DNA from: a bacterium
Lineage (GTDB): Bacteria; Electryoneota; JAOADG01
Length of the DNA stretch: 64,000 nt
Reading direction: 5' to 3'
Assembly: GCA_026417415.1 (NCBI GenBank)
Contig: JAOADG010000001.1
Coordinates: 7,055-71,054 of the forward strand
Under the pieces are notes generated by a model, which was not told where the DNA came from, did no database searches, and saw nothing but the letters and a program-made list of their open reading frames with translations. Shown in pieces: positions 1 to 64,000 of the stretch; position 1 is the first letter of the stretch; each line of letters starts with the position of its first letter. A program made the position numbers and the translations under genes.

Positions 1-1
1 A

Positions 2-259
2 TTTCTATCATTATTGATATTTCAAGTTTTATTCATATTTCTACTATTTCTTTTCACTGCGCCGTTTTTATTGATTGAAAATGCAGTTATAGCAGAATCC
101 TTACAAGGATTAATTTTGTCAATTGGCCTCTATATAGGTGTAGCCATTACAGGAATTGCATTTGTGCGGTCAAGAGACGAGTGGGCAGAAATTACCAATG
201 TAGAAGAAAAAAAATCACCACCTAAAGATCAATTCAATGAAAGTGAATGGATCAATTAA
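2..259 (+). CDS. C-terminal end of an unidentified membrane protein (partial)
   Basis: The reading frame enters from the left edge with no stop before base 257, so this is probably the tail of a longer gene; the first in-frame start-like codon inside the window is a TTG at 14. The visible part has two hydrophobic stretches (about the first 22 residues after that TTG, then about residues 28-51), followed by a polar tail rich in Glu, Lys and Asp that would lie in the cytoplasm. I do not recognise the family. The stop codon directly abuts the stop of the convergent phosphorylase gene, leaving no room for a terminator. Confidence 0.55.
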   Translation, partial: FLSLLIFQVLFIFLLFLFTAPFLLIENAVIAESLQGLILSIGLYIGVAITGIAFVRSRDEWAEITNVEEKKSPPKDQFNESEWIN

Positions 260-1000
260 TTACTTTTCGCTATCTAAAAAGGCACTGTATTCTATCAAAG
301 AAGGTAGTAAAGTTTGTATAGCATTACGTACAGCTTGATGATTTTGTGCTACCCCTTTAAGAAATTCGTCCATTGTTAATTTTACGCCACCTATTCCATT
401 GCCCCAATTATCAACACTGACTAACAATGCATAGGGTATTTGAATTTCACAAGCAATAGTAAGTTCAGAAGCAGCAGTCATACCAACATAGTGTGCATAA
501 TCGGATAACCATTGAATTTCTGCTTGGGATTCAAAACGTGGACCACGTGATTGAGCATAAACACCACCATCCACAACATCAAAACCATTCAATGTCAATT
601 GTTCAAGGAGAATTGCACGGAGCTTGTAATCAAACTGGGGAATCGCATGAATTCGTTCATTTGGACCACAAATGGTTTCAATGGGAAATGGACAAAAGAT
701 ATCGCTTGGGACACCAAGTTGTCCCGGATAAATGAGTTCATCTAAAGAACCTACAGAACCAACACCTACAATACTATTCCCCAATTGTTTTGCAGCCAGC
801 AAGTTTGCTGGATGATTGATCGCATGGGGTGGAATCAAACCCTCTTTACCGTGACGGTTGATTAACCAACAGTGTTCTTCAATTTGTTTTGCAAACACTT
901 TACCGAAGCGGGTATTCACCCACTTTTCATCAAGTATATCAAAAGTTGATTCGATGTCAATTGTACCTGAAAGTATAACTACATTTTTAGGACTGTTCAT
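260..1000 (-). CDS. S-methyl-5'-thioadenosine / purine nucleoside phosphorylase family protein
   Basis: Probable nucleoside phosphorylase of the PNP/MTAP family, splitting MTA or a 6-oxopurine nucleoside with phosphate. Visible family motifs are IPPHAINHPANLLAAKQLG (residues 56-74, matching the substrate loop of MTAP), the GPRFES segment at 153-158 after GGVY, and VGMTAASE at 172-179, the region holding the ribose-contacting Met and Glu. The later Asp (SVDNWG, 195-200) sits where MTAP has its base-contacting Asp. At 246 residues it is slightly short, and the N-terminal glycine loop is degenerate (SGT instead of GGTG). An mtnA homologue lies about 24 kb away, so a role in methionine salvage is plausible. 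MTA versus purine specificity cannot be told by eye. Confidence 0.8.
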   Translation of the reverse strand: MNSPKNVVILSGTIDIESTFDILDEKWVNTRFGKVFAKQIEEHCWLINRHGKEGLIPPHAINHPANLLAAKQLGNSIVGVGSVGSLDELIYPGQLGVPSDIFCPFPIETICGPNERIHAIPQFDYKLRAILLEQLTLNGFDVVDGGVYAQSRGPRFESQAEIQWLSDYAHYVGMTAASELTIACEIQIPYALLVSVDNWGNGIGGVKLTMDEFLKGVAQNHQAVRNAIQTLLPSLIEYSAFLDSEK

Positions 1001-1003
1001 AGA

Positions 1004-2053
1004 TTAAATCTCACTTAATCGAGATTGTTGAATTGCTTTTCTTATTTCTCGGCCTAACTTTTGTAAAACAATATCCCAAGTATAATTTTCGCGTACTCGA
1101 TTTTGGGCATTTAGTCCATATTGGAATTGTAAAGATTCATTTTTCCACAAATAGTTTATCGCATCTGCTAACAGTTTTGTATTGTTGGCTTCAACTACCA
1201 AACCTGTTTTTTCATGAACAACTGCTTCTGGCAAACCACCTGAGTTCGTGACAACCGCAGGGATACCACAAGCTGCGGCTTCAAGAACAGGTAATCCAAA
1301 CCCTTCTAATTCACCCAATTTTTGACCAAAAGAACTCAACACCACAAATTTGGCAGCACGATAAACACTTACCAAATCCTCATCATTGATTGAACCCAAC
1401 CATTTTACTCGATCATATACTTTATTTCTTAATGCAGCTTGTCTTAGTTTTCGTTCTTCTGGTCCACTCCCTACCAACCACAATTCGGGTCCTTCAGGTG
1501 GTGGAGGTAGCATAGCAATGGCTTCTAAAAGAAATGCTTGTCCTTTTTGTGCTAACCAACTGCCTACATTCAGAATTCCTTTTGAATGGATGTCCAATTT
1601 GTATTTTTTTAGTACATTTTGATCAGGTTTACCCGGTGAGAAACGTAAGGTATCAACCCCATTGGGAACCACAATGGTTTTATTTTGTAATGATGGTGGT
1701 AAATTTTTTGCAATGGCTTCAGATACGCAAAAAATACATTTTGCTTGATGTACAATGGAATTCGTTTCTATTGATTCAAAACCATGAAGAATGACTGCAA
1801 AAGGGACTTCTACAGAAGAAGCCCACCGTAAAGTTTCTCTGGTAAAATAATCTAATCTTGGAACTAATAATAAATTCGGTCTATTTTTTTCTATTACTTT
1901 TTGTCCAACCAATTCAGAACGGTATCGGAGCAACCAACTGGGTGTAAAAATAGTATCTTTGACTGTGTAAATTTGGAAACCTGGTGGAAGTTCACCAATT
2001 TGTAAAACTTCCGATTTAGTCCAAACAAGCACGTCAAAGTTCTGCCGTATCAA
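1004..2053 (-). CDS. Family 4 glycosyltransferase (GT-B fold), N-terminus uncertain
   Basis: Retaining GT4 glycosyltransferase, probably adding a sugar from a nucleotide-sugar donor to a surface glycan or lipid. The C-terminal half carries LNVGSWLAQKGQ, a GSGPEE segment and the ELEGFGLPVLEAAACGIPAV stretch containing the catalytic EX7E pair, followed by NSGGLPE. The given start is TTG at 2053, but the same frame continues upstream to about 2134 with the typical GT4 beginning KLLISSSSFPPLVGGTATYS. No ATG, GTG or TTG exists in that extension before an in-frame TGA at 2192-2194. The true start is therefore a rare codon (ACG at 2134 or ATT at 2122), or the sequence has an error here. Its promoter region faces the carboxylase gene. 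Confidence 0.85.
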   Translation of the reverse strand: MIRQNFDVLVWTKSEVLQIGELPPGFQIYTVKDTIFTPSWLLRYRSELVGQKVIEKNRPNLLLVPRLDYFTRETLRWASSVEVPFAVILHGFESIETNSIVHQAKCIFCVSEAIAKNLPPSLQNKTIVVPNGVDTLRFSPGKPDQNVLKKYKLDIHSKGILNVGSWLAQKGQAFLLEAIAMLPPPPEGPELWLVGSGPEERKLRQAALRNKVYDRVKWLGSINDEDLVSVYRAAKFVVLSSFGQKLGELEGFGLPVLEAAACGIPAVVTNSGGLPEAVVHEKTGLVVEANNTKLLADAINYLWKNESLQFQYGLNAQNRVRENYTWDIVLQKLGREIRKAIQQSRLSEI

Positions 2054-2246
2054 TCCACGGCAAATTTCAAATGAATAAGTTGCAGTTCCTCCTACAAGAG
2101 GAGGAAAAGATGATGATGAAATAAGTAATTTCGTATTGAAATCCGTTTTTTGTAATTTACAAAATCTTTTACTGTAGTTACACGATTTAGTTCATCAATA
2201 TCAGTTGATTGAAATGTTTGTCTAACATTAAATAGTAAGGTTAAAT

Positions 2247-3791
2247 ATGAGCACGAAACAAGAACACTTAAAGAAACTAAAAGAATTGGCTTACCAGGGC
2301 GGTGGGCAAACAAGAATCGAATCGCAACATAGAAAAGGAAAATTAACTGCACGAGAAAGGATAGATTTACTTTTAGATCCCGGAAGTTTTCAAGAACTTG
2401 ATTTATTGGTCAGAGCACGTCCATTTGAAGGTAATGGGGAAACCGAAAGGTATTATACTGATGGTGTGATTACAGGTTGGGGGACTATTCAAGGTCGTAC
2501 CGTTTTTCTATTTTCACAAGATTTTACTATCCAAGGTGGTTCATTGTCAGAAGCTCACGGTGCAAAGATTTGCAAGGTAATGGATATGGCAATGAAGTTA
2601 GGAGTACCTGTTATTGGCTTAAACGATTCCGGTGGTGCTCGTGTTCAAGAAGGGGTGGTCTCACTAGGTGCTTACGCAGATATTTTTCTTAGAAACACGT
2701 TAGCAAGTGGGTTGATCCCACAGATTTCTGCAATTTTAGGTCCTTGTGCAGGTGGTGCGGTTTATTCTCCCGCAATTACTGATTTTACTATAATGGTCAA
2801 ACACACAAGTTACATGTTTGTTACAGGTCCTAAAGTAGTTAAAACCGTAACACACGAAGATGTAAGCAGTGAAGAACTTGGCGGAGCGGAAACACATGCA
2901 ACCAAATCCGGTGTAGCACATTTTGCTGCCAATAATGAAATTGAAGCGATGGAAATGATCAAAAAATTGCTGTCTTACATACCGTCCAACAATCGTGAAG
3001 ATCCACCAACAGTAACGTGTAATGATCCAATTACTCGTGAAGAACCTGCATTGGATACCATTATCCCAGAAAACCCCAATAAACCTTATGATATGCGAGA
3101 TGTAATTAATTTAATCGTAGATAAAGATAGTTTCTTTGAAGTACACGAATTATTTGCTCCCAATATCATCGTTGGTTTTGCAAGATTAGAAGGAAAGAGT
3201 GTAGGTATTATTGCTAATCAACCTTCGGTATTAGCAGGGGTTTTAGATATTGATAGTTCAAGAAAAGGGGCAAGGTTTGTTAGATTTTGTGACTGTTTTA
3301 ATATTCCATTGTTGGTGTTTGAAGATGTACCTGGATTTCTACCCGGCACAGATCAGGAGTGGCGTGGTATCATTACCAATGGTGCAAAATTGTTGTATGC
3401 TTTTTGTGAAGCAACGGTCCCGAAGATTACTGTGATTACAAGAAAAGCATACGGTGGTGCTTATGATGTGATGAATTCAAAGCATATTCGTGGTGATTTA
3501 AATTTTGCCTGGCCTACAGCAGAAATAGCAGTGATGGGTGCACAAGGTGCAGTAGAAATTATCTACCACAAAGATCTAAAAAATGCTGCGGATCCAGAAA
3601 AAAGAATGCAAGAATTAGAGCAAATGTATATCAGTAAATTCTCTAATCCTTACATTGCTGCAGAGCGTGGGTATATTGACGATGTAATCGAACCAAGGAC
3701 AACTCGAGCGAAACTAATTTACGGTTTTCGTCTATTAGAGAATAAAGTAGATAAAAATCCACCTAAAAAACATGGTAATATTCCTTTATAG
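2247..3791 (+). CDS. pccB: Acyl-CoA carboxylase carboxyltransferase (beta) subunit, propionyl-CoA carboxylase type
   Basis: Biotin-dependent carboxyltransferase subunit of the PccB/MmdA family, moving a carboxyl group between biotin and an acyl-CoA such as propionyl-CoA. The 514-residue length is typical. Two crotonase-like halves are seen: the N-terminal half has [25 protein letters not shown] and [12 protein letters not shown]; the C-terminal half has [11 protein letters not shown] and AYGGAYDVM. It ends in the family's usual [10 protein letters not shown]. No biotin carboxylase, biotin carrier or decarboxylase membrane subunit is nearby, so a carboxylase and a sodium-pumping methylmalonyl-CoA decarboxylase cannot be separated here. 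The family call is secure; the substrate is inferred. Confidence 0.93.
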
Positions 3792-3834
3792 GAACAGATT
3801 TATAAATTGTGCGTTCTTTTTATGGATGTAAGTA

Positions 3835-5973
3835 ATGAAAAATGGGAAGCGAATGAATGGTGTCAATATATTTCAATTTGTAGATGAAAAAATCAAAAGA
3901 TTATGGTTACATCCAAAAGTGATTTCAATTTTATGGACCATATGGTTGATTACACGTATCGGACATTTAATCGCGATTTATGATACACCCATCACTAAGA
4001 TTCTCACAATTGATGCTGCCCATTATCATGAATTAGCGAAACAATTTGCAGAAAAAGGTTGGGGTAACGAAGCATGGTTTATGAATCCTGGCTACCCAAC
4101 CTTTGTCGGCATTTTATATTGGTTAATAGATGCCAGTCCTTTTGTTGTAATGGGAATACAAACTTTTTTGGAGGGACTGGCACTATGGCTAATTTTAAAA
4201 ACTGCAAGAAGATTACTTACTGAATCAGCTACCAGAGTAGTAATGCTTCTTTGGGTAGGATATGCAATTTTTCCGTATTACAATGGAACATTATTAACTT
4301 CAACTTTAATTATTACACTTACCGCTGCAACCCTGTATTTTTTTCTACGTGCACAAGAAAAACAAAAACTGCTTGACTATTTTTTAAGTGGTATAATGAT
4401 TGGCGCAACTATAGTATGTAGGCCAATTCCTTTGCTTTTGCTCTTACTATTGTTCATAACATTTCTTTTTAAAAAACAAGAAACAAAGCGATTTTTAAAA
4501 TTACTGGTTATTTATTCGGGTGCAATTCTCATCATATTCCCTTTTACTCTTCGAAATTATCTTGTTTCGGGGCAATTGATTCTATCTCAAACTTCAGGTG
4601 GTGTGGTATTTTGGATTGGAAACAATGAAAATGCCAACGGATTGTATTATGAAGCACCTTTTCTTACATCTGCAGAGCCAAGCCGAGAAGAAGAAGATTT
4701 TCGAGTACGAGCAAGTCAACTATCCCATCGTGAACTAACAAGTGCTGAAGCATCTTGGTTTTGGTTTAAACAAGCACTCCTATGGATTGTATCCAATCCT
4801 TCGGATTTTGGTATTTTACAGGCCAAAAAATTGCTGTATTGGGGAAATCATATTGAAGCACCTAACAACATCACATTTTATGTTGTTCAAGGATTTTCGC
4901 CATTTGTAAAATTTCTACCGATACGATGGAGCGTTTTGATGATTTTTTTCTTTGTAGGGCTTTGGTCTGTGTGGAAAGTTAGATGTAAATGGATTTACCC
5001 GTTACTGATTCTACTGACTTACTTTCTTGCGAACCAATTGTTTTATAGTGCTTCTGAATATCGAGTAGCAGCAGTACCAGTGATGTTTTTATTGGTTGCT
5101 TCCGCACTACAATTTTTATGGCGTTTCCTGTTAAAAAATCAGTTTAATCTTTGGATGATAGGAATTATGGCATTAACGCCGGGTTTTCTGTGGGCACATT
5201 ATACAAATTCTACCATTCAATCCCTAAAAAATATCAAAATGGATTATTTTAATTGGGCGCAAACTGCTTATCGCATGGGTATGATTTACGATGCAATGCA
5301 GTATTACCATCAGACGTTAGCGATTGATCCATTTTTTTGGGAAGGGCATTATCAATTGGCGATGGCATTGTATGAACTCGGTTTTGAAGAACAAGCAAGA
5401 GAAGAATTTGCAAGAATCGGTTTAACTGGTCCCGAGTTGATATTAGAAAGTAATGTCCCTGTTCCACAAGATTCAACTGGAAAAATTGACAAAGTACAGT
5501 TAGAAAATCTATATAAAAAAATGTTAAAAGAAACAGTCGGACAAAAAAGAGTTCCATTATTGATCGGTTTAGGAGCATTGTACCAAGAACAAAATTCCAT
5601 AAAACAAGCAAGATCTTGTTTAGAGGAAGCATACTCTTTGGATAGCACGAAATCAGAAATATCAGTTCGTTTAGCACAAATGGATCTATTAGAAAATAAA
5701 TTCCAAGATGCTTTATCAAAGGTAGAAAAAGTACTTGAAGTACAAGCAGACAATGTATTAGCGAATTTGCTCAAATATCATTTGTTAAAACAGTTAAAAC
5801 AGGAACAACAAGCAGAGAAGCAACTTGCTTTACTGCAAGAGTATGCCAAAAGAGATTTTCAATGGCAGTTTTTATTAAAAGAGAAACTCCATTCAAATTT
5901 GGGCTTTGAACCCGGTCCTGAACTAAAACAAATCGTACCAGACACTATTCCATATCCTACTGGAAATTGGTAA
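3835..5973 (+). CDS. GT-C (ArnT/PMT-like) membrane glycosyltransferase fused to TPR repeats
   Basis: Large 712-residue polytopic protein. After a cytoplasmic N-terminus and the first membrane segment (about 28-48) comes LTIDAAHYHELAKQFAEKG with Asp60, the loop where GT-C transferases of the PMT/ArnT/RgtA type keep the catalytic Asp. About ten hydrophobic segments follow to around residue 470. The remainder is soluble and looks like tetratricopeptide repeats (helical pairs such as AMQYYHQTLAIDP, QARSCLEEAYSLD and ALSKVEKVLEVQA). By analogy it would transfer a sugar from a polyprenyl-phosphate donor on the outer face of the inner membrane. Donor and acceptor are unknown. The gene sits just upstream of hemW with 3 bases between them. 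Confidence 0.75.
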   Translation: MKNGKRMNGVNIFQFVDEKIKRLWLHPKVISILWTIWLITRIGHLIAIYDTPITKILTIDAAHYHELAKQFAEKGWGNEAWFMNPGYPTFVGILYWLIDASPFVVMGIQTFLEGLALWLILKTARRLLTESATRVVMLLWVGYAIFPYYNGTLLTSTLIITLTAATLYFFLRAQEKQKLLDYFLSGIMIGATIVCRPIPLLLLLLLFITFLFKKQETKRFLKLLVIYSGAILIIFPFTLRNYLVSGQLILSQTSGGVVFWIGNNENANGLYYEAPFLTSAEPSREEEDFRVRASQLSHRELTSAEASWFWFKQALLWIVSNPSDFGILQAKKLLYWGNHIEAPNNITFYVVQGFSPFVKFLPIRWSVLMIFFFVGLWSVWKVRCKWIYPLLILLTYFLANQLFYSASEYRVAAVPVMFLLVASALQFLWRFLLKNQFNLWMIGIMALTPGFLWAHYTNSTIQSLKNIKMDYFNWAQTAYRMGMIYDAMQYYHQTLAIDPFFWEGHYQLAMALYELGFEEQAREEFARIGLTGPELILESNVPVPQDSTGKIDKVQLENLYKKMLKETVGQKRVPLLIGLGALYQEQNSIKQARSCLEEAYSLDSTKSEISVRLAQMDLLENKFQDALSKVEKVLEVQADNVLANLLKYHLLKQLKQEQQAEKQLALLQEYAKRDFQWQFLLKEKLHSNLGFEPGPELKQIVPDTIPYPTGNW

Positions 5974-5976
5974 TCT

Positions 5977-7104
5977 ATGTTCAAATCTCAGAATATTCCT
6001 GAGGACTATGCGATATACGTCCATATTCCTTTTTGTCAAAAAAGGTGTCCCTATTGTGATTTTTATGTTCGTACAGACGCTTATAGAAACTTGTTTTTAT
6101 ATAATGAAACGTTGTTTGAAGAATTTGATAAAAGAAAAAATGAATTCTCTACTCTCACGAAACCATTTTCACTATATATTGGTGGTGGTACTCCTTCATT
6201 AACTTCACCCGCTGATATTCAACGTATCGTTGAATATTGGAAACAAAAAGGGTTAGAAAATTTTTCAGAAATTTCTTTAGAGGCAAATCCAGAGGATTAC
6301 CAGCGTTTTTTGGAATTTTATCAAGTTGGAATCAATCGATTATCAATAGGTGTGCAATCATTTCAGCATGATACGCTTAAAGGTTTAGGAAGAAATCATC
6401 ATGTTGAAACTGCAATTAAAGCGATAGAAACTGCAAAAAATTTACCCTATCGTTCTGTTTCAATAGATTTAATCTGCGGCTTACCATTTGAGACAACTGA
6501 TGTATGGATACAAACTTTAAAAATGGCAGTTTCATGTCAGCCTGATCACATATCAGTTTACATTTTAAGTGTTGGACCCAATTCAGCGTTCGGAAAAAGG
6601 GCACAAAAAGGATTACTTTTATTAGCAGATGAACAAAAAATAGAGAAAGATTATTTGAAAACGATTGAGTTCCTTTCGCAAGAAGGTTATGACCAATATG
6701 AAATTTCTAATTTTGCAAAACCCAATCATGTGTCTCAACATAATCTAAGTTATTGGTCAGGAAGAAAGTACTATGGTTTTGGACCTTCTGCCCATAGTTA
6801 TTCTGGTGATAAACGGTATTCTAATTTTTCTGATTTACAAAAATGGAGTGCATCAGTTCACAAAGAAACAATGGAGTATGAATTCGTAGAAGAATTAGAT
6901 GAAGAAAAGCACAGAATAGAAACCATTGCAATGAATATACGGCTGAGAAGTGGATTGAACTGGCGAGACAAAAGATTGAAAATCCCAGAAAAGAAAGTTT
7001 CCCAGCTTTTACAAAAGGGTTTAGCAGTACTCCAAAACGACCATCTAATTTTGACACCTAAAGGAATGTTAAAGGAAAATGCAGTCGTATCATTCTTAAT
7101 GTGA
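5977..7104 (+). CDS. hemW: HemW-like radical SAM protein (heme chaperone)
   Basis: Radical SAM protein related to coproporphyrinogen III oxidase. The [4Fe-4S] cysteines are C20, C24 and C27 in HIPFCQKRCPYCDFYV, and the SAM-binding GGGTPS lies near residue 67. The CX3CX2C spacing with Phe after the last Cys, the short N-terminus and the 375-residue length fit HemW rather than the longer HemN oxidase. HemW handles heme delivery in the cytoplasm rather than making porphyrin. The RLSIGVQSF and DLICGLP segments are also typical. The gene overlaps the DNA glycosylase start (GTGATG at 7101-7106). Confidence 0.9.
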   Translation: MFKSQNIPEDYAIYVHIPFCQKRCPYCDFYVRTDAYRNLFLYNETLFEEFDKRKNEFSTLTKPFSLYIGGGTPSLTSPADIQRIVEYWKQKGLENFSEISLEANPEDYQRFLEFYQVGINRLSIGVQSFQHDTLKGLGRNHHVETAIKAIETAKNLPYRSVSIDLICGLPFETTDVWIQTLKMAVSCQPDHISVYILSVGPNSAFGKRAQKGLLLLADEQKIEKDYLKTIEFLSQEGYDQYEISNFAKPNHVSQHNLSYWSGRKYYGFGPSAHSYSGDKRYSNFSDLQKWSASVHKETMEYEFVEELDEEKHRIETIAMNIRLRSGLNWRDKRLKIPEKKVSQLLQKGLAVLQNDHLILTPKGMLKENAVVSFLM

Positions 7105-7745
7105 TGGAATACCCCATATATAAACGATTGTTGCATTGCTATGGCAAACAAAATTGGTGGCCAGGAGATTCACAATTTGAAATCGCAATAAGTGCAATAC
7201 TTACACAAAACACTACTTGGAAAAATGTTGAAATCGTTTTAAATCGGTTCAAAGCTGAAAAAATAACTACTCCTCAGCAATTCCTACAATTTCCCGAATC
7301 CACATTACAATCTATCATCCGACCAGTGGGATTTTATCAATTGAAAGTCCGAACTTTAATAGAATTTTCGCGATGGTTCATTCAATACAATCAAAGTGTA
7401 AAACGAAAACATTTCTCTACGACAGATTTACGTCATCAACTATTAAATATTCGTGGCATTGGGAATGAAACTGCAGATGCGATTTTATTGTATGCATTGA
7501 ATAGGTATACATCCGTTTCGGATAAATACACACAAAGATTGGCTTATCGTTTAGGTGTGTTTGACAAAATGGAAACGTACCAAAAATTAGCGATCTGGTT
7601 ACAAACGTTAACCCCTCCAACGGTGCAAGATCAAAATGAAATCCACGCTTTAATTGTAGTACATTCTAAAACTACATGTACAAAGAAAAATCCCAAGTGT
7701 CAACCCTGTCCATTATTTGACCTCTGTAAAAGACAAGGACTTTAA
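7101..7745 (+). CDS. Endonuclease III-family DNA glycosylase with iron-sulfur cluster, probably monofunctional
   Basis: HhH-GPD base-excision repair glycosylase. The helix-hairpin-helix is IRGIGNETAD (117-126), the catalytic Asp is D141 in SVSDKYTQRL, and a C-terminal iron-sulfur loop has Cys 193, 200, 203 and 209 (CX6CX2CX5C), as in Nth and MutY. The lysine that makes EndoIII a lyase (GVGRKTAN) is Glu123 here, so base removal without strand cleavage is expected. AILTQNTTWKNVE (33-45) is typical of the 3-methyladenine/MagIII-like branch. The start may be the GTG at 7101 or the ATG at 7104. It is coupled to hemW and ends 5 bases from the convergent transporter gene. Confidence 0.85.
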   Translation: MMEYPIYKRLLHCYGKQNWWPGDSQFEIAISAILTQNTTWKNVEIVLNRFKAEKITTPQQFLQFPESTLQSIIRPVGFYQLKVRTLIEFSRWFIQYNQSVKRKHFSTTDLRHQLLNIRGIGNETADAILLYALNRYTSVSDKYTQRLAYRLGVFDKMETYQKLAIWLQTLTPPTVQDQNEIHALIVVHSKTTCTKKNPKCQPCPLFDLCKRQGL

Positions 7746-7750
7746 CTTGT

Positions 7751-9244
7751 TTAACGATACCATAAAAACCAAGTAATGAACAAAACTGGAAGTAAAATCG
7801 GAATGCTATATTTCATCATATATCCAAAAAATGTAGGGGTGTCACATCCCAATTCGTCCGCAATTGATTTTACCATAAAATTTGGACCATTCCCAATGTA
7901 AGTCATTGCACCAAAGAAGACAGCTGCCATAGAAATAGCAACTACAAAGTAATAAGAGGTTTCTTTGGGAAAAGTTTCTCCCATTGCATTGGTTACCATT
8001 AGAGTTGGGAGTGCTGTTTCTTTTACAAACGGAATCACTTGATCGCCCGGAATAAGCGATTGAACGGGGTGTATAGTCCCTGTGTACAATCCTAAAATCC
8101 AATGCATATGATAACTTGAATCAATTGTAGCTCCGTGCAACCCAAATGCTGCAGAAAGAAAAGTAAGGTAGGTGGGTGCATTGTCTAAAAATGAAGACAG
8201 CATCCCAGTCATCCAATAAAACATCCCTGGGGTTTGAATACCCATTTCTGAAGCATGTAATTCTAAGTATTGTAGCGCAGGAATCATCGTAGCAAAAATT
8301 CCTACAAACAAAAGAGCAACTTCTTTGATTGGATGAAAAGTAAAATCATTATCGTGATGGATTTTATGAGAAGTAAAGCGATAAGAAAAAAATGCTGCAC
8401 TAAGTTGAATCAGCTCTGGTACAAAGATAGGCATCTTTTTATTAAATAAAACGGCTAATATAATCACTAATAAAAAGAAAAAGTTTTTAGCACCTTCAAT
8501 TTCAAAACGTTTATGGCCTGGAGGTGGTTCATCATGGCTTGCTTGTTTTTGATTTCGTATATCAAAAAGGTAAAAAATCAACAACAACAAGCCGACTACG
8601 AACATCCATTTATACCACACGTGTTCAAAAAGCCAAAAGAAAGGAATACCTTTGATATACCCCAGAAAGAGAGGTGGATCACCAATTGGTGTCAAAGCGC
8701 CACCACAATTTGCCACAATGAAAATAAAGAAAACGATATGATAAGGTCTTAATCGTCCGCGATTGATGCGAATAAAAGGGCGTATTAATAAAGCAGATGC
8801 ACCGGTTGTTCCAATAAAATTAGCAATCACTGCGCCAATAGCAAGCAAAATCACATTGGTAATAGGTCTTCCAGGTTTCCAAACACGTATTAGAATTCCA
8901 CCGGTGACAACAAAGAGTGAACCGATCAAACTAATAAAACTGATGTATTCATGACCAGTATGAAGCAGACGCATTGTATCTTTAGCAATTAAGAGATAGT
9001 AGAAAATGGTGATTAATCCTAAAAATATTGCAATTGCAGGATAGTATTTTTCCCAAAAGTGCTTGTTGATTAAAGGGATAATGGCTATAGATAATAAAAG
9101 TGTGATGAAAGGAATGATCCATACTGGATGGACATCTGAAGCAGCATGACTTGAAGCAAATGCTGGTGTTGTGCCAATGAGTAGGACAAATAGAAATAGA
9201 AGAGAACCTAGCAAGAAATGAAGACCTTTGAAAATGGATTTCAC
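7751..9244 (-). CDS. NhaD/CitMHS-type ion transporter (putative sodium:proton antiporter)
   Basis: Polytopic inner-membrane transporter of the ion-transporter superfamily, annotated in relatives as a sodium:proton antiporter. I prefer the GTG at 9244, not the more upstream GTG at 9301: it has AAGGAG (complement of 9250-9255) five bases ahead and yields a clean N-terminal signal, MKSIFKGLHFLLGSLLFLF, ending at TPAFA. About twelve hydrophobic segments follow in roughly 497 residues. Conserved loops include GTTGASALLIRPF, GGALTPIGDPPLFLG, SSFLDNAPTYLTFL and TYIGNGPNFMVK, the paired-hairpin signatures of this superfamily. Transported ion is inferred. It is transcribed divergently from the PorV-like gene. 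Confidence 0.82.
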   Translation of the reverse strand: MKSIFKGLHFLLGSLLFLFVLLIGTTPAFASSHAASDVHPVWIIPFITLLLSIAIIPLINKHFWEKYYPAIAIFLGLITIFYYLLIAKDTMRLLHTGHEYISFISLIGSLFVVTGGILIRVWKPGRPITNVILLAIGAVIANFIGTTGASALLIRPFIRINRGRLRPYHIVFFIFIVANCGGALTPIGDPPLFLGYIKGIPFFWLFEHVWYKWMFVVGLLLLIFYLFDIRNQKQASHDEPPPGHKRFEIEGAKNFFFLLVIILAVLFNKKMPIFVPELIQLSAAFFSYRFTSHKIHHDNDFTFHPIKEVALLFVGIFATMIPALQYLELHASEMGIQTPGMFYWMTGMLSSFLDNAPTYLTFLSAAFGLHGATIDSSYHMHWILGLYTGTIHPVQSLIPGDQVIPFVKETALPTLMVTNAMGETFPKETSYYFVVAISMAAVFFGAMTYIGNGPNFMVKSIADELGCDTPTFFGYMMKYSIPILLPVLFITWFLWYR

Positions 9245-9356
9245 GATGACTCCTTGGGTTGAGCTTCTGTTAAAAGAGATTTCCGAAAAATTTTGTTCCA
9301 CTTGAAATTCATTATGTTCCTTTGTACGTTAAATGCACATTGTCTATGAGTCCAAA

Positions 9357-10292
9357 ATGAATTTATTTAAAATCGTCACATGGTTTACATTCATATTTCT
9401 TTTTCCTAATTTAAGCATAAAAGCAAGTGTTGGAACCTCTGGATTTGATTTTCTAAGGCGTGAATTATCTGCAAGCAGCGTAGCACTGGGGAATGCAACG
9501 GTTGCACATCCTAAAATTAGTAACATTAGTAGCAATCCTGCCTTCTTATCTTTTATCCAACAAACTGTTGTCAATGTTACCTACGTCCAATATCCCGTAA
9601 AAATCAATGCTGGACAATGTATGTACAATACAATTGTAAGGAACATTCCAGTAGCCGCTAAAGTAATATACTTTGATTATGGAACATTTGAAAAAAGAAC
9701 CAGTAGCGGAGAAAAAATTGGTAGTTTTGGTGCTAATGATTGGATGATATCTGCTCTGATTGCGAAACATTGGAAAAATATCCATTTTGGTGGTGAATTT
9801 GGTTTTGTTCATTCATCAATAGAAAACTATTCTGCTTCAGCAATCCTTGGGAATTTTGGTGTTGTGTATGTTTTGCCCAAAAATTGGAACGCTAAAATTG
9901 GACTGGAAATGCGCAACATTGGTGTCAATACAAAAAAGTACGTTACTTCTCCTACGAAATTGCCCACATCAATCAAATTTGGTGGAACCAAAAAATTAGA
10001 ACACCTACCATTAACTTTGTTAATTCAAGGTATGAAATGGAATGATACTGAAATGTATTTTTCTGCAGGTGTAGATATAGAAATTAGTGATTTTATAGCT
10101 TTACGAGGTGGTTATAGTACATTAGGAAACGAACAAAAATCACTAGGAACAAAAGAGTCAACTGCAGGTTTTACAATGGGACTTGGGTTAAAAGTGAAAG
10201 AATATGCATTCGATTTTGCTTATGAACTACAAGGAATAGTGGGTGAAAAAGTTTACCTTCAATTCAACTGGCTCCCCCTCAAACTCCATTAA
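9357..10292 (+). CDS. PorV/PorQ-like outer-membrane beta-barrel protein
   Basis: Exported protein with a signal peptide (MNLFKIVTWFTFIFLFPNLS, then IKASVG). The mature start, GTSGFDFLRRELSASSVALGNATVA, with SSNPAFLS after it, matches the PorV/PorQ (UPF0164-like) family of FCB-group bacteria, whose members form a FadL-like barrel and in some species serve type IX secretion. The rest is alternating amphipathic strands ending in a hydrophobic C-terminus. The ATG at 9357 fits the signal peptide better than an in-frame ATG at 9333. No other type IX secretion gene is present in the window, so a secretion role is only a possibility. Confidence 0.75.
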   Translation: MNLFKIVTWFTFIFLFPNLSIKASVGTSGFDFLRRELSASSVALGNATVAHPKISNISSNPAFLSFIQQTVVNVTYVQYPVKINAGQCMYNTIVRNIPVAAKVIYFDYGTFEKRTSSGEKIGSFGANDWMISALIAKHWKNIHFGGEFGFVHSSIENYSASAILGNFGVVYVLPKNWNAKIGLEMRNIGVNTKKYVTSPTKLPTSIKFGGTKKLEHLPLTLLIQGMKWNDTEMYFSAGVDIEISDFIALRGGYSTLGNEQKSLGTKESTAGFTMGLGLKVKEYAFDFAYELQGIVGEKVYLQFNWLPLKLH

Positions 10293-10308
10293 ACATTTTA
10301 ATGTTTAA
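10289..10308. repeat. 9-bp perfect inverted repeat at the sigma-factor gene
   Basis: Bases 10289-10297 are the exact reverse complement of 10300-10308, with TT in the middle (TTAAACATT, TT, AATGTTTAA). It covers the stop codon of the PorV-like gene and lies 18 bases before the ECF sigma start. No T-run follows, so it looks more like a protein-binding palindrome or mRNA hairpin than a classic terminator. Confidence 0.45.
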
Positions 10309-10326
10309 CTTGTCCAATAGTAAAGA

Positions 10327-10887
10327 ATGATACAGAACGAACAAGAGATCATTTCCGCAGCAGTTCGCGGAAACCATCAAGCTTTTAATCAATTGGTGAT
10401 AGAGTATCAAGAACAAGCCCTTATGCTTGCTTTACGTTTATTAAGAAATCAGAAAGATGCAGAAGATGTTGTTCAAAATGCATTTATAAAAATTTGGGAA
10501 GAACTAAGTACCTTTCGTGGCGAAAGTAAGTTTTCTTCTTGGCTTTACAGAATCGTTTACAATATGTCACTAAATAAATTAAAAAGTAGAGCGATTAGAA
10601 ATTTTTTAAGAATACAGGAAGATTATGACGAAGAAGATTTTGAAACGATTACCTTAGTTAATCCAGATGATAATCCTGAACAAAAATTGATAGAAAAAGA
10701 AAAAAAAGAAAGGTTGGAACAAGCCATTAGAAAATTGTCAATGAAGCAAAGAACCATATTTATTATGCGAGTAGAACAAGGTTTATCAAATGCTGAAATA
10801 GCAGAAATTACTGGAAAATCAGAAGGTTCAGTGAAAGCGAATTTAAGTTTTGCATTAGCAAAATTAAAAAAACTTTTAGAAGAATAA
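10327..10887 (+). CDS. ECF-family RNA polymerase sigma factor
   Basis: Group IV (extracytoplasmic function) sigma-70 factor of 186 residues. Region 2 is clear in ALRLLRNQKDAEDVVQNAFI and the following FRGESKFSSWLYRIVYN; region 4 with its helix-turn-helix is LSMKQRTIFIMRV through SNAEIAEITGKSEGSVKANL. An acidic linker (about residues 95-115) joins them. It is followed by a single-span membrane protein and a Spy-like periplasmic protein, which suggests a module responding to envelope stress or metal. The palindrome at 10289-10308 just upstream may take part in control. Confidence 0.93.
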   Translation: MIQNEQEIISAAVRGNHQAFNQLVIEYQEQALMLALRLLRNQKDAEDVVQNAFIKIWEELSTFRGESKFSSWLYRIVYNMSLNKLKSRAIRNFLRIQEDYDEEDFETITLVNPDDNPEQKLIEKEKKERLEQAIRKLSMKQRTIFIMRVEQGLSNAEIAEITGKSEGSVKANLSFALAKLKKLLEE

Positions 10888-10908
10888 AGAATAATTATAG
10901 AGCGAAAA

Positions 10909-11364
10909 ATGAATCAAGAAAAAGAAAATCAGTTACTCGAGTGGGCAAAATCGTTACCACTTTCTGGACCTCAAAAATTGCCTGATGGGATAAAAGAACG
11001 TGTATTTTTAGCTATCCAAGAAAAAATTGATCTGAAACAAACAAGACGTAAAACCCTTGAATTTTTGCAACCAGTATATATGGTAGGTCTTTCAATTATT
11101 TTGGTAACATTATTATTGACCAACGATTTAATCAATCATCAATTGCCTACATTTGTTCAGCAGGTCCAAATTGAACCAGATGAAGCCATTGATGTGATTT
11201 TTGACGTTCTGAATGAAAATCAAGAAACAGATTTATCAGATGAGAACCTACAATATAATCAATTGATATTGGAACACGGGATTACAAAATTAGATCGCAA
11301 TGAGTTGGATCATATTTTAGAACAGGTCGCAAAAGAGATTGAAAAAGAGTGGAGTGAGATATGA
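10909..11364 (+). CDS. Single-pass membrane protein, candidate anti-sigma factor
   Basis: A 151-residue protein with about 50 cytoplasmic residues, one membrane span (about 54-72) and an acidic extracytoplasmic part. This topology, and its place right after the ECF sigma gene, suggest an anti-sigma factor. However, it has no HX3CX2C zinc motif and no recognisable RseA domain, so the call rests on context. An alternative is a small sensor partner of the Spy-like protein encoded next, with which it overlaps by ATGA. Confidence 0.6.
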   Translation: MNQEKENQLLEWAKSLPLSGPQKLPDGIKERVFLAIQEKIDLKQTRRKTLEFLQPVYMVGLSIILVTLLLTNDLINHQLPTFVQQVQIEPDEAIDVIFDVLNENQETDLSDENLQYNQLILEHGITKLDRNELDHILEQVAKEIEKEWSEI

Positions 11365-11894
11365 AATTTTCAATATTATTAAGTTTACTTTTTTGGTTAC
11401 CTATTATCACATTTGCACAAATGGATGAAGGAGAACCACCACCGGATGAATTACCTCCTGTACCTCCAGATTGGAGTGAAAAATTTTATACTGTATTAGT
11501 AGCACAAATGACGAAGGTATTGGATATTAAACCCAATCAAGCAACAAACTTTTTTCCTACCTTCAATCAATTTTACAACGACTTTATGGAATTAAAAAAA
11601 GATGAACGTGAAATCATGGTTAAATTACGAAGAATGGGTGCTCCTAATTCGGAAGCAACTTCTGCTGAAGTTTCTAAAACCTTAAAATCTTTTCAACAGT
11701 TGCAGGAAAAGAAATTGAAACTATTGGATCGTTTCTTAGAGTTTTCTGTGAACCATTTGGAACCATGGCAAGCTGCACGGATACATCCTTTTTTGATGAG
11801 ATTTAACGAACGCATTGAACAAGCAGTCAGAGAACGAGTGAGAGAAAAAATGCACGAACAAAATCCAAGAAGAATGCATCGTATGAGGCCTTAA
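11361..11894 (+). CDS. Periplasmic Spy/CpxP-like protein
   Basis: Signal peptide (residues 1-19, ending ITFA before QMDEGEPPPDE), a Pro/Glu-rich spacer, then an all-helical region rich in Lys, Glu, Arg and Met, ending in a basic Met/His/Arg tail (RRMHRMRP). This resembles Spy/CpxP or CnrX-type periplasmic stress and metal proteins found next to ECF sigma genes; the exact LTXXQ motif is absent. The His/Met tail could bind metal (inference). Start codon overlaps the preceding gene's stop (ATGA), and its stop overlaps the next gene's start (TAATG). Confidence 0.6.
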   Translation: MKFSILLSLLFWLPIITFAQMDEGEPPPDELPPVPPDWSEKFYTVLVAQMTKVLDIKPNQATNFFPTFNQFYNDFMELKKDEREIMVKLRRMGAPNSEATSAEVSKTLKSFQQLQEKKLKLLDRFLEFSVNHLEPWQAARIHPFLMRFNERIEQAVRERVREKMHEQNPRRMHRMRP

Positions 11895-12661
11895 TGGAAC
11901 TACGTAAGAAAAAACCAATGATTGCAATCTCACCGTCTATTTGTCAGAGAGAAACAATTGAATACCATAGTGCAAATGGTTCTTTTCGTAATTATACAGA
12001 GACCGCAGTATTACAAAGTGCATATACCAATTGGATTGAAAGTGCAGGTGGAATCCCGATAACTATTCCAGTTTTGAAATTTACTTCTCAAATTCATGAA
12101 TTTTTAGAAAGTTTAGATGGAGTTTTGCTTTCAGGTGGCGAAGATTTAGCCCCTTCATTTTATCACGAAGCACCAATAAACGATTACTGTAAAGGTGACT
12201 TGAGAAGAACATGGTATGAAACAGCCATAATTCGAGAAGCAATCAAACTGAATAAACCCATTTTTGGAATTTGTCGAGGTATCCAACAACTAAATGTCGT
12301 TTTAGGAGGAACCTTGTATCAGGATATTCCAATCCAAATTGGATATGAGATCAATCATTCTCAAAGTGGCGTATTGTACGCACATCCTGTTCGAGTTTGT
12401 TGGAATAAAATTTCAAAAAATATTTTTGAAAAAGATACCTTCCAAACCAATTCTTCACATCATCAAGCGATTAAAGATATCGGAAGCAACGGGATAACAT
12501 TAGCTGTTACCTTTGATGGTGTCATAGAGGCGATGGCTTGGCCACAGTTCAATATTCTCGGTGTGCAGTGGCATCCAGAAAGAATGGATCAAGATGAACT
12601 TTCTAAAAAATTAGCGAGTATCTTTATTGATATTTGTACAAGGCAATTTTCTTTATGGTAA
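11894..12661 (+). CDS. Class I glutamine amidotransferase, gamma-glutamyl-GABA hydrolase (PuuD-like, peptidase C26)
   Basis: Cytosolic hydrolase cutting a gamma-glutamyl bond, probably of gamma-glutamyl-GABA or a related conjugate. The catalytic triad is visible: nucleophile C127 in FGICRGIQQLN, and H227 and E229 in GVQWHPERM. LLSGGEDLAPSFY (79-91) and SSHHQAIKD are typical of the PuuD/C26 group. The length of 255 residues is normal. No other putrescine-degradation gene is nearby, so the substrate is open. It overlaps holA by ATGGTAA at 12655-12661. Confidence 0.88.
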   Translation: MELRKKKPMIAISPSICQRETIEYHSANGSFRNYTETAVLQSAYTNWIESAGGIPITIPVLKFTSQIHEFLESLDGVLLSGGEDLAPSFYHEAPINDYCKGDLRRTWYETAIIREAIKLNKPIFGICRGIQQLNVVLGGTLYQDIPIQIGYEINHSQSGVLYAHPVRVCWNKISKNIFEKDTFQTNSSHHQAIKDIGSNGITLAVTFDGVIEAMAWPQFNILGVQWHPERMDQDELSKKLASIFIDICTRQFSLW

Positions 12662-13686
12662 AAAATGTTTCAATCCAAGCACTTGAATGGCTAACAGATT
12701 CAACTCCGATCATTGCTCATTTAATTTTTGCTGTTGGTGAAGATGAATGGGTATTTGAAAAAATTCTGCATCGTTTGAAGACACTATTAGAGATTTCATC
12801 GGACGAGTACGGGACCCAATCCATTCATTTAGAAGAAACAAATCCTGAAGAAATTACCAATGCGATTCATACCGATTCTTTTTTCAATGTTGGTAACAGA
12901 ATTGTATTTCTCCGTGGGCTTCCTTCAGGTAAGCAAAGTAAAGTGAAGGAAATTTTAAAAGAGAGTTTGAATCATCTATCCGATGCTTCTTTATATTTTA
13001 TTTGGCTAATAAATGAATTTGATCCTTACAAAAAACCACGGATATATCCATACACTGAAATTACTCCAGAAGTAATCATTCGTTTTGATGAACGATCGGA
13101 TGAAATGATGTTAAAATGGACGAAATATATTGCGAATGAATTAAAACTGGTGATGTCACCAAAAATGATGAATCAAATTGCTATGTCTGCAAAGTATCCG
13201 TATGAGATTAACAGTTATTTGACTCAAATTTCTGTTTGGGCATCGCAGGATGGGTATGTTGATGATAATGTCATCACAAAATTAGCACTTGGCGAAATCG
13301 AATCAGCAACAGAAGAAGTCGCATTTTATCTATTATTAGGAAATCAAAAAAAAATGATGGAGACGTTGTACCGATTGGATCAACAACACCTACAAAAAAA
13401 TGTAACTTCTATGGTTTGGCAATTATCTGCTATTTTGTTTGAAGTATGGTATATGATTACTAAGACAGAAACCAGCGAAAAACGATGGACACCATTTTAC
13501 CGCATACTCAATGATTTAGAAAAATCTAAACAAAAGATTACAGAAAACGCGATTTGGAGCACCCTAAAGGACCTTGCTGAGTTGGACTTGTCTTTGAAAT
13601 CAACCGGTTCTTATCAACAGGGAACACGTTTGTTAGTCCAAACTTTAATTCCTGCAGTATCCAGATTTCAAGCGGGAACGAAATAA
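12655..13686 (+). CDS. holA: DNA polymerase III delta subunit
   Basis: Clamp-loader delta subunit, which opens the sliding clamp during replication. The 343-residue protein has the HolA layout: a degenerate AAA+ N-terminus (IAHLIFAVGEDEWVFEKIL), NVGNRIVFLRGL, then the helical C-terminal collar, including IATSAKY-like IAMSAKYPYEINSYLTQI and ESATEEVAFYLLLGNQKKMM. No Walker A is expected in delta. ATG 12655 is chosen because it overlaps the preceding stop and has AAGG ten bases upstream; an in-frame ATG at 12634 would lie inside the amidotransferase gene. Confidence 0.85.
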   Translation: MVKNVSIQALEWLTDSTPIIAHLIFAVGEDEWVFEKILHRLKTLLEISSDEYGTQSIHLEETNPEEITNAIHTDSFFNVGNRIVFLRGLPSGKQSKVKEILKESLNHLSDASLYFIWLINEFDPYKKPRIYPYTEITPEVIIRFDERSDEMMLKWTKYIANELKLVMSPKMMNQIAMSAKYPYEINSYLTQISVWASQDGYVDDNVITKLALGEIESATEEVAFYLLLGNQKKMMETLYRLDQQHLQKNVTSMVWQLSAILFEVWYMITKTETSEKRWTPFYRILNDLEKSKQKITENAIWSTLKDLAELDLSLKSTGSYQQGTRLLVQTLIPAVSRFQAGTK

Positions 13687-13767
13687 ACCTTTGAAGCGTT
13701 TTAAGAGTATGAACAACATAAACAACTTGCCGTATTGAATGTAAAATTTCAAGTACTTGAGGAAAGT

Positions 13768-14355
13768 ATGGGTTTACCAGCAAGAGATTGGCTCGAGAGT
13801 AAAAACAACCAAGAACTTATGATATTATTCCAAAACGGTGAAGAATCTGCATTTGACACGTTGATGCAAAGATTTCAAGATCCTTTGTATTCTTTTATAG
13901 TCAGAATGCTAAATGATAAGAATTGTGCAAGAGATATTTTGCAAGACACATTTTTAAAAGTTTGGGAAAAACGTCATCAATACAAAGAAATTGGACAATT
14001 TTCAACTTGGGTTTACACCATCGCTACGAATTTAGTGAGAACTGAATTAAGAAAAAGGAAGATTAGAAGATGGATTCCCTTATCTACTCGCGATAGTAAT
14101 GAGTTAGAGATTGATCCACAAGATCCAAATGCAGGTCCAGAAGAATTGGCAAATAGTAGCGATTTACGTGTAAAGATCAATCAAGCATTAAAAAAATTGC
14201 CAGTTGAGTATCGTGAAGTGATCATACTACGAGACATAAATGATTTATCTTATGAAGAAGTTGCACAAGTATTGAAAATCCCTTTGGGAACAGTAAAATC
14301 AAGAGTGAATCGTGGAAGACAAAAAATGCAGGAGATGCTTAAAGAATATTTGTAA
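13768..14355 (+). CDS. ECF-family RNA polymerase sigma factor (RpoE/SigW type)
   Basis: ECF sigma factor of 195 residues from the ATG at 13768, which has GAGGA five bases upstream; a TTG at 13735 in frame lacks a good ribosome site. Region 2 is NDKNCARDILQDTFLKVWEK and FSTWVYTIATNLVRTELRKR; region 4 is LPVEYREVIILRDINDLSYEE and IPLGTVKSRVNRGRQK. It is followed after 11 bases by a zinc-type anti-sigma gene, with a terminator beyond, so the pair forms its own unit. It is distinct in sequence from the first ECF factor at 10327. Confidence 0.93.
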   Translation: MGLPARDWLESKNNQELMILFQNGEESAFDTLMQRFQDPLYSFIVRMLNDKNCARDILQDTFLKVWEKRHQYKEIGQFSTWVYTIATNLVRTELRKRKIRRWIPLSTRDSNELEIDPQDPNAGPEELANSSDLRVKINQALKKLPVEYREVIILRDINDLSYEEVAQVLKIPLGTVKSRVNRGRQKMQEMLKEYL

Positions 14356-14366
14356 ACGAGGAAAAA

Positions 14367-14882
14367 ATGAATTGTTCAGAATTTGAAAAGAATTTTTTAG
14401 ATGCAAAAAATCATAAGTTAAATGTTACACTTCAAGACGATTGGAATAAACACAAAGAAGAGTGTAAACAATGTCAAGCTTATTCTGAAAAAGTGGATTA
14501 TTATCGAAAACGGTTACAAACATTAGGTTTTGAAAGTGTGCCCTATCCTGTTACAAAGAGCGATGTGCTTTACCGATTTAGAAAAAAGAGAAGTGAAAAG
14601 AAAAAAAGTTATTTAGTTCAGACGCTTAGTTTTGCTACAGGAACTGTAGTAGGAGCACTTTTGTTTTTAACTCTTGTTTCCAATAAACTAACAAACCTAA
14701 AAGAAAATTCTATTCAACAACCAGTACCTTTGGTTCAAGAAGCACCGCAGTCCAAACAAATCAAGGAATCCAATGTTGTCGAAAATAAGAATTCTATAGT
14801 GGATACTTTAGAGAATCAGAAAAATATCCACAAGTTGCCTAAAAGTTTTGATAAAAAATTTCAAATTGTGTCAGGTCAATAG
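14367..14882 (+). CDS. Zinc-binding anti-sigma factor (ZAS) membrane protein
   Basis: The N-terminal cytoplasmic part has the anti-sigma zinc motif HX3CX2C (H29, C33, C36), preceded by C3. A membrane span covers about residues 84-105, and the rest is a low-complexity Gln/Glu/Asn-rich extracytoplasmic tail. It would hold the sigma factor encoded just upstream at the inner membrane until a signal causes release. The 171-residue size and position are as expected for the partner of 13768-14355. Confidence 0.82.
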   Translation: MNCSEFEKNFLDAKNHKLNVTLQDDWNKHKEECKQCQAYSEKVDYYRKRLQTLGFESVPYPVTKSDVLYRFRKKRSEKKKSYLVQTLSFATGTVVGALLFLTLVSNKLTNLKENSIQQPVPLVQEAPQSKQIKESNVVENKNSIVDTLENQKNIHKLPKSFDKKFQIVSGQ

Positions 14883-14899
14883 ACGTTTTAACGATAGGT

Positions 14900-14930
14900 A
14901 AAGGGCGCTTTTAGCGCCCTTTCGTATTTT
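14900..14930 (+). terminator. Rho-independent terminator after the second sigma/anti-sigma pair
   Basis: A perfect 9-bp stem (AAAGGGCGC at 14900-14908 with GCGCCCTTT at 14914-14922), a 5-base loop TTTTA, then CGTATTTT. It lies 18 bases past the anti-sigma stop and before deoB, separating the two transcription units. Confidence 0.88.
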
Positions 14931-14951
14931 ATATAACTTGGAACAAAAATC

Positions 14952-16115
14952 ATGCGAGTACTAATTCTTGTTTTAGACGGTGTCGGTTGTGGAGAAGCAC
15001 CTGATGCAGTTCTTTACAACGATGTTGGATCAAACACTTTAAGTAATCTTGCAAAATTAAGACCGTTATTCTTACCAAATCTTCAGAAATTAGGTTTGGG
15101 CAATACAACGAAAATTTGTGGTGTGCAACCAACGGAATCAGTGGGTTGTTGGGGTATTTTGAAACCTAAATCTGCCGGAAAAGATTCGACTACAGGTCAT
15201 TGGGAAATTGCAGGTTTAATCACTCATACACCTTTTCCCGTATTTCCAAATGGTTTTCCTGAAGAAGTCATTCAAAAGATTAGAGAGATTTCTCAAAGAA
15301 ATTGTATCGGCAATTGCGTTGCATCAGGTACAGAAATCATTCAACGTTTAGGTGATGAACATATTCAAAGTGGCGCCCTTATTGTTTATACATCAGCTGA
15401 TTCTGTTTTACAAATTGCAGCCCATGAAGAAGTTGTTCCGTTAGAAGAATTGTACCAAATTTGTAATACAATTCGAAATGAGTTCTTTGATGGACCCTAT
15501 GCCGTCGGTCGTGTGATTGCAAGACCCTTTTTAGGAACTACCAACCATTATTATCGCACGAAAAATAGGCACGATTGGACTTTGGATCCTAAAGGAACGA
15601 CGGTTTTAGATGAACTTAAAAAAAATGGAATATCAGTGACTTCAATCGGAAAGGTGTATGATTTGTTTAATGGAAAAGGGTTTACAAACTCTCGTCCTAC
15701 GAAAACCAATCGTGATAGTATTCAAGAAATTCTCTCGTGGCTTTATTCAAATGAAACTGGTATCGCATTTGCAAACTTGATTGACTTTGACCAACTTTAT
15801 GGACACAGAAATGATATTGAAGGTTTTGCAAATGCATTAGAACAATTTGATGCTGATTTGTATCAAATTCTTTGTCATATACGAAAAGAGGATATTCTAA
15901 TCATTACATCGGATCACGGCAACGATCCGACTACTCCTTCAACAGATCATTCTCGAGAATGTGTCCCTTTACTTGTATTCGGTGATAGAATCAGAAAAAA
16001 TTATTTTATTGGTATTCGGGAAACTTATGCGGATATTGCGAAAACAATAGCAGATAGATTTGATATTTCTTGGAACGGAGACGGTACATCTTTTTGGAAA
16101 GATATAGCATTATGA
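14952..16115 (+). CDS. deoB: Phosphopentomutase
   Basis: Interconverts ribose/deoxyribose 1-phosphate and 5-phosphate in nucleoside salvage. It belongs to the alkaline-phosphatase superfamily: VLDGVGCGEAPDA at 8-20 holds the first metal-binding Asp (D9), GKDSTTGHWEIAG around 77-89 carries the phosphorylated Thr, and the late metal site is ITSDHGNDPTTPSTDHSRE. The 387-residue length is normal. It joins the phosphate-sugar products of nucleoside phosphorylases (one is encoded at 260-1000) to central metabolism. ATGA overlap with rdgB. Confidence 0.95.
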   Translation: MRVLILVLDGVGCGEAPDAVLYNDVGSNTLSNLAKLRPLFLPNLQKLGLGNTTKICGVQPTESVGCWGILKPKSAGKDSTTGHWEIAGLITHTPFPVFPNGFPEEVIQKIREISQRNCIGNCVASGTEIIQRLGDEHIQSGALIVYTSADSVLQIAAHEEVVPLEELYQICNTIRNEFFDGPYAVGRVIARPFLGTTNHYYRTKNRHDWTLDPKGTTVLDELKKNGISVTSIGKVYDLFNGKGFTNSRPTKTNRDSIQEILSWLYSNETGIAFANLIDFDQLYGHRNDIEGFANALEQFDADLYQILCHIRKEDILIITSDHGNDPTTPSTDHSRECVPLLVFGDRIRKNYFIGIRETYADIAKTIADRFDISWNGDGTSFWKDIAL

Positions 16116-16705
16116 TTTGGGTAATTGGAACCACTAATCCTAACAAATTTTCAGAAATTGTTCATATCTTAAACTCTCTTCCCGTTCAATTTATGTCTAT
16201 CTCAAATTGGAATGTAATCGAACCTGAAGAAATTGGAACATCTCTATTAGAAAATGCTCAAATTAAATCAAGATATTATCATAGAATGACTAAACAATTA
16301 TGTATTGCAGACGATACTGGACTTTTTGTCGAAGCTTTGAATGGTGAACCGGGGATTTATGCTGCAAGGTACGCGGGTGAAAATTCTACCTACAAAGAAA
16401 ATAGAGTAAAATTAATTGAGCGTTTAAAACCTTATCCACAACCCTGGCGAGCGTATTTTGAAACTGTAATTAGCATTACTTGGAAAGACGGTGAATGGCA
16501 CGGAAGCGGAATTGCAAAAGGAAGAATAATTCCAGAAGAGCGTGGTTCGTTGGGTTTTGGATACGATCCTATTTTTATTCCCGATGGATGGAACAAGACA
16601 TTTGCTGAAATGAGTGAATTAGAAAAAAATTCAATTTCTCATAGGTATCTAGCGTTAATAAAAATTTTAGATGCGGTCTCTAAAAATAGAATTCCAATTT
16701 ATTAG
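16112..16705 (+). CDS. rdgB: XTP/dITP diphosphatase (RdgB/HAM1)
   Basis: Nucleotide-pool sanitation enzyme that hydrolyses deaminated purine triphosphates (dITP, XTP) to monophosphates. Family motifs: IGTTNPNKFSEI at the N-terminus, DDTGLFVEALNGEPGIYAAR in the middle, GSLGFGYDPIF and TFAEMSELEKNSISHR near the C-terminus. The ATG at 16112 gives 197 residues starting at the expected place and overlaps the deoB stop (ATGA). Confidence 0.95.
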   Translation: MIWVIGTTNPNKFSEIVHILNSLPVQFMSISNWNVIEPEEIGTSLLENAQIKSRYYHRMTKQLCIADDTGLFVEALNGEPGIYAARYAGENSTYKENRVKLIERLKPYPQPWRAYFETVISITWKDGEWHGSGIAKGRIIPEERGSLGFGYDPIFIPDGWNKTFAEMSELEKNSISHRYLALIKILDAVSKNRIPIY

Positions 16706-16708
16706 ATT

Positions 16709-17869
16709 ATGAACAGAATTTATTTAGATCACGCAGCCACTACACCATTGCATTCAAGTGTAATTGAAGCGATTAACCGTTCAATTCGCGAAGCTTGGGG
16801 GAATCCCAGTTCGTTGCATTTTGAAGGTAGAACTGCAAGAAAATACCGTGAACAAGCAAGAGAGCAAGTAGCTGCGCTACTGCAATGTTCACCTGAAGAA
16901 ATCTATTTTACAAGTAGTGGAAGTGAGTCGGATCAATGGGCTATTCAAGGCACGATCTCAATAGTCCAAAAAGAAAAAAAACAACCAAGAATAATAGTTG
17001 GTGAAATAGAGCATTCAGCAGTTAGAAACATTTGTAAGAAATTTCAATCTTGGGGGTTTGATGTTCAATGGTTAAAACCAGATAAATGGGGAAGATATCA
17101 AGTTGATGGTTTAGCACAATTGTTAAATTCAGATACTATTTTGGTATCATTAATGTATTGCAACAACGAAATAGGTACGATACAAGAAATAGAGAAATTA
17201 TGTGAATTAAGTCATCGTGTCGGAGCATTATTTCATACGGATGCTGTCCAAGCATTAGGGAAATTGCCATCTCCAATTTTATACAAACCAGATTTAGTAT
17301 CCATTTCTGCACATAAGATCAATGGTCCTAAAGGTGTCGGTGCATTGTACATACGAAGTGGAATTAAGTTTTCACCATGGATAGCTGAAGCCAGTCAAGA
17401 AAAAGGGATGCATGCAGGTACAGAAGCCATGCCTGCCATTGTCGGATTTGGAGCTGCATGTGAATTATGGAATACTCATCAAAATGAATTTCAAAATCAT
17501 TTAAGGAATATAAAAAGTGTATTTCTCAAGGAATTACAAAAAAACTGTGAAGATTACGAAATTATTTCACCAAATGAAAATTGTAGTGATACCATTGTCA
17601 ATATCCGTTTTCCTGAGTTAGAAGCAGAGGCATTACTTTTGGGTTTTGATTTAGCAGGTGTGGCTGCATCTGCGGGCTCTGCTTGTGCAAGTGGTGCTTT
17701 GAAACCTTCGCCAGTATTACTTAGTATTGGACTATCCGAAAAAGAGGCCAACGAATGTATAAGATTTAGTTTTGGACCATTTTTGACAGAAGAAGAAATT
17801 ATACAAGCGGTACAGAGGATCACTCAAATTGTAAACAAGCAAAGAAAAATTCAAAAGGGAATTGGATAA
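16709..17869 (+). CDS. Cysteine desulfurase (NifS/IscS family)
   Basis: PLP-dependent enzyme that removes sulfur from cysteine as a persulfide. N-terminus YLDHAATTPL; H102 for cofactor stacking; PLP-lysine K203 in SISAHKINGPKGVG; persulfide cysteine C325 in SAGSACASGALKPSPVL. At 386 residues it is a class I desulfurase. The gene is directly followed by mnmA with no spacing, and no iscU or other iron-sulfur scaffold gene is near. Sulfur supply to tRNA thiolation is therefore its likely main job here. With a tRNA-Sec in the genome, a selenium-delivery role is also conceivable. Confidence 0.93.
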   Translation: MNRIYLDHAATTPLHSSVIEAINRSIREAWGNPSSLHFEGRTARKYREQAREQVAALLQCSPEEIYFTSSGSESDQWAIQGTISIVQKEKKQPRIIVGEIEHSAVRNICKKFQSWGFDVQWLKPDKWGRYQVDGLAQLLNSDTILVSLMYCNNEIGTIQEIEKLCELSHRVGALFHTDAVQALGKLPSPILYKPDLVSISAHKINGPKGVGALYIRSGIKFSPWIAEASQEKGMHAGTEAMPAIVGFGAACELWNTHQNEFQNHLRNIKSVFLKELQKNCEDYEIISPNENCSDTIVNIRFPELEAEALLLGFDLAGVAASAGSACASGALKPSPVLLSIGLSEKEANECIRFSFGPFLTEEEIIQAVQRITQIVNKQRKIQKGIG

Positions 17870-18985
17870 GTGAACTTTGATGCTATTTTAAGAAAAAAAG
17901 AAAAATATGTTCTTCATTTAAGAAATCAGTATAAAGGTGCAAGCGTATTGGTTGCAATGTCTGGTGGCGTGGATAGTTCCGTTGCCGCTTTTCTTTTAGC
18001 AGAAGCAGGGCTTAAAGTAATCGGAGTACATTTTCGACTAATAGAAAATTCATTAAATCAATCAAAAGGCTGCTGCCATACTGGAAGTGCAATAGATGTT
18101 CAACGTGTGTGTGATAGGATTGGCGCTTCATCTTATGTATGGAATTTAACCAATCAATTTCAGAGCAAAGTGATTGAGTATTTTGAAAATAGTTACTTTC
18201 ATGGAGAAACACCAAACCCTTGTATTGAATGCAATCGTGAGTTGAAATGGGGTGAAATGTGGAAGAGAAAATTATCTTTAGGGATTGATTTTATTGCTAC
18301 AGGCCACTATGCAAGAATGATTCAAATTTATGGAAAAAAATGGATAGCAAGAGCGACGGATTACAACAAAGACCAATCCTACGCATTATGGGTAATACCT
18401 GAAGAGAAAAGAGATACAACCATTTTTCCATTGGGTATTTTTAGAAAGTCAGAAATTCGTACAATTGCTAATTTTTATCATTTACCTACTGCACATACCC
18501 CTGAAAGTCAAGATATTTGTTTTTTAGCAGGTTCGGATTATCGTACTTGGTTAGCACAACGAAAGCAATCAAATCAATCAGGATGGATAAGGGATTCATC
18601 AGGACGGATCGTTGGACAACATTCAGGAATTTTTAATTACACCATAGGACAAAGAAAGGGATTAGGAGGAGGTTTTTCTGAACCACAATACGTGATAGAA
18701 ACTCGATTAGAAACTTCTGAAGTTATTATAGGAGATCTTGAACAGTTGTATTTTAAAGAAATTGTTATACGTGATGTGATTGGAATTATACCCAAACAGC
18801 CCGTTTTAGTACAAGTACGATATAAAGATAAAGGTGTTCTTGCAAATGCAATTCCTCTCGAAAACAATGGTGCGAAAGTTATCTTTTTTGAACCTGTAAG
18901 AGCACCTGCTATTGGGCAAAGTGCAGTAGGATATATTGGAGACCGTTTAGTATTTGGTGGAATAATCCATCAAATCGATAAATAA
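17870..18985 (+). CDS. mnmA: tRNA-specific 2-thiouridylase
   Basis: Makes 2-thiouridine at the wobble base of Lys, Glu and Gln tRNAs. The ATP pyrophosphatase loop is AMSGGVDSS (29-37); the reactive cysteines are C121 in IECNREL and C217 in SQDICFLAG. C118, in TPNPC, replaces the Asp seen in E. coli MnmA. GHYAR, KDQSYALW and GQRKGLGGG are typical. GTG start at 17870 directly follows the desulfurase stop, giving about 20 residues before the usual beginning. The desulfurase is its presumed sulfur donor. Confidence 0.94.
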   Translation: MNFDAILRKKEKYVLHLRNQYKGASVLVAMSGGVDSSVAAFLLAEAGLKVIGVHFRLIENSLNQSKGCCHTGSAIDVQRVCDRIGASSYVWNLTNQFQSKVIEYFENSYFHGETPNPCIECNRELKWGEMWKRKLSLGIDFIATGHYARMIQIYGKKWIARATDYNKDQSYALWVIPEEKRDTTIFPLGIFRKSEIRTIANFYHLPTAHTPESQDICFLAGSDYRTWLAQRKQSNQSGWIRDSSGRIVGQHSGIFNYTIGQRKGLGGGFSEPQYVIETRLETSEVIIGDLEQLYFKEIVIRDVIGIIPKQPVLVQVRYKDKGVLANAIPLENNGAKVIFFEPVRAPAIGQSAVGYIGDRLVFGGIIHQIDK

Positions 18986-18995
18986 AGGCACATAT

Positions 18996-19790
18996 ATGAA
19001 CCAACGAATCACAACACGTCGTATTCGACAAATGAAAAATCAGCAACGTATTGTTGCATTGACTGCATACGATTACACTACGGCTAAATTAGTGGATGCT
19101 GCACAAGTGGATATCATCTTGATCGGCGATTCCTTAGGAATGGTGATACAAGGGGAAGAAACTACAATACCAGTGACACTCGATCAGATGATTTATCATT
19201 GCCGAATTGTTTCTAAAGCCGTGCAACGTGCATTGGTGGTTGGAGATATGCCTTTTGCCAGTTATTCAGAATCGATAGAACAGGGGTATCGGAATGCCAT
19301 ACGAGTGGTTCAGGATGGACGTGTCTCTGCAGTAAAATTGGAGGGTGGATTTGACATTATTCCCCTTGTTCAAAAGCTAACTAAATTTGGTGTACCTGTA
19401 ATGGGGCATATCGGGTTACAACCGCAATCAGTATTACAATATGGTGGATATGTATTACAAGGAAATGCGGAAGAAAAAACACTCATTGAAGAAGCAAAAG
19501 CGTTAGAAGGTGCAGGAGCATTTTGCATTGTACTTGAAAAAGTAAGTGTGAAAACGGCTGAAAAAATTACGAACTCCATTTCAATTCCAACAATCGGTAT
19601 TGCCTCTGGTCCTTACTGTGATGGTCAAATCTTGGTTTTTCACGATGTATTAGGGTTACAACCGGAAGTTCATTATAAATTTGTGAGAAGGTATGCAGAA
19701 ATTGGATTATTAATTAAAAATGCGATAGAGAGGTATGCGAATGATGTGCGTGAATCAAATTTCCCTTCAATTAATGAATCATATGAGTAA
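18996..19790 (+). CDS. panB: 3-methyl-2-oxobutanoate hydroxymethyltransferase
   Basis: First step of pantothenate synthesis: adds a hydroxymethyl group from 5,10-methylene-THF to alpha-ketoisovalerate to give ketopantoate. Motifs: ALTAYDYTTAKL, LIGDSLGMVIQGEETTIPVT with the metal-binding Asp, VVGDMPFASY, VKLEGG, VMGHIGLQPQS and TIGIASGPYCDGQILV. The 264-residue length is normal. panC follows after 5 bases; panE and panD are not in the window. Confidence 0.96.
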   Translation: MNQRITTRRIRQMKNQQRIVALTAYDYTTAKLVDAAQVDIILIGDSLGMVIQGEETTIPVTLDQMIYHCRIVSKAVQRALVVGDMPFASYSESIEQGYRNAIRVVQDGRVSAVKLEGGFDIIPLVQKLTKFGVPVMGHIGLQPQSVLQYGGYVLQGNAEEKTLIEEAKALEGAGAFCIVLEKVSVKTAEKITNSISIPTIGIASGPYCDGQILVFHDVLGLQPEVHYKFVRRYAEIGLLIKNAIERYANDVRESNFPSINESYE

Positions 19791-19795
19791 TTTCA

Positions 19796-20629
19796 ATGAA
19801 CTTATTATACAATGCTGCTGAGTTAAAAGAATATCTCAATTCAATTAGAATGAAAAACACGATTGGCTTTGTTCCAACCATGGGAGCACTTCATAATGGA
19901 CATCTTTCGTTAATCAAAATTGCTAAGGAATATGCTTCAAACGTTGGTGTATCAATTTTTGTAAATCCGACTCAGTTTTTACCGAATGAAGATTATCATC
20001 AATATCCAAGAACATTAGATTTCGATCTGGAACTACTTCGAACGATTGCGTGTGATTGGGTGTTTATTCCATCAGTACAAGAAATGTATCCAAGAGAAAT
20101 GGATCTGAAAATAGATATAGGTTATCTAGGTACAATTTATGAAGGAGCTTTTAGACCTTATCATTTTCAAGGCGTTGCAACTATTGTATTGAAATTATTC
20201 AACCTTATTCAACCAGATGTAGTAGTTTTTGGAAAAAAAGATGCACAGCAGTGTGCAGTGATTCGAAGGTTGACAAAAGCTTTATTCTTAGATCTTAAAA
20301 TTTTGTATGGTGAGGTAATCCGAGACCCATCTGGACTTGCGATATCCTCTCGAAACCGATATCTTACTGAAATAGAAAAAGAACGAGCTATTGGTCTATA
20401 CGTTGCGCTTCAAAAGGGAAGAGCGGTCTATTTGGATTGTCAAGACACCAAAATAGCACAAATGGAGATGATAAATACTGTAAAAACCTTTCAACCAACG
20501 AGTATAGATTACTTTGCTATTGTGGATCGCTTTACATTTCTGTATCCAAAAAACATTCAAGATGCCATCGCGATTGGTGCAATAAGGTTAGGCACAACCC
20601 GATTAATTGACGCAGTGGATATTTCATAA
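19796..20629 (+). CDS. panC: Pantothenate synthetase
   Basis: Joins pantoate and beta-alanine using ATP. It is a class I-type nucleotidyltransferase: the HIGH-like site is VPTMGALHNGHLSL, the KMSKS-like region is SGLAISSRNRYL, and VSIFVNPTQF and VVFGKKDAQQ are family segments. It has 277 residues, with no fused cytidylate kinase. It is co-transcribed with panB. Confidence 0.96.
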   Translation: MNLLYNAAELKEYLNSIRMKNTIGFVPTMGALHNGHLSLIKIAKEYASNVGVSIFVNPTQFLPNEDYHQYPRTLDFDLELLRTIACDWVFIPSVQEMYPREMDLKIDIGYLGTIYEGAFRPYHFQGVATIVLKLFNLIQPDVVVFGKKDAQQCAVIRRLTKALFLDLKILYGEVIRDPSGLAISSRNRYLTEIEKERAIGLYVALQKGRAVYLDCQDTKIAQMEMINTVKTFQPTSIDYFAIVDRFTFLYPKNIQDAIAIGAIRLGTTRLIDAVDIS

Positions 20630-20640
20630 AGGACATACCT

Positions 20641-21411
20641 TTGAATTCAATTTTAACAAAACCTCTAAGAACCATCATACTAGCTGCAGGTGAAGGAAAA
20701 CGGATGAAATCCGATTTACCCAAGGTTTTGCATACTTTACATAACAAACCACTAATTCAATGGGTTTGGGATGCTGCACTTCAAATAGGTTCGGAAAAAA
20801 TTGTTATCGTAGTTGGTCATAAACGTGCGATGGTAATGGAAGCGATGAAGAACACAGATGCCCATTTTGCTATCCAATGGCAACAAAAAGGTACAGGGGA
20901 TGCTGTACTGGCTGCTAAAAAGTACATCCATCATCGCTTCAAAGGGAGTGTTATGGTTCTATCGGGTGATGTACCACTGATTTCTACAAAAACTTTACTT
21001 AAATTAAGAACAGTGCACGAAAAAACTTCAGCAGTAGCTACCATTTTAACTTTTAGAACACCAGAACCCGATTCTTACGGAAGAATTGTAAGAGATGATC
21101 AGGGGAAAATTATTCGAATTGTAGAAGCGAAAGATGCTTCAGAAGAAGAATTAAAAATTCAAGAAGTCAACAGTGGGATTTATATCTTTCAAGCGCAATG
21201 GTTATGGAAAGAATTAGAAAGATTACAACCTAATAATTCACAAGGGGAGTACTATTTGACAGACGTAGTGAAAAGTGCAGTAGATAATGGAAACATCGTA
21301 TCAACTATTGAGTCCTTAGATCCAATTGAAGCAGAAGGAGTCAATACACAAGAACAGTTGAAATCTTTGGAGAAGATAGTATCTGAAAGATTTTTGAAAG
21401 CAAACGATTGA
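20641..21411 (+). CDS. GlmU N-terminal-type sugar-1-phosphate nucleotidyltransferase (no acetyltransferase domain)
   Basis: Nucleotidyltransferase, probably making UDP-GlcNAc from GlcNAc-1-phosphate and UTP. It starts IILAAGEGKRMKSDLPKVLH, the GlmU signature with the activating Lys, and has QQKGTGDAVLAA and EVNSGIYIF. Only the uridyltransferase half (256 residues) is present; the left-handed beta-helix that acetylates glucosamine-1-phosphate is missing, and the next gene is unrelated. Another protein must do that step if this is the main enzyme. TTG start at 20641 has AAGGA seven bases upstream. Confidence 0.85.
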   Translation: MNSILTKPLRTIILAAGEGKRMKSDLPKVLHTLHNKPLIQWVWDAALQIGSEKIVIVVGHKRAMVMEAMKNTDAHFAIQWQQKGTGDAVLAAKKYIHHRFKGSVMVLSGDVPLISTKTLLKLRTVHEKTSAVATILTFRTPEPDSYGRIVRDDQGKIIRIVEAKDASEEELKIQEVNSGIYIFQAQWLWKELERLQPNNSQGEYYLTDVVKSAVDNGNIVSTIESLDPIEAEGVNTQEQLKSLEKIVSERFLKAND

Positions 21412-21426
21412 AAGGGTGAGGTGAGT

Positions 21427-21900
21427 ATGAAAATATTTTTTACATTTTTAATTGTACTTTTCATTTGGGTAAATTATAATGTGTTTGCTCAGTACAATAA
21501 CCGTCCGTTAAGCATACACCATAATATTTCATCTACGAATTTAGGAATATCAATAAAAAATTTAGGTCTTTTGGATCCTTCCAAACTTTCAATGTCCCAA
21601 TTGATTAGTTCAAATTATTCATCTTCAAAAGAAGGGAATACGTTGTCTGCAATCTATTTAAATTCTATGATTTATCAGGTATCTCCCACATACCATTGGA
21701 CATTTGATTTAGGTTATGCTGGAATGCCTTACAATTCTTTTCAGAATGGTTGGACAGGAGGACAACCCATTGGAAGTATTGGATTTTTGTGGACGCCTAA
21801 GCCCAACTTGTTAATTTCTGCACAGTTTTCTAAAGGTGTGAGTTATTCGCAAGAGTTTTTATACACACCGTATAAAAGAAGTATAATTCAAAATCCATAA
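21427..21900 (+). CDS. Small exported protein of unknown function
   Basis: 157 residues from the ATG at 21427, which has GAGG five bases upstream (an in-frame GTG at 21421 is less likely). A signal peptide (MKIFFTFLIVLFIWVNYNVFAQ) is followed by a region with LGLLDPSKLSMSQLIS and alternating hydrophobic strands (IYLNSMIYQVSPTYHWTFDLG), suggesting an outer-membrane-associated beta structure too short for a full barrel. From memory, similar short DPS-beginning proteins occur in FCB-group genomes without a function. It sits between the GlmU-like gene and rsfS. Confidence 0.65.
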   Translation: MKIFFTFLIVLFIWVNYNVFAQYNNRPLSIHHNISSTNLGISIKNLGLLDPSKLSMSQLISSNYSSSKEGNTLSAIYLNSMIYQVSPTYHWTFDLGYAGMPYNSFQNGWTGGQPIGSIGFLWTPKPNLLISAQFSKGVSYSQEFLYTPYKRSIIQNP

Positions 21901-21914
21901 TTAAACGGAGGAAT

Positions 21915-22301
21915 GTGACTTCTTTACAACTTGCACGTAGAATTGCAAAATTATTAGATGACAAACAAGCGACCGACATAGTAATTTTGGACTTAAGGAA
22001 AGTTCCGCAAATTGCGGACTTTTTCATTCTTGCTACAGGGATGGTCGATCTTCACGTGAAAACGTTATCCGACTATGTTGAAGATTCTTTAAGAAACTCT
22101 AAACTTGCAAAGAAACCATTTTCAAGAGAAGGAGAAAAAAACCTATCTTGGGTGGTTTTAGATTACGGAAGCGTTGTTTTACATATCTTCAGACCTGAAA
22201 CAAGAAATTACTACCGTTTGGATAAACTTTGGGGAGACGTTCCAAGAGTTTCAATCAAACCGAAAACCCGAATTAAAACCTCGAACAATGCAAGCCAATA
22301 A
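21915..22301 (+). CDS. rsfS: Ribosomal silencing factor RsfS
   Basis: Binds ribosomal protein L14 and blocks joining of the two ribosomal subunits in starvation. Family pattern: LDLRKVPQIADFFILATG, HVKTLSDYVED, then WVVLDYGSVVLHIFRPETRNYY and LDKLWGD. The start is GTG at 21915 with GGAGG just upstream; the ATG two bases earlier runs straight into a stop. 128 residues. Its end overlaps argS by 14 bases. Confidence 0.93.
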   Translation: MTSLQLARRIAKLLDDKQATDIVILDLRKVPQIADFFILATGMVDLHVKTLSDYVEDSLRNSKLAKKPFSREGEKNLSWVVLDYGSVVLHIFRPETRNYYRLDKLWGDVPRVSIKPKTRIKTSNNASQ

Positions 22302-23949
22302 AATTAGATCCTTCTTAAGAGAGCAAATTAAAACTTCTGCAATCTCAAGAAACATCCATACTGACACCTCTACCATTGAGTTGACGAAAGATGAGAAGTT
22401 TGGAGATTTAACTTCTAACTGCGCAATGGTATGGGCAAAATCGGTTGGAAAAAATCCAATTCAATTAGCTCAAGAATTGATCCAAGAATGGAAAAATTTA
22501 TCCGAATATTTCTCTGAAGTGACGATCGCTGGTGCAGGTTTTATCAATTTCAAATTAGATCTAGAACAATGGTCTTTAATGATGGAATCTATACTATCAG
22601 ACCATTTTAGTTTCAAAATTAACGATCCATCAACTTCAGAATTGAGTTCATATCATTTAGAATTTGTATCTGCAAATCCAACTGGTCCGTTAAATGTAGT
22701 ATCTGCAAGAGCTGCGGTCATTGGTGATGTATTAGCAAATATCTTAAAAACTCTTAATCACCAAGTTCACTGTGAATTCTATGTAAATGACGCTGGTAAT
22801 CAAGTAAAATTATTAGGCATTTCGGTACTTGAAAGATGGAAAGAGTTACAAGGGTTACCTTTTCAAATTCCTGATGATGGATACCATGGTTCTTATGTTA
22901 TTGAAGTAGCAAAAACATTAAGTTCCAGAATTTCATCAGATACAACAATAGATCAAATCGCGGAATGGGCTGTTCAAGAAATTGTAAAGGAGCAAAAACA
23001 AACCATAGAGAAGTATAGAACGCATTTTGATCGATGGTTTTTTGAAAGCGAACTAAGAAGAAATCGTAAAGAAATTGAAGTATTGGAATGGCTTCAACAA
23101 AACAATTACATCTACGAAAGTGAAGGTGCCCTTTATTTAAAGACCACCATTACAGGTCTTGATGAAAAAGACAGGGTGGTAGTTACCTCAAATGGTACTC
23201 CAACTTACTTTCTACCTGATATTGCTTATCATTTGGATAAATATAGACGTGGATTTCGTTATGCAATTAATTTCTTAGGTCCTGATCATCATGGTGTTAT
23301 CGGAAGAATGTCTGCTGCAATGAAATTGTTAAATGTACCGGATGATTTTTTACAAATTCGTCTAATTCAACAAGTTAATCTTATACGGAACGGTGAAATT
23401 GTTAAAATGTCCAAACGTTCAGGAGAAATCGTTACATTACAGGATCTCTTGAATGAATTGGGTGACAATGATGCTGCAGTAGATGTTACAAGGTTCTTTT
23501 TTTTACAAAGGAAAGTATCTACTCCATTGGACTTTGATCTTACCTTAGCAAAAAAGCAAACGGAAGAAAATCCAGCATACTATGTACAATATGCACATGC
23601 AAGAATTTGTTCAATTTTACGTCAACCAGAGTTAGAATCCTATTTAGGAAGTCAATGGACAAAAACATCTATCAATGAGTTACAAGAACCGGAAACAAAA
23701 CGTGTCTTAAGAAAATTACTTGAGTATCCATTTGTATTGGAGCGATGTGGTCAAGCATTGGACCCAAATGGATTGGCGACCTATTTAATGGAACTTGCAG
23801 CAGTTTTTCACAAGTTTTATACCCATCATCGTGTCATTGGTCAAGCACCTAAGGTGACCTTAGCAAGAGTGAAATTGATACAAGCCGTAAAAAAAATACT
23901 CGCTCATGGTTTATCCTTATGTAGAATTACTATACCGGAAAGAATGTAA
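22288..23949 (+). CDS. argS: Arginyl-tRNA synthetase with a divergent HIGH motif
   Basis: Charges tRNA-Arg. The 553-residue protein has the N-terminal Add-1 domain (about 1-110), the catalytic Rossmann domain, KMSKR at bases 23404-23418 and a C-terminal anticodon domain. In the class I signature the usual NPTGPLHVGHAR reads NPTGPLNVVSARA: residues 136-139 are Asn-Val-Val-Ser where His-Val-Gly-His is expected. All surrounding residues are intact, so the enzyme is probably active. The ATG at 22288 gives the normal N-terminus; an in-frame ATG at 22174 lies deep inside rsfS. Confidence 0.94.
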   Translation: MQANKIRSFLREQIKTSAISRNIHTDTSTIELTKDEKFGDLTSNCAMVWAKSVGKNPIQLAQELIQEWKNLSEYFSEVTIAGAGFINFKLDLEQWSLMMESILSDHFSFKINDPSTSELSSYHLEFVSANPTGPLNVVSARAAVIGDVLANILKTLNHQVHCEFYVNDAGNQVKLLGISVLERWKELQGLPFQIPDDGYHGSYVIEVAKTLSSRISSDTTIDQIAEWAVQEIVKEQKQTIEKYRTHFDRWFFESELRRNRKEIEVLEWLQQNNYIYESEGALYLKTTITGLDEKDRVVVTSNGTPTYFLPDIAYHLDKYRRGFRYAINFLGPDHHGVIGRMSAAMKLLNVPDDFLQIRLIQQVNLIRNGEIVKMSKRSGEIVTLQDLLNELGDNDAAVDVTRFFFLQRKVSTPLDFDLTLAKKQTEENPAYYVQYAHARICSILRQPELESYLGSQWTKTSINELQEPETKRVLRKLLEYPFVLERCGQALDPNGLATYLMELAAVFHKFYTHHRVIGQAPKVTLARVKLIQAVKKILAHGLSLCRITIPERM

Positions 23950-23950
23950 A

Positions 23951-24865
23951 GTGTCTTATTCAATACTGGTAGTTGGCTCGGCAGCATTAGATACTATAGA
24001 AACTTATCAAACTAAAGTAGAAGATTGCATCGGTGGTTCTGCATTGTATTTTGCTGCAGCTGCATCTTTATTTACCCCTGTTGCAGTTGTTGCTGTAGTG
24101 GGAAAAGATTTTCCTATTGATCAAATTCATTTTTTAAGACAAAGAGGTGTAGATTTATCTGGCTTAAACATAGTTGAAGGGTTGACATTTCGTTGGGGCG
24201 GGAGGTATGATAGAGATTTCACTCATCGTGAAACTTTGTTTACTGCACTGAATACGTTTGAAACATTTAACCCAATTATACCCCAACATTTAAGAAAGTC
24301 GGATCTACTTTTTCTTGGGAATATTTTACCAGAGTTACAATTATTTGTTTTAAAACAAATGGAAAAACCTAAATTTGTCCTGTTAGATACAATCCGTCTA
24401 TGGATAGAAAACGAACGAAAAGCATTGTTAGATGTGATTGCAAAAGTTGATGCCATTGTTCTTAATGATGAAGAAATTCGTTTGTTAACAGATTATTCAA
24501 ATATCAATAAAGCAGTCAAATCTATTTTTAAATTAGGTCCGAAATTAGTTATTGTAAAACGCGGTGAAAATGGTGCAACTCTTCACACCAATCAAAATGA
24601 TTTTTTTGCTTTACCTGCTTATCCATTAGAAGAAGTTGAAGATCCAACTGGTGCAGGAGATAGTTTTGCAGGGGGATTCCTAGGTAAACTGGCTCAAATC
24701 GAGCAACTCAATCTTTTTGCATTTAAACAAGCGCTATTAGCAGGTACAGTAGTAGCAAGTTACACAGTGCAATCATTTGGTTTACAAAGGTTAAGTACTA
24801 TAACCTTACAAGATTTGCAAATTAGAACAGATTATTTGTTACAATCCATCTTGATTTCACGATGA
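23951..24865 (+). CDS. PfkB-family carbohydrate/nucleoside kinase
   Basis: Ribokinase-fold kinase of about 304 residues. CIGGSALYFAAAASLF is the substrate-side glycine motif and DPTGAGDSFAGGFLG the C-terminal motif with the anion hole and catalytic Asp; LNDEEIRLL and VIVKRGENGA are typical. Substrate unknown. GTG at 23951 starts right after the argS stop and fits the beginning SYSILVVGSAALDTI. It overlaps mtnA by ATGA, so the two are translationally coupled and may act in one pathway. Confidence 0.88.
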   Translation: MSYSILVVGSAALDTIETYQTKVEDCIGGSALYFAAAASLFTPVAVVAVVGKDFPIDQIHFLRQRGVDLSGLNIVEGLTFRWGGRYDRDFTHRETLFTALNTFETFNPIIPQHLRKSDLLFLGNILPELQLFVLKQMEKPKFVLLDTIRLWIENERKALLDVIAKVDAIVLNDEEIRLLTDYSNINKAVKSIFKLGPKLVIVKRGENGATLHTNQNDFFALPAYPLEEVEDPTGAGDSFAGGFLGKLAQIEQLNLFAFKQALLAGTVVASYTVQSFGLQRLSTITLQDLQIRTDYLLQSILISR

Positions 24866-25908
24866 ACATACCTTATAAACCATTAGAGTTTATTGAAGAT
24901 CAGTTATTATGGATTAATCAATCTAAATTACCTGAACAGTTAATTATTACCTCAACTAAATCATGGGAAAAGGTGGTTGATGCAATCAAACGTTTAGAAA
25001 TTCGTGGGGCTCCATTGATTGGAATTGCTGCTGCATACGCTGCAGTATTGTATTTTAAAAACAAAAGAAAAAAACTACGTTGTAAAGAGTTCAACCAATC
25101 CTATGATCAAGTTTTTCAAGTGATTGGAAATATAAGACCCACTGCAGTAAATTTATCTGCTGCAATCAATCGTATAATAGAAGCTATCCAAAATAATCCG
25201 ATGGAATTAGCAGCCAATGTGGTACAAGAGATTGCACAAAAAATTCATCACGATGAACAACTTGCTTGTGAAAAAATTGCGGAAAATGGTTTTAATGTAT
25301 GTTACAAATATCACTCCATACTAACTCATTGTAATACAGGACCATTAGCAACGGGTGGTATTGGAACAGCACTTGGGATAATTTCTAAAGTCCAAGATTT
25401 TAATCGAAATTTACACGTTTATGTAACTGAAACTGCTCCTGTTGGACAAGGCGCTCGATTAACGGTATGGGAATTGTTGCAAATGAATATTCCCACAACT
25501 TTACTACCTGATACAGCGGTTGGTTCTCTCTTACAAAATCAACATATACAGGCAGTAGTTGTTGGTGCTGATCGTGTAACACAAAATGGTGATTTTGCAA
25601 ATAAAGTTGGAACTGCAAATATTGCTTGTTTGTGTAAACATTATCATATCCCATTTTATGTTGCATTTCCTATGAGTTCGGTAGATTTGACCAAAACAGA
25701 TGGGAAAGAAATACCCATTGAATTCCGTGAATCAAGTGAAGTTACTCAAAGGTGGAATTATCAAAAAGATGTTCAGGTCAATGTATATAATCCTGCTTTT
25801 GATGTAACGCCTTCCGAATGGGTCTCGGGATATATTACTGATACTGGTTTCTATTTGCCTATTGAATTTCAAGATTATTTAAAAAGTTTGAAAGGAGAAG
25901 TACAGTGA
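24862..25908 (+). CDS. mtnA: S-methyl-5-thioribose-1-phosphate isomerase
   Basis: Converts methylthioribose-1-phosphate to methylthioribulose-1-phosphate in methionine salvage; eIF2B-like fold. Key residues are visible: RLEIRGAPLIGIAAA at 44-58, catalytic Cys157 in THCNTGPLATGG, QGARLTVWEL at 196-205 and Asp237 in VVGADRVTQNGDFANKVGT. The 348-residue length is normal. Its substrate can come from the MTA phosphorylase candidate at 260-1000. No mtnB, mtnC or mtnD is in the window. The eIF2B-like ribose-1,5-bisphosphate isomerases are an alternative, but the active-site segment fits MtnA. Confidence 0.92.
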   Translation: MNIPYKPLEFIEDQLLWINQSKLPEQLIITSTKSWEKVVDAIKRLEIRGAPLIGIAAAYAAVLYFKNKRKKLRCKEFNQSYDQVFQVIGNIRPTAVNLSAAINRIIEAIQNNPMELAANVVQEIAQKIHHDEQLACEKIAENGFNVCYKYHSILTHCNTGPLATGGIGTALGIISKVQDFNRNLHVYVTETAPVGQGARLTVWELLQMNIPTTLLPDTAVGSLLQNQHIQAVVVGADRVTQNGDFANKVGTANIACLCKHYHIPFYVAFPMSSVDLTKTDGKEIPIEFRESSEVTQRWNYQKDVQVNVYNPAFDVTPSEWVSGYITDTGFYLPIEFQDYLKSLKGEVQ

Positions 25909-27095
25909 AAATTTGGATTTTTCTCTTTTTAGTGATAAGCGGTCTTATAGTGATTGGTTGTGGAAATCAAACAGTACGTTCTATTGAAATCTACATTCAA
26001 CAAAATGATTTTGAAGCTGCAAGAAGAACTGCAAATAAGGATCTTCCTACTATGCCTGATGGCAAAGCAAAAGCTGAAGTGTACATGCTTTTAGCTAAAA
26101 TGACCAATCAAGATATTGAAAAGTTAAACGCTGAAAGTAAACGTGATACCTTGGGAAAAAAGCAAAATGAATTGTTTGAACGACGAATGACTTTGATTCA
26201 ACAATTCAATCATGAAGTCAACCAATCGCTTCAAAATAACTTAGCTTACAAGGGTTTTTTAGATACCTTAAAAACGAATCTTTGGATAAATTTATATAAT
26301 GAAGGGGTTGAACCTTACAAAAACAACAAATGGGATGTAGCTATTCTGCATTTTACTTTAGCATGGACTTTGGATAGTTCAAAAACAGAAACAGGAAAAC
26401 TTATCGGTGATGCATATATTTCAATGAAAAAAGGAAAAGAAGGTGAAAATTGGTTGAAACGAACAATTGCAATGGAAGATAAAACAAAACCCGATTATTC
26501 TACACGTTTGAACTTAGGTAATTATTACTTTTATGAAGAAAAATGGGAACAAGCAGTCCAAGTATATTCTGAAATTCTTTCCTTACCTGAACCACCGAAA
26601 TCTGACTCAATCAAATATAAAAACTATTTAAAGATAAAGAATCAGTCACTTTCTAACAAAGCCATTGCATTGGATCAATTGAATCGTAGTACAGAAGCGA
26701 CCAAAGCATATGAGGAAGCACTCAAAGATCAACCCGATAATGATATTTTGTGGTATAATTTTGGGAAGAGACATTTTGAATCAGAACGTTACAAAGATGC
26801 AGAACAAGCCATTCAAAACGTTCTTAGAATAAATCCCAATGATGTTGATGCAATGTTTCTTATGGGATTAATTAAGTTTCAACTTGAAAAGTATGATGAA
26901 GCAGAAAGGTATCTATCACAGGTGGTGAAGATAAAACCAGAAATGAAAACTGCATGGGTGAATCTTGCAGGTGCTATAGGGAATCAAATCTATACTTTAA
27001 CGCAAGAAAAGAATCCTGATAAAGTGAAATTAGAAGCATTACAAAAGCGCTTTAAAGAAGTCAATGAAGAGATGAAAAAACGCGGAATTGAATGA
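25905..27095 (+). CDS. TPR-repeat lipoprotein
   Basis: Lipoprotein signal with Cys19 (GLIVIGC), followed by a helical protein of 396 residues. The C-terminal half carries clear tetratricopeptide repeats (ATKAYEEALKDQPDNDILWYN, AEQAIQNVLRINPNDVDAMF and AERYLSQVVKIKPEMKTAW). Such proteins usually act as envelope scaffolds; no specific function can be given. GTG start overlaps the mtnA stop, with AGGAG upstream. It overlaps uppS by ATGA and sits just before the uppS-bamA envelope block. Confidence 0.85.
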   Translation: MKIWIFLFLVISGLIVIGCGNQTVRSIEIYIQQNDFEAARRTANKDLPTMPDGKAKAEVYMLLAKMTNQDIEKLNAESKRDTLGKKQNELFERRMTLIQQFNHEVNQSLQNNLAYKGFLDTLKTNLWINLYNEGVEPYKNNKWDVAILHFTLAWTLDSSKTETGKLIGDAYISMKKGKEGENWLKRTIAMEDKTKPDYSTRLNLGNYYFYEEKWEQAVQVYSEILSLPEPPKSDSIKYKNYLKIKNQSLSNKAIALDQLNRSTEATKAYEEALKDQPDNDILWYNFGKRHFESERYKDAEQAIQNVLRINPNDVDAMFLMGLIKFQLEKYDEAERYLSQVVKIKPEMKTAWVNLAGAIGNQIYTLTQEKNPDKVKLEALQKRFKEVNEEMKKRGIE

Positions 27096-27859
27096 TTGCA
27101 ATTAGCAAAGTGAATACACAACAAATTTCTTGGGAAAATCGCATTAAAAACTTAAACTTGAAAAAATTGCCACAACATGTTGCATTAATCATGGATGGTA
27201 ATGGACGTTGGGCAAAGCAACGAGGTTTACCAAGAATAGCAGGACATAGAGAAGGTGTCAAATCTGTGCGTGCTGTTATTGAAGCAGCACAAGATATCGG
27301 GGTTAAATCTTTAACGTTTTATACGTTCTCCAAAGAAAATTGGAAGCGTCCTAAAAACGAAGTTAGTGCATTATGGAAGTTACTTGTTCATTCTATGAAT
27401 AAAGAAATCAATGATTTAATCAAAAATAATGTAAGAGTATTTACCTTAGGTGACTTGACACCTTTACCTATTGAAGCACGAAATGAAATGATAAGAGCCA
27501 TGCAACTAACAGAAAAAAACACTGGAATTAATTTTACCTTAGCGATTAACTATAGTGGACGCTCTGAATTGGTAAACTGTTTTAATAAACTGATCAAACA
27601 AGGCGTTACGGAGGTAAGCGAAGACATCATCACGAATGCGTTAAAGATAGATAAAATTCCTGATCCAGATTTATTGATTAGAACTTCTGGTGAAATGCGA
27701 ATTTCTAATTTTATGCTTTGGCAATTGGCATATACCGAAATTTATGTTACTGATGTTCACTGGCCTGATTTTAGAAAGTGGGAATTCTTAAAAGCGATTG
27801 AATGGTTTACAACCAGAGAAAGAAGATTTGGTAAAATTTCAGAACAATTGAGCAAGTAA
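27092..27859 (+). CDS. uppS: Isoprenyl transferase (undecaprenyl diphosphate synthase family)
   Basis: Cis-prenyltransferase making the C55 lipid carrier for peptidoglycan and surface glycans. Motifs: VALIMDGNGRWAKQRGLPR with catalytic Asp35, GHREGVKSVR, TFYTFSKENWKRP, NYSGRSELV and DPDLLIRTSGEMRISNFML. 255 residues. It lies in the classic order before bamA (TAATG overlap) and near dxr and rseP. Confidence 0.96.
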   Translation: MIAISKVNTQQISWENRIKNLNLKKLPQHVALIMDGNGRWAKQRGLPRIAGHREGVKSVRAVIEAAQDIGVKSLTFYTFSKENWKRPKNEVSALWKLLVHSMNKEINDLIKNNVRVFTLGDLTPLPIEARNEMIRAMQLTEKNTGINFTLAINYSGRSELVNCFNKLIKQGVTEVSEDIITNALKIDKIPDPDLLIRTSGEMRISNFMLWQLAYTEIYVTDVHWPDFRKWEFLKAIEWFTTRERRFGKISEQLSK

Positions 27860-30273
27860 TGGGTGATTCAAATTTCAATTTTATTTTTTTTCGTTTTTAT
27901 TTCAAAGTTAGGTTAATCTTGTACATTCTAATTGGTTTTATTCTGTTTTCTCCACTTTTTATTAACAATTTTTTTGTGTATGCACAATCGTCTGATGGCA
28001 TTCAGATAGTAGATATTCGAGTAGAATCTTTTGATTTACCTTTGACTGTCGATTCGGCTATGATAGTTCGTCAAAGTGCTTTAATACCAGGTAAAAAAAT
28101 TACCGGTGAAGATTTACAAGAATCAATGCGTTTATTATGGAAACTACAATTGTTCGAACAAATTGAAATTGTGAAAGAACGAGAAGTTGCTGGTGGATAC
28201 TTTTTAGTTATTCGTGTAAAGGAGTACCCTCGTCTTGAAGAGTTAAGAATAATTGGAAATAAGAAAATTAAATCAGATGAAATTCGTGAAAAAATTCAAT
28301 TCAATCGCGGACAGATCTTACGTGGTTATGATCTATTCCAAGCAGTTCAAAAAATTAAAAATTTATATTTTGAACAAGGTTACCTTGCAATACAAATTGA
28401 CACTAAAGTAGAAGATGGTTCCACAAAATCATCTAAAAAAGTAACTATAAAAATTAGAGAAGGAAAAAAAGTCAGAATTAAAAAAATAGAGTTTTTTGCA
28501 AAGAGTTCACAGGAGAAATTACCCTTTAGTCAAAGAAAACTCCGTTCAATATTCAAAGAAACAAAGCAACGGGGCTTTTTGCGATCAGGGAAATTTAATG
28601 AGGACAAGTATGTAGAAGATAAAGAGAAGTTATTAACTTATTTCCAGAACCATGGTTATCGGGATGCGTCAATAGTAAAAGATACTATTATTTATTGGGA
28701 AAATGGAAAACATTTATCTATCTATCTGACCATTGATACAGGCCCAAAGTATTACTTTGGAAACATTCAATTTGAAGGTCAAACCGTATATTCAGAAAAA
28801 GAACTTTTATCAAAATTAGCATTTAAGAAAAACGATGTGTTCAGTAAAGAAAAACTTGAATTGGGTGGAACAGAAACCATTCGTGGTATGTATTTGGATA
28901 AAGGATATTTGGCTTCCAACATTATGCCCACTCTAATCCCAAGAAATCTATCAGATACAGTGGATACTTTGGATCTTCAGTTTACCATCGTTGAAAATCA
29001 CCAATTCACAGTTCGAAAAATCAATATCGAAGGAAATACAAAAACAAAGGAAAGAGTTATACGGCGTGAAATCGTGCAATTCCCCGGTGAGACATTTGAC
29101 CGATCCAAGATACAGCGCTCTATGCGCGAACTTACCATACTCAACTTTTTTAATACTGTTGAACCTGATGTTCAACCAGTAGGCGAATCGGAAGTGGACA
29201 TTACGTTTCGTGTTGAAGAAAAACAAACTGATCAAGCAAATACTTCCATCGGTTACAGTGGTAGAGATGGTTTGATTGGAGCTATTGGTTTCACTATGCC
29301 CAATTTATTTGGAAACGGACAACGATTTGTTTTTGATTGGAGTTTTGGGTCGTATTATCGCAATTTTTCAGTTAGTTTTGATGAACCGTATTTAATGTAT
29401 CCGCAAACCTCTGTAGGAGTTAGTGCTTACTCCCAAAGACGCGGAGGAGCAAATTATGGTTTTACTGAGACCATTTTAGGAGGAAGTGTTCGATTAGGCA
29501 GAAGATTGTCTTACCCCGATGATTATTTTCGCGTGAATTATTCATACCGATTAGAAGAAACCACGTATTCTGATTTTAGTGCATCGTTTCGTGCGCAAAA
29601 TCCAAGAAATCTGGAAGAAAATAAGCCACGATTAAGTAGTTCAATAACTCAAGTGATTACTAGAGATAGTCGGGACAATCCAGAGTTCCCAACGAGCGGT
29701 TCTGTTCAATCTTGGGCTGCAACGTTAGCGGGTGGTATTCTTGGTGGAAAGGATAAATATCTTAAAAATGTAATCACATCTGAATGGTACACACCAACCT
29801 TTTGGAAAATAGTGTTCTATCATTCTTCGGAAATTGGGATTCTTGAAAGTTTGACCAAAAATCCCAATGATATCCCTTACGTAGATTATTTTTTCATGGG
29901 TGGATCTGGATTATCCTATGGAGTACCATTAAGAGGGTATAATGACCAAACTATAGGGCCGCAAACCACTGTAGGAGATTATGCGATTGGTGGAAAATCA
30001 TTTTTCAAACAGACAGCTGAAATTCGTTTTCCAATTGTGCCTCAACCTACTATTTATGGATTGTTGTTTGCTGAAGTAGGCAATGTATGGTTATCTCCAA
30101 GTGAGATTGATCCAAGCAATATGAAACGTGCTACTGGTTTTGGAATTCGTATTTTTATGCCTATCGTTGGTCTTATTGGTCTAGACTACGGATATGGTTT
30201 TGACCATTTGGATAGCAATGGAAAAAGAAAAGGAGAATGGATCCCACATTTTCAGTTCGGAAGAGGTTTTTAA
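27859..30273 (+). CDS. bamA: Outer-membrane protein assembly factor BamA
   Basis: Omp85-family translocon that inserts beta-barrel proteins into the outer membrane. A signal segment ends near residue 43 (FFVYAQ), then about five POTRA domains run from about 46 to 440 (IVDIRVESF, RLEELRIIGNKKIKS, VRIKKIEFFAKSS, KYYFGNIQFEGQTVYSEKE, FTVRKINIEGNTKTKERV), then a barrel starting near TSIGYSGRDGLIGAIGFT. The lid motif is near GLSYGVPLRGYND and the protein ends in aromatic Phe. At 804 residues its size is typical. skp and the lpx genes follow. Confidence 0.95.
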   Translation: MGDSNFNFIFFRFYFKVRLILYILIGFILFSPLFINNFFVYAQSSDGIQIVDIRVESFDLPLTVDSAMIVRQSALIPGKKITGEDLQESMRLLWKLQLFEQIEIVKEREVAGGYFLVIRVKEYPRLEELRIIGNKKIKSDEIREKIQFNRGQILRGYDLFQAVQKIKNLYFEQGYLAIQIDTKVEDGSTKSSKKVTIKIREGKKVRIKKIEFFAKSSQEKLPFSQRKLRSIFKETKQRGFLRSGKFNEDKYVEDKEKLLTYFQNHGYRDASIVKDTIIYWENGKHLSIYLTIDTGPKYYFGNIQFEGQTVYSEKELLSKLAFKKNDVFSKEKLELGGTETIRGMYLDKGYLASNIMPTLIPRNLSDTVDTLDLQFTIVENHQFTVRKINIEGNTKTKERVIRREIVQFPGETFDRSKIQRSMRELTILNFFNTVEPDVQPVGESEVDITFRVEEKQTDQANTSIGYSGRDGLIGAIGFTMPNLFGNGQRFVFDWSFGSYYRNFSVSFDEPYLMYPQTSVGVSAYSQRRGGANYGFTETILGGSVRLGRRLSYPDDYFRVNYSYRLEETTYSDFSASFRAQNPRNLEENKPRLSSSITQVITRDSRDNPEFPTSGSVQSWAATLAGGILGGKDKYLKNVITSEWYTPTFWKIVFYHSSEIGILESLTKNPNDIPYVDYFFMGGSGLSYGVPLRGYNDQTIGPQTTVGDYAIGGKSFFKQTAEIRFPIVPQPTIYGLLFAEVGNVWLSPSEIDPSNMKRATGFGIRIFMPIVGLIGLDYGYGFDHLDSNGKRKGEWIPHFQFGRGF

Positions 30274-30284
30274 TAGAGGAAAAT

Positions 30285-30800
30285 ATGAAAAAAATTATTG
30301 GTATAATCATTTTAATATTTAGTATTTGGGTTTTAGGAAATGCAAGAGAATTGAAGCTGGCTTATATTAATAGCCAACAGATTATGGCTGAATTTCAAGA
30401 ATCAATTGATGTTCAGAAAATTATTGAGCAAGAAGATGCGGAATATGAAAAGAAATTGAAAGTGATGGAAAATGAAATCAAAACTTTGCAAGAATCATTA
30501 GAAAAGCAAGGTGCAATGCTTTCTGAAGAAAAAAGACAAGCAAGAATTAACGAAATAACTACCAAGATGGAGAATTACGAAAAATTCCGACGTGAAACTT
30601 GGGGTCCACAAGGTAAGTTATACCAACGTCAAGAAGAATTGACTAAACCTGTATTAGACAAAGTAAATGCCGTAATAAAAAGAATAGGTGAAGAAGAAGG
30701 ATACGATTTTATATTTGATATTGTTCCTGGTGCAATTGTGTATGCAAAACCTGCAGACGATATTACACAACGGATATTAGACGAATTACAGAAGAAATAA
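30285..30800 (+). CDS. skp: Periplasmic chaperone Skp/OmpH
   Basis: Chaperone that holds outer-membrane proteins on their way to BamA. From the ATG at 30285 (AGAGGA just upstream) it has a signal peptide ending at GNARE, then KLAYINSQQIMAEFQES typical of OmpH, a long Lys/Glu/Gln-rich coiled-coil middle and a C-terminal segment KVNAVIKRIGEEEGYDFIFD. 171 residues. An in-frame upstream ATG at 30237 lies inside bamA and would spoil the signal peptide. Confidence 0.92.
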   Translation: MKKIIGIIILIFSIWVLGNARELKLAYINSQQIMAEFQESIDVQKIIEQEDAEYEKKLKVMENEIKTLQESLEKQGAMLSEEKRQARINEITTKMENYEKFRRETWGPQGKLYQRQEELTKPVLDKVNAVIKRIGEEEGYDFIFDIVPGAIVYAKPADDITQRILDELQKK

Positions 30801-31826
30801 ATGCGACTTTCTGAAATAGCAAAAGAGTTTCATGGAGAACTCATCGGTGAAGATGCGGAGATAGTGCGTCTTGCACGTTTAGAAGACGCAGATAATGGAG
30901 ATTTAAGTTTTTTATCCCAATCAAGATACCGTGAATTGGCATTAAAATCTAAAGCTACAGCAATTTTAATCTCTCGAGAAGAACCATTATTGCCGAAAAC
31001 AGTCATACGAGTAGATAACCCTTATCAAGTTTATACTGAATTGTTGCTGCGTTTCTATAAACCACTACCTGAACCGACTGGAATCCATCCATCTGCCATC
31101 ATTGGAGATAATGTAAAACTGGGTAACAATGTTGCCATAGGTCCACTTTGTTGTATTGGTGAAAATACTGTAATTGGTGATGATACTATTTTGGTTGGAA
31201 GTGTATTCATTGGAAGAGAAGTTGAAATCGGTTCAAATTGTAAACTTTACCCAATGGTGGTCATACGTGATCGTGTAAAAATTGGGAATCGGGCGGTGAT
31301 TAAAGATGGTGCTGTGATTGGATCAGATGGATTTGCTTTTTTACCTGATGCTTCTGGAAAATATCATCCTGTTCCGCAACTTGGTACAGTTGAAATTGGA
31401 GATGATGTGAGCATTGGTGCTAACACTTGTATCGATCGTGCATTATCAGGGGCTACCAAAATTGGTTCTGGAGTGAAATTAGATAACTTAATTCAAGTTG
31501 CACACAATGTAACAATTCAAGAAAATACCGTAATTGCAGCACAAACAGGAATTAGCGGTTCTACAAAAATTGGTAAACGAAATAAAATTGGTGGGCAAGT
31601 CGGATTTGGTGGACACCTCAAAGTGGGGGACGATGTAACTATTGGTGCTCAGAGTGGAATAATTTCAAATATTCAAAATCATTCGGTTTTATGGGGTACA
31701 CCTGCATTTCCACATCAGATGATGTTACGGATTGTTGCGTTTTGGAAAAAACTGCCTGAGATTATAAAACGTTTAGAAAAACTTGAAATGGAGTTATTAA
31801 AGGACAAAAAGAAAAATGGTCATTAA
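30801..31826 (+). CDS. lpxD: UDP-3-O-acylglucosamine N-acyltransferase
   Basis: Third step of lipid A synthesis: adds the N-linked hydroxyacyl chain. The N-terminal uridine-binding domain (about 1-95, NGDLSFLSQSRYRELAL, KATAILISREEP) is followed by left-handed beta-helix hexapeptide repeats (about 97-310). GSDGFAFLPDASGKYHPVPQLG and AHNVTIQENTVIAAQTGISG include the catalytic His region. 341 residues. It begins immediately after the skp stop and overlaps lpxC-fabZ by 11 bases. Confidence 0.96.
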   Translation: MRLSEIAKEFHGELIGEDAEIVRLARLEDADNGDLSFLSQSRYRELALKSKATAILISREEPLLPKTVIRVDNPYQVYTELLLRFYKPLPEPTGIHPSAIIGDNVKLGNNVAIGPLCCIGENTVIGDDTILVGSVFIGREVEIGSNCKLYPMVVIRDRVKIGNRAVIKDGAVIGSDGFAFLPDASGKYHPVPQLGTVEIGDDVSIGANTCIDRALSGATKIGSGVKLDNLIQVAHNVTIQENTVIAAQTGISGSTKIGKRNKIGGQVGFGGHLKVGDDVTIGAQSGIISNIQNHSVLWGTPAFPHQMMLRIVAFWKKLPEIIKRLEKLEMELLKDKKKNGH

Positions 31827-33225
31827 GCAGAGAACAATTCAAGGTGAGAATGTTTTAAGAGGTATTGGATTACATACAGGTTGCGATGTGACAATTCGGT
31901 TTAAACCTGCACCAATAGATCACGGGATTGTTTTTAAGAGAGTAGATTTACCTAACTCGCCAGCTATTCCAGCACATATTGACTATGTAACGGATATTGA
32001 AAGAGGTACCACGCTTAGCATCGGAGATACAAAAGTAAACACGGTTGAGCATGTGCTTGCGGCAGCATATGGATTGGGAATTGACAATTTAATGATTGAA
32101 TTGGATGCCCCAGAACCACCGCGAGGAGATGGTTCTGCAAGACCTTTTGTACAGGTTTTGAAAAATGTTGGGATTTTAATCCAAGATGCTCCAAAAAAAT
32201 ATTACACCATTGATCAACCGGTTATCTACCACAATGAAGAAAAGAGAATTGATATTGTAATGGTACCCTCGGATGAGTTTCGTGTGACTTACATGATCGA
32301 GTACAAACATCCAAAAATTGGTACACAATACACATCATTGTATGATTTGGATAGAGAGTTTGTTGATGATTTTGCGAGTGCAAGAACATTTTGTTTGCTT
32401 AGTGAAGTAGAACTTTTAAAAGAAAGAGGACTCATTAAAGGCGGTTTATACGACAATGCAGTGGTATTTATCGATCGAGAATTAAATGGTGAAGATAAAA
32501 AACGTATTCAGAAAATGTTTGAGGTCCCCTTAGATAAATCTATTGAAAAAGATGGGATTTTAGGTGACTTGGAATTGGTGTATTACAATGAACCTGTTCG
32601 ACACAAAGTAGTCGATTTAATTGGTGATTTAGCTTTATTGGGAATGCCTGTAAAAGGTCATGTTTTAGCTGCCAGAGCAGGGCATTTTGCACACGTTGAA
32701 TTGGTCAAACTGCTGAGAAAACGTCAACAAACGCAAGAGTTGGTAAAAAAATATCAAACCAAATCTTCAAAAGAATATGTATTTGATATAGAAGCCATTC
32801 AAAAAATACTTCCTCATCGTTATCCCTTTTTGATGGTTGATCGGATAATTGAATTGGTACCGGGTGAATATGTAACTGGGGTGAAAAATGTTTCTATCAA
32901 TGAACCCTTTTTTCAAGGGCATTTCCCGGGTCGGCCTGTGATGCCCGGTGTACTTATTACTGAGGCAATGGGGCAGGTGGGAGGAGTATTGTTATTGAAC
33001 ACTGCAAATGATCCGGGCAATAAGTTGGTATTTTTCACAGGTTTAGACAATGTAAAATTTAGAAAAACAGTTGTTCCTGGTGATCAATTGTTTATGAGAG
33101 TGGAGTTGCAATTTTTTCGTAGAAACATTTGTAAAATGAAAGGAATGGCTTACGTAGCAGATACATTGGTCGCTGAAGCTGAAATGCAAGCAATCATCGT
33201 GGACAGAAATCCTGTTCCACGATAA
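31816..33225 (+). CDS. lpxC/fabZ: Fused UDP-3-O-acyl-GlcNAc deacetylase / 3-hydroxyacyl-ACP dehydratase
   Basis: Bifunctional fusion of 469 residues. Residues 1 to about 305 are LpxC: zinc ligands H79 (VNTVEHVLAAAYG), H263 and D267 (HKVVDLIGDLALLG) and the general-acid His290 (RAGHFAH). Residues about 325-469 are FabZ: LPHRYPFLMVDRI at 332-344 and GHFPGRPVMPGVLITEAMGQ with catalytic H369 and E383. LpxC commits to lipid A while FabZ serves fatty acid elongation, and both compete for hydroxyacyl-ACP. The linker is short and charged. This fusion is characteristic of the FCB group. Confidence 0.97.
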   Translation: MVIKQRTIQGENVLRGIGLHTGCDVTIRFKPAPIDHGIVFKRVDLPNSPAIPAHIDYVTDIERGTTLSIGDTKVNTVEHVLAAAYGLGIDNLMIELDAPEPPRGDGSARPFVQVLKNVGILIQDAPKKYYTIDQPVIYHNEEKRIDIVMVPSDEFRVTYMIEYKHPKIGTQYTSLYDLDREFVDDFASARTFCLLSEVELLKERGLIKGGLYDNAVVFIDRELNGEDKKRIQKMFEVPLDKSIEKDGILGDLELVYYNEPVRHKVVDLIGDLALLGMPVKGHVLAARAGHFAHVELVKLLRKRQQTQELVKKYQTKSSKEYVFDIEAIQKILPHRYPFLMVDRIIELVPGEYVTGVKNVSINEPFFQGHFPGRPVMPGVLITEAMGQVGGVLLLNTANDPGNKLVFFTGLDNVKFRKTVVPGDQLFMRVELQFFRRNICKMKGMAYVADTLVAEAEMQAIIVDRNPVPR

Positions 33226-33235
33226 AGGAAAAATT

Positions 33236-34042
33236 ATGGTTGAGATTCATCCTACAGCAATAGTTGATCCAAAAGCCGAACTGGGTGATGGAGTAATCGT
33301 AGGTCCATATTCCATCATTGAAGGAGGAGCTCAAATAGGTGCCAATACCATCATCCAATCCCATGTATTCATTAGTCAATACACCAAAATCGGAAAAAAT
33401 TGCACCATTGGACATAGTAGTGTATTAGGGACAAACCCACAGGATTTAAAATTTAAAAATGAACCCACTTATACTATTATCGGAGAAAATAACCTAATCC
33501 GTGAATACGTTACCATCAACCGCGGTACCACTGCCCATGGAGAAACAAAAGTCGGAAATGATTGTTTGATCATGGCGTATGTACATATTGCCCATGATTG
33601 CATTGTCGGAAATGGTGTTATTTTAGCCAATTGTGTGAACATGGCGGGTCATACAGAAATCAATGATTACGTTAATATCGGCGGTTTGGTTCCCATCCAT
33701 CAATTTGTTAGGATAGGTGCCTATGCTTTTATTGGTGGAGGATATCGTGTCCCGAAAGATGTGCCTCCTTTTGCTTTAGCCATCGGTGATCCTTTACGGT
33801 ATTCAAAATTAAATGTAGTTGGGTTAAAAAGAAGAGGATTTACTTCAGAAACATTGAAAGAAATTCAAAAAGCATATCGCATCATTTACAATTCGGGCTT
33901 GAACATTGCCCAAGGACTTCAAAAGGTAAAAAATGAATTACCACAAACGCCTGAAATCAATATGATTCTTGAATTTTTCGACAAAACCAAACGTGGTGTT
34001 ATTGGCGGGTCAAAATCCTATTCCAAAACGTTTGAAGATTAA
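33236..34042 (+). CDS. lpxA: UDP-N-acetylglucosamine O-acyltransferase
   Basis: First acylation of lipid A synthesis. Left-handed beta-helix from residue 3 on (IHPTAIVDPKAELGDGVIVG), GTNPQDLKFKNE, VTINRGTT, catalytic His region AYVHIAHDCIVGN and GGLVPIHQFVRIGAYAFIGG, then a helical C-terminus (LKEIQKAYRIIY). 268 residues, normal. With lpxD and lpxC-fabZ upstream, it completes the usual early lipid A set; lpxB and lpxK are not in the window. Confidence 0.96.
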   Translation: MVEIHPTAIVDPKAELGDGVIVGPYSIIEGGAQIGANTIIQSHVFISQYTKIGKNCTIGHSSVLGTNPQDLKFKNEPTYTIIGENNLIREYVTINRGTTAHGETKVGNDCLIMAYVHIAHDCIVGNGVILANCVNMAGHTEINDYVNIGGLVPIHQFVRIGAYAFIGGGYRVPKDVPPFALAIGDPLRYSKLNVVGLKRRGFTSETLKEIQKAYRIIYNSGLNIAQGLQKVKNELPQTPEINMILEFFDKTKRGVIGGSKSYSKTFED

Positions 34043-34818
34043 TGATGTGGATACCACCCAAAGAGTGGCGATGGATAAATGATGGTGTCCGAAGTGGCTC
34101 TCTTCATATGGCGATTGATGAAGTACTAACATATCATCCATATCCAACTTTTCGGTGGTATGATTGGGAAAAACCAACGTTATCTTTGGGTTATCACCAA
34201 AATAAAAACGATTTAAATTGGAATCATATTCTACAAACAGGAATAGATGTTTGTAGAAGACCTACAGGAGGACGAGCGGTATTTCACCAAAATGTTGCTA
34301 CTTATGCGATTATTCTCCCACTTAATCACAAACAAGAACCTACTTTATGGGATTTATATCAATGGATCGGTGAATGGTGGTTTAAAACATTAAAGTCCAT
34401 CCATCCCAACGTTCAATTCTATAGTGAACCCATCACTAGACCAGGTGCAAAATTCCAAAGTTGCTTTGTAAGTGGAAATCGTTATGAAATCGTGATTCAA
34501 CGAAAAAAAGTGATGGGAAGCGCTCAGAGAAGGTACCAAAGTGCGGTTTTGCAACATGGTTCAATCCGTTTGAAAAATCCAATCGTTTCGGCACAGTACT
34601 TTTTTCAATCTATATCAAAGGATGAACCCATTGAAGAATCGGTAGCCACAAGTTTAGAGGAAGCATGGAATTTACCAATCACATCAATGTTACTTTTTGA
34701 AATGTTAAAAGAGATGTTCCTATCTTTAGGAAATGAAATTACTGAATCTAAACTAACGGAAACAGAAATAGATACTGCACATAGCATTCAAAAACATTTT
34801 ACTATCGTGAGGGAATAA
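34042..34818 (+). CDS. Octanoyl/lipoyl-protein transferase of the LplA/LipM family
   Basis: BPL/LplA/LipB-fold protein of 258 residues that attaches or transfers a lipoyl or octanoyl group. RRPTGGRAVFH (72-82) is the cofactor-binding motif, and K156 in RKKVMGSAQRR is the conserved lysine. C141 in SCFVSGNRYEI aligns with the acyl-carrying cysteine of Bacillus LipM, so an octanoyl-ACP:protein transferase is favoured over an ATP-using ligase. TAATG overlap with lpxA. The call as LipM rather than LplA is inferred from that cysteine. Confidence 0.8.
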   Translation: MMWIPPKEWRWINDGVRSGSLHMAIDEVLTYHPYPTFRWYDWEKPTLSLGYHQNKNDLNWNHILQTGIDVCRRPTGGRAVFHQNVATYAIILPLNHKQEPTLWDLYQWIGEWWFKTLKSIHPNVQFYSEPITRPGAKFQSCFVSGNRYEIVIQRKKVMGSAQRRYQSAVLQHGSIRLKNPIVSAQYFFQSISKDEPIEESVATSLEEAWNLPITSMLLFEMLKEMFLSLGNEITESKLTETEIDTAHSIQKHFTIVRE

Positions 34819-35493
34819 ATGTTGAAAAAACTCTTTTTTTTAGTTTTCATAATCGCAACCCCATCCTTTGCTACTATTGGGGTAGGCGTTCAGTTTGTTA
34901 ATGATTTTTGGAAAAGTAACGAAATAATCAACTTACCAGTTCAGTTAAACGATGGAAATACTGCATCTTTAGTACGTGAAGCGATGACCAATCCAAGTGG
35001 TATTGGGGCTTTTTTAGTTATTGGCATCAGCAAATATGAACTTCAAGTGGATGCTGAATATGTAACAAGAAAGTATGAAACTGTATTAACTCGACCCTCT
35101 GGAAGTGGACAAATTACTGATAAAGTTTCAGCAGTTAACGCAAGAATAGGATTATGCGGAACTATCAAGTACAAAATGTTAAACATTCCTGGATTTACTT
35201 TATTTACAGGTGCTGGTCTTGGGATGCAACTACAAACTCCCATTGTGAATGCAGAATATGTACGAGATGTAGTTCAGGGTGTCAATCAAAATTTTCAAGT
35301 CAAATCTTCTGATCTTTTGAAAAAATCAAACATCAGTGGCTTTCATCTATTGGTTCAAAGTCGAGTTAAACCACCTGCAGCTCCAATAGGTCTGCAAGTT
35401 ACAGTAAGGGGTTTAATTTTGCCCAACACAAAATTTGAGAGACCATCATTGGTTCCAAGTGCGATGATCGGCTTAGGATATTTTCCTTTGTAA
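34819..35493 (+). CDS. Exported beta-rich protein of unknown function (putative outer-membrane barrel)
   Basis: A signal peptide (MLKKLFFLVFIIATPSFA) is followed by about 205 residues of alternating amphipathic strands (IGVGVQFVNDFW, YELQVDAEYVTRKYET, FTLFTGAGLGMQLQ, LQVTVRGLILPN, SAMIGLGYFPL), with the aromatic-hydrophobic C-terminus common in small outer-membrane barrels. I do not recognise the family. It starts right after the lipM-like stop and is followed by a terminator, so it closes the bamA-lpx transcription unit. Confidence 0.65.
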   Translation: MLKKLFFLVFIIATPSFATIGVGVQFVNDFWKSNEIINLPVQLNDGNTASLVREAMTNPSGIGAFLVIGISKYELQVDAEYVTRKYETVLTRPSGSGQITDKVSAVNARIGLCGTIKYKMLNIPGFTLFTGAGLGMQLQTPIVNAEYVRDVVQGVNQNFQVKSSDLLKKSNISGFHLLVQSRVKPPAAPIGLQVTVRGLILPNTKFERPSLVPSAMIGLGYFPL

Positions 35494-35519
35494 AAAATTA
35501 TTAAAAAAAATGAACAGAT

Positions 35520-35540
35520 ACGGAGCCATTGGGCTCCGTT
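35520..35540 (+). terminator. Hairpin terminator before dxr
   Basis: Perfect 8-bp stem (ACGGAGCC at 35520-35527 with GGCTCCGT at 35532-35539), loop ATTG, then TCGTATTATTC. The T-run is weak. It ends only 14 bases before the dxr start, so some read-through is possible. Confidence 0.72.
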
Positions 35541-35553
35541 CGTATTATTCATT

Positions 35554-36708
35554 GTGAAAAGAATTGTATTGTTAGGGGCAACGGGTTCAATAGGACAATC
35601 AACCATAGATGTGGTTGAGAACCATCGTCAACATTTACAAATTTCAACGGTGGTTGCTAAAACCAACGTATTAAAACTAGCGCAAATTGCTATTAAAACC
35701 AATGCAACATTTGCTATTATTGAAGATGAAACAAAATATCAAGAGTTAAAAACATTATTAAATAATTCTAAAATTCAAACTGCAGCAGGGAAATCCGCTA
35801 TCTTAGAAGCATGTCAAGCAGATCATCATGAAATTGTGTTGAATGCATTAGTCGGTGCAGTAGGAGTTGAACCGACTTTAACAGCAATTCAAAGTGGAAA
35901 AACAGTTGCGTTAGCAAATAAAGAATCTCTGGTTTGTGCAGGAAAGTTAATTATTGATGCTGTTAAAAAATATCAGATTCCAATTATTCCTGTAGATTCA
36001 GAACACTCTGCAATCTTTCAAGTGCTTCAAGGTGAATCTTCAGAATCAATCAAAAAAATTGTACTTACAGCATCAGGTGGACCTTTTCGCGAACTGGATT
36101 ACACGAAATTTGACCAAATTACCCCTGAGCAAGCGCTAAAACACCCAACTTGGAAAATGGGAAAAAAAGTTACCATTGATTCCTCAACATTGGTAAACAA
36201 AGGTCTTGAGATGATTGAAGCCAAATGGTTGTTTGACACTAAACCAGAACAACTACAAGTTGTGATCCACCCACAATCCATTATTCATTCAATGGTTATT
36301 TTTAAAGATAGTTCTGTAAAAGCACAATTGAGCACACCAGATATGAGATTACCCATTCAATATGCTTTATCTTATCCAGAAAGATGGGATTTGGAAGGTA
36401 TTCCTAACGATTTTTTATCGTATGGGAGCTTAACTTTTCAAGATGTAGATTCTAAAAAATTCCCTGCTATTTCTTTGGCTTTTCATACACTTCAGAGTTC
36501 TAGTGGAATGGGTACGGTACTTAATGCTGCAGACGAAATTGCGGTATCTGCCTTTTTAGAAAGAAAAATAAAATTTACGCAAATTACTCACTTCATTGAA
36601 AAAGCGCTAAATTATTTTAATGGTGCTGAAATCAATTCAATAGAAGATTTTTTCCATTTGGACGATCAAGTAAGGAGAAGATGTACAGAATGGTTAACCT
36701 CGATTTGA
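35554..36708 (+). CDS. dxr: 1-deoxy-D-xylulose 5-phosphate reductoisomerase
   Basis: Second step of the MEP isoprenoid pathway. NADPH site LLGATGSIGQSTIDVV at the N-terminus; ALANKESLVCAG; metal site PVDSEHSAIFQ; LTASGGPFRELD loop; HPTWKMGKKVTIDSSTLVNK; then the alpha-helical C-terminus. 384 residues. GTG start. It feeds the lipid carrier made by UppS. The end overlaps the rseP start. Confidence 0.96.
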   Translation: MKRIVLLGATGSIGQSTIDVVENHRQHLQISTVVAKTNVLKLAQIAIKTNATFAIIEDETKYQELKTLLNNSKIQTAAGKSAILEACQADHHEIVLNALVGAVGVEPTLTAIQSGKTVALANKESLVCAGKLIIDAVKKYQIPIIPVDSEHSAIFQVLQGESSESIKKIVLTASGGPFRELDYTKFDQITPEQALKHPTWKMGKKVTIDSSTLVNKGLEMIEAKWLFDTKPEQLQVVIHPQSIIHSMVIFKDSSVKAQLSTPDMRLPIQYALSYPERWDLEGIPNDFLSYGSLTFQDVDSKKFPAISLAFHTLQSSSGMGTVLNAADEIAVSAFLERKIKFTQITHFIEKALNYFNGAEINSIEDFFHLDDQVRRRCTEWLTSI

Positions 36709-37817
36709 TATTGTTTTTATCCTTTTTTAGTTCAACCTTGATGAAACTAGGTTCATTTCTTGTAGTTGTGGGGATAATTGTATTCGTCCATGAGTTAGGG
36801 CATTTTATTGCTGCAAAATCCGTTGGAATTCGTGTTATTCGTTTCAGTATAGGATTTCCACCTCGATTATTCAGTTGGAAAAGCAAAGGTACGGATTTTC
36901 AAATTGGTGCAATTCCATTTGGTGGTTATGTCAAAATGGCAGGTGTAATTGATGAATCGTGGGGCGATAAAGAATCTGCAATTACAGGAGCTCCAGATGA
37001 GTTTACTTCTAAAAATGTTTTTCAAAAAACGTGGGTATTGTCTGCTGGTGTTCTTTTCAATATCGTTTTTGCTTGGTTACTCGCAATCATAATATCATTT
37101 TTTCAAGGGAAACCGCTTGTAGCTGAACCTGTAGTTGGAAATGTAGTCGAAAATTTACCTGCTGCAATTGATTTAAAATTACAAGAAAATGATCGAATCA
37201 TACAGATTGATACGGTTCCTATCCATCATTGGAATGATATTACTTCAATCATTCATACACATCCCAATAAAAATCTTTCTTTTGTTTGGGTAAGAGGGAA
37301 CGATACATTAACTGGAATTACTTCACCCATAGAGAGACCGATCAACACGGATGATGGTACAATCCGAAAAGTAGGTCTAATTGGGATTTCGCCAAAAGTT
37401 CAGTATGCAGATATTTCGCTGATCGAGGCAATTCAGATAGGAAGCCAAATGACATGGTTTATTATCAAAAACACATTCATTGGTTTCTACAATTTATTTA
37501 CTGGTACTTCCACAATTAAAGAATTAGTAGGTCCTATTGGTATCGTAAAACTATCTGGTGAATCAGTTCAGAGTGGAACATCTTCCTTTTTTAGTTTCAT
37601 TCTTTTAATATCTATAAGCGTTGGGTTAATCAATATTTTACCTATTCCAATGTTAGATGGAGGTCATATTTTAATTGCATGGATTGAAGCGATTAGAAGA
37701 AAGTCTATATCTATTGAATGGAAAATAAGAATACAGAAAATTGGAATGATATTTTTATTGCTATTGATTATTTGGGTGAGCTATCACGACATTTTACGAT
37801 TATGGAGTAATCCTTGA
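36681..37817 (+). CDS. rseP: Site-2 intramembrane zinc metalloprotease (RseP family)
   Basis: Cleaves membrane-embedded segments, classically anti-sigma factors and remnant signal peptides. Zinc motif HELGH (H37, E38, H41) in VVGIIVFVHELGHFIAAK, GAIPFGGYVKMAG, one PDZ-like domain (about 150-220), and the second half-site NILPIPMLDGGHIL near 317-330. 378 residues, four membrane spans. ATG 36681 has AAGGAG close upstream; ATG 36690 or 36741 would also give a working N-terminus. The two ECF/anti-sigma pairs at 10-15 kb are possible targets (inference). Confidence 0.93.
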   Translation: MYRMVNLDLILFLSFFSSTLMKLGSFLVVVGIIVFVHELGHFIAAKSVGIRVIRFSIGFPPRLFSWKSKGTDFQIGAIPFGGYVKMAGVIDESWGDKESAITGAPDEFTSKNVFQKTWVLSAGVLFNIVFAWLLAIIISFFQGKPLVAEPVVGNVVENLPAAIDLKLQENDRIIQIDTVPIHHWNDITSIIHTHPNKNLSFVWVRGNDTLTGITSPIERPINTDDGTIRKVGLIGISPKVQYADISLIEAIQIGSQMTWFIIKNTFIGFYNLFTGTSTIKELVGPIGIVKLSGESVQSGTSSFFSFILLISISVGLINILPIPMLDGGHILIAWIEAIRRKSISIEWKIRIQKIGMIFLLLLIIWVSYHDILRLWSNP

Positions 37818-39238
37818 AGAAAGTAGTTATTTTGAAAATTGTATTTTGTTTCTGTTTATTAACCAGTTTTGGATGTATCAAGAAACAGTACATTAACAAA
37901 GAACAACCTTCTTCAGATCTAGTCCAAGCAAAAGAGAATCAACATACAAACCCCATCGCACTTTCTTATGTGATGCAAGCTGCAATCGCTGAAGCATCAA
38001 TGGATTTTTACAAAGCAATTGCCCTATATAAGACTGCCATTGACTATGATCCCCATTCATTGACAATCCTACAAGCATTGACGGAATTATACCTAAAAGT
38101 AAATGAACTATCACCGGCACGAATTCATATTATGCGCGCTTTAAAACTTGAACCGAATAATTTAAAAAGTTGGAAACTCTTTATAAATACGGTTTTGCTA
38201 CAAAATGATTTTCAAAGTTTAAGTGCGATGTTAGATAGGTGGTCAAGAAATGAGGATTTAACAGAAGATCATTACCATTTATTAGTGGAAACTTATTCAT
38301 TAATGGGAAACTTTAAAAAGGCTAGTGAACTTGTTTTTTTAACTGGTGAAAGATTAGGTTGGAATTATCTAAAGAAAGAAAAGTACGGCTCTTTACTATT
38401 TTTACTGAAAGACTATAAACAAGCAAAAGAAATATTTCAAAAATGCATTCAAGAATATCCTAACGAACCTAATAGCTATTTTTTACTTGGGAAATTAGCA
38501 TTAAATGAAAATGATACACTTTATGCACTACGACTTTTTCAGAATTATATCAATCTCAAAAAGAATGATCCAATGGTTTGGTTAGAAATTATTGAAATCC
38601 ATTACAATTTAGCAAAGGATGAAATTGCAGATTCTTTATTACAGAGTGCTTTGAACTATTTTCCAGATAACGTTTTTATTCTTAGTAGAGATGCAAAACG
38701 CTGGTTGCAAAGAAAAAATTATGAAAAAGCGATTGAACAAAGCCATAAAATTCTTCAAATCGATTCAACCTTTATCACATCTTACATAGATTTAGCTTTT
38801 ATTTATCACGAGATAAATGATTATGCGAATGCTGAAAAAATCTATGAAAAAGCTTATCAAATCGATTCGACTGATGCCCTATTGTTAAACAATTATGCTT
38901 ATTTATTAGCAACTCAAAAGAGAAATTTAGAAAAAGCTTTAGTTATGGTCAATCAAGCTTTAGAAAGTGACTCCTTCAATGTAAGTTACATTGATACCAA
39001 AGCTTGGATTTTATTTCAGATGGGACAGTTTCACGACGCTTTACAAGAAATTGAAAAGATCATACATCAGATTTCTTTGTCGGATGAAGCTTTAAGTTAT
39101 GAGATTTGGGATCATTATGGAGATATTCTAGCAGCTTTAGAAAGAAAAGATGAAGCCATAAAAGCATGGTCTAGAGCACTTGAGTTAGCACCCGAAAACA
39201 ATCAATTAAAAAATAAAATCAATCAAGTTGAGAAGTAG
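37814..39238 (+). CDS. TPR-repeat lipoprotein
   Basis: Lipoprotein signal with Cys21 (LLTSFGC), then about 450 residues of tetratricopeptide repeats, for example AIALYKTAIDYDPHS, ARIHIMRALKLEPNN, AKEIFQKCIQEYPNEPNSYF, AEKIYEKAYQIDSTDALLLN and AIKAWSRALELAPENN. TTG start at 37814 overlaps the rseP stop (TTGA). It is likely anchored in the outer or inner membrane and used for protein-protein contacts. Its sequence is distinct from the lipoprotein at 25905. Confidence 0.85.
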   Translation: MKKVVILKIVFCFCLLTSFGCIKKQYINKEQPSSDLVQAKENQHTNPIALSYVMQAAIAEASMDFYKAIALYKTAIDYDPHSLTILQALTELYLKVNELSPARIHIMRALKLEPNNLKSWKLFINTVLLQNDFQSLSAMLDRWSRNEDLTEDHYHLLVETYSLMGNFKKASELVFLTGERLGWNYLKKEKYGSLLFLLKDYKQAKEIFQKCIQEYPNEPNSYFLLGKLALNENDTLYALRLFQNYINLKKNDPMVWLEIIEIHYNLAKDEIADSLLQSALNYFPDNVFILSRDAKRWLQRKNYEKAIEQSHKILQIDSTFITSYIDLAFIYHEINDYANAEKIYEKAYQIDSTDALLLNNYAYLLATQKRNLEKALVMVNQALESDSFNVSYIDTKAWILFQMGQFHDALQEIEKIIHQISLSDEALSYEIWDHYGDILAALERKDEAIKAWSRALELAPENNQLKNKINQVEK

Positions 39239-40183
39239 ATGAACTCAAAAAATAGTGTTCAATTGTCTGTTGTAATACCGTTCTATAACGAAGAAGGAAC
39301 GATCATTGAGTTAAAAGAACGTGTCGCTGCTTCATTAAGTACTACGGGTCGTACCTTTGAAATTCTATTGATAGATGATGGTTCTACTGATAACTCGCTT
39401 CAACTTGCAAAAGAATTAGCACTACAGGATTCGTATGTAAAAGTTTTTTCATTAAGAAGAAATATGGGAAAATCTGCAGCATTACAACTGGGATTTGAGC
39501 AAGCACAAGGGCAAATCATTTTCACGATGGATGCAGATCTTCAAGATGATCCAGATGAATTGCCTAATCTTCTAAAGAAATTAGAAGAAGGATGGGATTT
39601 GGTTTCAGGTTGGAAAGTGAAACGAAAGGATCCAATCACAAAAACTATTCCATCAAAATTTTTCAATTGGGTAACTGGATGTGTTGCTGGGCTTAAACTG
39701 CACGATTTTAATTGTGGATTAAAGGTTTACCGTAGAGAAGTATTAGATGAACTTACAATATACGGTGAAATGCATCGCTTCATACCAGTGCTTGCACATC
39801 TGAGAGGGTTTAAAGTAACTGAAATCGCTGTTCAACATCATCCAAGAAAATGGGGAAAAACAAAATTTGGTTTATCTCGTTTCATTCATGGTTTTTTAGA
39901 TTTAATCACTGTAATTTTTTTACAACGGTATAATAAAAGACCATCACATATCTTTGGAACGGTCGGTGTTACATTCGGTTTTACTGGGATAGTAATTGGT
40001 CTTTATTTGACATTCTTAAAAATCAAAGGCGAAGCGATTGGACATAGACCATTATTGTTATTTGCTACTTTATTAATCTTGGTAGGTGTACAATTGGTTT
40101 CGTTAGGATTGCTGGCTGAGATGATTACAGCATCAAAACAGCAAGAGAAATATCCTTTACGGAATTTGGATCGTGAAAAATGA
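39239..40183 (+). CDS. Family 2 glycosyltransferase, DPM/GtrB type
   Basis: Polyprenyl-phosphate glycosyltransferase. The GT-A core has SVVIPFYNEEGTI, LIDDGSTDNSL, NMGKSAALQLGFEQAQG and the DXD-type MDADLQDDPDELPNLL; HHPRKWGKTKFG is near the acceptor site. Two membrane spans follow at the C-terminus (about 240-262 and 272-297), as in GtrB. It would load a hexose onto the lipid carrier at the cytoplasmic face, the donor form that GT-C enzymes such as that at 3835 use. It is first of three adjacent glycosyltransferase genes. Confidence 0.9.
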   Translation: MNSKNSVQLSVVIPFYNEEGTIIELKERVAASLSTTGRTFEILLIDDGSTDNSLQLAKELALQDSYVKVFSLRRNMGKSAALQLGFEQAQGQIIFTMDADLQDDPDELPNLLKKLEEGWDLVSGWKVKRKDPITKTIPSKFFNWVTGCVAGLKLHDFNCGLKVYRREVLDELTIYGEMHRFIPVLAHLRGFKVTEIAVQHHPRKWGKTKFGLSRFIHGFLDLITVIFLQRYNKRPSHIFGTVGVTFGFTGIVIGLYLTFLKIKGEAIGHRPLLLFATLLILVGVQLVSLGLLAEMITASKQQEKYPLRNLDREK

Positions 40184-41276
40184 TTGGTTGTTACTTGGTC
40201 CTAATTCTCCATATCGCGGAGGAATTGCTGCATTTAATGATGCAATCGCATTTGAAATCCAAAAAAAATACAATTTAACAATTTGGAATTACAAACATTT
40301 ATATCCCTCTTTTCTTTTTCCCGGTTCTAGTCAATTTCGACCTGAAATCAATGCAAAAGAGTTAGGTCTCAGAATTTTACATTCAACCCATCCTCTTCAA
40401 TGGGAATCTATCCGAAAACAGATTAGTAAAGATAAATATGAAGTAATTCTATTTCCGTATTGGCATCCCTTTTTTGCTCCAATGTTAATCCGAATACTAC
40501 CTACCAATACAAAGAATATTATGTTTGGTCATAACATTCTTCCACACGAAAGTTTTCCATTTTCTACTCAATTGACTAAAGCATTACTTAGAAAAGTAAC
40601 TGGTGTGATTACTCTTGGAAAATCAGAGTTAAAGCAGTTACAAAAATTAGAGTATAAAGGCAAGATGGCATATCATCTATCTCCGATATATCCAGAGTAT
40701 GTGGAAAGATTTCAAAAACCTATACCAACCATTGAACTGCCGATTGATAAACAGTATCGTAAAATTCTTTTTTTTGGTATTATTCGACCCTATAAGGGTT
40801 TAGAAGTTTTACTGAAAGCATTAGAAATGGAAAAACTCAATCATGTTGCTTTGATAATTGCTGGTGAAGCATATGGAAATTCTAAAGATTTATTGGAAAA
40901 AGTTGAAAAGTTCAAAGACCGTGTTTATTGGATTAATCGGTATATTTCTGATGATGAAGTACCTGCGATCATGCAACAAGCAGAATTAGTCATACTACCT
41001 TATTTACACGCTACGTCCACGGGTGTATTACCAATTGCTTACTGTGCAGGGAAACCAACAATTGTTACCAATGTAGGTGGATTACCAGAACTAGTTATTA
41101 AAGATTATACTGGTGATATTGTGCCTCCTAATCATCCAGAAGCATTAGCGGATGCTATCTGCAAATGGCTAACAAATAACGAATTGATGCAACGAGCTCG
41201 ACAGAAGATTCCAGAGTTATTAGCAACCATGACTTTTTCTGAATTATTAAGGACTATAGAACGTGAGTTATTATGA
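40173..41276 (+). CDS. Family 4 glycosyltransferase
   Basis: GT-B transferase of 367 residues. N-terminal LLGPNSPYRGGIAAFND is the glycine-rich acceptor loop; the C-terminal half has KILFFGIIRPYKGLEVLLKA, a donor-binding stretch and ATSTGVLPIAYCAGKPTIVT then NVGGLPELV. The first Glu of the usual EX7E pair is replaced (STGVLPIAY), a variation seen in a GT4 subgroup. GTG start at 40173 overlaps the preceding gene by 11 bases and it overlaps the next gene by ATGA. Probably acts on surface polysaccharide or glycolipid. Confidence 0.85.
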   Translation: MKNDWLLLGPNSPYRGGIAAFNDAIAFEIQKKYNLTIWNYKHLYPSFLFPGSSQFRPEINAKELGLRILHSTHPLQWESIRKQISKDKYEVILFPYWHPFFAPMLIRILPTNTKNIMFGHNILPHESFPFSTQLTKALLRKVTGVITLGKSELKQLQKLEYKGKMAYHLSPIYPEYVERFQKPIPTIELPIDKQYRKILFFGIIRPYKGLEVLLKALEMEKLNHVALIIAGEAYGNSKDLLEKVEKFKDRVYWINRYISDDEVPAIMQQAELVILPYLHATSTGVLPIAYCAGKPTIVTNVGGLPELVIKDYTGDIVPPNHPEALADAICKWLTNNELMQRARQKIPELLATMTFSELLRTIERELL

Positions 41277-42208
41277 TCAATGGAATCGAAAAAAACCTTC
41301 CTATTTTGTCTGTAGTACTGAATTGGAATGGTGAAAAGGTTTTAAAATTAACTCTTGATACTCTTTCACGGCAAACAGCAACCCCACATCATATCTTAGT
41401 GATTGATAATGCATCTACAGATGATTCCGAAAAAATCGTTTTTCAATATCCAAATGCAACTTTATTCCAATTAAAAAAAAATGTGGGCTTTGCTAAAGGA
41501 AATAATGCTATTTTAACGTTAAATGTGCAGTTACCCATTGATTGGAAAAATGGTTGGTTGTTTTTTTCAAATAATGATGTTGAATATAGTTCTACTTTAT
41601 TAGAAGAATTGCGTACAATTGCAGAAACTACAAGTTCTTTTGCAACATTAACGCCTTGGATTGCCTTTGGTGACAGAAAAGATTTATTATGGTATGGAGG
41701 TGCCAAAGTTATTCCATTTATAGGTTATGTAGGTCATCGGTATTTGGGAAAGAACTATAAAAAGATAGAAGATTGTAGAACTGAAATTAGTGATTATGGA
41801 ACAGGATGTTCGCTATTTCTATCTGCCCAAGATTTCTTTGAAGTTGGTGGTTTTGATGATGGTTATCCACATTATTGTGAAGATTTAGATTTGTGTTATC
41901 GCCTTAAAAAGAAATTCAATAAAAATTCAATCGTCTATAGAAAAGTTCTTGCTTATCATTATGTTAGTTCAAGTATGAAAGGAAATCCAAAAAAGTACTT
42001 TTGGCGAACTGCGGCATTAACAAGATTTTTTTGGAAATTGAACGGTAAATTGTTACCAATTCCTTTATTTTGTTTACTTTTGATTAGTTTACTATCCGGA
42101 TGGTATAGGTGTGGAACGAAAGGGATTATGCAAGCATACAAAGGATGGAAACTTGGAATGAAACTGAAAACAAATCCAATACCTTGGGAATCAATCAAAA
42201 CTCTATGA
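41273..42208 (+). CDS. Family 2 glycosyltransferase, rhamnosyltransferase-like
   Basis: GT-A transferase of 311 residues. SVVLNWNGEKVLKLTLDTL, VIDNASTDDSEKI, KKNVGFAKGNNAIL, FSNNDVEYSSTLLEEL and the later GGFDDGYPHYCEDLDLCYRL are characteristic of the WcaA/rhamnosyl group. A hydrophobic segment near the C-terminus (LLPIPLFCLLLISLLSGW) probably ties it to the membrane. It is coupled to both neighbours by ATGA overlaps. Confidence 0.88.
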   Translation: MINGIEKNLPILSVVLNWNGEKVLKLTLDTLSRQTATPHHILVIDNASTDDSEKIVFQYPNATLFQLKKNVGFAKGNNAILTLNVQLPIDWKNGWLFFSNNDVEYSSTLLEELRTIAETTSSFATLTPWIAFGDRKDLLWYGGAKVIPFIGYVGHRYLGKNYKKIEDCRTEISDYGTGCSLFLSAQDFFEVGGFDDGYPHYCEDLDLCYRLKKKFNKNSIVYRKVLAYHYVSSSMKGNPKKYFWRTAALTRFFWKLNGKLLPIPLFCLLLISLLSGWYRCGTKGIMQAYKGWKLGMKLKTNPIPWESIKTL

Positions 42209-43005
42209 ATCCATTTGTTGACCGAGAAAATCCGAAAAAAGGAATCGGATGTTTAAATATTTTTCTACTCATTTTGTTTGCTATAGCGATTGTTCAATTC
42301 GCTTTCGTTGAAAGATTAATAGGTCGTTACCTTGCAAAAACCAATTTTGATAGACCACTTGCTGGACAAGCTTGGACTAGTGGGGTCGAAAAAGAATTAG
42401 CTGCAGGAAAATCCTCGGTAGCAGAATTATCAGTGGGTGTACGTGGTGATTTAGCACAATGGTTAATTCGAGCACAACGTGGGAGACCATCTACTCTCAC
42501 ACTTTCAAGGTTTGGAGCTCAGTGGCAAAAAATACCCAATTATTTGACCACTGAGGTGATCCCGAGTTCAGAATGGCAAAATCTTGTAACCAATGATGTG
42601 ATTGAACGCGTGCGTCCAACAATTATGAAAAAAAACATCACACTTACTTTTTTATCTTCAGACAATCGAGTAATTGCAAAGTACACCACTTCTGAAAACG
42701 TAATGAAAAGAATTGCTGAACATAATAAAACTTTAAATGATTCTATTCAAAAGGTAAGCGAGAATATTGAAATAATAACTCCTGAAAGGTGGAAATTGAA
42801 ATGGAAAAATTTACCACCCGAAATGAAACAGTTGTTATGGAACGTAATTCAAGAAGATATGATAATTCATAGACCTGTTGGAAAATACGGAATTATACCA
42901 CTTGACAATACCTATTCCGTTTTATGGATAGAATTTTATCAGCCACAATTGATATGTATATCTTATGTTCTACCGATTCATATTTTAAATTACTTTTCTG
43001 AATAA
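42205..43005 (+). CDS. Single-pass membrane protein of unknown function next to a class A PBP
   Basis: A 266-residue protein from the ATG at 42205 (ATGA overlap with the glycosyltransferase). Short cytoplasmic N-terminus, one membrane span (about 15-34), then a soluble domain of about 230 residues, presumably periplasmic. The protein has a region with VAELSVGVRGDLAQWLIRAQRG and a C-terminal beta-rich part (YGIIPLDNTYSVLWIEFYQ). I do not recognise a family. It abuts the PBP gene directly, so a role in cell-wall synthesis or its control is a reasonable guess. Confidence 0.6.
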   Translation: MNPFVDRENPKKGIGCLNIFLLILFAIAIVQFAFVERLIGRYLAKTNFDRPLAGQAWTSGVEKELAAGKSSVAELSVGVRGDLAQWLIRAQRGRPSTLTLSRFGAQWQKIPNYLTTEVIPSSEWQNLVTNDVIERVRPTIMKKNITLTFLSSDNRVIAKYTTSENVMKRIAEHNKTLNDSIQKVSENIEIITPERWKLKWKNLPPEMKQLLWNVIQEDMIIHRPVGKYGIIPLDNTYSVLWIEFYQPQLICISYVLPIHILNYFSE

Positions 43006-44961
43006 ATGAGAATGTATAGAATCGCACGATTTATTCTCATTCTTTTATTAACTATCATTGTTGTAAGTTCTACGATTTTATTATTATTGATTACAAAGGA
43101 TTTACCTCAACTTCCTAATGATTTAAATCAGCTAACTGCATTTTCTCCTACTGAATTTTATGATAGAAATGGGAAAAGATTAAGTTCATTAGACGGAAGA
43201 ATTCCAGTAAGATTAGATGAAATCTCTCCTAATTTTATTAAAGCAATTTTAGCAGTAGAAGATAAAAATTTTTTCATCCATGCAGGAATTGATAAAACAG
43301 CAATTCTTCGTGCTGCGGTTAATATGTTATTCTTGAATAAAAGAGTTCAAGGAGGATCCACCATTACACAACAATTGGTTAAAAATCTTTTTTTCAGTTT
43401 TGAAAGAACTCTAACCAGAAAAATTCGGGAGATGCTACTTGCGCTTCAAATTGAAAATTCATTTTCTAAAGAACAAATTTTAGAAAGTTACTGCAACTCA
43501 GTGTACTTTGGTTTAGGAGCATATGGTGTAGAAGCAGCCGCTCAAACTTATTTTAGCAAGCATGCGAAAGATCTTACTTTAGCAGAAGCTGCATTATTAG
43601 CGGGATTACCGAATGCACCTTCAAGATTAAATCCTTTTAGAAATTATGATGCTGCCGAAGAAAGAATGATTTACATTTTGAATGAGATGGTTTCAGCCAA
43701 ATTCATTTCTGAGAACGAAGCACAAACTGCACTTAGCGATTCTATTCGATTAACACCAAATTATCCTGCTGCAACCGGTGCAGCGTATTTTCAAGATTAT
43801 GTTATGGATCGTCTTGAAACCATTATTTCTACTGATTTATTGTATGCTGGTGGTTTAAGAATTTATACAACTCTTGATTTACAAGCACAATTTATTGCTC
43901 AAACTGTTTTAAGAAACCATTTGATGCGTCTTGATTCTTTGGTGATTAAACCAAAGGAGATTCAGTATTCACCTGATGCTCCATTGCAGGGTGCTGTTGT
44001 AATCTTATCTTCTAAAACCAATGAAATATTAGCATTGGTTGGTGGAAGAAATTATCAAGAAAGTCAGTTTAATCGAGCGACTTCAGCGAATCGTCCGCCT
44101 GGTTCAGCATTTAAGCCCTTTGTGTACTATACAGCGATGTTTCAAAATGGATTATTGCCTGATCATCCAGTCATTGACGCGGAAATTAGTGTTACTGTGG
44201 ATGATACTGTTTGGACTCCTCAAAATTATGATGGAAAATTTCATGGAGAAGTTCCATTAAAAAAAGCATTACAGTTATCACTAAATACAGTAGCAGTATC
44301 TTTAATACTAAGTACATCACCTGAATCTGTAGTAGTAAATGCAAAACGAGCAGGGATCAAATCTACATTATTACCAACTTATTCTCTTTCTTTAGGAGCA
44401 ACTGCGGTTTCACCATTAGAACTTGCTGGTGCTTATGGAACAATTTGTAGATTAGGTGAACAAAGAGATGTAAATGGTATTCTGAAAATTATTGATCAAG
44501 ATGGTCAAGAAATTTATAGAGCATCATCTAAATCACAAATCGTATGGTCTCCACAAGTCACTTATATGTTAAGAGATATGATGCGTGGAGTAGTGGATGG
44601 AGGCACAGGATATACAATTCGTAAAGCTGGTTTTTACGGTCCTGTTGCTGGAAAAACAGGTACTACAAACGATAATCGTGACGTGTGGTTTGTTGGTTTT
44701 TCACCAGATTACATTGTTGCTGTTTGGGTTGGATATGATGACAACCGTCAACTCATTGGGAGAAATAGGAAAGGATGGACTGGTGGTGAAATTTGTGGAC
44801 CTATTTTTGCGGATATTATGAAAGAATTATACAAAGACAAAAAACCTTCTTCATTTAATGAATTAAGCGGATTTCAAACGATTAAAATTCCTCCTTCTGA
44901 AAATGATACCGACTCATTATCAATACTTGTGCCTATAGATTCATTAAAGACAAAAAACTGA
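43006..44961 (+). CDS. Class A penicillin-binding protein (PBP1a type)
   Basis: Bifunctional peptidoglycan synthase of 651 residues. One N-terminal span (about 8-30). GT51 domain: catalytic Glu85 in ILAVEDKNFFIHAGID, then QGGSTITQQLVKNLF and RKIREMLLALQIE. Transpeptidase domain: active serine S367 in PPGSAFKPF, SLNTV, and KTGTTND with K550. It ends in a short Ser/Asp-rich tail. It lies in a run of wall- and envelope-related genes (unknown membrane proteins on both sides, mpl downstream). Confidence 0.95.
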   Translation: MRMYRIARFILILLLTIIVVSSTILLLLITKDLPQLPNDLNQLTAFSPTEFYDRNGKRLSSLDGRIPVRLDEISPNFIKAILAVEDKNFFIHAGIDKTAILRAAVNMLFLNKRVQGGSTITQQLVKNLFFSFERTLTRKIREMLLALQIENSFSKEQILESYCNSVYFGLGAYGVEAAAQTYFSKHAKDLTLAEAALLAGLPNAPSRLNPFRNYDAAEERMIYILNEMVSAKFISENEAQTALSDSIRLTPNYPAATGAAYFQDYVMDRLETIISTDLLYAGGLRIYTTLDLQAQFIAQTVLRNHLMRLDSLVIKPKEIQYSPDAPLQGAVVILSSKTNEILALVGGRNYQESQFNRATSANRPPGSAFKPFVYYTAMFQNGLLPDHPVIDAEISVTVDDTVWTPQNYDGKFHGEVPLKKALQLSLNTVAVSLILSTSPESVVVNAKRAGIKSTLLPTYSLSLGATAVSPLELAGAYGTICRLGEQRDVNGILKIIDQDGQEIYRASSKSQIVWSPQVTYMLRDMMRGVVDGGTGYTIRKAGFYGPVAGKTGTTNDNRDVWFVGFSPDYIVAVWVGYDDNRQLIGRNRKGWTGGEICGPIFADIMKELYKDKKPSSFNELSGFQTIKIPPSENDTDSLSILVPIDSLKTKN

Positions 44962-44962
44962 A

Positions 44963-46687
44963 ATGGTTTCATTAGTACACATTGAAAGAAAAGTAATCAA
45001 GTTTTTAATTGGTTGGGTAATCGGTTTTGTTCTTAGCATTTTCTGTTTGCCGACTCAATTAGCATTTACAAAGTTTTCCTATTTCATAATTCTATTCTGT
45101 CTTGGTTTTGCATTATCCTTTGAATGGATAGCAAATGTCACGTTTGGCTGGTTGATCCAACAAACAAAATTAAGAAGATTAAGAAGTGGAACATTTTTCC
45201 TTAAATGGTTGTGGGAAATATCTGAGTCAAACTTCTGGTCGGAGAATGTAAAAGAAAAATTTTGGAAATATTGGAAACAATCCGCCGAGTATTTAATCCA
45301 GAACACTACAAACCATTCTGTTCACTGGCGTTTAGTATTGGATATTGAAAGACAAGCAAGAGAAACTCCACCAATACCTATCATTGAACCAGCCGTATCG
45401 GATGAAGTAATTATTGAGCAATTAGAAATACCATTAAACATAGAAACTAGTACAGAATCATTTCAAGAACAGGCAAAACCGTTCATACCTTCCCAAATCC
45501 AATTAGAAACTACTACCTCTGAAACAGTTGAAGATCCATTGAGAAGCGAAAAAGTTCGTCAAGAAATTTACAATAGAGCTCTAATTTCGTACCGAATGAA
45601 AATGGCGCAAATGAAGGAAGAACAACCTAAACAAATAACAAAAGAAGAAACGAAAAAAATTCCAATTGAAGAAATTTTACCGCCATTACCGATTGTTGAA
45701 AAAACCTCTTCAACCAATTTACAGCTTACTAAAGATGATGAAAACGAATTGGAAAAAAGTTCAACCATTTCCGTTGAAGACAGTGTTCCTTCAACGAATG
45801 TACAAGATATCGTAGAATTACCTTCTATAACTTCTGATCAAATGCAACAATTACAACCTACAGAAAATTTAGAATTATCTTCCGAAGTTCAAGTGAAAGA
45901 TGAATCTGTCCACTATCATCCAGAAATTCCTCATTTACCAGAACATACATTTATTGAAACGCGAAAGAAAATCCAGTTTTATAAAATTACAGAAAAGATA
46001 ATTGGAGTTTTAATTATTGCCTTCCTTAAATTTTTTAAGTCCTTATTCAACCTACGGGAATTTATAAACTTCATAGTTAATCTATTTCGTGAATTGCCTA
46101 AACGAACTATTTCTGTATTTTATTATGGTTCCACATTTTTCAAAAATTTAATCCAGTTTGGATCAGCATTCATCAATACCTTTCAACAAAGTATAATCGG
46201 ATTAAAAAAGAAAAAAGTTACAATACGCTTACCAATTTTATATTACCTTTCTCTTATCATTGATTGGCTACGTGAAAACTTAGGTTTAATTACGATTAGT
46301 AGTATTGTTGTGATTTTAATTGGTATCATTGTTTTAACCACGATATCCGTCATTGAACTTGGTAAGCAAAAGGAAATCAAACCTTTGGTTGTAGAAACAA
46401 TACCTGAAGCAACTAAAAATGTTCCTAAAGGAATACCGGGGCAAAGAATTGTAGTGGACATAGGCGAACAAGAATCGTTATCATCAGCAATGAAAAAAGT
46501 GGAACGTTTAAAGCAAGCGGGGTTTGCTGATGCAAGAATCTATTTAACTTTTGATCGAAAGGTGTACATTCACGTAGGAAATTGCCAAACCAAACAAGAA
46601 GCAAAAGAGTTAGGTTGGAAACTAATGAATCAAAATTTTACAAAATCGTTTACATTTCTTACATCTTCGGGACGTGAAATAGAATGA
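44963..46687 (+). CDS. Membrane protein with long acidic linker and C-terminal SPOR-like domain
   Basis: 574 residues, no family recognised as a whole. Two hydrophobic segments at the N-terminus (about 10-30 and 34-52), a charged region, then a long Glu/Gln/Ser/Thr-rich linker (about 140-320), a mixed helical part and another span (about 440-460, IVVILIGIIVLTTISVIELG). The last ~95 residues (RIVVDIGEQESLSSAMKKVE, then FADARIYLTFDRKVYIHVGN with EAKELGWKLMN) look like a SPOR fold, which binds denuded septal glycan. A divisome or wall role fits its place after the PBP gene, but is inferred. Confidence 0.6.
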   Translation: MVSLVHIERKVIKFLIGWVIGFVLSIFCLPTQLAFTKFSYFIILFCLGFALSFEWIANVTFGWLIQQTKLRRLRSGTFFLKWLWEISESNFWSENVKEKFWKYWKQSAEYLIQNTTNHSVHWRLVLDIERQARETPPIPIIEPAVSDEVIIEQLEIPLNIETSTESFQEQAKPFIPSQIQLETTTSETVEDPLRSEKVRQEIYNRALISYRMKMAQMKEEQPKQITKEETKKIPIEEILPPLPIVEKTSSTNLQLTKDDENELEKSSTISVEDSVPSTNVQDIVELPSITSDQMQQLQPTENLELSSEVQVKDESVHYHPEIPHLPEHTFIETRKKIQFYKITEKIIGVLIIAFLKFFKSLFNLREFINFIVNLFRELPKRTISVFYYGSTFFKNLIQFGSAFINTFQQSIIGLKKKKVTIRLPILYYLSLIIDWLRENLGLITISSIVVILIGIIVLTTISVIELGKQKEIKPLVVETIPEATKNVPKGIPGQRIVVDIGEQESLSSAMKKVERLKQAGFADARIYLTFDRKVYIHVGNCQTKQEAKELGWKLMNQNFTKSFTFLTSSGREIE

Positions 46688-47358
46688 AGCGTTCAATCAT
46701 AGCAAGTGAATATCTCATTTGGAAATGGTTTTTGAACCATTTTCCTAAACCGTCAGAAATAAATGATGTGATTGAGACCAAACTTGATACCGAAGCACCT
46801 CTTCTATTAGCTTTTCAAGATTGTAATCATTTACCCAATGATGAGATAATTCGAGTAAAAATCGGAAGTTTCCCACAAATCGTTCAATTCATCACTCCAG
46901 GTGAATTAAAACCAACCCAGTTTCTATTGACAAAAGAGAATCAAATTTCTTATTCTTTAACTGAAAGTCATACTTGTATAGTAACAGATTGTTCCTATCA
47001 AACAACGAACAATAAGTTAGTTACATTTGAAATAGGCTTTTGCGGTAATGCGGTATTAGGAATTCGGATTCTTACTGCTAAAATGATCAAAGATAAACTT
47101 GGATTTATTCCGGAAGCATTTTCTGCGGGAAAACTTCTTAATGCTAATCCGCATCAAGCAATCATCTTCCTACTTGGTAGTGGTGGAGCAGTTTGGTTAA
47201 AAGATGAAGGCAAAGGTGAGTACATTTCAATTCCGAAGACCTATACAAAAGAAAAGATTGCACTGGAACTTTCCTATGAATATCTAACCATGAATGTTTT
47301 TGTGAGTAACACTTTTCCAGCTAACAAGGTAATTCAAAATTGGCTAGAACACCTTTAA
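46684..47358 (+). CDS. Protein of unknown function
   Basis: 224 residues, no signal peptide and no membrane span, so probably cytoplasmic. Mixed alpha/beta composition with a FEIGFCGNAVLGIRILTAKM stretch and PHQAIIFLLGSGGAVWLKD. It resembles nothing I recognise. It is translationally coupled to the SPOR-like gene (ATGA) and its 3' end overlaps the DNA methyltransferase start by 19 bases. Confidence 0.6.
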   Translation: MKRSIIASEYLIWKWFLNHFPKPSEINDVIETKLDTEAPLLLAFQDCNHLPNDEIIRVKIGSFPQIVQFITPGELKPTQFLLTKENQISYSLTESHTCIVTDCSYQTTNNKLVTFEIGFCGNAVLGIRILTAKMIKDKLGFIPEAFSAGKLLNANPHQAIIFLLGSGGAVWLKDEGKGEYISIPKTYTKEKIALELSYEYLTMNVFVSNTFPANKVIQNWLEHL

Positions 47359-48131
47359 TACCTGAAGATGTAAACCTTTCTTTACAACAAGAAGGAATAC
47401 AAAAAAGCATCCTATATGCAGGGGATAATCGTATACTGTTAAATGATTATTCTTTGTTCCCCGATGAATCAGTTGATTTAATCGTTACGGATCCCCCTTA
47501 TGCAATTGGTTATCGTTCTAACCGAAGAACTGTATTACCTAAATTCAATCATATTCAACTTGATGATAACCGTGATTGGATAGAGGATTTTTGTAAAACC
47601 TCCTATCGTGTATTAAAACCAAATTCTCATTTTTATTGTTTTTGTCGATGGGATACCTATCCCTACTTTTTTGTTGCTTTACAATCTGTCGGCTTTCATA
47701 TGAAAAGAACGCTGGTGTGGGTAAAAGACAATCATGGGAGTGGTGATTTAAGAGGGGATTATGCACCTCAAGATGAATGGATTATTTTTGCAGTAAAAGG
47801 TAGAAAAAATTTAATCGCTCCACGTATTTCCAATGTCATTGAAATTCCTAAGATATCTTCTTCAAAGTTAGTTCATCCGACTGAAAAACCAATTGATCTA
47901 CTCAAAGTACTTATCTCAAAATCTACTATTCCACGTGAGTTTAGTAGTGAACCAGTTCCTCCTGCTACTATTCTTGATCCTTTCATGGGATCAGGTTCAA
48001 CAGGAGTTGCTGCTATTAAATTAGGGCATCAATTTATTGGTATCGAAATAGATGAAGAATATTTTGAAACTGCTTGCTTAAGATTACCTAACGCAACTCA
48101 TAAAAATTGTACCAATCTACAAATTGTCTAA
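47340..48131 (+). CDS. Orphan DNA methyltransferase (DPPY, beta-class)
   Basis: Amino-methyltransferase acting on adenine N6 or cytosine N4. The catalytic DPPY is at residues 51-54 (LIVTDPPYAIGY) and comes before the SAM-binding motif ILDPFMGSGSTG, the order of the beta class. HPTEKPIDLLKVLI is also typical. The region between is the probable target-recognition part. 263 residues from a TTG start at 47340 inside the previous gene; no better start is seen upstream. No restriction endonuclease or specificity subunit is adjacent, so it is probably a solitary regulatory or protective enzyme. Confidence 0.85.
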   Translation: MARTPLIPEDVNLSLQQEGIQKSILYAGDNRILLNDYSLFPDESVDLIVTDPPYAIGYRSNRRTVLPKFNHIQLDDNRDWIEDFCKTSYRVLKPNSHFYCFCRWDTYPYFFVALQSVGFHMKRTLVWVKDNHGSGDLRGDYAPQDEWIIFAVKGRKNLIAPRISNVIEIPKISSSKLVHPTEKPIDLLKVLISKSTIPREFSSEPVPPATILDPFMGSGSTGVAAIKLGHQFIGIEIDEEYFETACLRLPNATHKNCTNLQIV

Positions 48132-48135
48132 AGCA

Positions 48136-49533
48136 ATGTTCAACAAAGATACATGTTTTCATCTGATTGGAATTGCTGGCACTGCAATGGCAGGTGTAGC
48201 GTTGTTGTTAAAAGAGTTGGGTTATCAAGTACAAGGATCAGATAGTGATATATATCCACCTATGTCAACACTATTGGAAGAAAATGAAATTCCATGTATG
48301 ATGCCCTTTTCGATTCATAATTTACCTAAGAACGATAAAGTAGTTGTAATCGTTGGGAATGCAATTTCACGCGGAAATGTTGAATTAGAGACAGCATTGA
48401 ATTTACGTTTACCGATTTTTTCTATGCCAGAAATCATAAGGTTTTTGATTTTAATGCGACGTGAACCTATTGTAGTTACTGGTACACATGGAAAAACAAC
48501 TACAACATCGTTAATGACCTATACCATGAAACATTGTCATCGGAATGTTGGATATTTAATTGGAGGAATTCCTAAAGATTTTCAAAAGAACGCTTACTTA
48601 GGCCTCGATCCAATTTTTGTTATTGAAGGTGACGAATATGATACAGCTTATTTTGATAAACGTTCCAAATTTTTACATTACGTACCTAAAATTGTAATTC
48701 TATTGAACATAGAATTTGATCATTCTGATATCTTTCAAAACATAGATGAAATTGAACGAAGTTTCTATAGATTAATTTTAACGATTCCAGAAAATGGTTT
48801 ATTGATCTATTTTGAAGAAGACGAGCGTGTGAGTAAAGTTGCTCAATTTGCAAGATGCAAGAAGATTTCATTTGGTTTAGAAAATGGTGATGTCCATTTG
48901 TTCAAAGATAATTCTACTGAAAGCAAAATAGTATTTCCTGATGGTAGAATGTATTCTTATCAATTATCTTTAACTGGAAAACACAATTTATGCAATATGT
49001 TAGCTGTGGCTACAACTGCGTTCGGGATTGGTCTTGATATGGATTTAGTGATACAATCATTTCAAACATTCCGTGGTGTTATCAGAAGAATGGATGTAAT
49101 ATATCAAAACGATATGATTGTGATTGATGATTTTGGACATCATCCGACGGCTATAATGAAAACTTTAGAAGGAATAAAACAAAAATATCCAAATCGGAGA
49201 ATACTTGTAGCATTTGATCCAAGAAGCAACACTTCTGTTAGAAAATTTTTTCAAAAAGAATGGGTAAAAACTTTTGCTCTTGCTGATCGAGTTTGGATTA
49301 ATCAACTTCATCGGTTGGAAAAAATACCCATTCAGGAGCGACTTGATAGGGAACAATTGGTTCATGATTTAAAATGCATTAATGTAGAGGCCACTGCGGT
49401 AGAGAATAGTGATCAAATGCTGAATGAAATGTTAGAAACTGTTTGTAAAGACGACATCGTCGTATTTTTCAGTAATGGTAGTTTTCAAGGAATTAAAGAA
49501 AAATTCGTTCAATATTTAAAATCCAAAAATTAG
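48136..49533 (+). CDS. mpl: UDP-N-acetylmuramate:L-Ala-gamma-D-Glu-meso-DAP ligase
   Basis: Murein-recycling ligase of the Mur family, reattaching the tripeptide to UDP-MurNAc. FHLIGIAGTAMAGVALLLKE at the N-terminus, ATP loop VTGTHGKTTTT, and the Mpl-type VIEGDEYDTAYFDKRSKFLH, which distinguishes it from MurC. Later NIEFDHSDIF, DDFGHHPTAI and AFDPRSNTS. The ATG at 48136 gives a normal 465-residue protein; a TTG at 48124 would overlap the methyltransferase. The last base of its TAG stop is the first base of the tRNA-Sec. Confidence 0.93.
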   Translation: MFNKDTCFHLIGIAGTAMAGVALLLKELGYQVQGSDSDIYPPMSTLLEENEIPCMMPFSIHNLPKNDKVVVIVGNAISRGNVELETALNLRLPIFSMPEIIRFLILMRREPIVVTGTHGKTTTTSLMTYTMKHCHRNVGYLIGGIPKDFQKNAYLGLDPIFVIEGDEYDTAYFDKRSKFLHYVPKIVILLNIEFDHSDIFQNIDEIERSFYRLILTIPENGLLIYFEEDERVSKVAQFARCKKISFGLENGDVHLFKDNSTESKIVFPDGRMYSYQLSLTGKHNLCNMLAVATTAFGIGLDMDLVIQSFQTFRGVIRRMDVIYQNDMIVIDDFGHHPTAIMKTLEGIKQKYPNRRILVAFDPRSNTSVRKFFQKEWVKTFALADRVWINQLHRLEKIPIQERLDREQLVHDLKCINVEATAVENSDQMLNEMLETVCKDDIVVFFSNGSFQGIKEKFVQYLKSKN

Positions 49534-49625
49534 GGAGCGGCTGCGTGCCTGGTGGTCGCCACGGCCTTCAAAGCCGCTTGTGAGGAGGAAACTTCTCAGC
49601 TGGGTTCGATTCCCAGACGCTCCCG
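49533..49625 (+). tRNA. selC: Selenocysteine tRNA (anticodon UCA)
   Basis: A 93-base tRNA with the special tRNA-Sec features. Acceptor GGGAGCG (49533-49539) pairs with CGCTCCC (49618-49624), discriminator G49625; an eighth acceptor pair would be G-A. D arm has the Sec-type TGCCTGGTGG. Anticodon loop CTTCAAA with TCA at 49568-49570 and a 4-bp stem. The long variable arm is a 7-bp stem with GAAA loop (49581-49598). T arm CTGGG, TTCGATT, CCCAG (49600-49616). CCA is not encoded. It reads UGA with help of SelA, SelB and SelD, none of which are in the window. Confidence 0.94.
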
Positions 49626-49638
49626 CAAAGTAAAATCA

Positions 49639-49974
49639 ATGTTTGAAAGCATAGACACAATTTTTATTCAAGTATCCAATTTTGAAAAAGCGAGATCTTT
49701 CTATGCTTATCAAGTAGGATTGCCAGAAATACATTTAGAAGACGAATTTATTGGGTTTTCAATTGGTGATACTACTCTTGTGATTGAAGAAGTTGAAACT
49801 ACGAATATGCAAAAGTCAAAAATAAGTGTCATTGTAGAAGACATTCACTCAGTGTATCAAGAATTAATTGAAAGAGGTGTGTCAGTAAAAACAGATAGTC
49901 ATTTCATTACTTCGCAAGATATTCTAACATTTTACGATCCAGATGGCAATCAATGGATTTTAGTACAAGAATAG
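49639..49974 (+). CDS. VOC-superfamily (glyoxalase/bleomycin-resistance fold) protein
   Basis: Small 112-residue vicinal-oxygen-chelate protein: IDTIFIQVSNFEKARSFYAY at the start (beta-alpha of the first module), then a second module ending FYDPDGNQWILVQE. The final Glu of the usual metal triad may be in this C-terminal segment, while the first position is Gln (IQV) rather than His, so metal-dependent catalysis is doubtful. Function unknown. The start is 14 bases beyond the tRNA-Sec 3' end, without a good ribosome site; the frame is open back into the tRNA, but ATG 49639 fits the fold. Confidence 0.8.
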   Translation: MFESIDTIFIQVSNFEKARSFYAYQVGLPEIHLEDEFIGFSIGDTTLVIEEVETTNMQKSKISVIVEDIHSVYQELIERGVSVKTDSHFITSQDILTFYDPDGNQWILVQE

Positions 49975-49984
49975 GGGGGTATTA

Positions 49985-50734
49985 ATGGATATAACTAAAC
50001 AAATTGCGTTTATCACTGGTGGATCAAGAGGAATAGGGCGTGCTATCGCAATTCGTCTTGCACAAGCTGGTGCAGACATTGCGATGAATTACTTAAGGAA
50101 TCGAGCCGCTGCTGAAGAAACCGCTAAAATTATTGAAGACACGGGTTCACGATGTTTGCTTTTGAAAGGGAATGTAGCTGAAGTTGAAAAAATCCCAGCA
50201 ATGTATGAATGCATTCAAAAGGAATATGGAAAATTGGATATTCTTATCTCTAATGCTGCTTCAGGGGTTATCAAACCTGCATTAGAACTTACTCGAAGAC
50301 ATTGGTCGTGGACTTTAGATATTAATGCAGGTGCTTTTTTACCATTGGTTCAGCACGCAGTTCCTTTGATGAAAAATGGTGGAAAAATAATTGCTGTCAG
50401 TAGTTTAGGCGCTGTTCGTGCAATTCCGCAGTATGCAGCAGTTGGCTCTTCAAAAGCTGCATTAGAATCATTGGCAAGACATCTGGCAGTAGAACTTGCT
50501 CCTAAAAACATTAATGTAAACGTAATTTCTGCAGGTATCGTAGAGACGGATGCTTTGAGTCATTTTCCACACAAAGATGAGCTATTAGAAAGTTCCAGAA
50601 TAAAAACACCTGCAGGGCGATTGGTGACACCAGACGACGTAGCAGATGTAGCATTATTTTTGTGTTCTCCAATGGCTAAAATGATCTATGGACAAACTAT
50701 AGTCGTAGATGGTGGTTACAGTATCATGGCATAA
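49985..50734 (+). CDS. fabL: Enoyl-ACP reductase III (FabL-like SDR)
   Basis: Short-chain dehydrogenase resembling Bacillus FabL, the NADPH-dependent enoyl-ACP reductase of fatty acid synthesis. NADP site FITGGSRGIGRAIAIRLA; LDILISNAASGVIKPALELT; catalytic Ser near 140, Y150 and K157 in PQYAAVGSSKAALE (FabL spacing Y-X6-K); then INVNVISAGIVETDALSHFP and GQTIVVDGGYS. 249 residues. The NAASGV and TDALSHFP segments favour FabL over FabG. G-rich ribosome site just upstream. Ends 12 bases from the convergent membrane cluster. Confidence 0.87.
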   Translation: MDITKQIAFITGGSRGIGRAIAIRLAQAGADIAMNYLRNRAAAEETAKIIEDTGSRCLLLKGNVAEVEKIPAMYECIQKEYGKLDILISNAASGVIKPALELTRRHWSWTLDINAGAFLPLVQHAVPLMKNGGKIIAVSSLGAVRAIPQYAAVGSSKAALESLARHLAVELAPKNINVNVISAGIVETDALSHFPHKDELLESSRIKTPAGRLVTPDDVADVALFLCSPMAKMIYGQTIVVDGGYSIMA

Positions 50735-50746
50735 AATCAAAATTGA

Positions 50747-51334
50747 CTAAAACATTCCTCCTAACCATTCAAATAAAAGAAAATCAAATCTTGAAATCAA
50801 CAGCGATAATCTACCCATCACTGTAGTACCATATGCTGCACCAAAGCTTAGCATTAAAAAACCTATCCCGATTTTTGAAACTTTTGATAAATGTTTATGC
50901 TCTAAAGCAAAAAAGAAATAAGTTAAAGAAGTTAAAGTTCCCAGAATAATCAGCAAGTTGTTTATTGAAGTCGGTGATAGCATTGTACCCTGAATTTGTG
51001 CGATTAAAAAACCTTGTGTGTACTGAATCATATTTAATGCTGCACCAACGCCGATATAAATTGCGATAGGGTATCGTGCGATCCATTGATATTTTGGAAT
51101 AAGACGTAGCAATAAAAGGAGGCCTAATACACCTGGTATTAGAGGTAGATAATCACCCAAAAGAACTTTATCAACTACATTCGGTTTTACAACACTGTGC
51201 CATTGTACAGCAATATAATACCCTGTAGAAATTCCAATAAAGATATGTTCTGCAAGACGGTAAATCGGATTATCTCGATATAGAAAACTAAAAATCGCAA
51301 GTGTAAAAAATGCTGCAACCCAAGTACCGATCAT
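50747..51334 (-). CDS. Polytopic membrane protein, part of a four-gene cluster of unknown function (gene 4)
   Basis: 195 residues, mostly hydrophobic, with about six membrane spans: WVAAFFTLAIFSFLY, AEHIFIGISTGYYIAVQW, YLPLIPGVLGLLLLLRLI, PIAIYIGVGAALNMIQY, NNLLIILGTLTSLTYFFFAL and KIGIGFLMLSFGAAYGTTVM. No catalytic motif is seen. Its ATG overlaps the stop of the preceding cluster gene (ATGA), so it is translationally coupled. It is the last gene of the leftward cluster, ending 12 bases from fabL. Confidence 0.75.
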   Translation of the reverse strand: MIGTWVAAFFTLAIFSFLYRDNPIYRLAEHIFIGISTGYYIAVQWHSVVKPNVVDKVLLGDYLPLIPGVLGLLLLLRLIPKYQWIARYPIAIYIGVGAALNMIQYTQGFLIAQIQGTMLSPTSINNLLIILGTLTSLTYFFFALEHKHLSKVSKIGIGFLMLSFGAAYGTTVMGRLSLLISRFDFLLFEWLGGMF

Positions 51335-52191
51335 TTTTTAATTCGCATCGCTGAAATGTTTTTAAGAATTATATTTCGAACAACGGATACATTCCCTAAA
51401 AAAATGAAAAAGATAATTACTAAATGAGCCACAGATTGTGCATCCATTCCACGAGTGGCTTTACCTTTGGTACCAACAAGTTTTTCATATTCTGCAGCAC
51501 CTTTCAATCCACCTAAAAGTCCAACCAATTGTCCTGTTTGGACAAATGCTTCATATTGTGGAATACTTACTGCAGTAACACCTGCGGCTAACGGTACACC
51601 AAATTGTGCTAGACCTATTGTTATGTAAAAATCTACTGTTGCTCCATGGGCTACATCCACCATAAATGATAAGTGACGATAACTTGGAAACCTTGAAAAA
51701 ATTTCCATTTCTTGAGTCGAATTCCCACGAAAATCTTTAGGAAAGGATGTTGTCCATGAACTTCCTAAAGCCATTAATAAAACATCATTTCCAGGTTTAA
51801 AGCCGAGATTGACGTAATGTTTGCCATATTCTCGTTGAAATTTTGCTGCCAATGGTTCTAATACACGTTCTGCGATTGGACCAGTTTCGGGAAAATTGGT
51901 GTAAACAATTAGTACTTTACCTGACTTCATTACATGATGACATAATGAAATAGCCATCGGTAAACATTCTGGAATAGAGGACGGATCAAAATCAAAAGCG
52001 ATTAAAACGGCTGAAGTATCTGGGAGGTTTTCTATACGATCATAAACTGCTTTTACATGTTTTGTTACGGTAAGTGGTAAATTGAGAGGAAACAATAAAG
52101 GAAAAAGTATGGATAATGATACAAATAAATACACCCAACGGCGATCAAGTTTTCCTAATGCTTCCCAAATTGGTTTTACTTTCCTAACCAA
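51331..52191 (-). CDS. Membrane-anchored alpha/beta protein, four-gene cluster (gene 3)
   Basis: 286 residues: one span near the N-terminus (about 18-38), a soluble alpha/beta domain (about 45-250) and a second span near the C-terminus (about 254-272). The domain has AVLIAFDFDPSSIPECLPMA, KVLIVYTNFPETGPIAERVL, LGFKPGNDVLLMALGSSW, FMVDVAHGATVDFYITIGLA and a conserved-looking RGMDAQSVAHL. This looks like a Rossmann-like or receiver-like core, but no known catalytic set is recognised. TTG start at 52191 lies inside the end of the previous gene (16-base overlap). Confidence 0.72.
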   Translation of the reverse strand: MVRKVKPIWEALGKLDRRWVYLFVSLSILFPLLFPLNLPLTVTKHVKAVYDRIENLPDTSAVLIAFDFDPSSIPECLPMAISLCHHVMKSGKVLIVYTNFPETGPIAERVLEPLAAKFQREYGKHYVNLGFKPGNDVLLMALGSSWTTSFPKDFRGNSTQEMEIFSRFPSYRHLSFMVDVAHGATVDFYITIGLAQFGVPLAAGVTAVSIPQYEAFVQTGQLVGLLGGLKGAAEYEKLVGTKGKATRGMDAQSVAHLVIIFFIFLGNVSVVRNIILKNISAMRIKK

Positions 52192-52793
52192 GATCGCTCA
52201 ATCCCTAAAAGTGTTTTAAGACCTGTTGCGATAAGACCTAATGCAGCACCAATCGTCAATGCACGCTGTGCTGCTAAAGAAGGAACGCTTAGGATCCATT
52301 GTGAAATTTCTGGAAATTTAGACCACAAAATTTCACCAATAGGCACCTTTCCAATCATTACCAATACTGCTGCAACAAACAGCAATGTGGCGTGAAGATT
52401 GCGAACACGAAAGGCACGATAACTTGCTGATGAAACATAAAATGCAAGTAATGCAAACATTGTTGATTGCATCGGATTTTGAACATTTTTAAACAACCAT
52501 TGAAAAGCACCATTCGGTCCGTAATCTACAAAAATACCTAGTGTAACCATAAGTAATAAACAAACAACTAATACCAAGCTATAATACCATCCATCATATT
52601 TACGTTGAATGCGTTGAAGGTGTGATAAAAAAATGCTAATTCCTCCCATTAAATAACTAAAACTTAATAGAATGATTACCCAATCCATCATTCCATTTTG
52701 AAGTTTCGTAAAAAGAGGAATACGGAAAAAGAATTCAACCAAAATGATTAAACCAGCAATTCCACAAATGATAATCGCTGTAAAACGTAGCAT
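52176..52793 (-). CDS. Polytopic membrane protein, four-gene cluster (gene 2)
   Basis: 205 residues from the ATG at 52793, one base after the stop of the first cluster gene, with GGAA upstream; an in-frame start at 52847 would overlap that gene by 53 bases. About six spans (FTAIIICGIAGLIILVEFFF, WVIILLSFSYLMGGISIFL, WYYSLVLVVCLLLMVTLGIF, MFALLAFYVSSASYRAF, ATLLFVAAVLVMIGKV and ALTIGAALGLIATGLKTLL). The polar segments are short. No known transporter signature is visible. Confidence 0.72.
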   Translation of the reverse strand: MLRFTAIIICGIAGLIILVEFFFRIPLFTKLQNGMMDWVIILLSFSYLMGGISIFLSHLQRIQRKYDGWYYSLVLVVCLLLMVTLGIFVDYGPNGAFQWLFKNVQNPMQSTMFALLAFYVSSASYRAFRVRNLHATLLFVAAVLVMIGKVPIGEILWSKFPEISQWILSVPSLAAQRALTIGAALGLIATGLKTLLGIERSWLGK

Positions 52794-52794
52794 G

Positions 52795-53739
52795 TTATTC
52801 CGTTTGAAACCAGTGGATAAAATCAGTCCAACCAAACCACGCTGCAAGAGTTCCTAAAACGATAAGAAGTCCAAACAGCGCCTTTGACCAATCTTGACCT
52901 AATATAGTACCTAATAAAATGGGTTCTCTAGATAAATAAGCACTAGCAGCGAATAGTTCTTCACCGATTAGGGTATAATCACAAGATGCAAGAAAAAAAG
53001 GAAGTTGGTGTGAATTCGCAGTACCTGCTATTTGTATAGCACCAGTAGTATTGCCTGCTTCAGAAATTACTAATGATTCTGCATAAAATTCACCTATAAA
53101 AAAATGTGCAGCAGTTTTTACACGAACCATATGCCCGGTGATTGCTGCAGCAAAAGCAAATTGGTTATCTGTGATGTATTGAACTCGATCAGGGGAGAAT
53201 AAATCGGGTCGTCCAGCTGTCAAATAACTTTGACGAAGAATTTCTTGTGAAGTACTCATCAATAAAGGAAAACGTGTCATGACATCTAAATCAACTTCGT
53301 ATGTCGCACATTCATATCCAACTTTAGAAAGAATAGCAATCCCTGCTAATGTTTGAATACGATCAACATCCATACTTCCGGGTACAAATAGAACTGGACG
53401 ACCCATTTCTGCTGCACGTCCCACTGCTTCATCAATTGCATCAAGGCCAGCAATTTTTCTTAGTGTTAAGGAGTGATTACGTTTTGCTAAAAACAAAAAC
53501 GTTAAAACAAGCGCCGAAATGATTATCAAAAAGATGAAAACATTCAGTCGCTCTGTTTTAAAAAGTGGTTGTATTTCAGGTTTTGATAAATGTACTTTGG
53601 AAGGTAAACTTTGTTGGTTATTCACTGCTATTTTTAAGGAATCAATCTGTACCTTTGTAGAGATTGAATTTCCAAAGCTAATTTGGAATGTACAAAAAAT
53701 TACTCCAATGATGAATAGGGATAGAGATAATGATTTCAT
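52795..53739 (-). CDS. Membrane protein with DUF6754-like domain, four-gene cluster (gene 1)
   Basis: 314 residues: a signal-like N-terminus (1-24), a short linker, a span (about 66-85), a soluble domain (about 90-275) and a final span (about 287-305). The domain has IAGLDAIDEAVGRAAEMGRP, LFVPGSMDVDRIQTLAGIAI, YEVDLDVMTRFPLL, ATYEVD, and FYAESLVISEAGNTTGAIQI. From memory this resembles proteins labelled DUF6754; I could not check. No function is known. ATG at 53739; only 40 bases separate it from the divergent rnd gene, so both promoters are packed together. Confidence 0.75.
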   Translation of the reverse strand: MKSLSLSLFIIGVIFCTFQISFGNSISTKVQIDSLKIAVNNQQSLPSKVHLSKPEIQPLFKTERLNVFIFLIIISALVLTFLFLAKRNHSLTLRKIAGLDAIDEAVGRAAEMGRPVLFVPGSMDVDRIQTLAGIAILSKVGYECATYEVDLDVMTRFPLLMSTSQEILRQSYLTAGRPDLFSPDRVQYITDNQFAFAAAITGHMVRVKTAAHFFIGEFYAESLVISEAGNTTGAIQIAGTANSHQLPFFLASCDYTLIGEELFAASAYLSREPILLGTILGQDWSKALFGLLIVLGTLAAWFGWTDFIHWFQTE

Positions 53740-53779
53740 AAATTAATTCATAAAACTATAGATAGTATAAGTATTCTAA

Positions 53780-54973
53780 ATGGATTTATCAACTGAGAAA
53801 AAGAATAAGAGAATGATACCATACTTGTGGATCTGTAACCAACAACAGCTGAATGAAGTGATACATTCCTATTTAATTAATGTGAATAGGATTGCAATTG
53901 ACACGGAATTTATTGGTGAATCTTACTATTTACCAAAACTTTGTTTAATCCAAATTCATTCTGAATTTGCGGACACTGTTTTATTAATTGATGTACTTTC
54001 GCAAATGGATTTAGCGCCATTGTTTGAAAAAATAGTTGACCCTAAAATTCAAAAAATCATTCACTCACCAAAACATGATTTAGCAGTTTTAGAAAATTTT
54101 ACTCATACAAAAATAGTAAATGTTTTTGATACTCAACTTGCTGCATCTTTTTTAGGGTATGGTGATCAAATATCGCTGAAAAGGTTACTCAAACTACTTC
54201 TTAACATTGAACTCTCAAAAGAACACCAATATTCAGATTGGAGAAAAAGACCTCTAACTGAAAATCAAATTCAGTACGCGATAACAGATGTTTATTATTT
54301 AATCCATATGTGTAACCAATTGACCCAGCAATTGAAAGAAAAAGGTAGATTGGAATGGTTTTATGAAGAATCAAGCAATTTACAAATAATGCGGGATCAA
54401 AAGTATGATATCAGTGCAAAAATTATTGGAAGAAAATACTTAAAACCATATTTGCATTCGCTTTTAAAGAGTATTGCAGAAACTCGGGAGATATACTCAT
54501 TAGAAAGAAACATACCACGCAGTATTTATTTATCTGATTTAAATCTAATACGATTAACTCTTTTGTATGAGAAATCGTTGGAAGCATCTCTTCATTACTT
54601 GTACGTACTCGAAATTCCAACGGATTTGAAAATAATGATTGAAGAAAGTATAAAAAATTGGATTCCAAGCTTAGAACAAGCGACTGAGAAAAACTTTGTT
54701 ACCAGAAATGAACGTGTACAAACTATTTCAGAAAAAATTTATCAATTTGCGAAAACTTTCGCAGAAACACATCAAATATCACTACCTTTGTTAGTTACTC
54801 GTTCTGAAATCAATCACTATGTCAAATGGAAAGTGCAAGGTACATTTGATCAAGAAAATTCGTTACGAATGATGAAAGGATGGCGTTACCATTGGTTTGG
54901 AAAGAGGATTGAGAATTTTATTGAGAATGAACTGAAAAAAGTAGAATTCAAGGAGAATCAGAATGGTGAATAA
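53780..54973 (+). CDS. rnd: Ribonuclease D (DEDD 3'-5' exonuclease)
   Basis: 3'-5' exoribonuclease for tRNA and small RNA 3'-end trimming. DEDDy residues: RIAIDTEFIGE (Asp and Glu of Exo I), IHSPKHDLAVLENF (Exo II Asp) and QYAITDVYYLIHM (Exo III Tyr and Asp). An HRDC-like helical region follows (from about 215), with a C-terminal helical tail. 397 residues, normal. The start could also be the ATG at 53813. It overlaps the next lipoprotein gene by 11 bases. Confidence 0.9.
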   Translation: MDLSTEKKNKRMIPYLWICNQQQLNEVIHSYLINVNRIAIDTEFIGESYYLPKLCLIQIHSEFADTVLLIDVLSQMDLAPLFEKIVDPKIQKIIHSPKHDLAVLENFTHTKIVNVFDTQLAASFLGYGDQISLKRLLKLLLNIELSKEHQYSDWRKRPLTENQIQYAITDVYYLIHMCNQLTQQLKEKGRLEWFYEESSNLQIMRDQKYDISAKIIGRKYLKPYLHSLLKSIAETREIYSLERNIPRSIYLSDLNLIRLTLLYEKSLEASLHYLYVLEIPTDLKIMIEESIKNWIPSLEQATEKNFVTRNERVQTISEKIYQFAKTFAETHQISLPLLVTRSEINHYVKWKVQGTFDQENSLRMMKGWRYHWFGKRIENFIENELKKVEFKENQNGE

Positions 54974-55349
54974 AAATTTTCTTTTTCTCTTTTTGGCATT
55001 CCTTATAGGAGTATCGTTTTATAGTTGTAAAACAAGTAAAAAAGAAACTCAATTGTTAAAAAAAGATTGCCAAGAAATCATACAACAAGCACAAGAATGG
55101 TATGGTGGATTAGACACGCAAATAGCAATGCAGTATGGCTATTCAAAATTAACCTTTAGGGAACTCGGAAAATTACCGGAAACATTATCCAATAACGATT
55201 TGACGTGGACGAATCAAAACGGTTCATATACGATATCCGACAGAACCTCTGATTCGTTTACATTAACTGCTGTAGGAATGGAAGAAGAAAAAGTACAATA
55301 TTTCGTAGTAAAAAACGATCCTGTAAAAGAGCCCAAGATTTTTCGTTAA
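54963..55349 (+). CDS. Small lipoprotein of unknown function
   Basis: 128 residues: lipoprotein signal ending at a Cys near position 22 (GVSFYSC) and a short mature part with QEIIQQAQEWYGGLDTQIAM and LTWTNQNGSYTISDRTSDSF, a mixed alpha/beta pattern. The family is not recognised. ATG lies in the end of rnd. Its TAA stop overlaps the stop codon of the convergent aminotransferase-like gene (TTAA at 55346-55349). Confidence 0.65.
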   Translation: MVNKNFLFLFLAFLIGVSFYSCKTSKKETQLLKKDCQEIIQQAQEWYGGLDTQIAMQYGYSKLTFRELGKLPETLSNNDLTWTNQNGSYTISDRTSDSFTLTAVGMEEEKVQYFVVKNDPVKEPKIFR

Positions 55350-56533
55350 TGTATAATTCCTAACTTTTTACCAATCTGTGTAAATGCATCTACAGCGAAT
55401 AAAATATCTTCTGTTGTATGAATTGCAGAAATTTGAACCCTTATTCTTTCTTGCCCTTTTGCGACAACCGGATAAAAGAAACCAATCACATAGATTCCTT
55501 TTTCAAATAGTTCATTAGACATTGCTTGTGCAAGTTGAGCATCTTTTAACAATACTGGTACAATTGGAGTTGTGCCACGTACATCAAATCCTGCTTCTTT
55601 CATTTTCTTTCGGAATAACTCTGTATTTTCTTTTAGTCGGGTGCGAAGTTCAGGCATTGTTTTGACTAATTGAAACGCTTCAATGCTAGCTGCTACAATT
55701 ACAGGTGGAAGTGAATTTGAGAACAGGTAGGGTCGTGATTTTTGTCTTAACCATTCAATAATTTCTTTTTTACCTGTTGTAAATCCACCATTTGCTCCAC
55801 CCAAAGCTTTCCCTAAAGTTGAAGTGATAATATCTACCTTTTGCAAAACACCAGTTTCTTCACATGATCCACGTCCTGTTGGACCAATAACACCACTGCC
55901 ATGGCAATCATCTACCATTACTAACGCTTCGTATTTTTCCGCTAAGGCACAAATTTCTTGGAGCGGGGCTATATCGCCATCCATTGAAAATACACCATCC
56001 GTTACAATTATTTTCTTTTTAGCGGAATGGTTTTGTTTCAATAATTCCTCAAGATGGTTCATTTCTGCATGACGATACCGAAATCTTTTTGCTTTACTCA
56101 AACGAATTCCATCAATAATGCTTGCATGATTTAATTCATCTGAGAAAATGCAATCATCTTCATTAAATAAAGGTTCAAAAACACCACCGTTCGCATCAAA
56201 ACAAGCAGCATAAAGGATCGTATCTTCGGTCTGAAAAAAGTTGGCAATTACTTGTTCAAGTTCTTTATGGATTTCTAAAGTACCGCAAATAAAACGTACA
56301 CTAGATAAACCGAAGCCCCATCGTTCCAAAGCAAGTTTTGCTGCTTCAATAATTTTAGGATGATTGGCTAAGCCCAAATAGTTATTCGCACAAAAATTAA
56401 GTAATGTTTTCCCATTGACTTGAATGGTATTTCCTTGCGGGGTAGAGAGAACTCTTTCACTTTTATATAGACCCTTCTCAAATAAACCAAGTAGTTCATT
56501 TTGAAGTAATTTTTGAATTTGTTCTGATACCAT
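55346..56533 (-). CDS. kbl: Glycine C-acetyltransferase (2-amino-3-ketobutyrate CoA ligase) family
   Basis: PLP-dependent alpha-oxoamine synthase of 395 residues, close to Kbl, which cleaves or forms 2-amino-3-oxobutyrate from glycine and acetyl-CoA. NFCANNYLGLANHP, SVRFICGTLEIHKELE, ACFDANGGVFE, VMVDDCHGSGVIG with the cofactor Asp, PLP-lysine K242 in TSTLGKALGGANGG, and RPYLFSNSLPP. No threonine dehydrogenase gene is close. A paralogue sits 2 kb away (58700) on the other strand with a carrier protein. Confidence 0.9.
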   Translation of the reverse strand: MVSEQIQKLLQNELLGLFEKGLYKSERVLSTPQGNTIQVNGKTLLNFCANNYLGLANHPKIIEAAKLALERWGFGLSSVRFICGTLEIHKELEQVIANFFQTEDTILYAACFDANGGVFEPLFNEDDCIFSDELNHASIIDGIRLSKAKRFRYRHAEMNHLEELLKQNHSAKKKIIVTDGVFSMDGDIAPLQEICALAEKYEALVMVDDCHGSGVIGPTGRGSCEETGVLQKVDIITSTLGKALGGANGGFTTGKKEIIEWLRQKSRPYLFSNSLPPVIVAASIEAFQLVKTMPELRTRLKENTELFRKKMKEAGFDVRGTTPIVPVLLKDAQLAQAMSNELFEKGIYVIGFFYPVVAKGQERIRVQISAIHTTEDILFAVDAFTQIGKKLGIIH

Positions 56534-56668
56534 AATTCACCTAATACATTAGACAACTGTGAATTTGGAACGTACTAAATCGTTTCGTATTTTTCAAAAC
56601 AAGTCCACGTGATTCTCCATTGAGCGAAGATCTCCACTTGTGTTAGGAATAAATTCAATATGTGAATT
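56534..56668. promoter_or_regulatory. Palindromes in the divergent kbl / acyl-ligase promoter region
   Basis: The 159-base space between the two divergent genes holds three symmetric sites. AATTCAC (56534-56540) with GTGAATT (56559-56565) encloses a smaller palindrome, CTAATACATTAG (56541-56552). A second copy of the outer arms, AATTCA (56652-56657) and TGAATT (56663-56668), has a 5-base spacer and lies near the ligase gene. Repeated half-sites on both sides suggest an operator shared by the two genes. This is inferred from symmetry only. Confidence 0.35.
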
Positions 56669-56692
56669 AAGATACTTTTTGAAAGGAGTTTT

Positions 56693-58393
56693 ATGAGAAA
56701 CATCACTTCTTACGAAGATCTTGTGAAAAATTTCGATTGGAGTATTGCTGAAAAAGAGTTAGACTATCAAAAAGGAAATCCAATCAATATCGGTTGGTAC
56801 TGTTCTGATCGAAATTGTCTTAAAGGAAAAGCAAATAAAATTGCTTTGATGTGGGAAGATTATAACGGTAAAACCAAAACCTTCACATTTAACGATATTC
56901 GTTTATTTTCAAATTCTATTGGTACATTTTTACAACAACAAGGCATTCAACCAGAAGAACGAGTTTGTTTGTTTATGGATCGTGTGCCTGAATTATACAT
57001 TGGATTCCTTGGTGTTCTCAAGATTGGTGCTATTGTGCAACCATTGTTTTCTGCATTTGGCCCAGAATCACTTTTTACAAGATTAGAAAATGCTCAAACT
57101 TCTGCAATCATTACTCAGAAAAAACATTTATCAAAAGTCAGAAAAATAATTCATGATTTGCCACATTTAAGAAAAATATTCGTAATCGACTCAGACGAAA
57201 CTTCATTAAAAGACAAAGAAGTACTTTTAGAAATGGAAAAACTTCCAAAAAATGAAAATTTTGAGTGCTATCCAACCTATGCTGAATCACCCTCAGTTCT
57301 ACATTATACAAGTGGTACTACTGGACAACCAAAAGGTGCGCAACACGTGCATTATTCAATAATAGCACAATACATTACTGCAAAATACGTACTTGATTTA
57401 CAAGAAAATGATATCTATTGGTGTAATGCTGATCCGGGTTGGGTTACGGGTACTTCTTATGGTATCATTGGTCCTTGGTCCAATGGTGTAACTCAAGCTG
57501 TACTTGACTCAGGTTTCAATTCACAAAAATGGTATGAATTTATACAAAAATACCGAATTACTGTTTGGTATTCTGCACCTACTGCAATCAGATTATTGAT
57601 GCGCGATGGTACAGACCTAGTGAAGCAACATGATTTGTCTTCGTTGAGACATTTGTGTAGTGTTGGTGAACCGTTAAATGCTGAAGCGGTCATTTGGTCA
57701 AAACAAGCGTTTGGATTGGAGTTTCACGATACCTATTGGCAAACTGAAACTGGTGCTATCGTGATTACAAACTTTCCCGGAATGCCAATTAAACCGGGCT
57801 CTATGGGTAAACCATTTCCCGGTATTACCGCGACAGTTTTAGATTTACAAACCTATGAGCCCATTACAACTCCCGGAAAAGTTGGATTAATCGCATTAAA
57901 ACCGGGCTGGCCATCCCAAATCCGAACATATTGGAACAATGAAGAAGGGTTTCAGAAAAAGTTTAAAAATGGATGGTACATATGTGGTGACAGAGCAAGC
58001 ATTGATAGCGATGGATATTTCTGGTTTGTGGGAAGAGATGATGATGTGATAAACACAGGTGGTCATTTGGTAGGTCCGTTCGAGATTGAATCTGCATTGT
58101 TAGAACATCCCGCAGTTGCAGAATCCGCAGCATTTGCAAAGCCTGATCCAGTGAATATGGAAGTTGTAAAAGCGTGTATTGCATTAAAACCCGGATATGA
58201 ACCTTCGGAAGATTTGAAGTTAGAAATTATGAATTTCGTTCGTAAAAAACTATCTCCTTTAGCTATGCCACAAGAAATTGAATTTGTTACTTCTTTACCA
58301 AAAACTAGAAGTGGAAAAATTTTAAGAAGAGTATTAAGAGCAAAAGAGTTTAATGAACCAATTGGTGATCTTTCTACTTTAGAAAACGATTAA
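56693..58393 (+). CDS. AMP-forming acyl-CoA/acyl-ACP ligase, acetyl-CoA synthetase-like
   Basis: ANL-superfamily ligase of 566 residues. P-loop-like HYTSGTTGQPKGAQHVHYS near residues 204-222, WCNADPGWVTGTSYGIIGPW typical of acetyl-CoA synthetases, DTYWQTETGAIV, GDRASIDSDGYFWFVGRDDD and the C-terminal catalytic Lys in PKTRSGKILRR. It is shorter than canonical Acs and more like Bacillus AcsA. A good ribosome site (AAAGGAG) precedes ATG. An acyl carrier protein and an alpha-oxoamine synthase follow, so the acyl group may be loaded on that carrier instead of CoA. Confidence 0.88.
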   Translation: MRNITSYEDLVKNFDWSIAEKELDYQKGNPINIGWYCSDRNCLKGKANKIALMWEDYNGKTKTFTFNDIRLFSNSIGTFLQQQGIQPEERVCLFMDRVPELYIGFLGVLKIGAIVQPLFSAFGPESLFTRLENAQTSAIITQKKHLSKVRKIIHDLPHLRKIFVIDSDETSLKDKEVLLEMEKLPKNENFECYPTYAESPSVLHYTSGTTGQPKGAQHVHYSIIAQYITAKYVLDLQENDIYWCNADPGWVTGTSYGIIGPWSNGVTQAVLDSGFNSQKWYEFIQKYRITVWYSAPTAIRLLMRDGTDLVKQHDLSSLRHLCSVGEPLNAEAVIWSKQAFGLEFHDTYWQTETGAIVITNFPGMPIKPGSMGKPFPGITATVLDLQTYEPITTPGKVGLIALKPGWPSQIRTYWNNEEGFQKKFKNGWYICGDRASIDSDGYFWFVGRDDDVINTGGHLVGPFEIESALLEHPAVAESAAFAKPDPVNMEVVKACIALKPGYEPSEDLKLEIMNFVRKKLSPLAMPQEIEFVTSLPKTRSGKILRRVLRAKEFNEPIGDLSTLEND

Positions 58394-58410
58394 ACGAAAG
58401 GAAAAACATT

Positions 58411-58668
58411 ATGGATGAACACAAGAAGTTAATTCTCGATTATGTAAAGAGAGAGTATTTAGAAGAGGATGATGATCAAGAAGTTACTTATGATACACCG
58501 TTGATTTCAGGAGGAATAGTTGATTCTTTTTCAATGGTAAGTTTAAAAGTATTCCTTGAGAAGAAATACAACATTCAAATTCCTGATGCAAAAGCTACCC
58601 CGCAGGCCTTTGATACGGTAAACAACATTTATAAACTATTAAAAGAATTTCGACCTGATTTACCATAA
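58411..58668 (+). CDS. Acyl carrier protein
   Basis: 85-residue acidic carrier. The phosphopantetheine-bearing serine is S39 in SGGIVDSFSMVSLKVFLE, in the DS motif; the rest is four-helix ACP-like. It is not next to a fatty acid synthase gene but between an acyl ligase and an alpha-oxoamine synthase, all on the same strand with 17- and 31-base gaps. It is therefore probably a dedicated carrier for that module and not the housekeeping AcpP. Confidence 0.9.
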   Translation: MDEHKKLILDYVKREYLEEDDDQEVTYDTPLISGGIVDSFSMVSLKVFLEKKYNIQIPDAKATPQAFDTVNNIYKLLKEFRPDLP

Positions 58669-58699
58669 TCAATTTCCGTTGTAACGGAAAGGAGTCAAT

Positions 58700-59944
58700 A
58701 TGTCCTATATTGCAGGAAAAAGAGTATTTTCAGAAATGATACAAAAAATTAAAGAGGATGGGTTATATAAACAAGAGCGTTTAATTTGCAGTCCTCAAGG
58801 TCCTGAGATCATCGTACGTTTTCCAGAAAATGCACCAGAAAAAAAAGTTATCAATATGTGTGCGAACAATTATCTTGGGCTATCTAGCCATCCAGAGATA
58901 GTTCATGCTGCACATAATGCTTTAGATGATCGCGGGTATGGCATGTCTTCTGTGCGATTTATTTGTGGAACACAGGATGTACATCGGCAACTCGAACTTA
59001 AAATTGCAGAGTTTCTTGGAATGGAAGATGCTTGTGTATTTTCAAGTTGTTTAGATGCGAATGCTGCTTTATTTGAGGTTTTATTGACCGAAGAAGATGC
59101 AATTATTGCAGATCGTTTAGTACATGCTTCCATTATTGATGGGATACGATTATCGAAAGCACAAAATTTCAATTTCAAGCATTCAAATATGGAACATCTT
59201 GAAGAAAAGTTACAAGAAACTCAGAATCATCGATTGCGATTGATTGTGGTAGATGGTGTGTTTTCAATGGATGGTGATATGGCACCGTTGGATAAAATTT
59301 GTGAATTAGCAGAAAAGTATGATGCTATGGTTGCGGTAGATGATTCACATGCAACAGGTTTTATTGGAAAAACTGGGCGTGGAACACACGAATATTTTGG
59401 TGTCATGGATAAAGTGGACATTATCACAACTACCTTTGGTAAAGCATTAGGAGGTGCAAACGGTGGGTGTGTTGCTGGAAAAAAAGAGATTGCTGATCTG
59501 ATGAAGCAACGAGGAAGACCTTATTTATTTTCCAATGCTGTGCCCCCACCAGTAGCAGTTGCATCCATTCGTGTTCTTGACATTTTATCTCAAACTACAG
59601 AGAGGCGAGATAAACTGGAGCGACTCACTGCATATTGGAGAAAAGGACTTACTGATGCAGGGTTTGATCTAAAAGAAGGGAACACTCCAATCGTTCCTGT
59701 GATGCTGTACAATGCTAAATTAGCACAGCAATTTAGTAAAGAACTTTATGATGAAGGTGTTTATGCGGTTGGTTTCTTTTTCCCTGTAGTTCCGATGGGA
59801 CAAGCACGCATTAGAACACAAATTTCTGCTGCACACGAAAAAGAACATTTGGATTTCGCACTTGATGCATTTAAAAAAGTTGGAGAACGATTAGGTGTAT
59901 TAGGTCTAAAAAAGAAAGAAATTTTAGCAAAATTTGGTGAATAA
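58700..59944 (+). CDS. Alpha-oxoamine synthase (Kbl/SPT/BioF family) paired with an acyl carrier protein
   Basis: PLP enzyme of 414 residues condensing an amino acid with an acyl thioester and losing CO2. INMCANNYLGLSSHPEI, SVRFICGTQDVHRQLE, SSCLDANAALFEVLL, MVAVDDSHATGFIGKTGRG and PLP-lysine K248 in TTTFGKALGGANGG. It resembles Kbl most and is a paralogue of 55346-56533, but has an extra N-terminal segment. Next to an ACP and an acyl ligase, it may use acyl-ACP, as sphingolipid-type serine palmitoyltransferases do in some bacteria. Amino acid and acyl substrates are unknown. A strong terminator follows. Confidence 0.88.
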   Translation: MSYIAGKRVFSEMIQKIKEDGLYKQERLICSPQGPEIIVRFPENAPEKKVINMCANNYLGLSSHPEIVHAAHNALDDRGYGMSSVRFICGTQDVHRQLELKIAEFLGMEDACVFSSCLDANAALFEVLLTEEDAIIADRLVHASIIDGIRLSKAQNFNFKHSNMEHLEEKLQETQNHRLRLIVVDGVFSMDGDMAPLDKICELAEKYDAMVAVDDSHATGFIGKTGRGTHEYFGVMDKVDIITTTFGKALGGANGGCVAGKKEIADLMKQRGRPYLFSNAVPPPVAVASIRVLDILSQTTERRDKLERLTAYWRKGLTDAGFDLKEGNTPIVPVMLYNAKLAQQFSKELYDEGVYAVGFFFPVVPMGQARIRTQISAAHEKEHLDFALDAFKKVGERLGVLGLKKKEILAKFGE

Positions 59945-59958
59945 TTACAACGTGTTTG

Positions 59959-59993
59959 AAAAAAATAGGACTCATTGAGAGTCCTATTTTTTT
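59959..59993. terminator. Bidirectional rho-independent terminator
   Basis: A perfect 15-bp inverted repeat: A-run plus TAGGACTC (59959-59973), loop ATTGA, and GAGTCCTA plus T-run (59979-59993). Both strands show a GC-containing stem followed by seven or more T. It serves the rightward oxoamine synthase gene and the leftward GNAT gene, whose TAG stop (59984-59986) lies inside the stem. Confidence 0.95.
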
Positions 59994-60559
59994 TCATAAT
60001 ATTCTTGTTCTAAAATTGCATAAAATTTTAATGTTCGTATTTCGTTTTTTACAAAAAAAGCTTCTCTAAAAATTCCTTCTAATTTCATTCCTACTTTTTG
60101 AAGTACTCTTTCTGATGCAACATTGCCTTCAAAAACTCCAGCCTCAATTCTATGTAAGCGCAAAGTTTCAAATCCATATTGAAGTACAGCATTAACCGCT
60201 TCTGTCATTATTCCACGATTCCAAAAATCTGGATGTAAAGCAAAACCCAATTCAATACGTCTGTGTTCCGGTCTAAAACGGTGCATTCCAATCGTACCGA
60301 TGATCTTCTCTTGTTCAAGTAACTCAATGCCCCATATGGGTGGTGTTATTCCATCGTAAGTTTGTAAAATGCGTTCAATAAACTGGTTTGTCTCTACAAT
60401 AGTAGAATGTGAGTTCCATAAAAGAAATTTGGTGACTCGATCCAGTTTAGCATACTCGAAAATGTCGTTTGCATCGTAAGTTGTGATTTTTCTAAGTAGA
60501 AGACGTTGAGTATTTAGGATAGGAAATGGATCAAAGCGAATATCTAAAAATTGAGTCAA
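59984..60559 (-). CDS. GNAT acetyltransferase, RimJ/RimL type
   Basis: 191-residue N-acetyltransferase of the type acting on protein N-termini or small amines. LNTQRLLLRKITTYDANDIF at the start, IIGTIGMHRF, IELGFALHPDFWNRGIMTEA with the acetyl-CoA-binding region, and RIEAGVFEGNVASERVLQKV then GMKLEG are typical. TTG start directly after the lipoprotein stop, so it is coupled. Substrate unknown. It is the last gene of the leftward unit from 63407. Confidence 0.87.
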   Translation of the reverse strand: MTQFLDIRFDPFPILNTQRLLLRKITTYDANDIFEYAKLDRVTKFLLWNSHSTIVETNQFIERILQTYDGITPPIWGIELLEQEKIIGTIGMHRFRPEHRRIELGFALHPDFWNRGIMTEAVNAVLQYGFETLRLHRIEAGVFEGNVASERVLQKVGMKLEGIFREAFFVKNEIRTLKFYAILEQEYYEKK

Positions 60560-62329
60560 TTATCTATCCATTGCTGAAATTGAATTAAAGAAAGTTAACC
60601 AAGAAAATGCGATAGGGTATCTTGAAGTTAATCGAAACACTTGAGTACCAAATGCTCCATATGCTTCAAAAGGCGAAGGATAAAATGTCAAATGAGTATA
60701 ATTTTGTAATGCGGGGTGTTCAAGAACTGGTGATGAAAAAATTGGAATATCCAATTGATAATAATGATTAAGTTCACCTAATACCAACACGCTTGAATGA
60801 TTTCTACTAATGGATAACCATCTTCTTAATCGTACACTTAAAGTATCAACAAATTGTGTAGTGATTTCATTTGAAATTAGTGAACAACGTAGGATCTGAT
60901 TTTGGTGAACATCAAATGCACTGTTATTCTGTACGTCGTAAATAGGACCTAAAACATTTATATTGCACAAAGAAGTATCTACCCAGTTTCCTTGAAAATT
61001 ATTAACTAGATAGTACTCACGATTGTTCATTTGTCCGATATAAATCCAATGATTGTTTTCAATAAGTGGCAACTTTGACCAACGAAAATTTATAAAACCA
61101 TTCGGTACATTCATTGAAACAATGTTCATTGTGGATAGTTGAATGGATTTAGGTTGTAAATCAGAACCTAAAAACCATAAAAATTCACCGTTGCTGGAAA
61201 ATGCCAACGGCGTGTCCTCGCTGTAAGTAGCAGAGATAGGACCGAAGATGTTCTGAGTCATTAGGTCATAATAAAACAATTGATGGTTATCGGTTAAAAC
61301 TGCAACTTTTTTTTCAGTTGGGTGTTTTCGTACTTCTTGTACATAATTTGAAAATCTATAATGAAATCTTTTACTACGTGTTTCAGTACCAATTTCCCAT
61401 AAACTATCTTCTGTGGCGACAACAAGAAATTCATTTTCTGGTGGAGTAGGTTCTACTGTTATCCGAATTGGTAAAGAAACTGAGTTACCCGTAGCCGCAG
61501 TGATGTAAGCATAACCGATTGAATCACCGAAAACCAAACCTTGTGAATTTACTGAAGCAATAGAGGAATGCGAACTTCGCCATTCTACGACTGTTGGGTA
61601 AATGATACGGTTGTTTAACCATCCTAAACAGGTTAATTGAGCGGTTGTACCCAATTGAATGGCTAACTCAGTAGGCGTAATTCGAACAGAATCATATCGT
61701 GATGAAACATAAACTAAAACGGAATCAATTAACTGAAAAATCGTTCCATAGATCTTAGCAATGCCTTCATTTCTGCCCGTTACTCTGCCTGTTGGGTCTA
61801 ACATTGCAATGGATGTATCTGAACTAAATAAGTAGGGTTCTATATCAAGATTATTTCCTAAAGAATCCAATACAATCCATTCTAATTGAACCGAACCAGA
61901 AGATAGAACAAACGAGGAATCGGGTCGTAAATCAAAAGAACGTGGTGGATAAGTGACAGTTATTCCTACGGTATTGGATATTATACCTTGATATCTTGCA
62001 TGAATATAAGTTCTTCCACGATTAACTGCTCGAATGATGCCTAGTGAATCCACTTGTGCAATAGTTGGATTGCCACTTATCCATTCTAAAGGAAGAGATT
62101 GAAGCACAGTTGAGTCAGACGCTAATAAAGTAGTATGTAAAGTATCCGTTTGGCCGGGAATTAATGTGATTGCATTAGGTGTGATGTGAATGATGCGTAG
62201 AGATGGACCCGTATCTGGGAAATACTCTATTTTTGATTCTACACAACCTTTCATTGTAGAAAATATTCCTAATGTTAGGACGATGTAAATCAATTGCTTG
62301 ATGTTCAAGTTTATTCGCATCATTTCCAT
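60560..62329 (-). CDS. Exported protein with three Big2-like Ig domains and a C-terminal beta-propeller-like region
   Basis: About 589 residues. A signal segment ends in GIFSTMKGC, a possible but imperfect lipobox. Three repeats of the Big2 type follow (about 48-135, 135-215 and 218-300), each with a pattern such as PGQTDTLHTTLLASDSTV, then WISGNPTIAQVDSLGIIRAV and G-x-A/T-x-I. The rest is strand-rich with short blade-like segments (VAVLTDNHQLFYYDLMTQ, PLAFSSNGEFLWFLGSD), suggesting a propeller. Probably a surface or periplasmic adhesion-type protein. ATG 62329, 62323 or 62320 are all possible starts. Confidence 0.7.
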   Translation of the reverse strand: MEMMRINLNIKQLIYIVLTLGIFSTMKGCVESKIEYFPDTGPSLRIIHITPNAITLIPGQTDTLHTTLLASDSTVLQSLPLEWISGNPTIAQVDSLGIIRAVNRGRTYIHARYQGIISNTVGITVTYPPRSFDLRPDSSFVLSSGSVQLEWIVLDSLGNNLDIEPYLFSSDTSIAMLDPTGRVTGRNEGIAKIYGTIFQLIDSVLVYVSSRYDSVRITPTELAIQLGTTAQLTCLGWLNNRIIYPTVVEWRSSHSSIASVNSQGLVFGDSIGYAYITAATGNSVSLPIRITVEPTPPENEFLVVATEDSLWEIGTETRSKRFHYRFSNYVQEVRKHPTEKKVAVLTDNHQLFYYDLMTQNIFGPISATYSEDTPLAFSSNGEFLWFLGSDLQPKSIQLSTMNIVSMNVPNGFINFRWSKLPLIENNHWIYIGQMNNREYYLVNNFQGNWVDTSLCNINVLGPIYDVQNNSAFDVHQNQILRCSLISNEITTQFVDTLSVRLRRWLSISRNHSSVLVLGELNHYYQLDIPIFSSPVLEHPALQNYTHLTFYPSPFEAYGAFGTQVFRLTSRYPIAFSWLTFFNSISAMDR

Positions 62330-62333
62330 AGTT

Positions 62334-63407
62334 TCATGCAATGGTGATTTCTTTTTCTAAATAAACATCTTGAATCAAATGTAACAATTGTATTCCTTCG
62401 TTGATTGGCTTTTGAAACGCTTTTCTACCAGAGATGAGTCCCATTCCTCCTGCACGTTTATTGATTATAGCAGTTCGTATTGCTTCACCGTAATCATTTT
62501 TTCCACTCGGACCGCCAGAATTGATAAGTCCGATGCGACCCATATAGTTGTTGGCAACTTGATACCGAGTCAGGTCAATTGGATGATCAGTTGATAATTC
62601 GGTATAAATTCTTTTATCAAACTTACCGTAACCCGATGAACCCATATTTAAAGCTTGATATCCGCCATTGTTTTCTGGTAACTTTTGTTTCACAATATCT
62701 GCTTCTATAGTCACACCTAAATGATTGGCTTGACCTGTTAAATCTGCAGAAACATGGTAATCTTTCCCTTCCACTTTGAATGCATTATTGCGGAGATAAC
62801 ACCATAAAACAGTGGCCATTCCCAATTCATGGGCTCGATGAAACGCCATCGCTATTTCGGTAATTTGACGTGTTGATTCTGGTGAACCAAAATAAATCGT
62901 AGCTCCAATCGCACAAGCCCCCATATTCCAAGCAGTTTCTACTTGACCAAACAGTACTTGATCGAATTTATTTGGATAGGTAAGTAATTCATTATGATTT
63001 ATTTTCACGATGAACGGGATTTTATGCGCGTATTTTCTCGCTACACTTCCTAAAACTCCGAAAGTGGATGCAACTGCATTACAACCGCCTTCAATGGCTA
63101 ATTTTACGATGTTCTCACCATCAAAATAAATCGGATTGGGTGCAAAAGATGCACCTGCTGAATGTTCAATCCCTTGATCAACAGGTAAAATTGATAGGTA
63201 ACCTGTACCTGCCAATCGGCCAGTATTGTGGATCCACTGTAAACTTCTTAAAACTTGTGGTGAACGATCCGAATAAACGAAAGTCCGATCTAAAAAATCT
63301 GGTCCCGGTAACGTTAAAAGATTTTTAGGAATAGTCTTGCATTCATGTGTTAACAATGCATGATCATCTTGAGAAAGATAACTTAATAGTTTTTCAAGAG
63401 TTGACAT
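62334..63407 (-). CDS. fbaB: Class I fructose-bisphosphate aldolase (FbaB/DhnA type)
   Basis: Schiff-base aldolase of glycolysis/gluconeogenesis, 357 residues. [61 protein letters not shown], then [20 protein letters not shown] and [15 protein letters not shown] form the phosphate site of this archaeal-type family. It is the first gene of the leftward unit with the Ig-domain protein and the acetyltransferase; the functional link is not obvious. Its promoter should be in the AT-rich DNA to the right. Confidence 0.93.
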
Positions 63408-63983
63408 AACATATCCCTTTCATTTTTCTGTTCACCGATAATTTACAAAATAAATTGTATAAAAATACTTCAGTAGAGTGAAAAACAATTTCGTTCTTCG
63501 CATTTAAAGTTTAAGGTTATGTTCTATTGTTTGACCCACAATTACGAATTTCTTATCTCAAATGTTATTTAACATCATAAATACCTGTTAAAATTTGTAG
63601 ATCAAACTTAAACAATTGCAACAAATACAATAAAATTTTCCTTATCACACATTTAATTTAAATGGTGTATCTCTTAACCTACAACACTAAACTTCTGTTT
63701 AGGGATTATCAAAAATATATAAATAATTAAGTTAGTAAAGAACTTTAAGGTTCTTACTGACGTACCCAAATAAAAAAGTTTTTCAAATGGAAGCATATAG
63801 AAAAGAGGATAACATTATTCAAAATAAAATAAGTAGTTTTATTTAAATACCTTATAGAAAAGTACACTTTTTAATAAATATTATAGAAATAATAGAATCA
63901 ATCGTTCTATAAATAAAAGGATTAATTTACAAGGCACTTCATCCCAAATTCTTTTTTAAATTGTCTATTCTGGAGAAATGTGT
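63408..63983. other. AT-rich intergenic region with small hairpins
   Basis: The only gene-free stretch over 300 bases. It must hold the fbaB promoter (leftward) and that of the gene at the right edge. Two hairpins are visible: CTAAAC-TTCT-GTTTAG (63687-63702) and a bulged stem GTAAAGAAC / GTTCTTAC (63735-63757). No T-run follows either. No open frame, tRNA or known riboswitch pattern was seen on either strand. Confidence 0.6.
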
Positions 63984-64000
63984 ATGAACTTCGTTTTTAA
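63984..64000 (+). CDS. Probable start of a gene running off the right edge (partial)
   Basis: GGAG at 63972-63975 is followed at a normal distance by ATG at 63984, with five codons (beginning Met-Asn-Phe-Val-Phe) before the window ends. An in-frame ATG at 63978 is too near the ribosome site. Nothing can be said of the product. Confidence 0.4.

Follow-up and report, generated by a model that had tools for sequence, protein, structure and literature searches.

Conserved gene cassettes headed by DUF6754 proteins as the membrane core of a candidate undescribed bacterial machine

Four groups of described proteins come closest to the locus reported here. DUF6754 (PF20539) is a Pfam family covering one domain of unknown function. 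The GlmL/MutL family (PF13941, TIGR01319, NF040745, NF040744) has an ASKHA-type core, and its members GlmL and Or-4 are thought to act in cobalamin-mutase repair. RnfC and NqrA are barrel-sandwich subunits, and RCK/TrkA-gated ion channels carry a Rossmann-like domain on membrane spans. The only known families that the present system touches are DUF6754 and, by relationship, GlmL. Its first gene (A) is a clear DUF6754 member, with the following genes B, C and D and the partner genes M, R, S and P outside that family. M has the ASKHA-type core in common with GlmL/MutL but differs in its length of about 600 aa, in its scores, which reach neither the subfamily nor the equivalog cut-offs, and in pairing with a membrane cassette rather than a mutase. 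The N-terminal part of R weakly resembles RnfC_N and biotinyl domains; however, R continues into a middle domain and ends in a KOW-like part, and the cassette neighbourhoods inspected show no recurring Rnf or Nqr partner genes. RCK/TrkA proteins are among the better fold matches of A and C, yet there is no sequence match, one of the two domains (that of C) apparently lies outside the cell, and the match strength (Z about 10 for both A and C) is no better than for many dehydrogenases and Sir2. Literature searches for DUF6754, PF20539, PF13941 and their combinations returned no paper on the system; subscription papers and preprints lay outside the search, and a prior description elsewhere cannot be excluded.

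The window, that is, the whole 64,000-nucleotide stretch analysed, carries four minus-strand ORFs at 50747-53739 (Table 1). The first-pass annotation had described them as abutting or overlapping genes, headed by one resembling DUF6754, for two multi-span proteins and two proteins with a soluble domain between membrane spans. All four were present and their junctions were checked; hydropathy identified B and D as the multi-span proteins, and A and C as those with the soluble domains. The TAA stop of A ends at 52795 and the ATG of B stands at 52793, leaving 1 nt between them; a longer B reading from a TTG at 52847, given by the mechanical ORF list, starts inside A. The TAA of B ends at 52176 and C starts with TTG at 52191, an overlap of 16 nt, and the TGA of C and the ATG of D overlap as ATGA (51334-51331). 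The short gap between A and rnd, already pointed out in the first-pass annotation, presumably carries both promoters; the divergent A-rnd arrangement is also found in a sister genome (L051). Just downstream of the four genes, at 49985-50731 (+), lies a short-chain dehydrogenase gene whose score passes the cut-off that NCBIfam sets for the enoyl-ACP reductase FabL.

Table 1. Coordinates of the cassette genes and the adjoining gap, as positions in the window
Feature	Position	Strand	Details
Gene A, DUF6754 protein	52795..53739	(-)	314 aa; PF20539 E=2.3e-106
Gene B, integral membrane protein	52176..52793	(-)	205 aa; about 6 hydrophobic segments
Gene C, TM + Rossmann-like domain + TM	51331..52191	(-)	286 aa; AF2 model, fold search
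Gene D, integral membrane protein	50747..51334	(-)	195 aa; 6-7 hydrophobic segments
A-rnd gap	53740..53779		40 nt; A (-) and rnd (+) divergent

A search of genome contigs with the single A sequence retrieved nothing, and a profile search recovered more than 571 relatives. Only the best 80 of these were examined as loci, so the named loci are biased toward the window A. These best 80 include Zixibacteria, WOR-3/Stahlbacteria, Latescibacterota, Cloacimonadota, Neomarinimicrobiota, Fermentibacteria/Aegiribacteria, Planctomycetota, Eisenbacteria, Coatesbacteria, TA06 and others. Loci from two genomes labelled with the phylum of the window are identical to named records, one of them Candidatus Hatepunaea meridiana, a member of Candidatus Electryoneota (FCB group) in the NCBI taxonomy, which makes this phylum the probable source of the window. 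For 75 of the 98 A genes in the 80 loci, a co-oriented B-C-D run comes directly next, and 13 of the 98 stand after another C-D pair, forming tandem cassettes; the 23 A genes without the full run mostly reflect contig ends, an extra interrupting ORF or crude gene calling. Genes within the 94 complete cassettes lie a median of 3 nt apart, with 89% of distances at or below 30 nt and 45% of neighbours touching or overlapping. This tight spacing, together with an A-B-C-D order kept across many phyla, places the coupling beyond chance. One genome (G097) has a split cassette, with S-A-B on one contig and M-D-C on another (contigs C9 and C33), and its sequences have diverged. ExbB/ExbD/TonB-like genes occur near the cassette at 11 of the 80 best loci, in several lineages (e.g., L103, L112 and L119). 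MetK/AhcY, glycine cleavage genes, PtsI, RNase D and ExbBD-TonB were considered as functional neighbours and rejected as lineage-specific synteny.

Profile searches of 118 genomes located A in 32; B and C occur in these 32 and nowhere else in the set, and D in 31 of them, the single D-less genome (G033) having a contig that stops inside gene C. Co-occurrence of A with B, C and D was highly significant (p about 1e-27 to 1e-29) and held at the family level (20 of 20 families with A; p about 3e-20, the total of 88 families being an estimate from genome labels); none of 14 control genomes contained A. The first-pass annotation would have been refuted had the four genes not been kept together or had they matched a named system. 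The identical 32-genome distribution of A, B and C and the gene order described above meet the first challenge, and Pfam, NCBIfam, PDB, fold and PADLOC searches, which returned no named system, meet the second.

Three DUF6754 genes are present in the genome carrying the window (2.2 Mb, 40 contigs), and each is the first gene of an A-B-C-D run. The neighbours of these runs (DnaK; hydrogenase; RNase D) all differ and share no common theme. The third cassette (L005 245-7479, contig C37) directly follows a run of Hdr-like and Mvh-type [NiFe]-hydrogenase genes that ends in a maturation-protease-like gene. Each of the three cassettes has one counterpart in the sister genome G001 across all four genes (66-80% identity), compared with 28-45% identity to the two non-counterpart cassettes. 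Over the 94 cassettes, the distance matrices of A to D correlate with r of 0.71-0.83 (shuffles at most 0.16), a correlation that shared descent predicts, and all four genes have the identical nearest neighbour in 50 cassettes. Judged by these sequence distances, cassettes are inherited as units.

Gene A exceeds the curated PF20539 cut-off by a wide margin (355 versus 27 bits, residues 59-310). It consists of a signal-like N-terminus, a TM at about 62-86, a Rossmann-like domain at about 94-270 and a second TM at about 273-301; its AF2 model (pLDDT 87.7) is poor only in the N-terminal 60 residues. In many relatives an FN3 domain precedes TM1; it was detected only with the relatives' profile (matching titin and an FN3-like protein) and is lacking in the window A. 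The domain is predicted to be cytoplasmic by the positive-inside rule, since an FN3 domain before TM1 belongs outside and the mean K+R count rises from 0.79 before TM1 to 3.35 after it. Over 94 cassettes, mean identity is 62% in this domain versus 24% in the N-terminal part; constancy is confined to the inner domain, the outer parts being variable. About 23 polar residues of the domain are near-invariant, and the polar invariants of A include R108, E111, Q193, R206, E221, E227, Q236, Q245, E261, D283 and K286. The best VIA fold match is Sir2 (Z 11.8, rmsd 3.3, 138 aligned), followed by phosphoglycerate kinase (Z 10.5), RCK (10.3) and a CODH epsilon-type chain (9.6).

Gene C likewise has a Rossmann-like domain (about 44-240) between two TMs and gave a confident AF2 model (pLDDT 94.6). 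Its best VIA match is MT0777 (Z 11.1, rmsd 3.1, 138 aligned), with TrkA/RCK at about 10 and a CODH epsilon-type chain at 9.6. Mean K+R is high before TM1 (3.42) and after TM2 (4.15) and low after TM1 (1.23), from which the positive-inside rule would place this domain outside the cytoplasm. The C domain averages 39% identity over the 94 cassettes and conserves the polar residues E75, D153, Q221, Q252, H256 and N267; the last three belong to the second TM region, with H256 and N267 placed in the second span. Foldseek found nothing at E<=0.001 for either A or C. The Rossmann-like fold is widespread, and a ligand cannot be read from Z scores of 9-12 that many unrelated enzymes share; the VIA matches of both modelled domains show a fold class and not a function. 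Profile comparison found no similarity between A and C and hence gives no evidence that their two domains share an ancestor.

Genes B, C and D belong to no Pfam, NCBIfam or PADLOC family, and a PDB sequence search with these three and M yielded no credible match; the hit of B to MrpF (E 0.08) was not significant and was rejected. Profile comparison of B with D detected no homology. B (mean identity 43% over 94 cassettes) conserves S122, R126, R129 and R177, of which R126 and R177 rank as polar invariants; D (46%) conserves D21, N22, E29, Q113 and R175, all but D21 ranking as such. In each of B, C and D, conserved residues that are charged or polar are found within or close to membrane spans. 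A phage, plasmid or defence origin was dropped because no relative was found on viral contigs or plasmids and PADLOC anti-phage defence models did not match A-D, R, M or S at E 0.01.

The first-pass annotation proposed an undescribed four-gene membrane complex. That proposal stands for the membrane core and is incomplete for the whole, since a wider gene set includes M, R, S and P. M-R lies directly upstream of A in 19 cases among the best 80 of more than 571 loci; S, a small protein, and P, a membrane protein, are recurring cassette neighbours, and P-S-M-R-A-B-C-D forms a single run at two loci (L156 and L175). In profile searches of the 118 genomes, the number of positive genomes, with those that also have A in brackets, is 29 (28) for R, 31 (30) for S, 28 (27) for P and, at E<1e-100, 26 (25) for M. 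All four follow the profile of A (p 1e-18 to 1e-24), though often from other contigs. As R, S and P sit on three further contigs of the window's own genome (C33, C13 and C19), the association goes beyond neighbourhood. R stands alone on C33 (L143 6104-9104), beside an apparent pyruvoyl-type arginine decarboxylase, a SAM-decarboxylase-like gene and a cupin regulator. Every genome that has R, S and P has one copy of each, compared with one to three copies of A, which suggests several membrane modules and one common service set. M is absent from 7 of the 32 genomes with A; among these, the window's own genome (G000) has R, S, P and three cassettes with no M found, and its sister G001 has M, so that gene loss or an assembly gap could account for the absence. 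One genome (G034; assembly 80% complete) has R and M without A, which may likewise be an assembly gap.

M is a PF13941 protein (400 bits for the L055 member, above cut-off) that retains the ASKHA-type consensus motifs DCGSTTTK and DIGGATTD and stays below the NCBIfam cut-offs for GlmL (233/475 bits), Or-4 (217/600) and TIGR01319 (173/204). R comprises an RnfC_N/biotinyl-like N-terminal part, a middle domain and a KOW-like end; RnfC_N is matched weakly by 12 of 19 members (best E 1.6e-6), most of them below cut-off, with the L055 member at 24.8 against 25.6. That M, R, S and P merely form a cobalamin-mutase repair set present in the same taxa as A-D is scarcely credible despite the kinship of M to GlmL and Or-4, because M misses the GlmL and TIGR01319 cut-offs, no cobalamin-dependent mutase family recurs beside M at linked or unlinked loci, M-R repeatedly directly precedes A, and the shared profile still holds at the family level.

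A-D are best read as the four subunits of one obligate complex in the inner membrane, with a ligand-binding domain at either face and a shared accessory set. Genomics supports the complex well: the conserved cassette, the shared phylogenetic profile and the folds are established computationally, and the physical complex, its fixed ratio and its sidedness are inferred from them. B and D together with the spans of A and C would build the membrane body, with the very conserved Rossmann-like domain of A at the cytoplasmic face and the more variable one of C at the outer face. The one to three cassette versions of a genome would be served by a single set of M, a putative ATPase of the GlmL/MutL group, R, a putative barrel-sandwich and KOW protein, S and P. 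We further propose that the complex may move or gate a small solute or ion: C, with the FN3 domain of A where present, would sense the outside, A would bind a nucleotide-like ligand or a partner inside, and M with R would load, remodel or re-activate the complex. As a whole, an obligate A-D complex moving or gating a solute or ion with M, R, S and P is our best explanation, tentatively held. Ligand-controlled transport or gating served by a GlmL-like ATPase set is the likeliest job yet rather doubtful, since transport is a guess and so is what M and R do, and the function of the complex taken alone is a guess that leans towards unlikely. The neighbourhoods show no recurring transporter family, substrate gene or regulator beside the cassette, and the lack of M in some genomes with A means that the system does not require an energising ATPase.

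Conservation as strong as that of the A domain would also fit an enzyme, and the main rival to transport is a membrane-bound enzyme or redox complex: a nucleotide cofactor such as NAD would be used by A, and perhaps by C, with B and D as carriers of electrons, protons or a lipid substrate. The identity of A across phyla and its many near-invariant polar residues exceed what a simple docking domain needs; A matches Sir2 enzymes, both A and C match a CODH subunit, R is weakly like RnfC_N/NqrA_N, and one cassette of the window's genome lies directly 3' of the Hdr/Mvh-type hydrogenase cluster. However, the fold matches are common to many unrelated families, the hydrogenase linkage was not seen at other loci, A-D showed no conserved haem or flavin motif and no conserved cysteine cluster, and an extracellular NAD-type ligand for C would be odd. 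We regard the enzyme reading as unlikely. More unlikely still is a module of diderm bacteria for envelope building, export or sensing that works with energised outer-membrane systems. The external FN3 domain of many A proteins, the variable outer parts around a constant inner domain, and the nearby ExbB/ExbD/TonB-like genes would suit such a module, but the ExbBD-TonB linkage traces to a few related lineages and is missing from most loci, genes of this kind are common anyway, and no cargo or export signal gene recurs.

Returning to the A-D complex with its partners, the broadest proposal is an undescribed eight-part machine of many mostly uncultured phyla, with a core bearing ligand-binding domains on two faces in several interchangeable versions per cell, one shared GlmL-like ATPase, a biotinyl/KOW adaptor and two small partners; our confidence in it stops just short of even. 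A machine kept over at least 20 families and duplicated as a unit, with enzyme-like domain conservation, is important to its carriers. Eight gene families gain a common context, and DUF6754 becomes a testable system; as Gimesia-type Planctomycetota are among the carriers and this group has cultured members, it could be tested outside the uncultured lineages.
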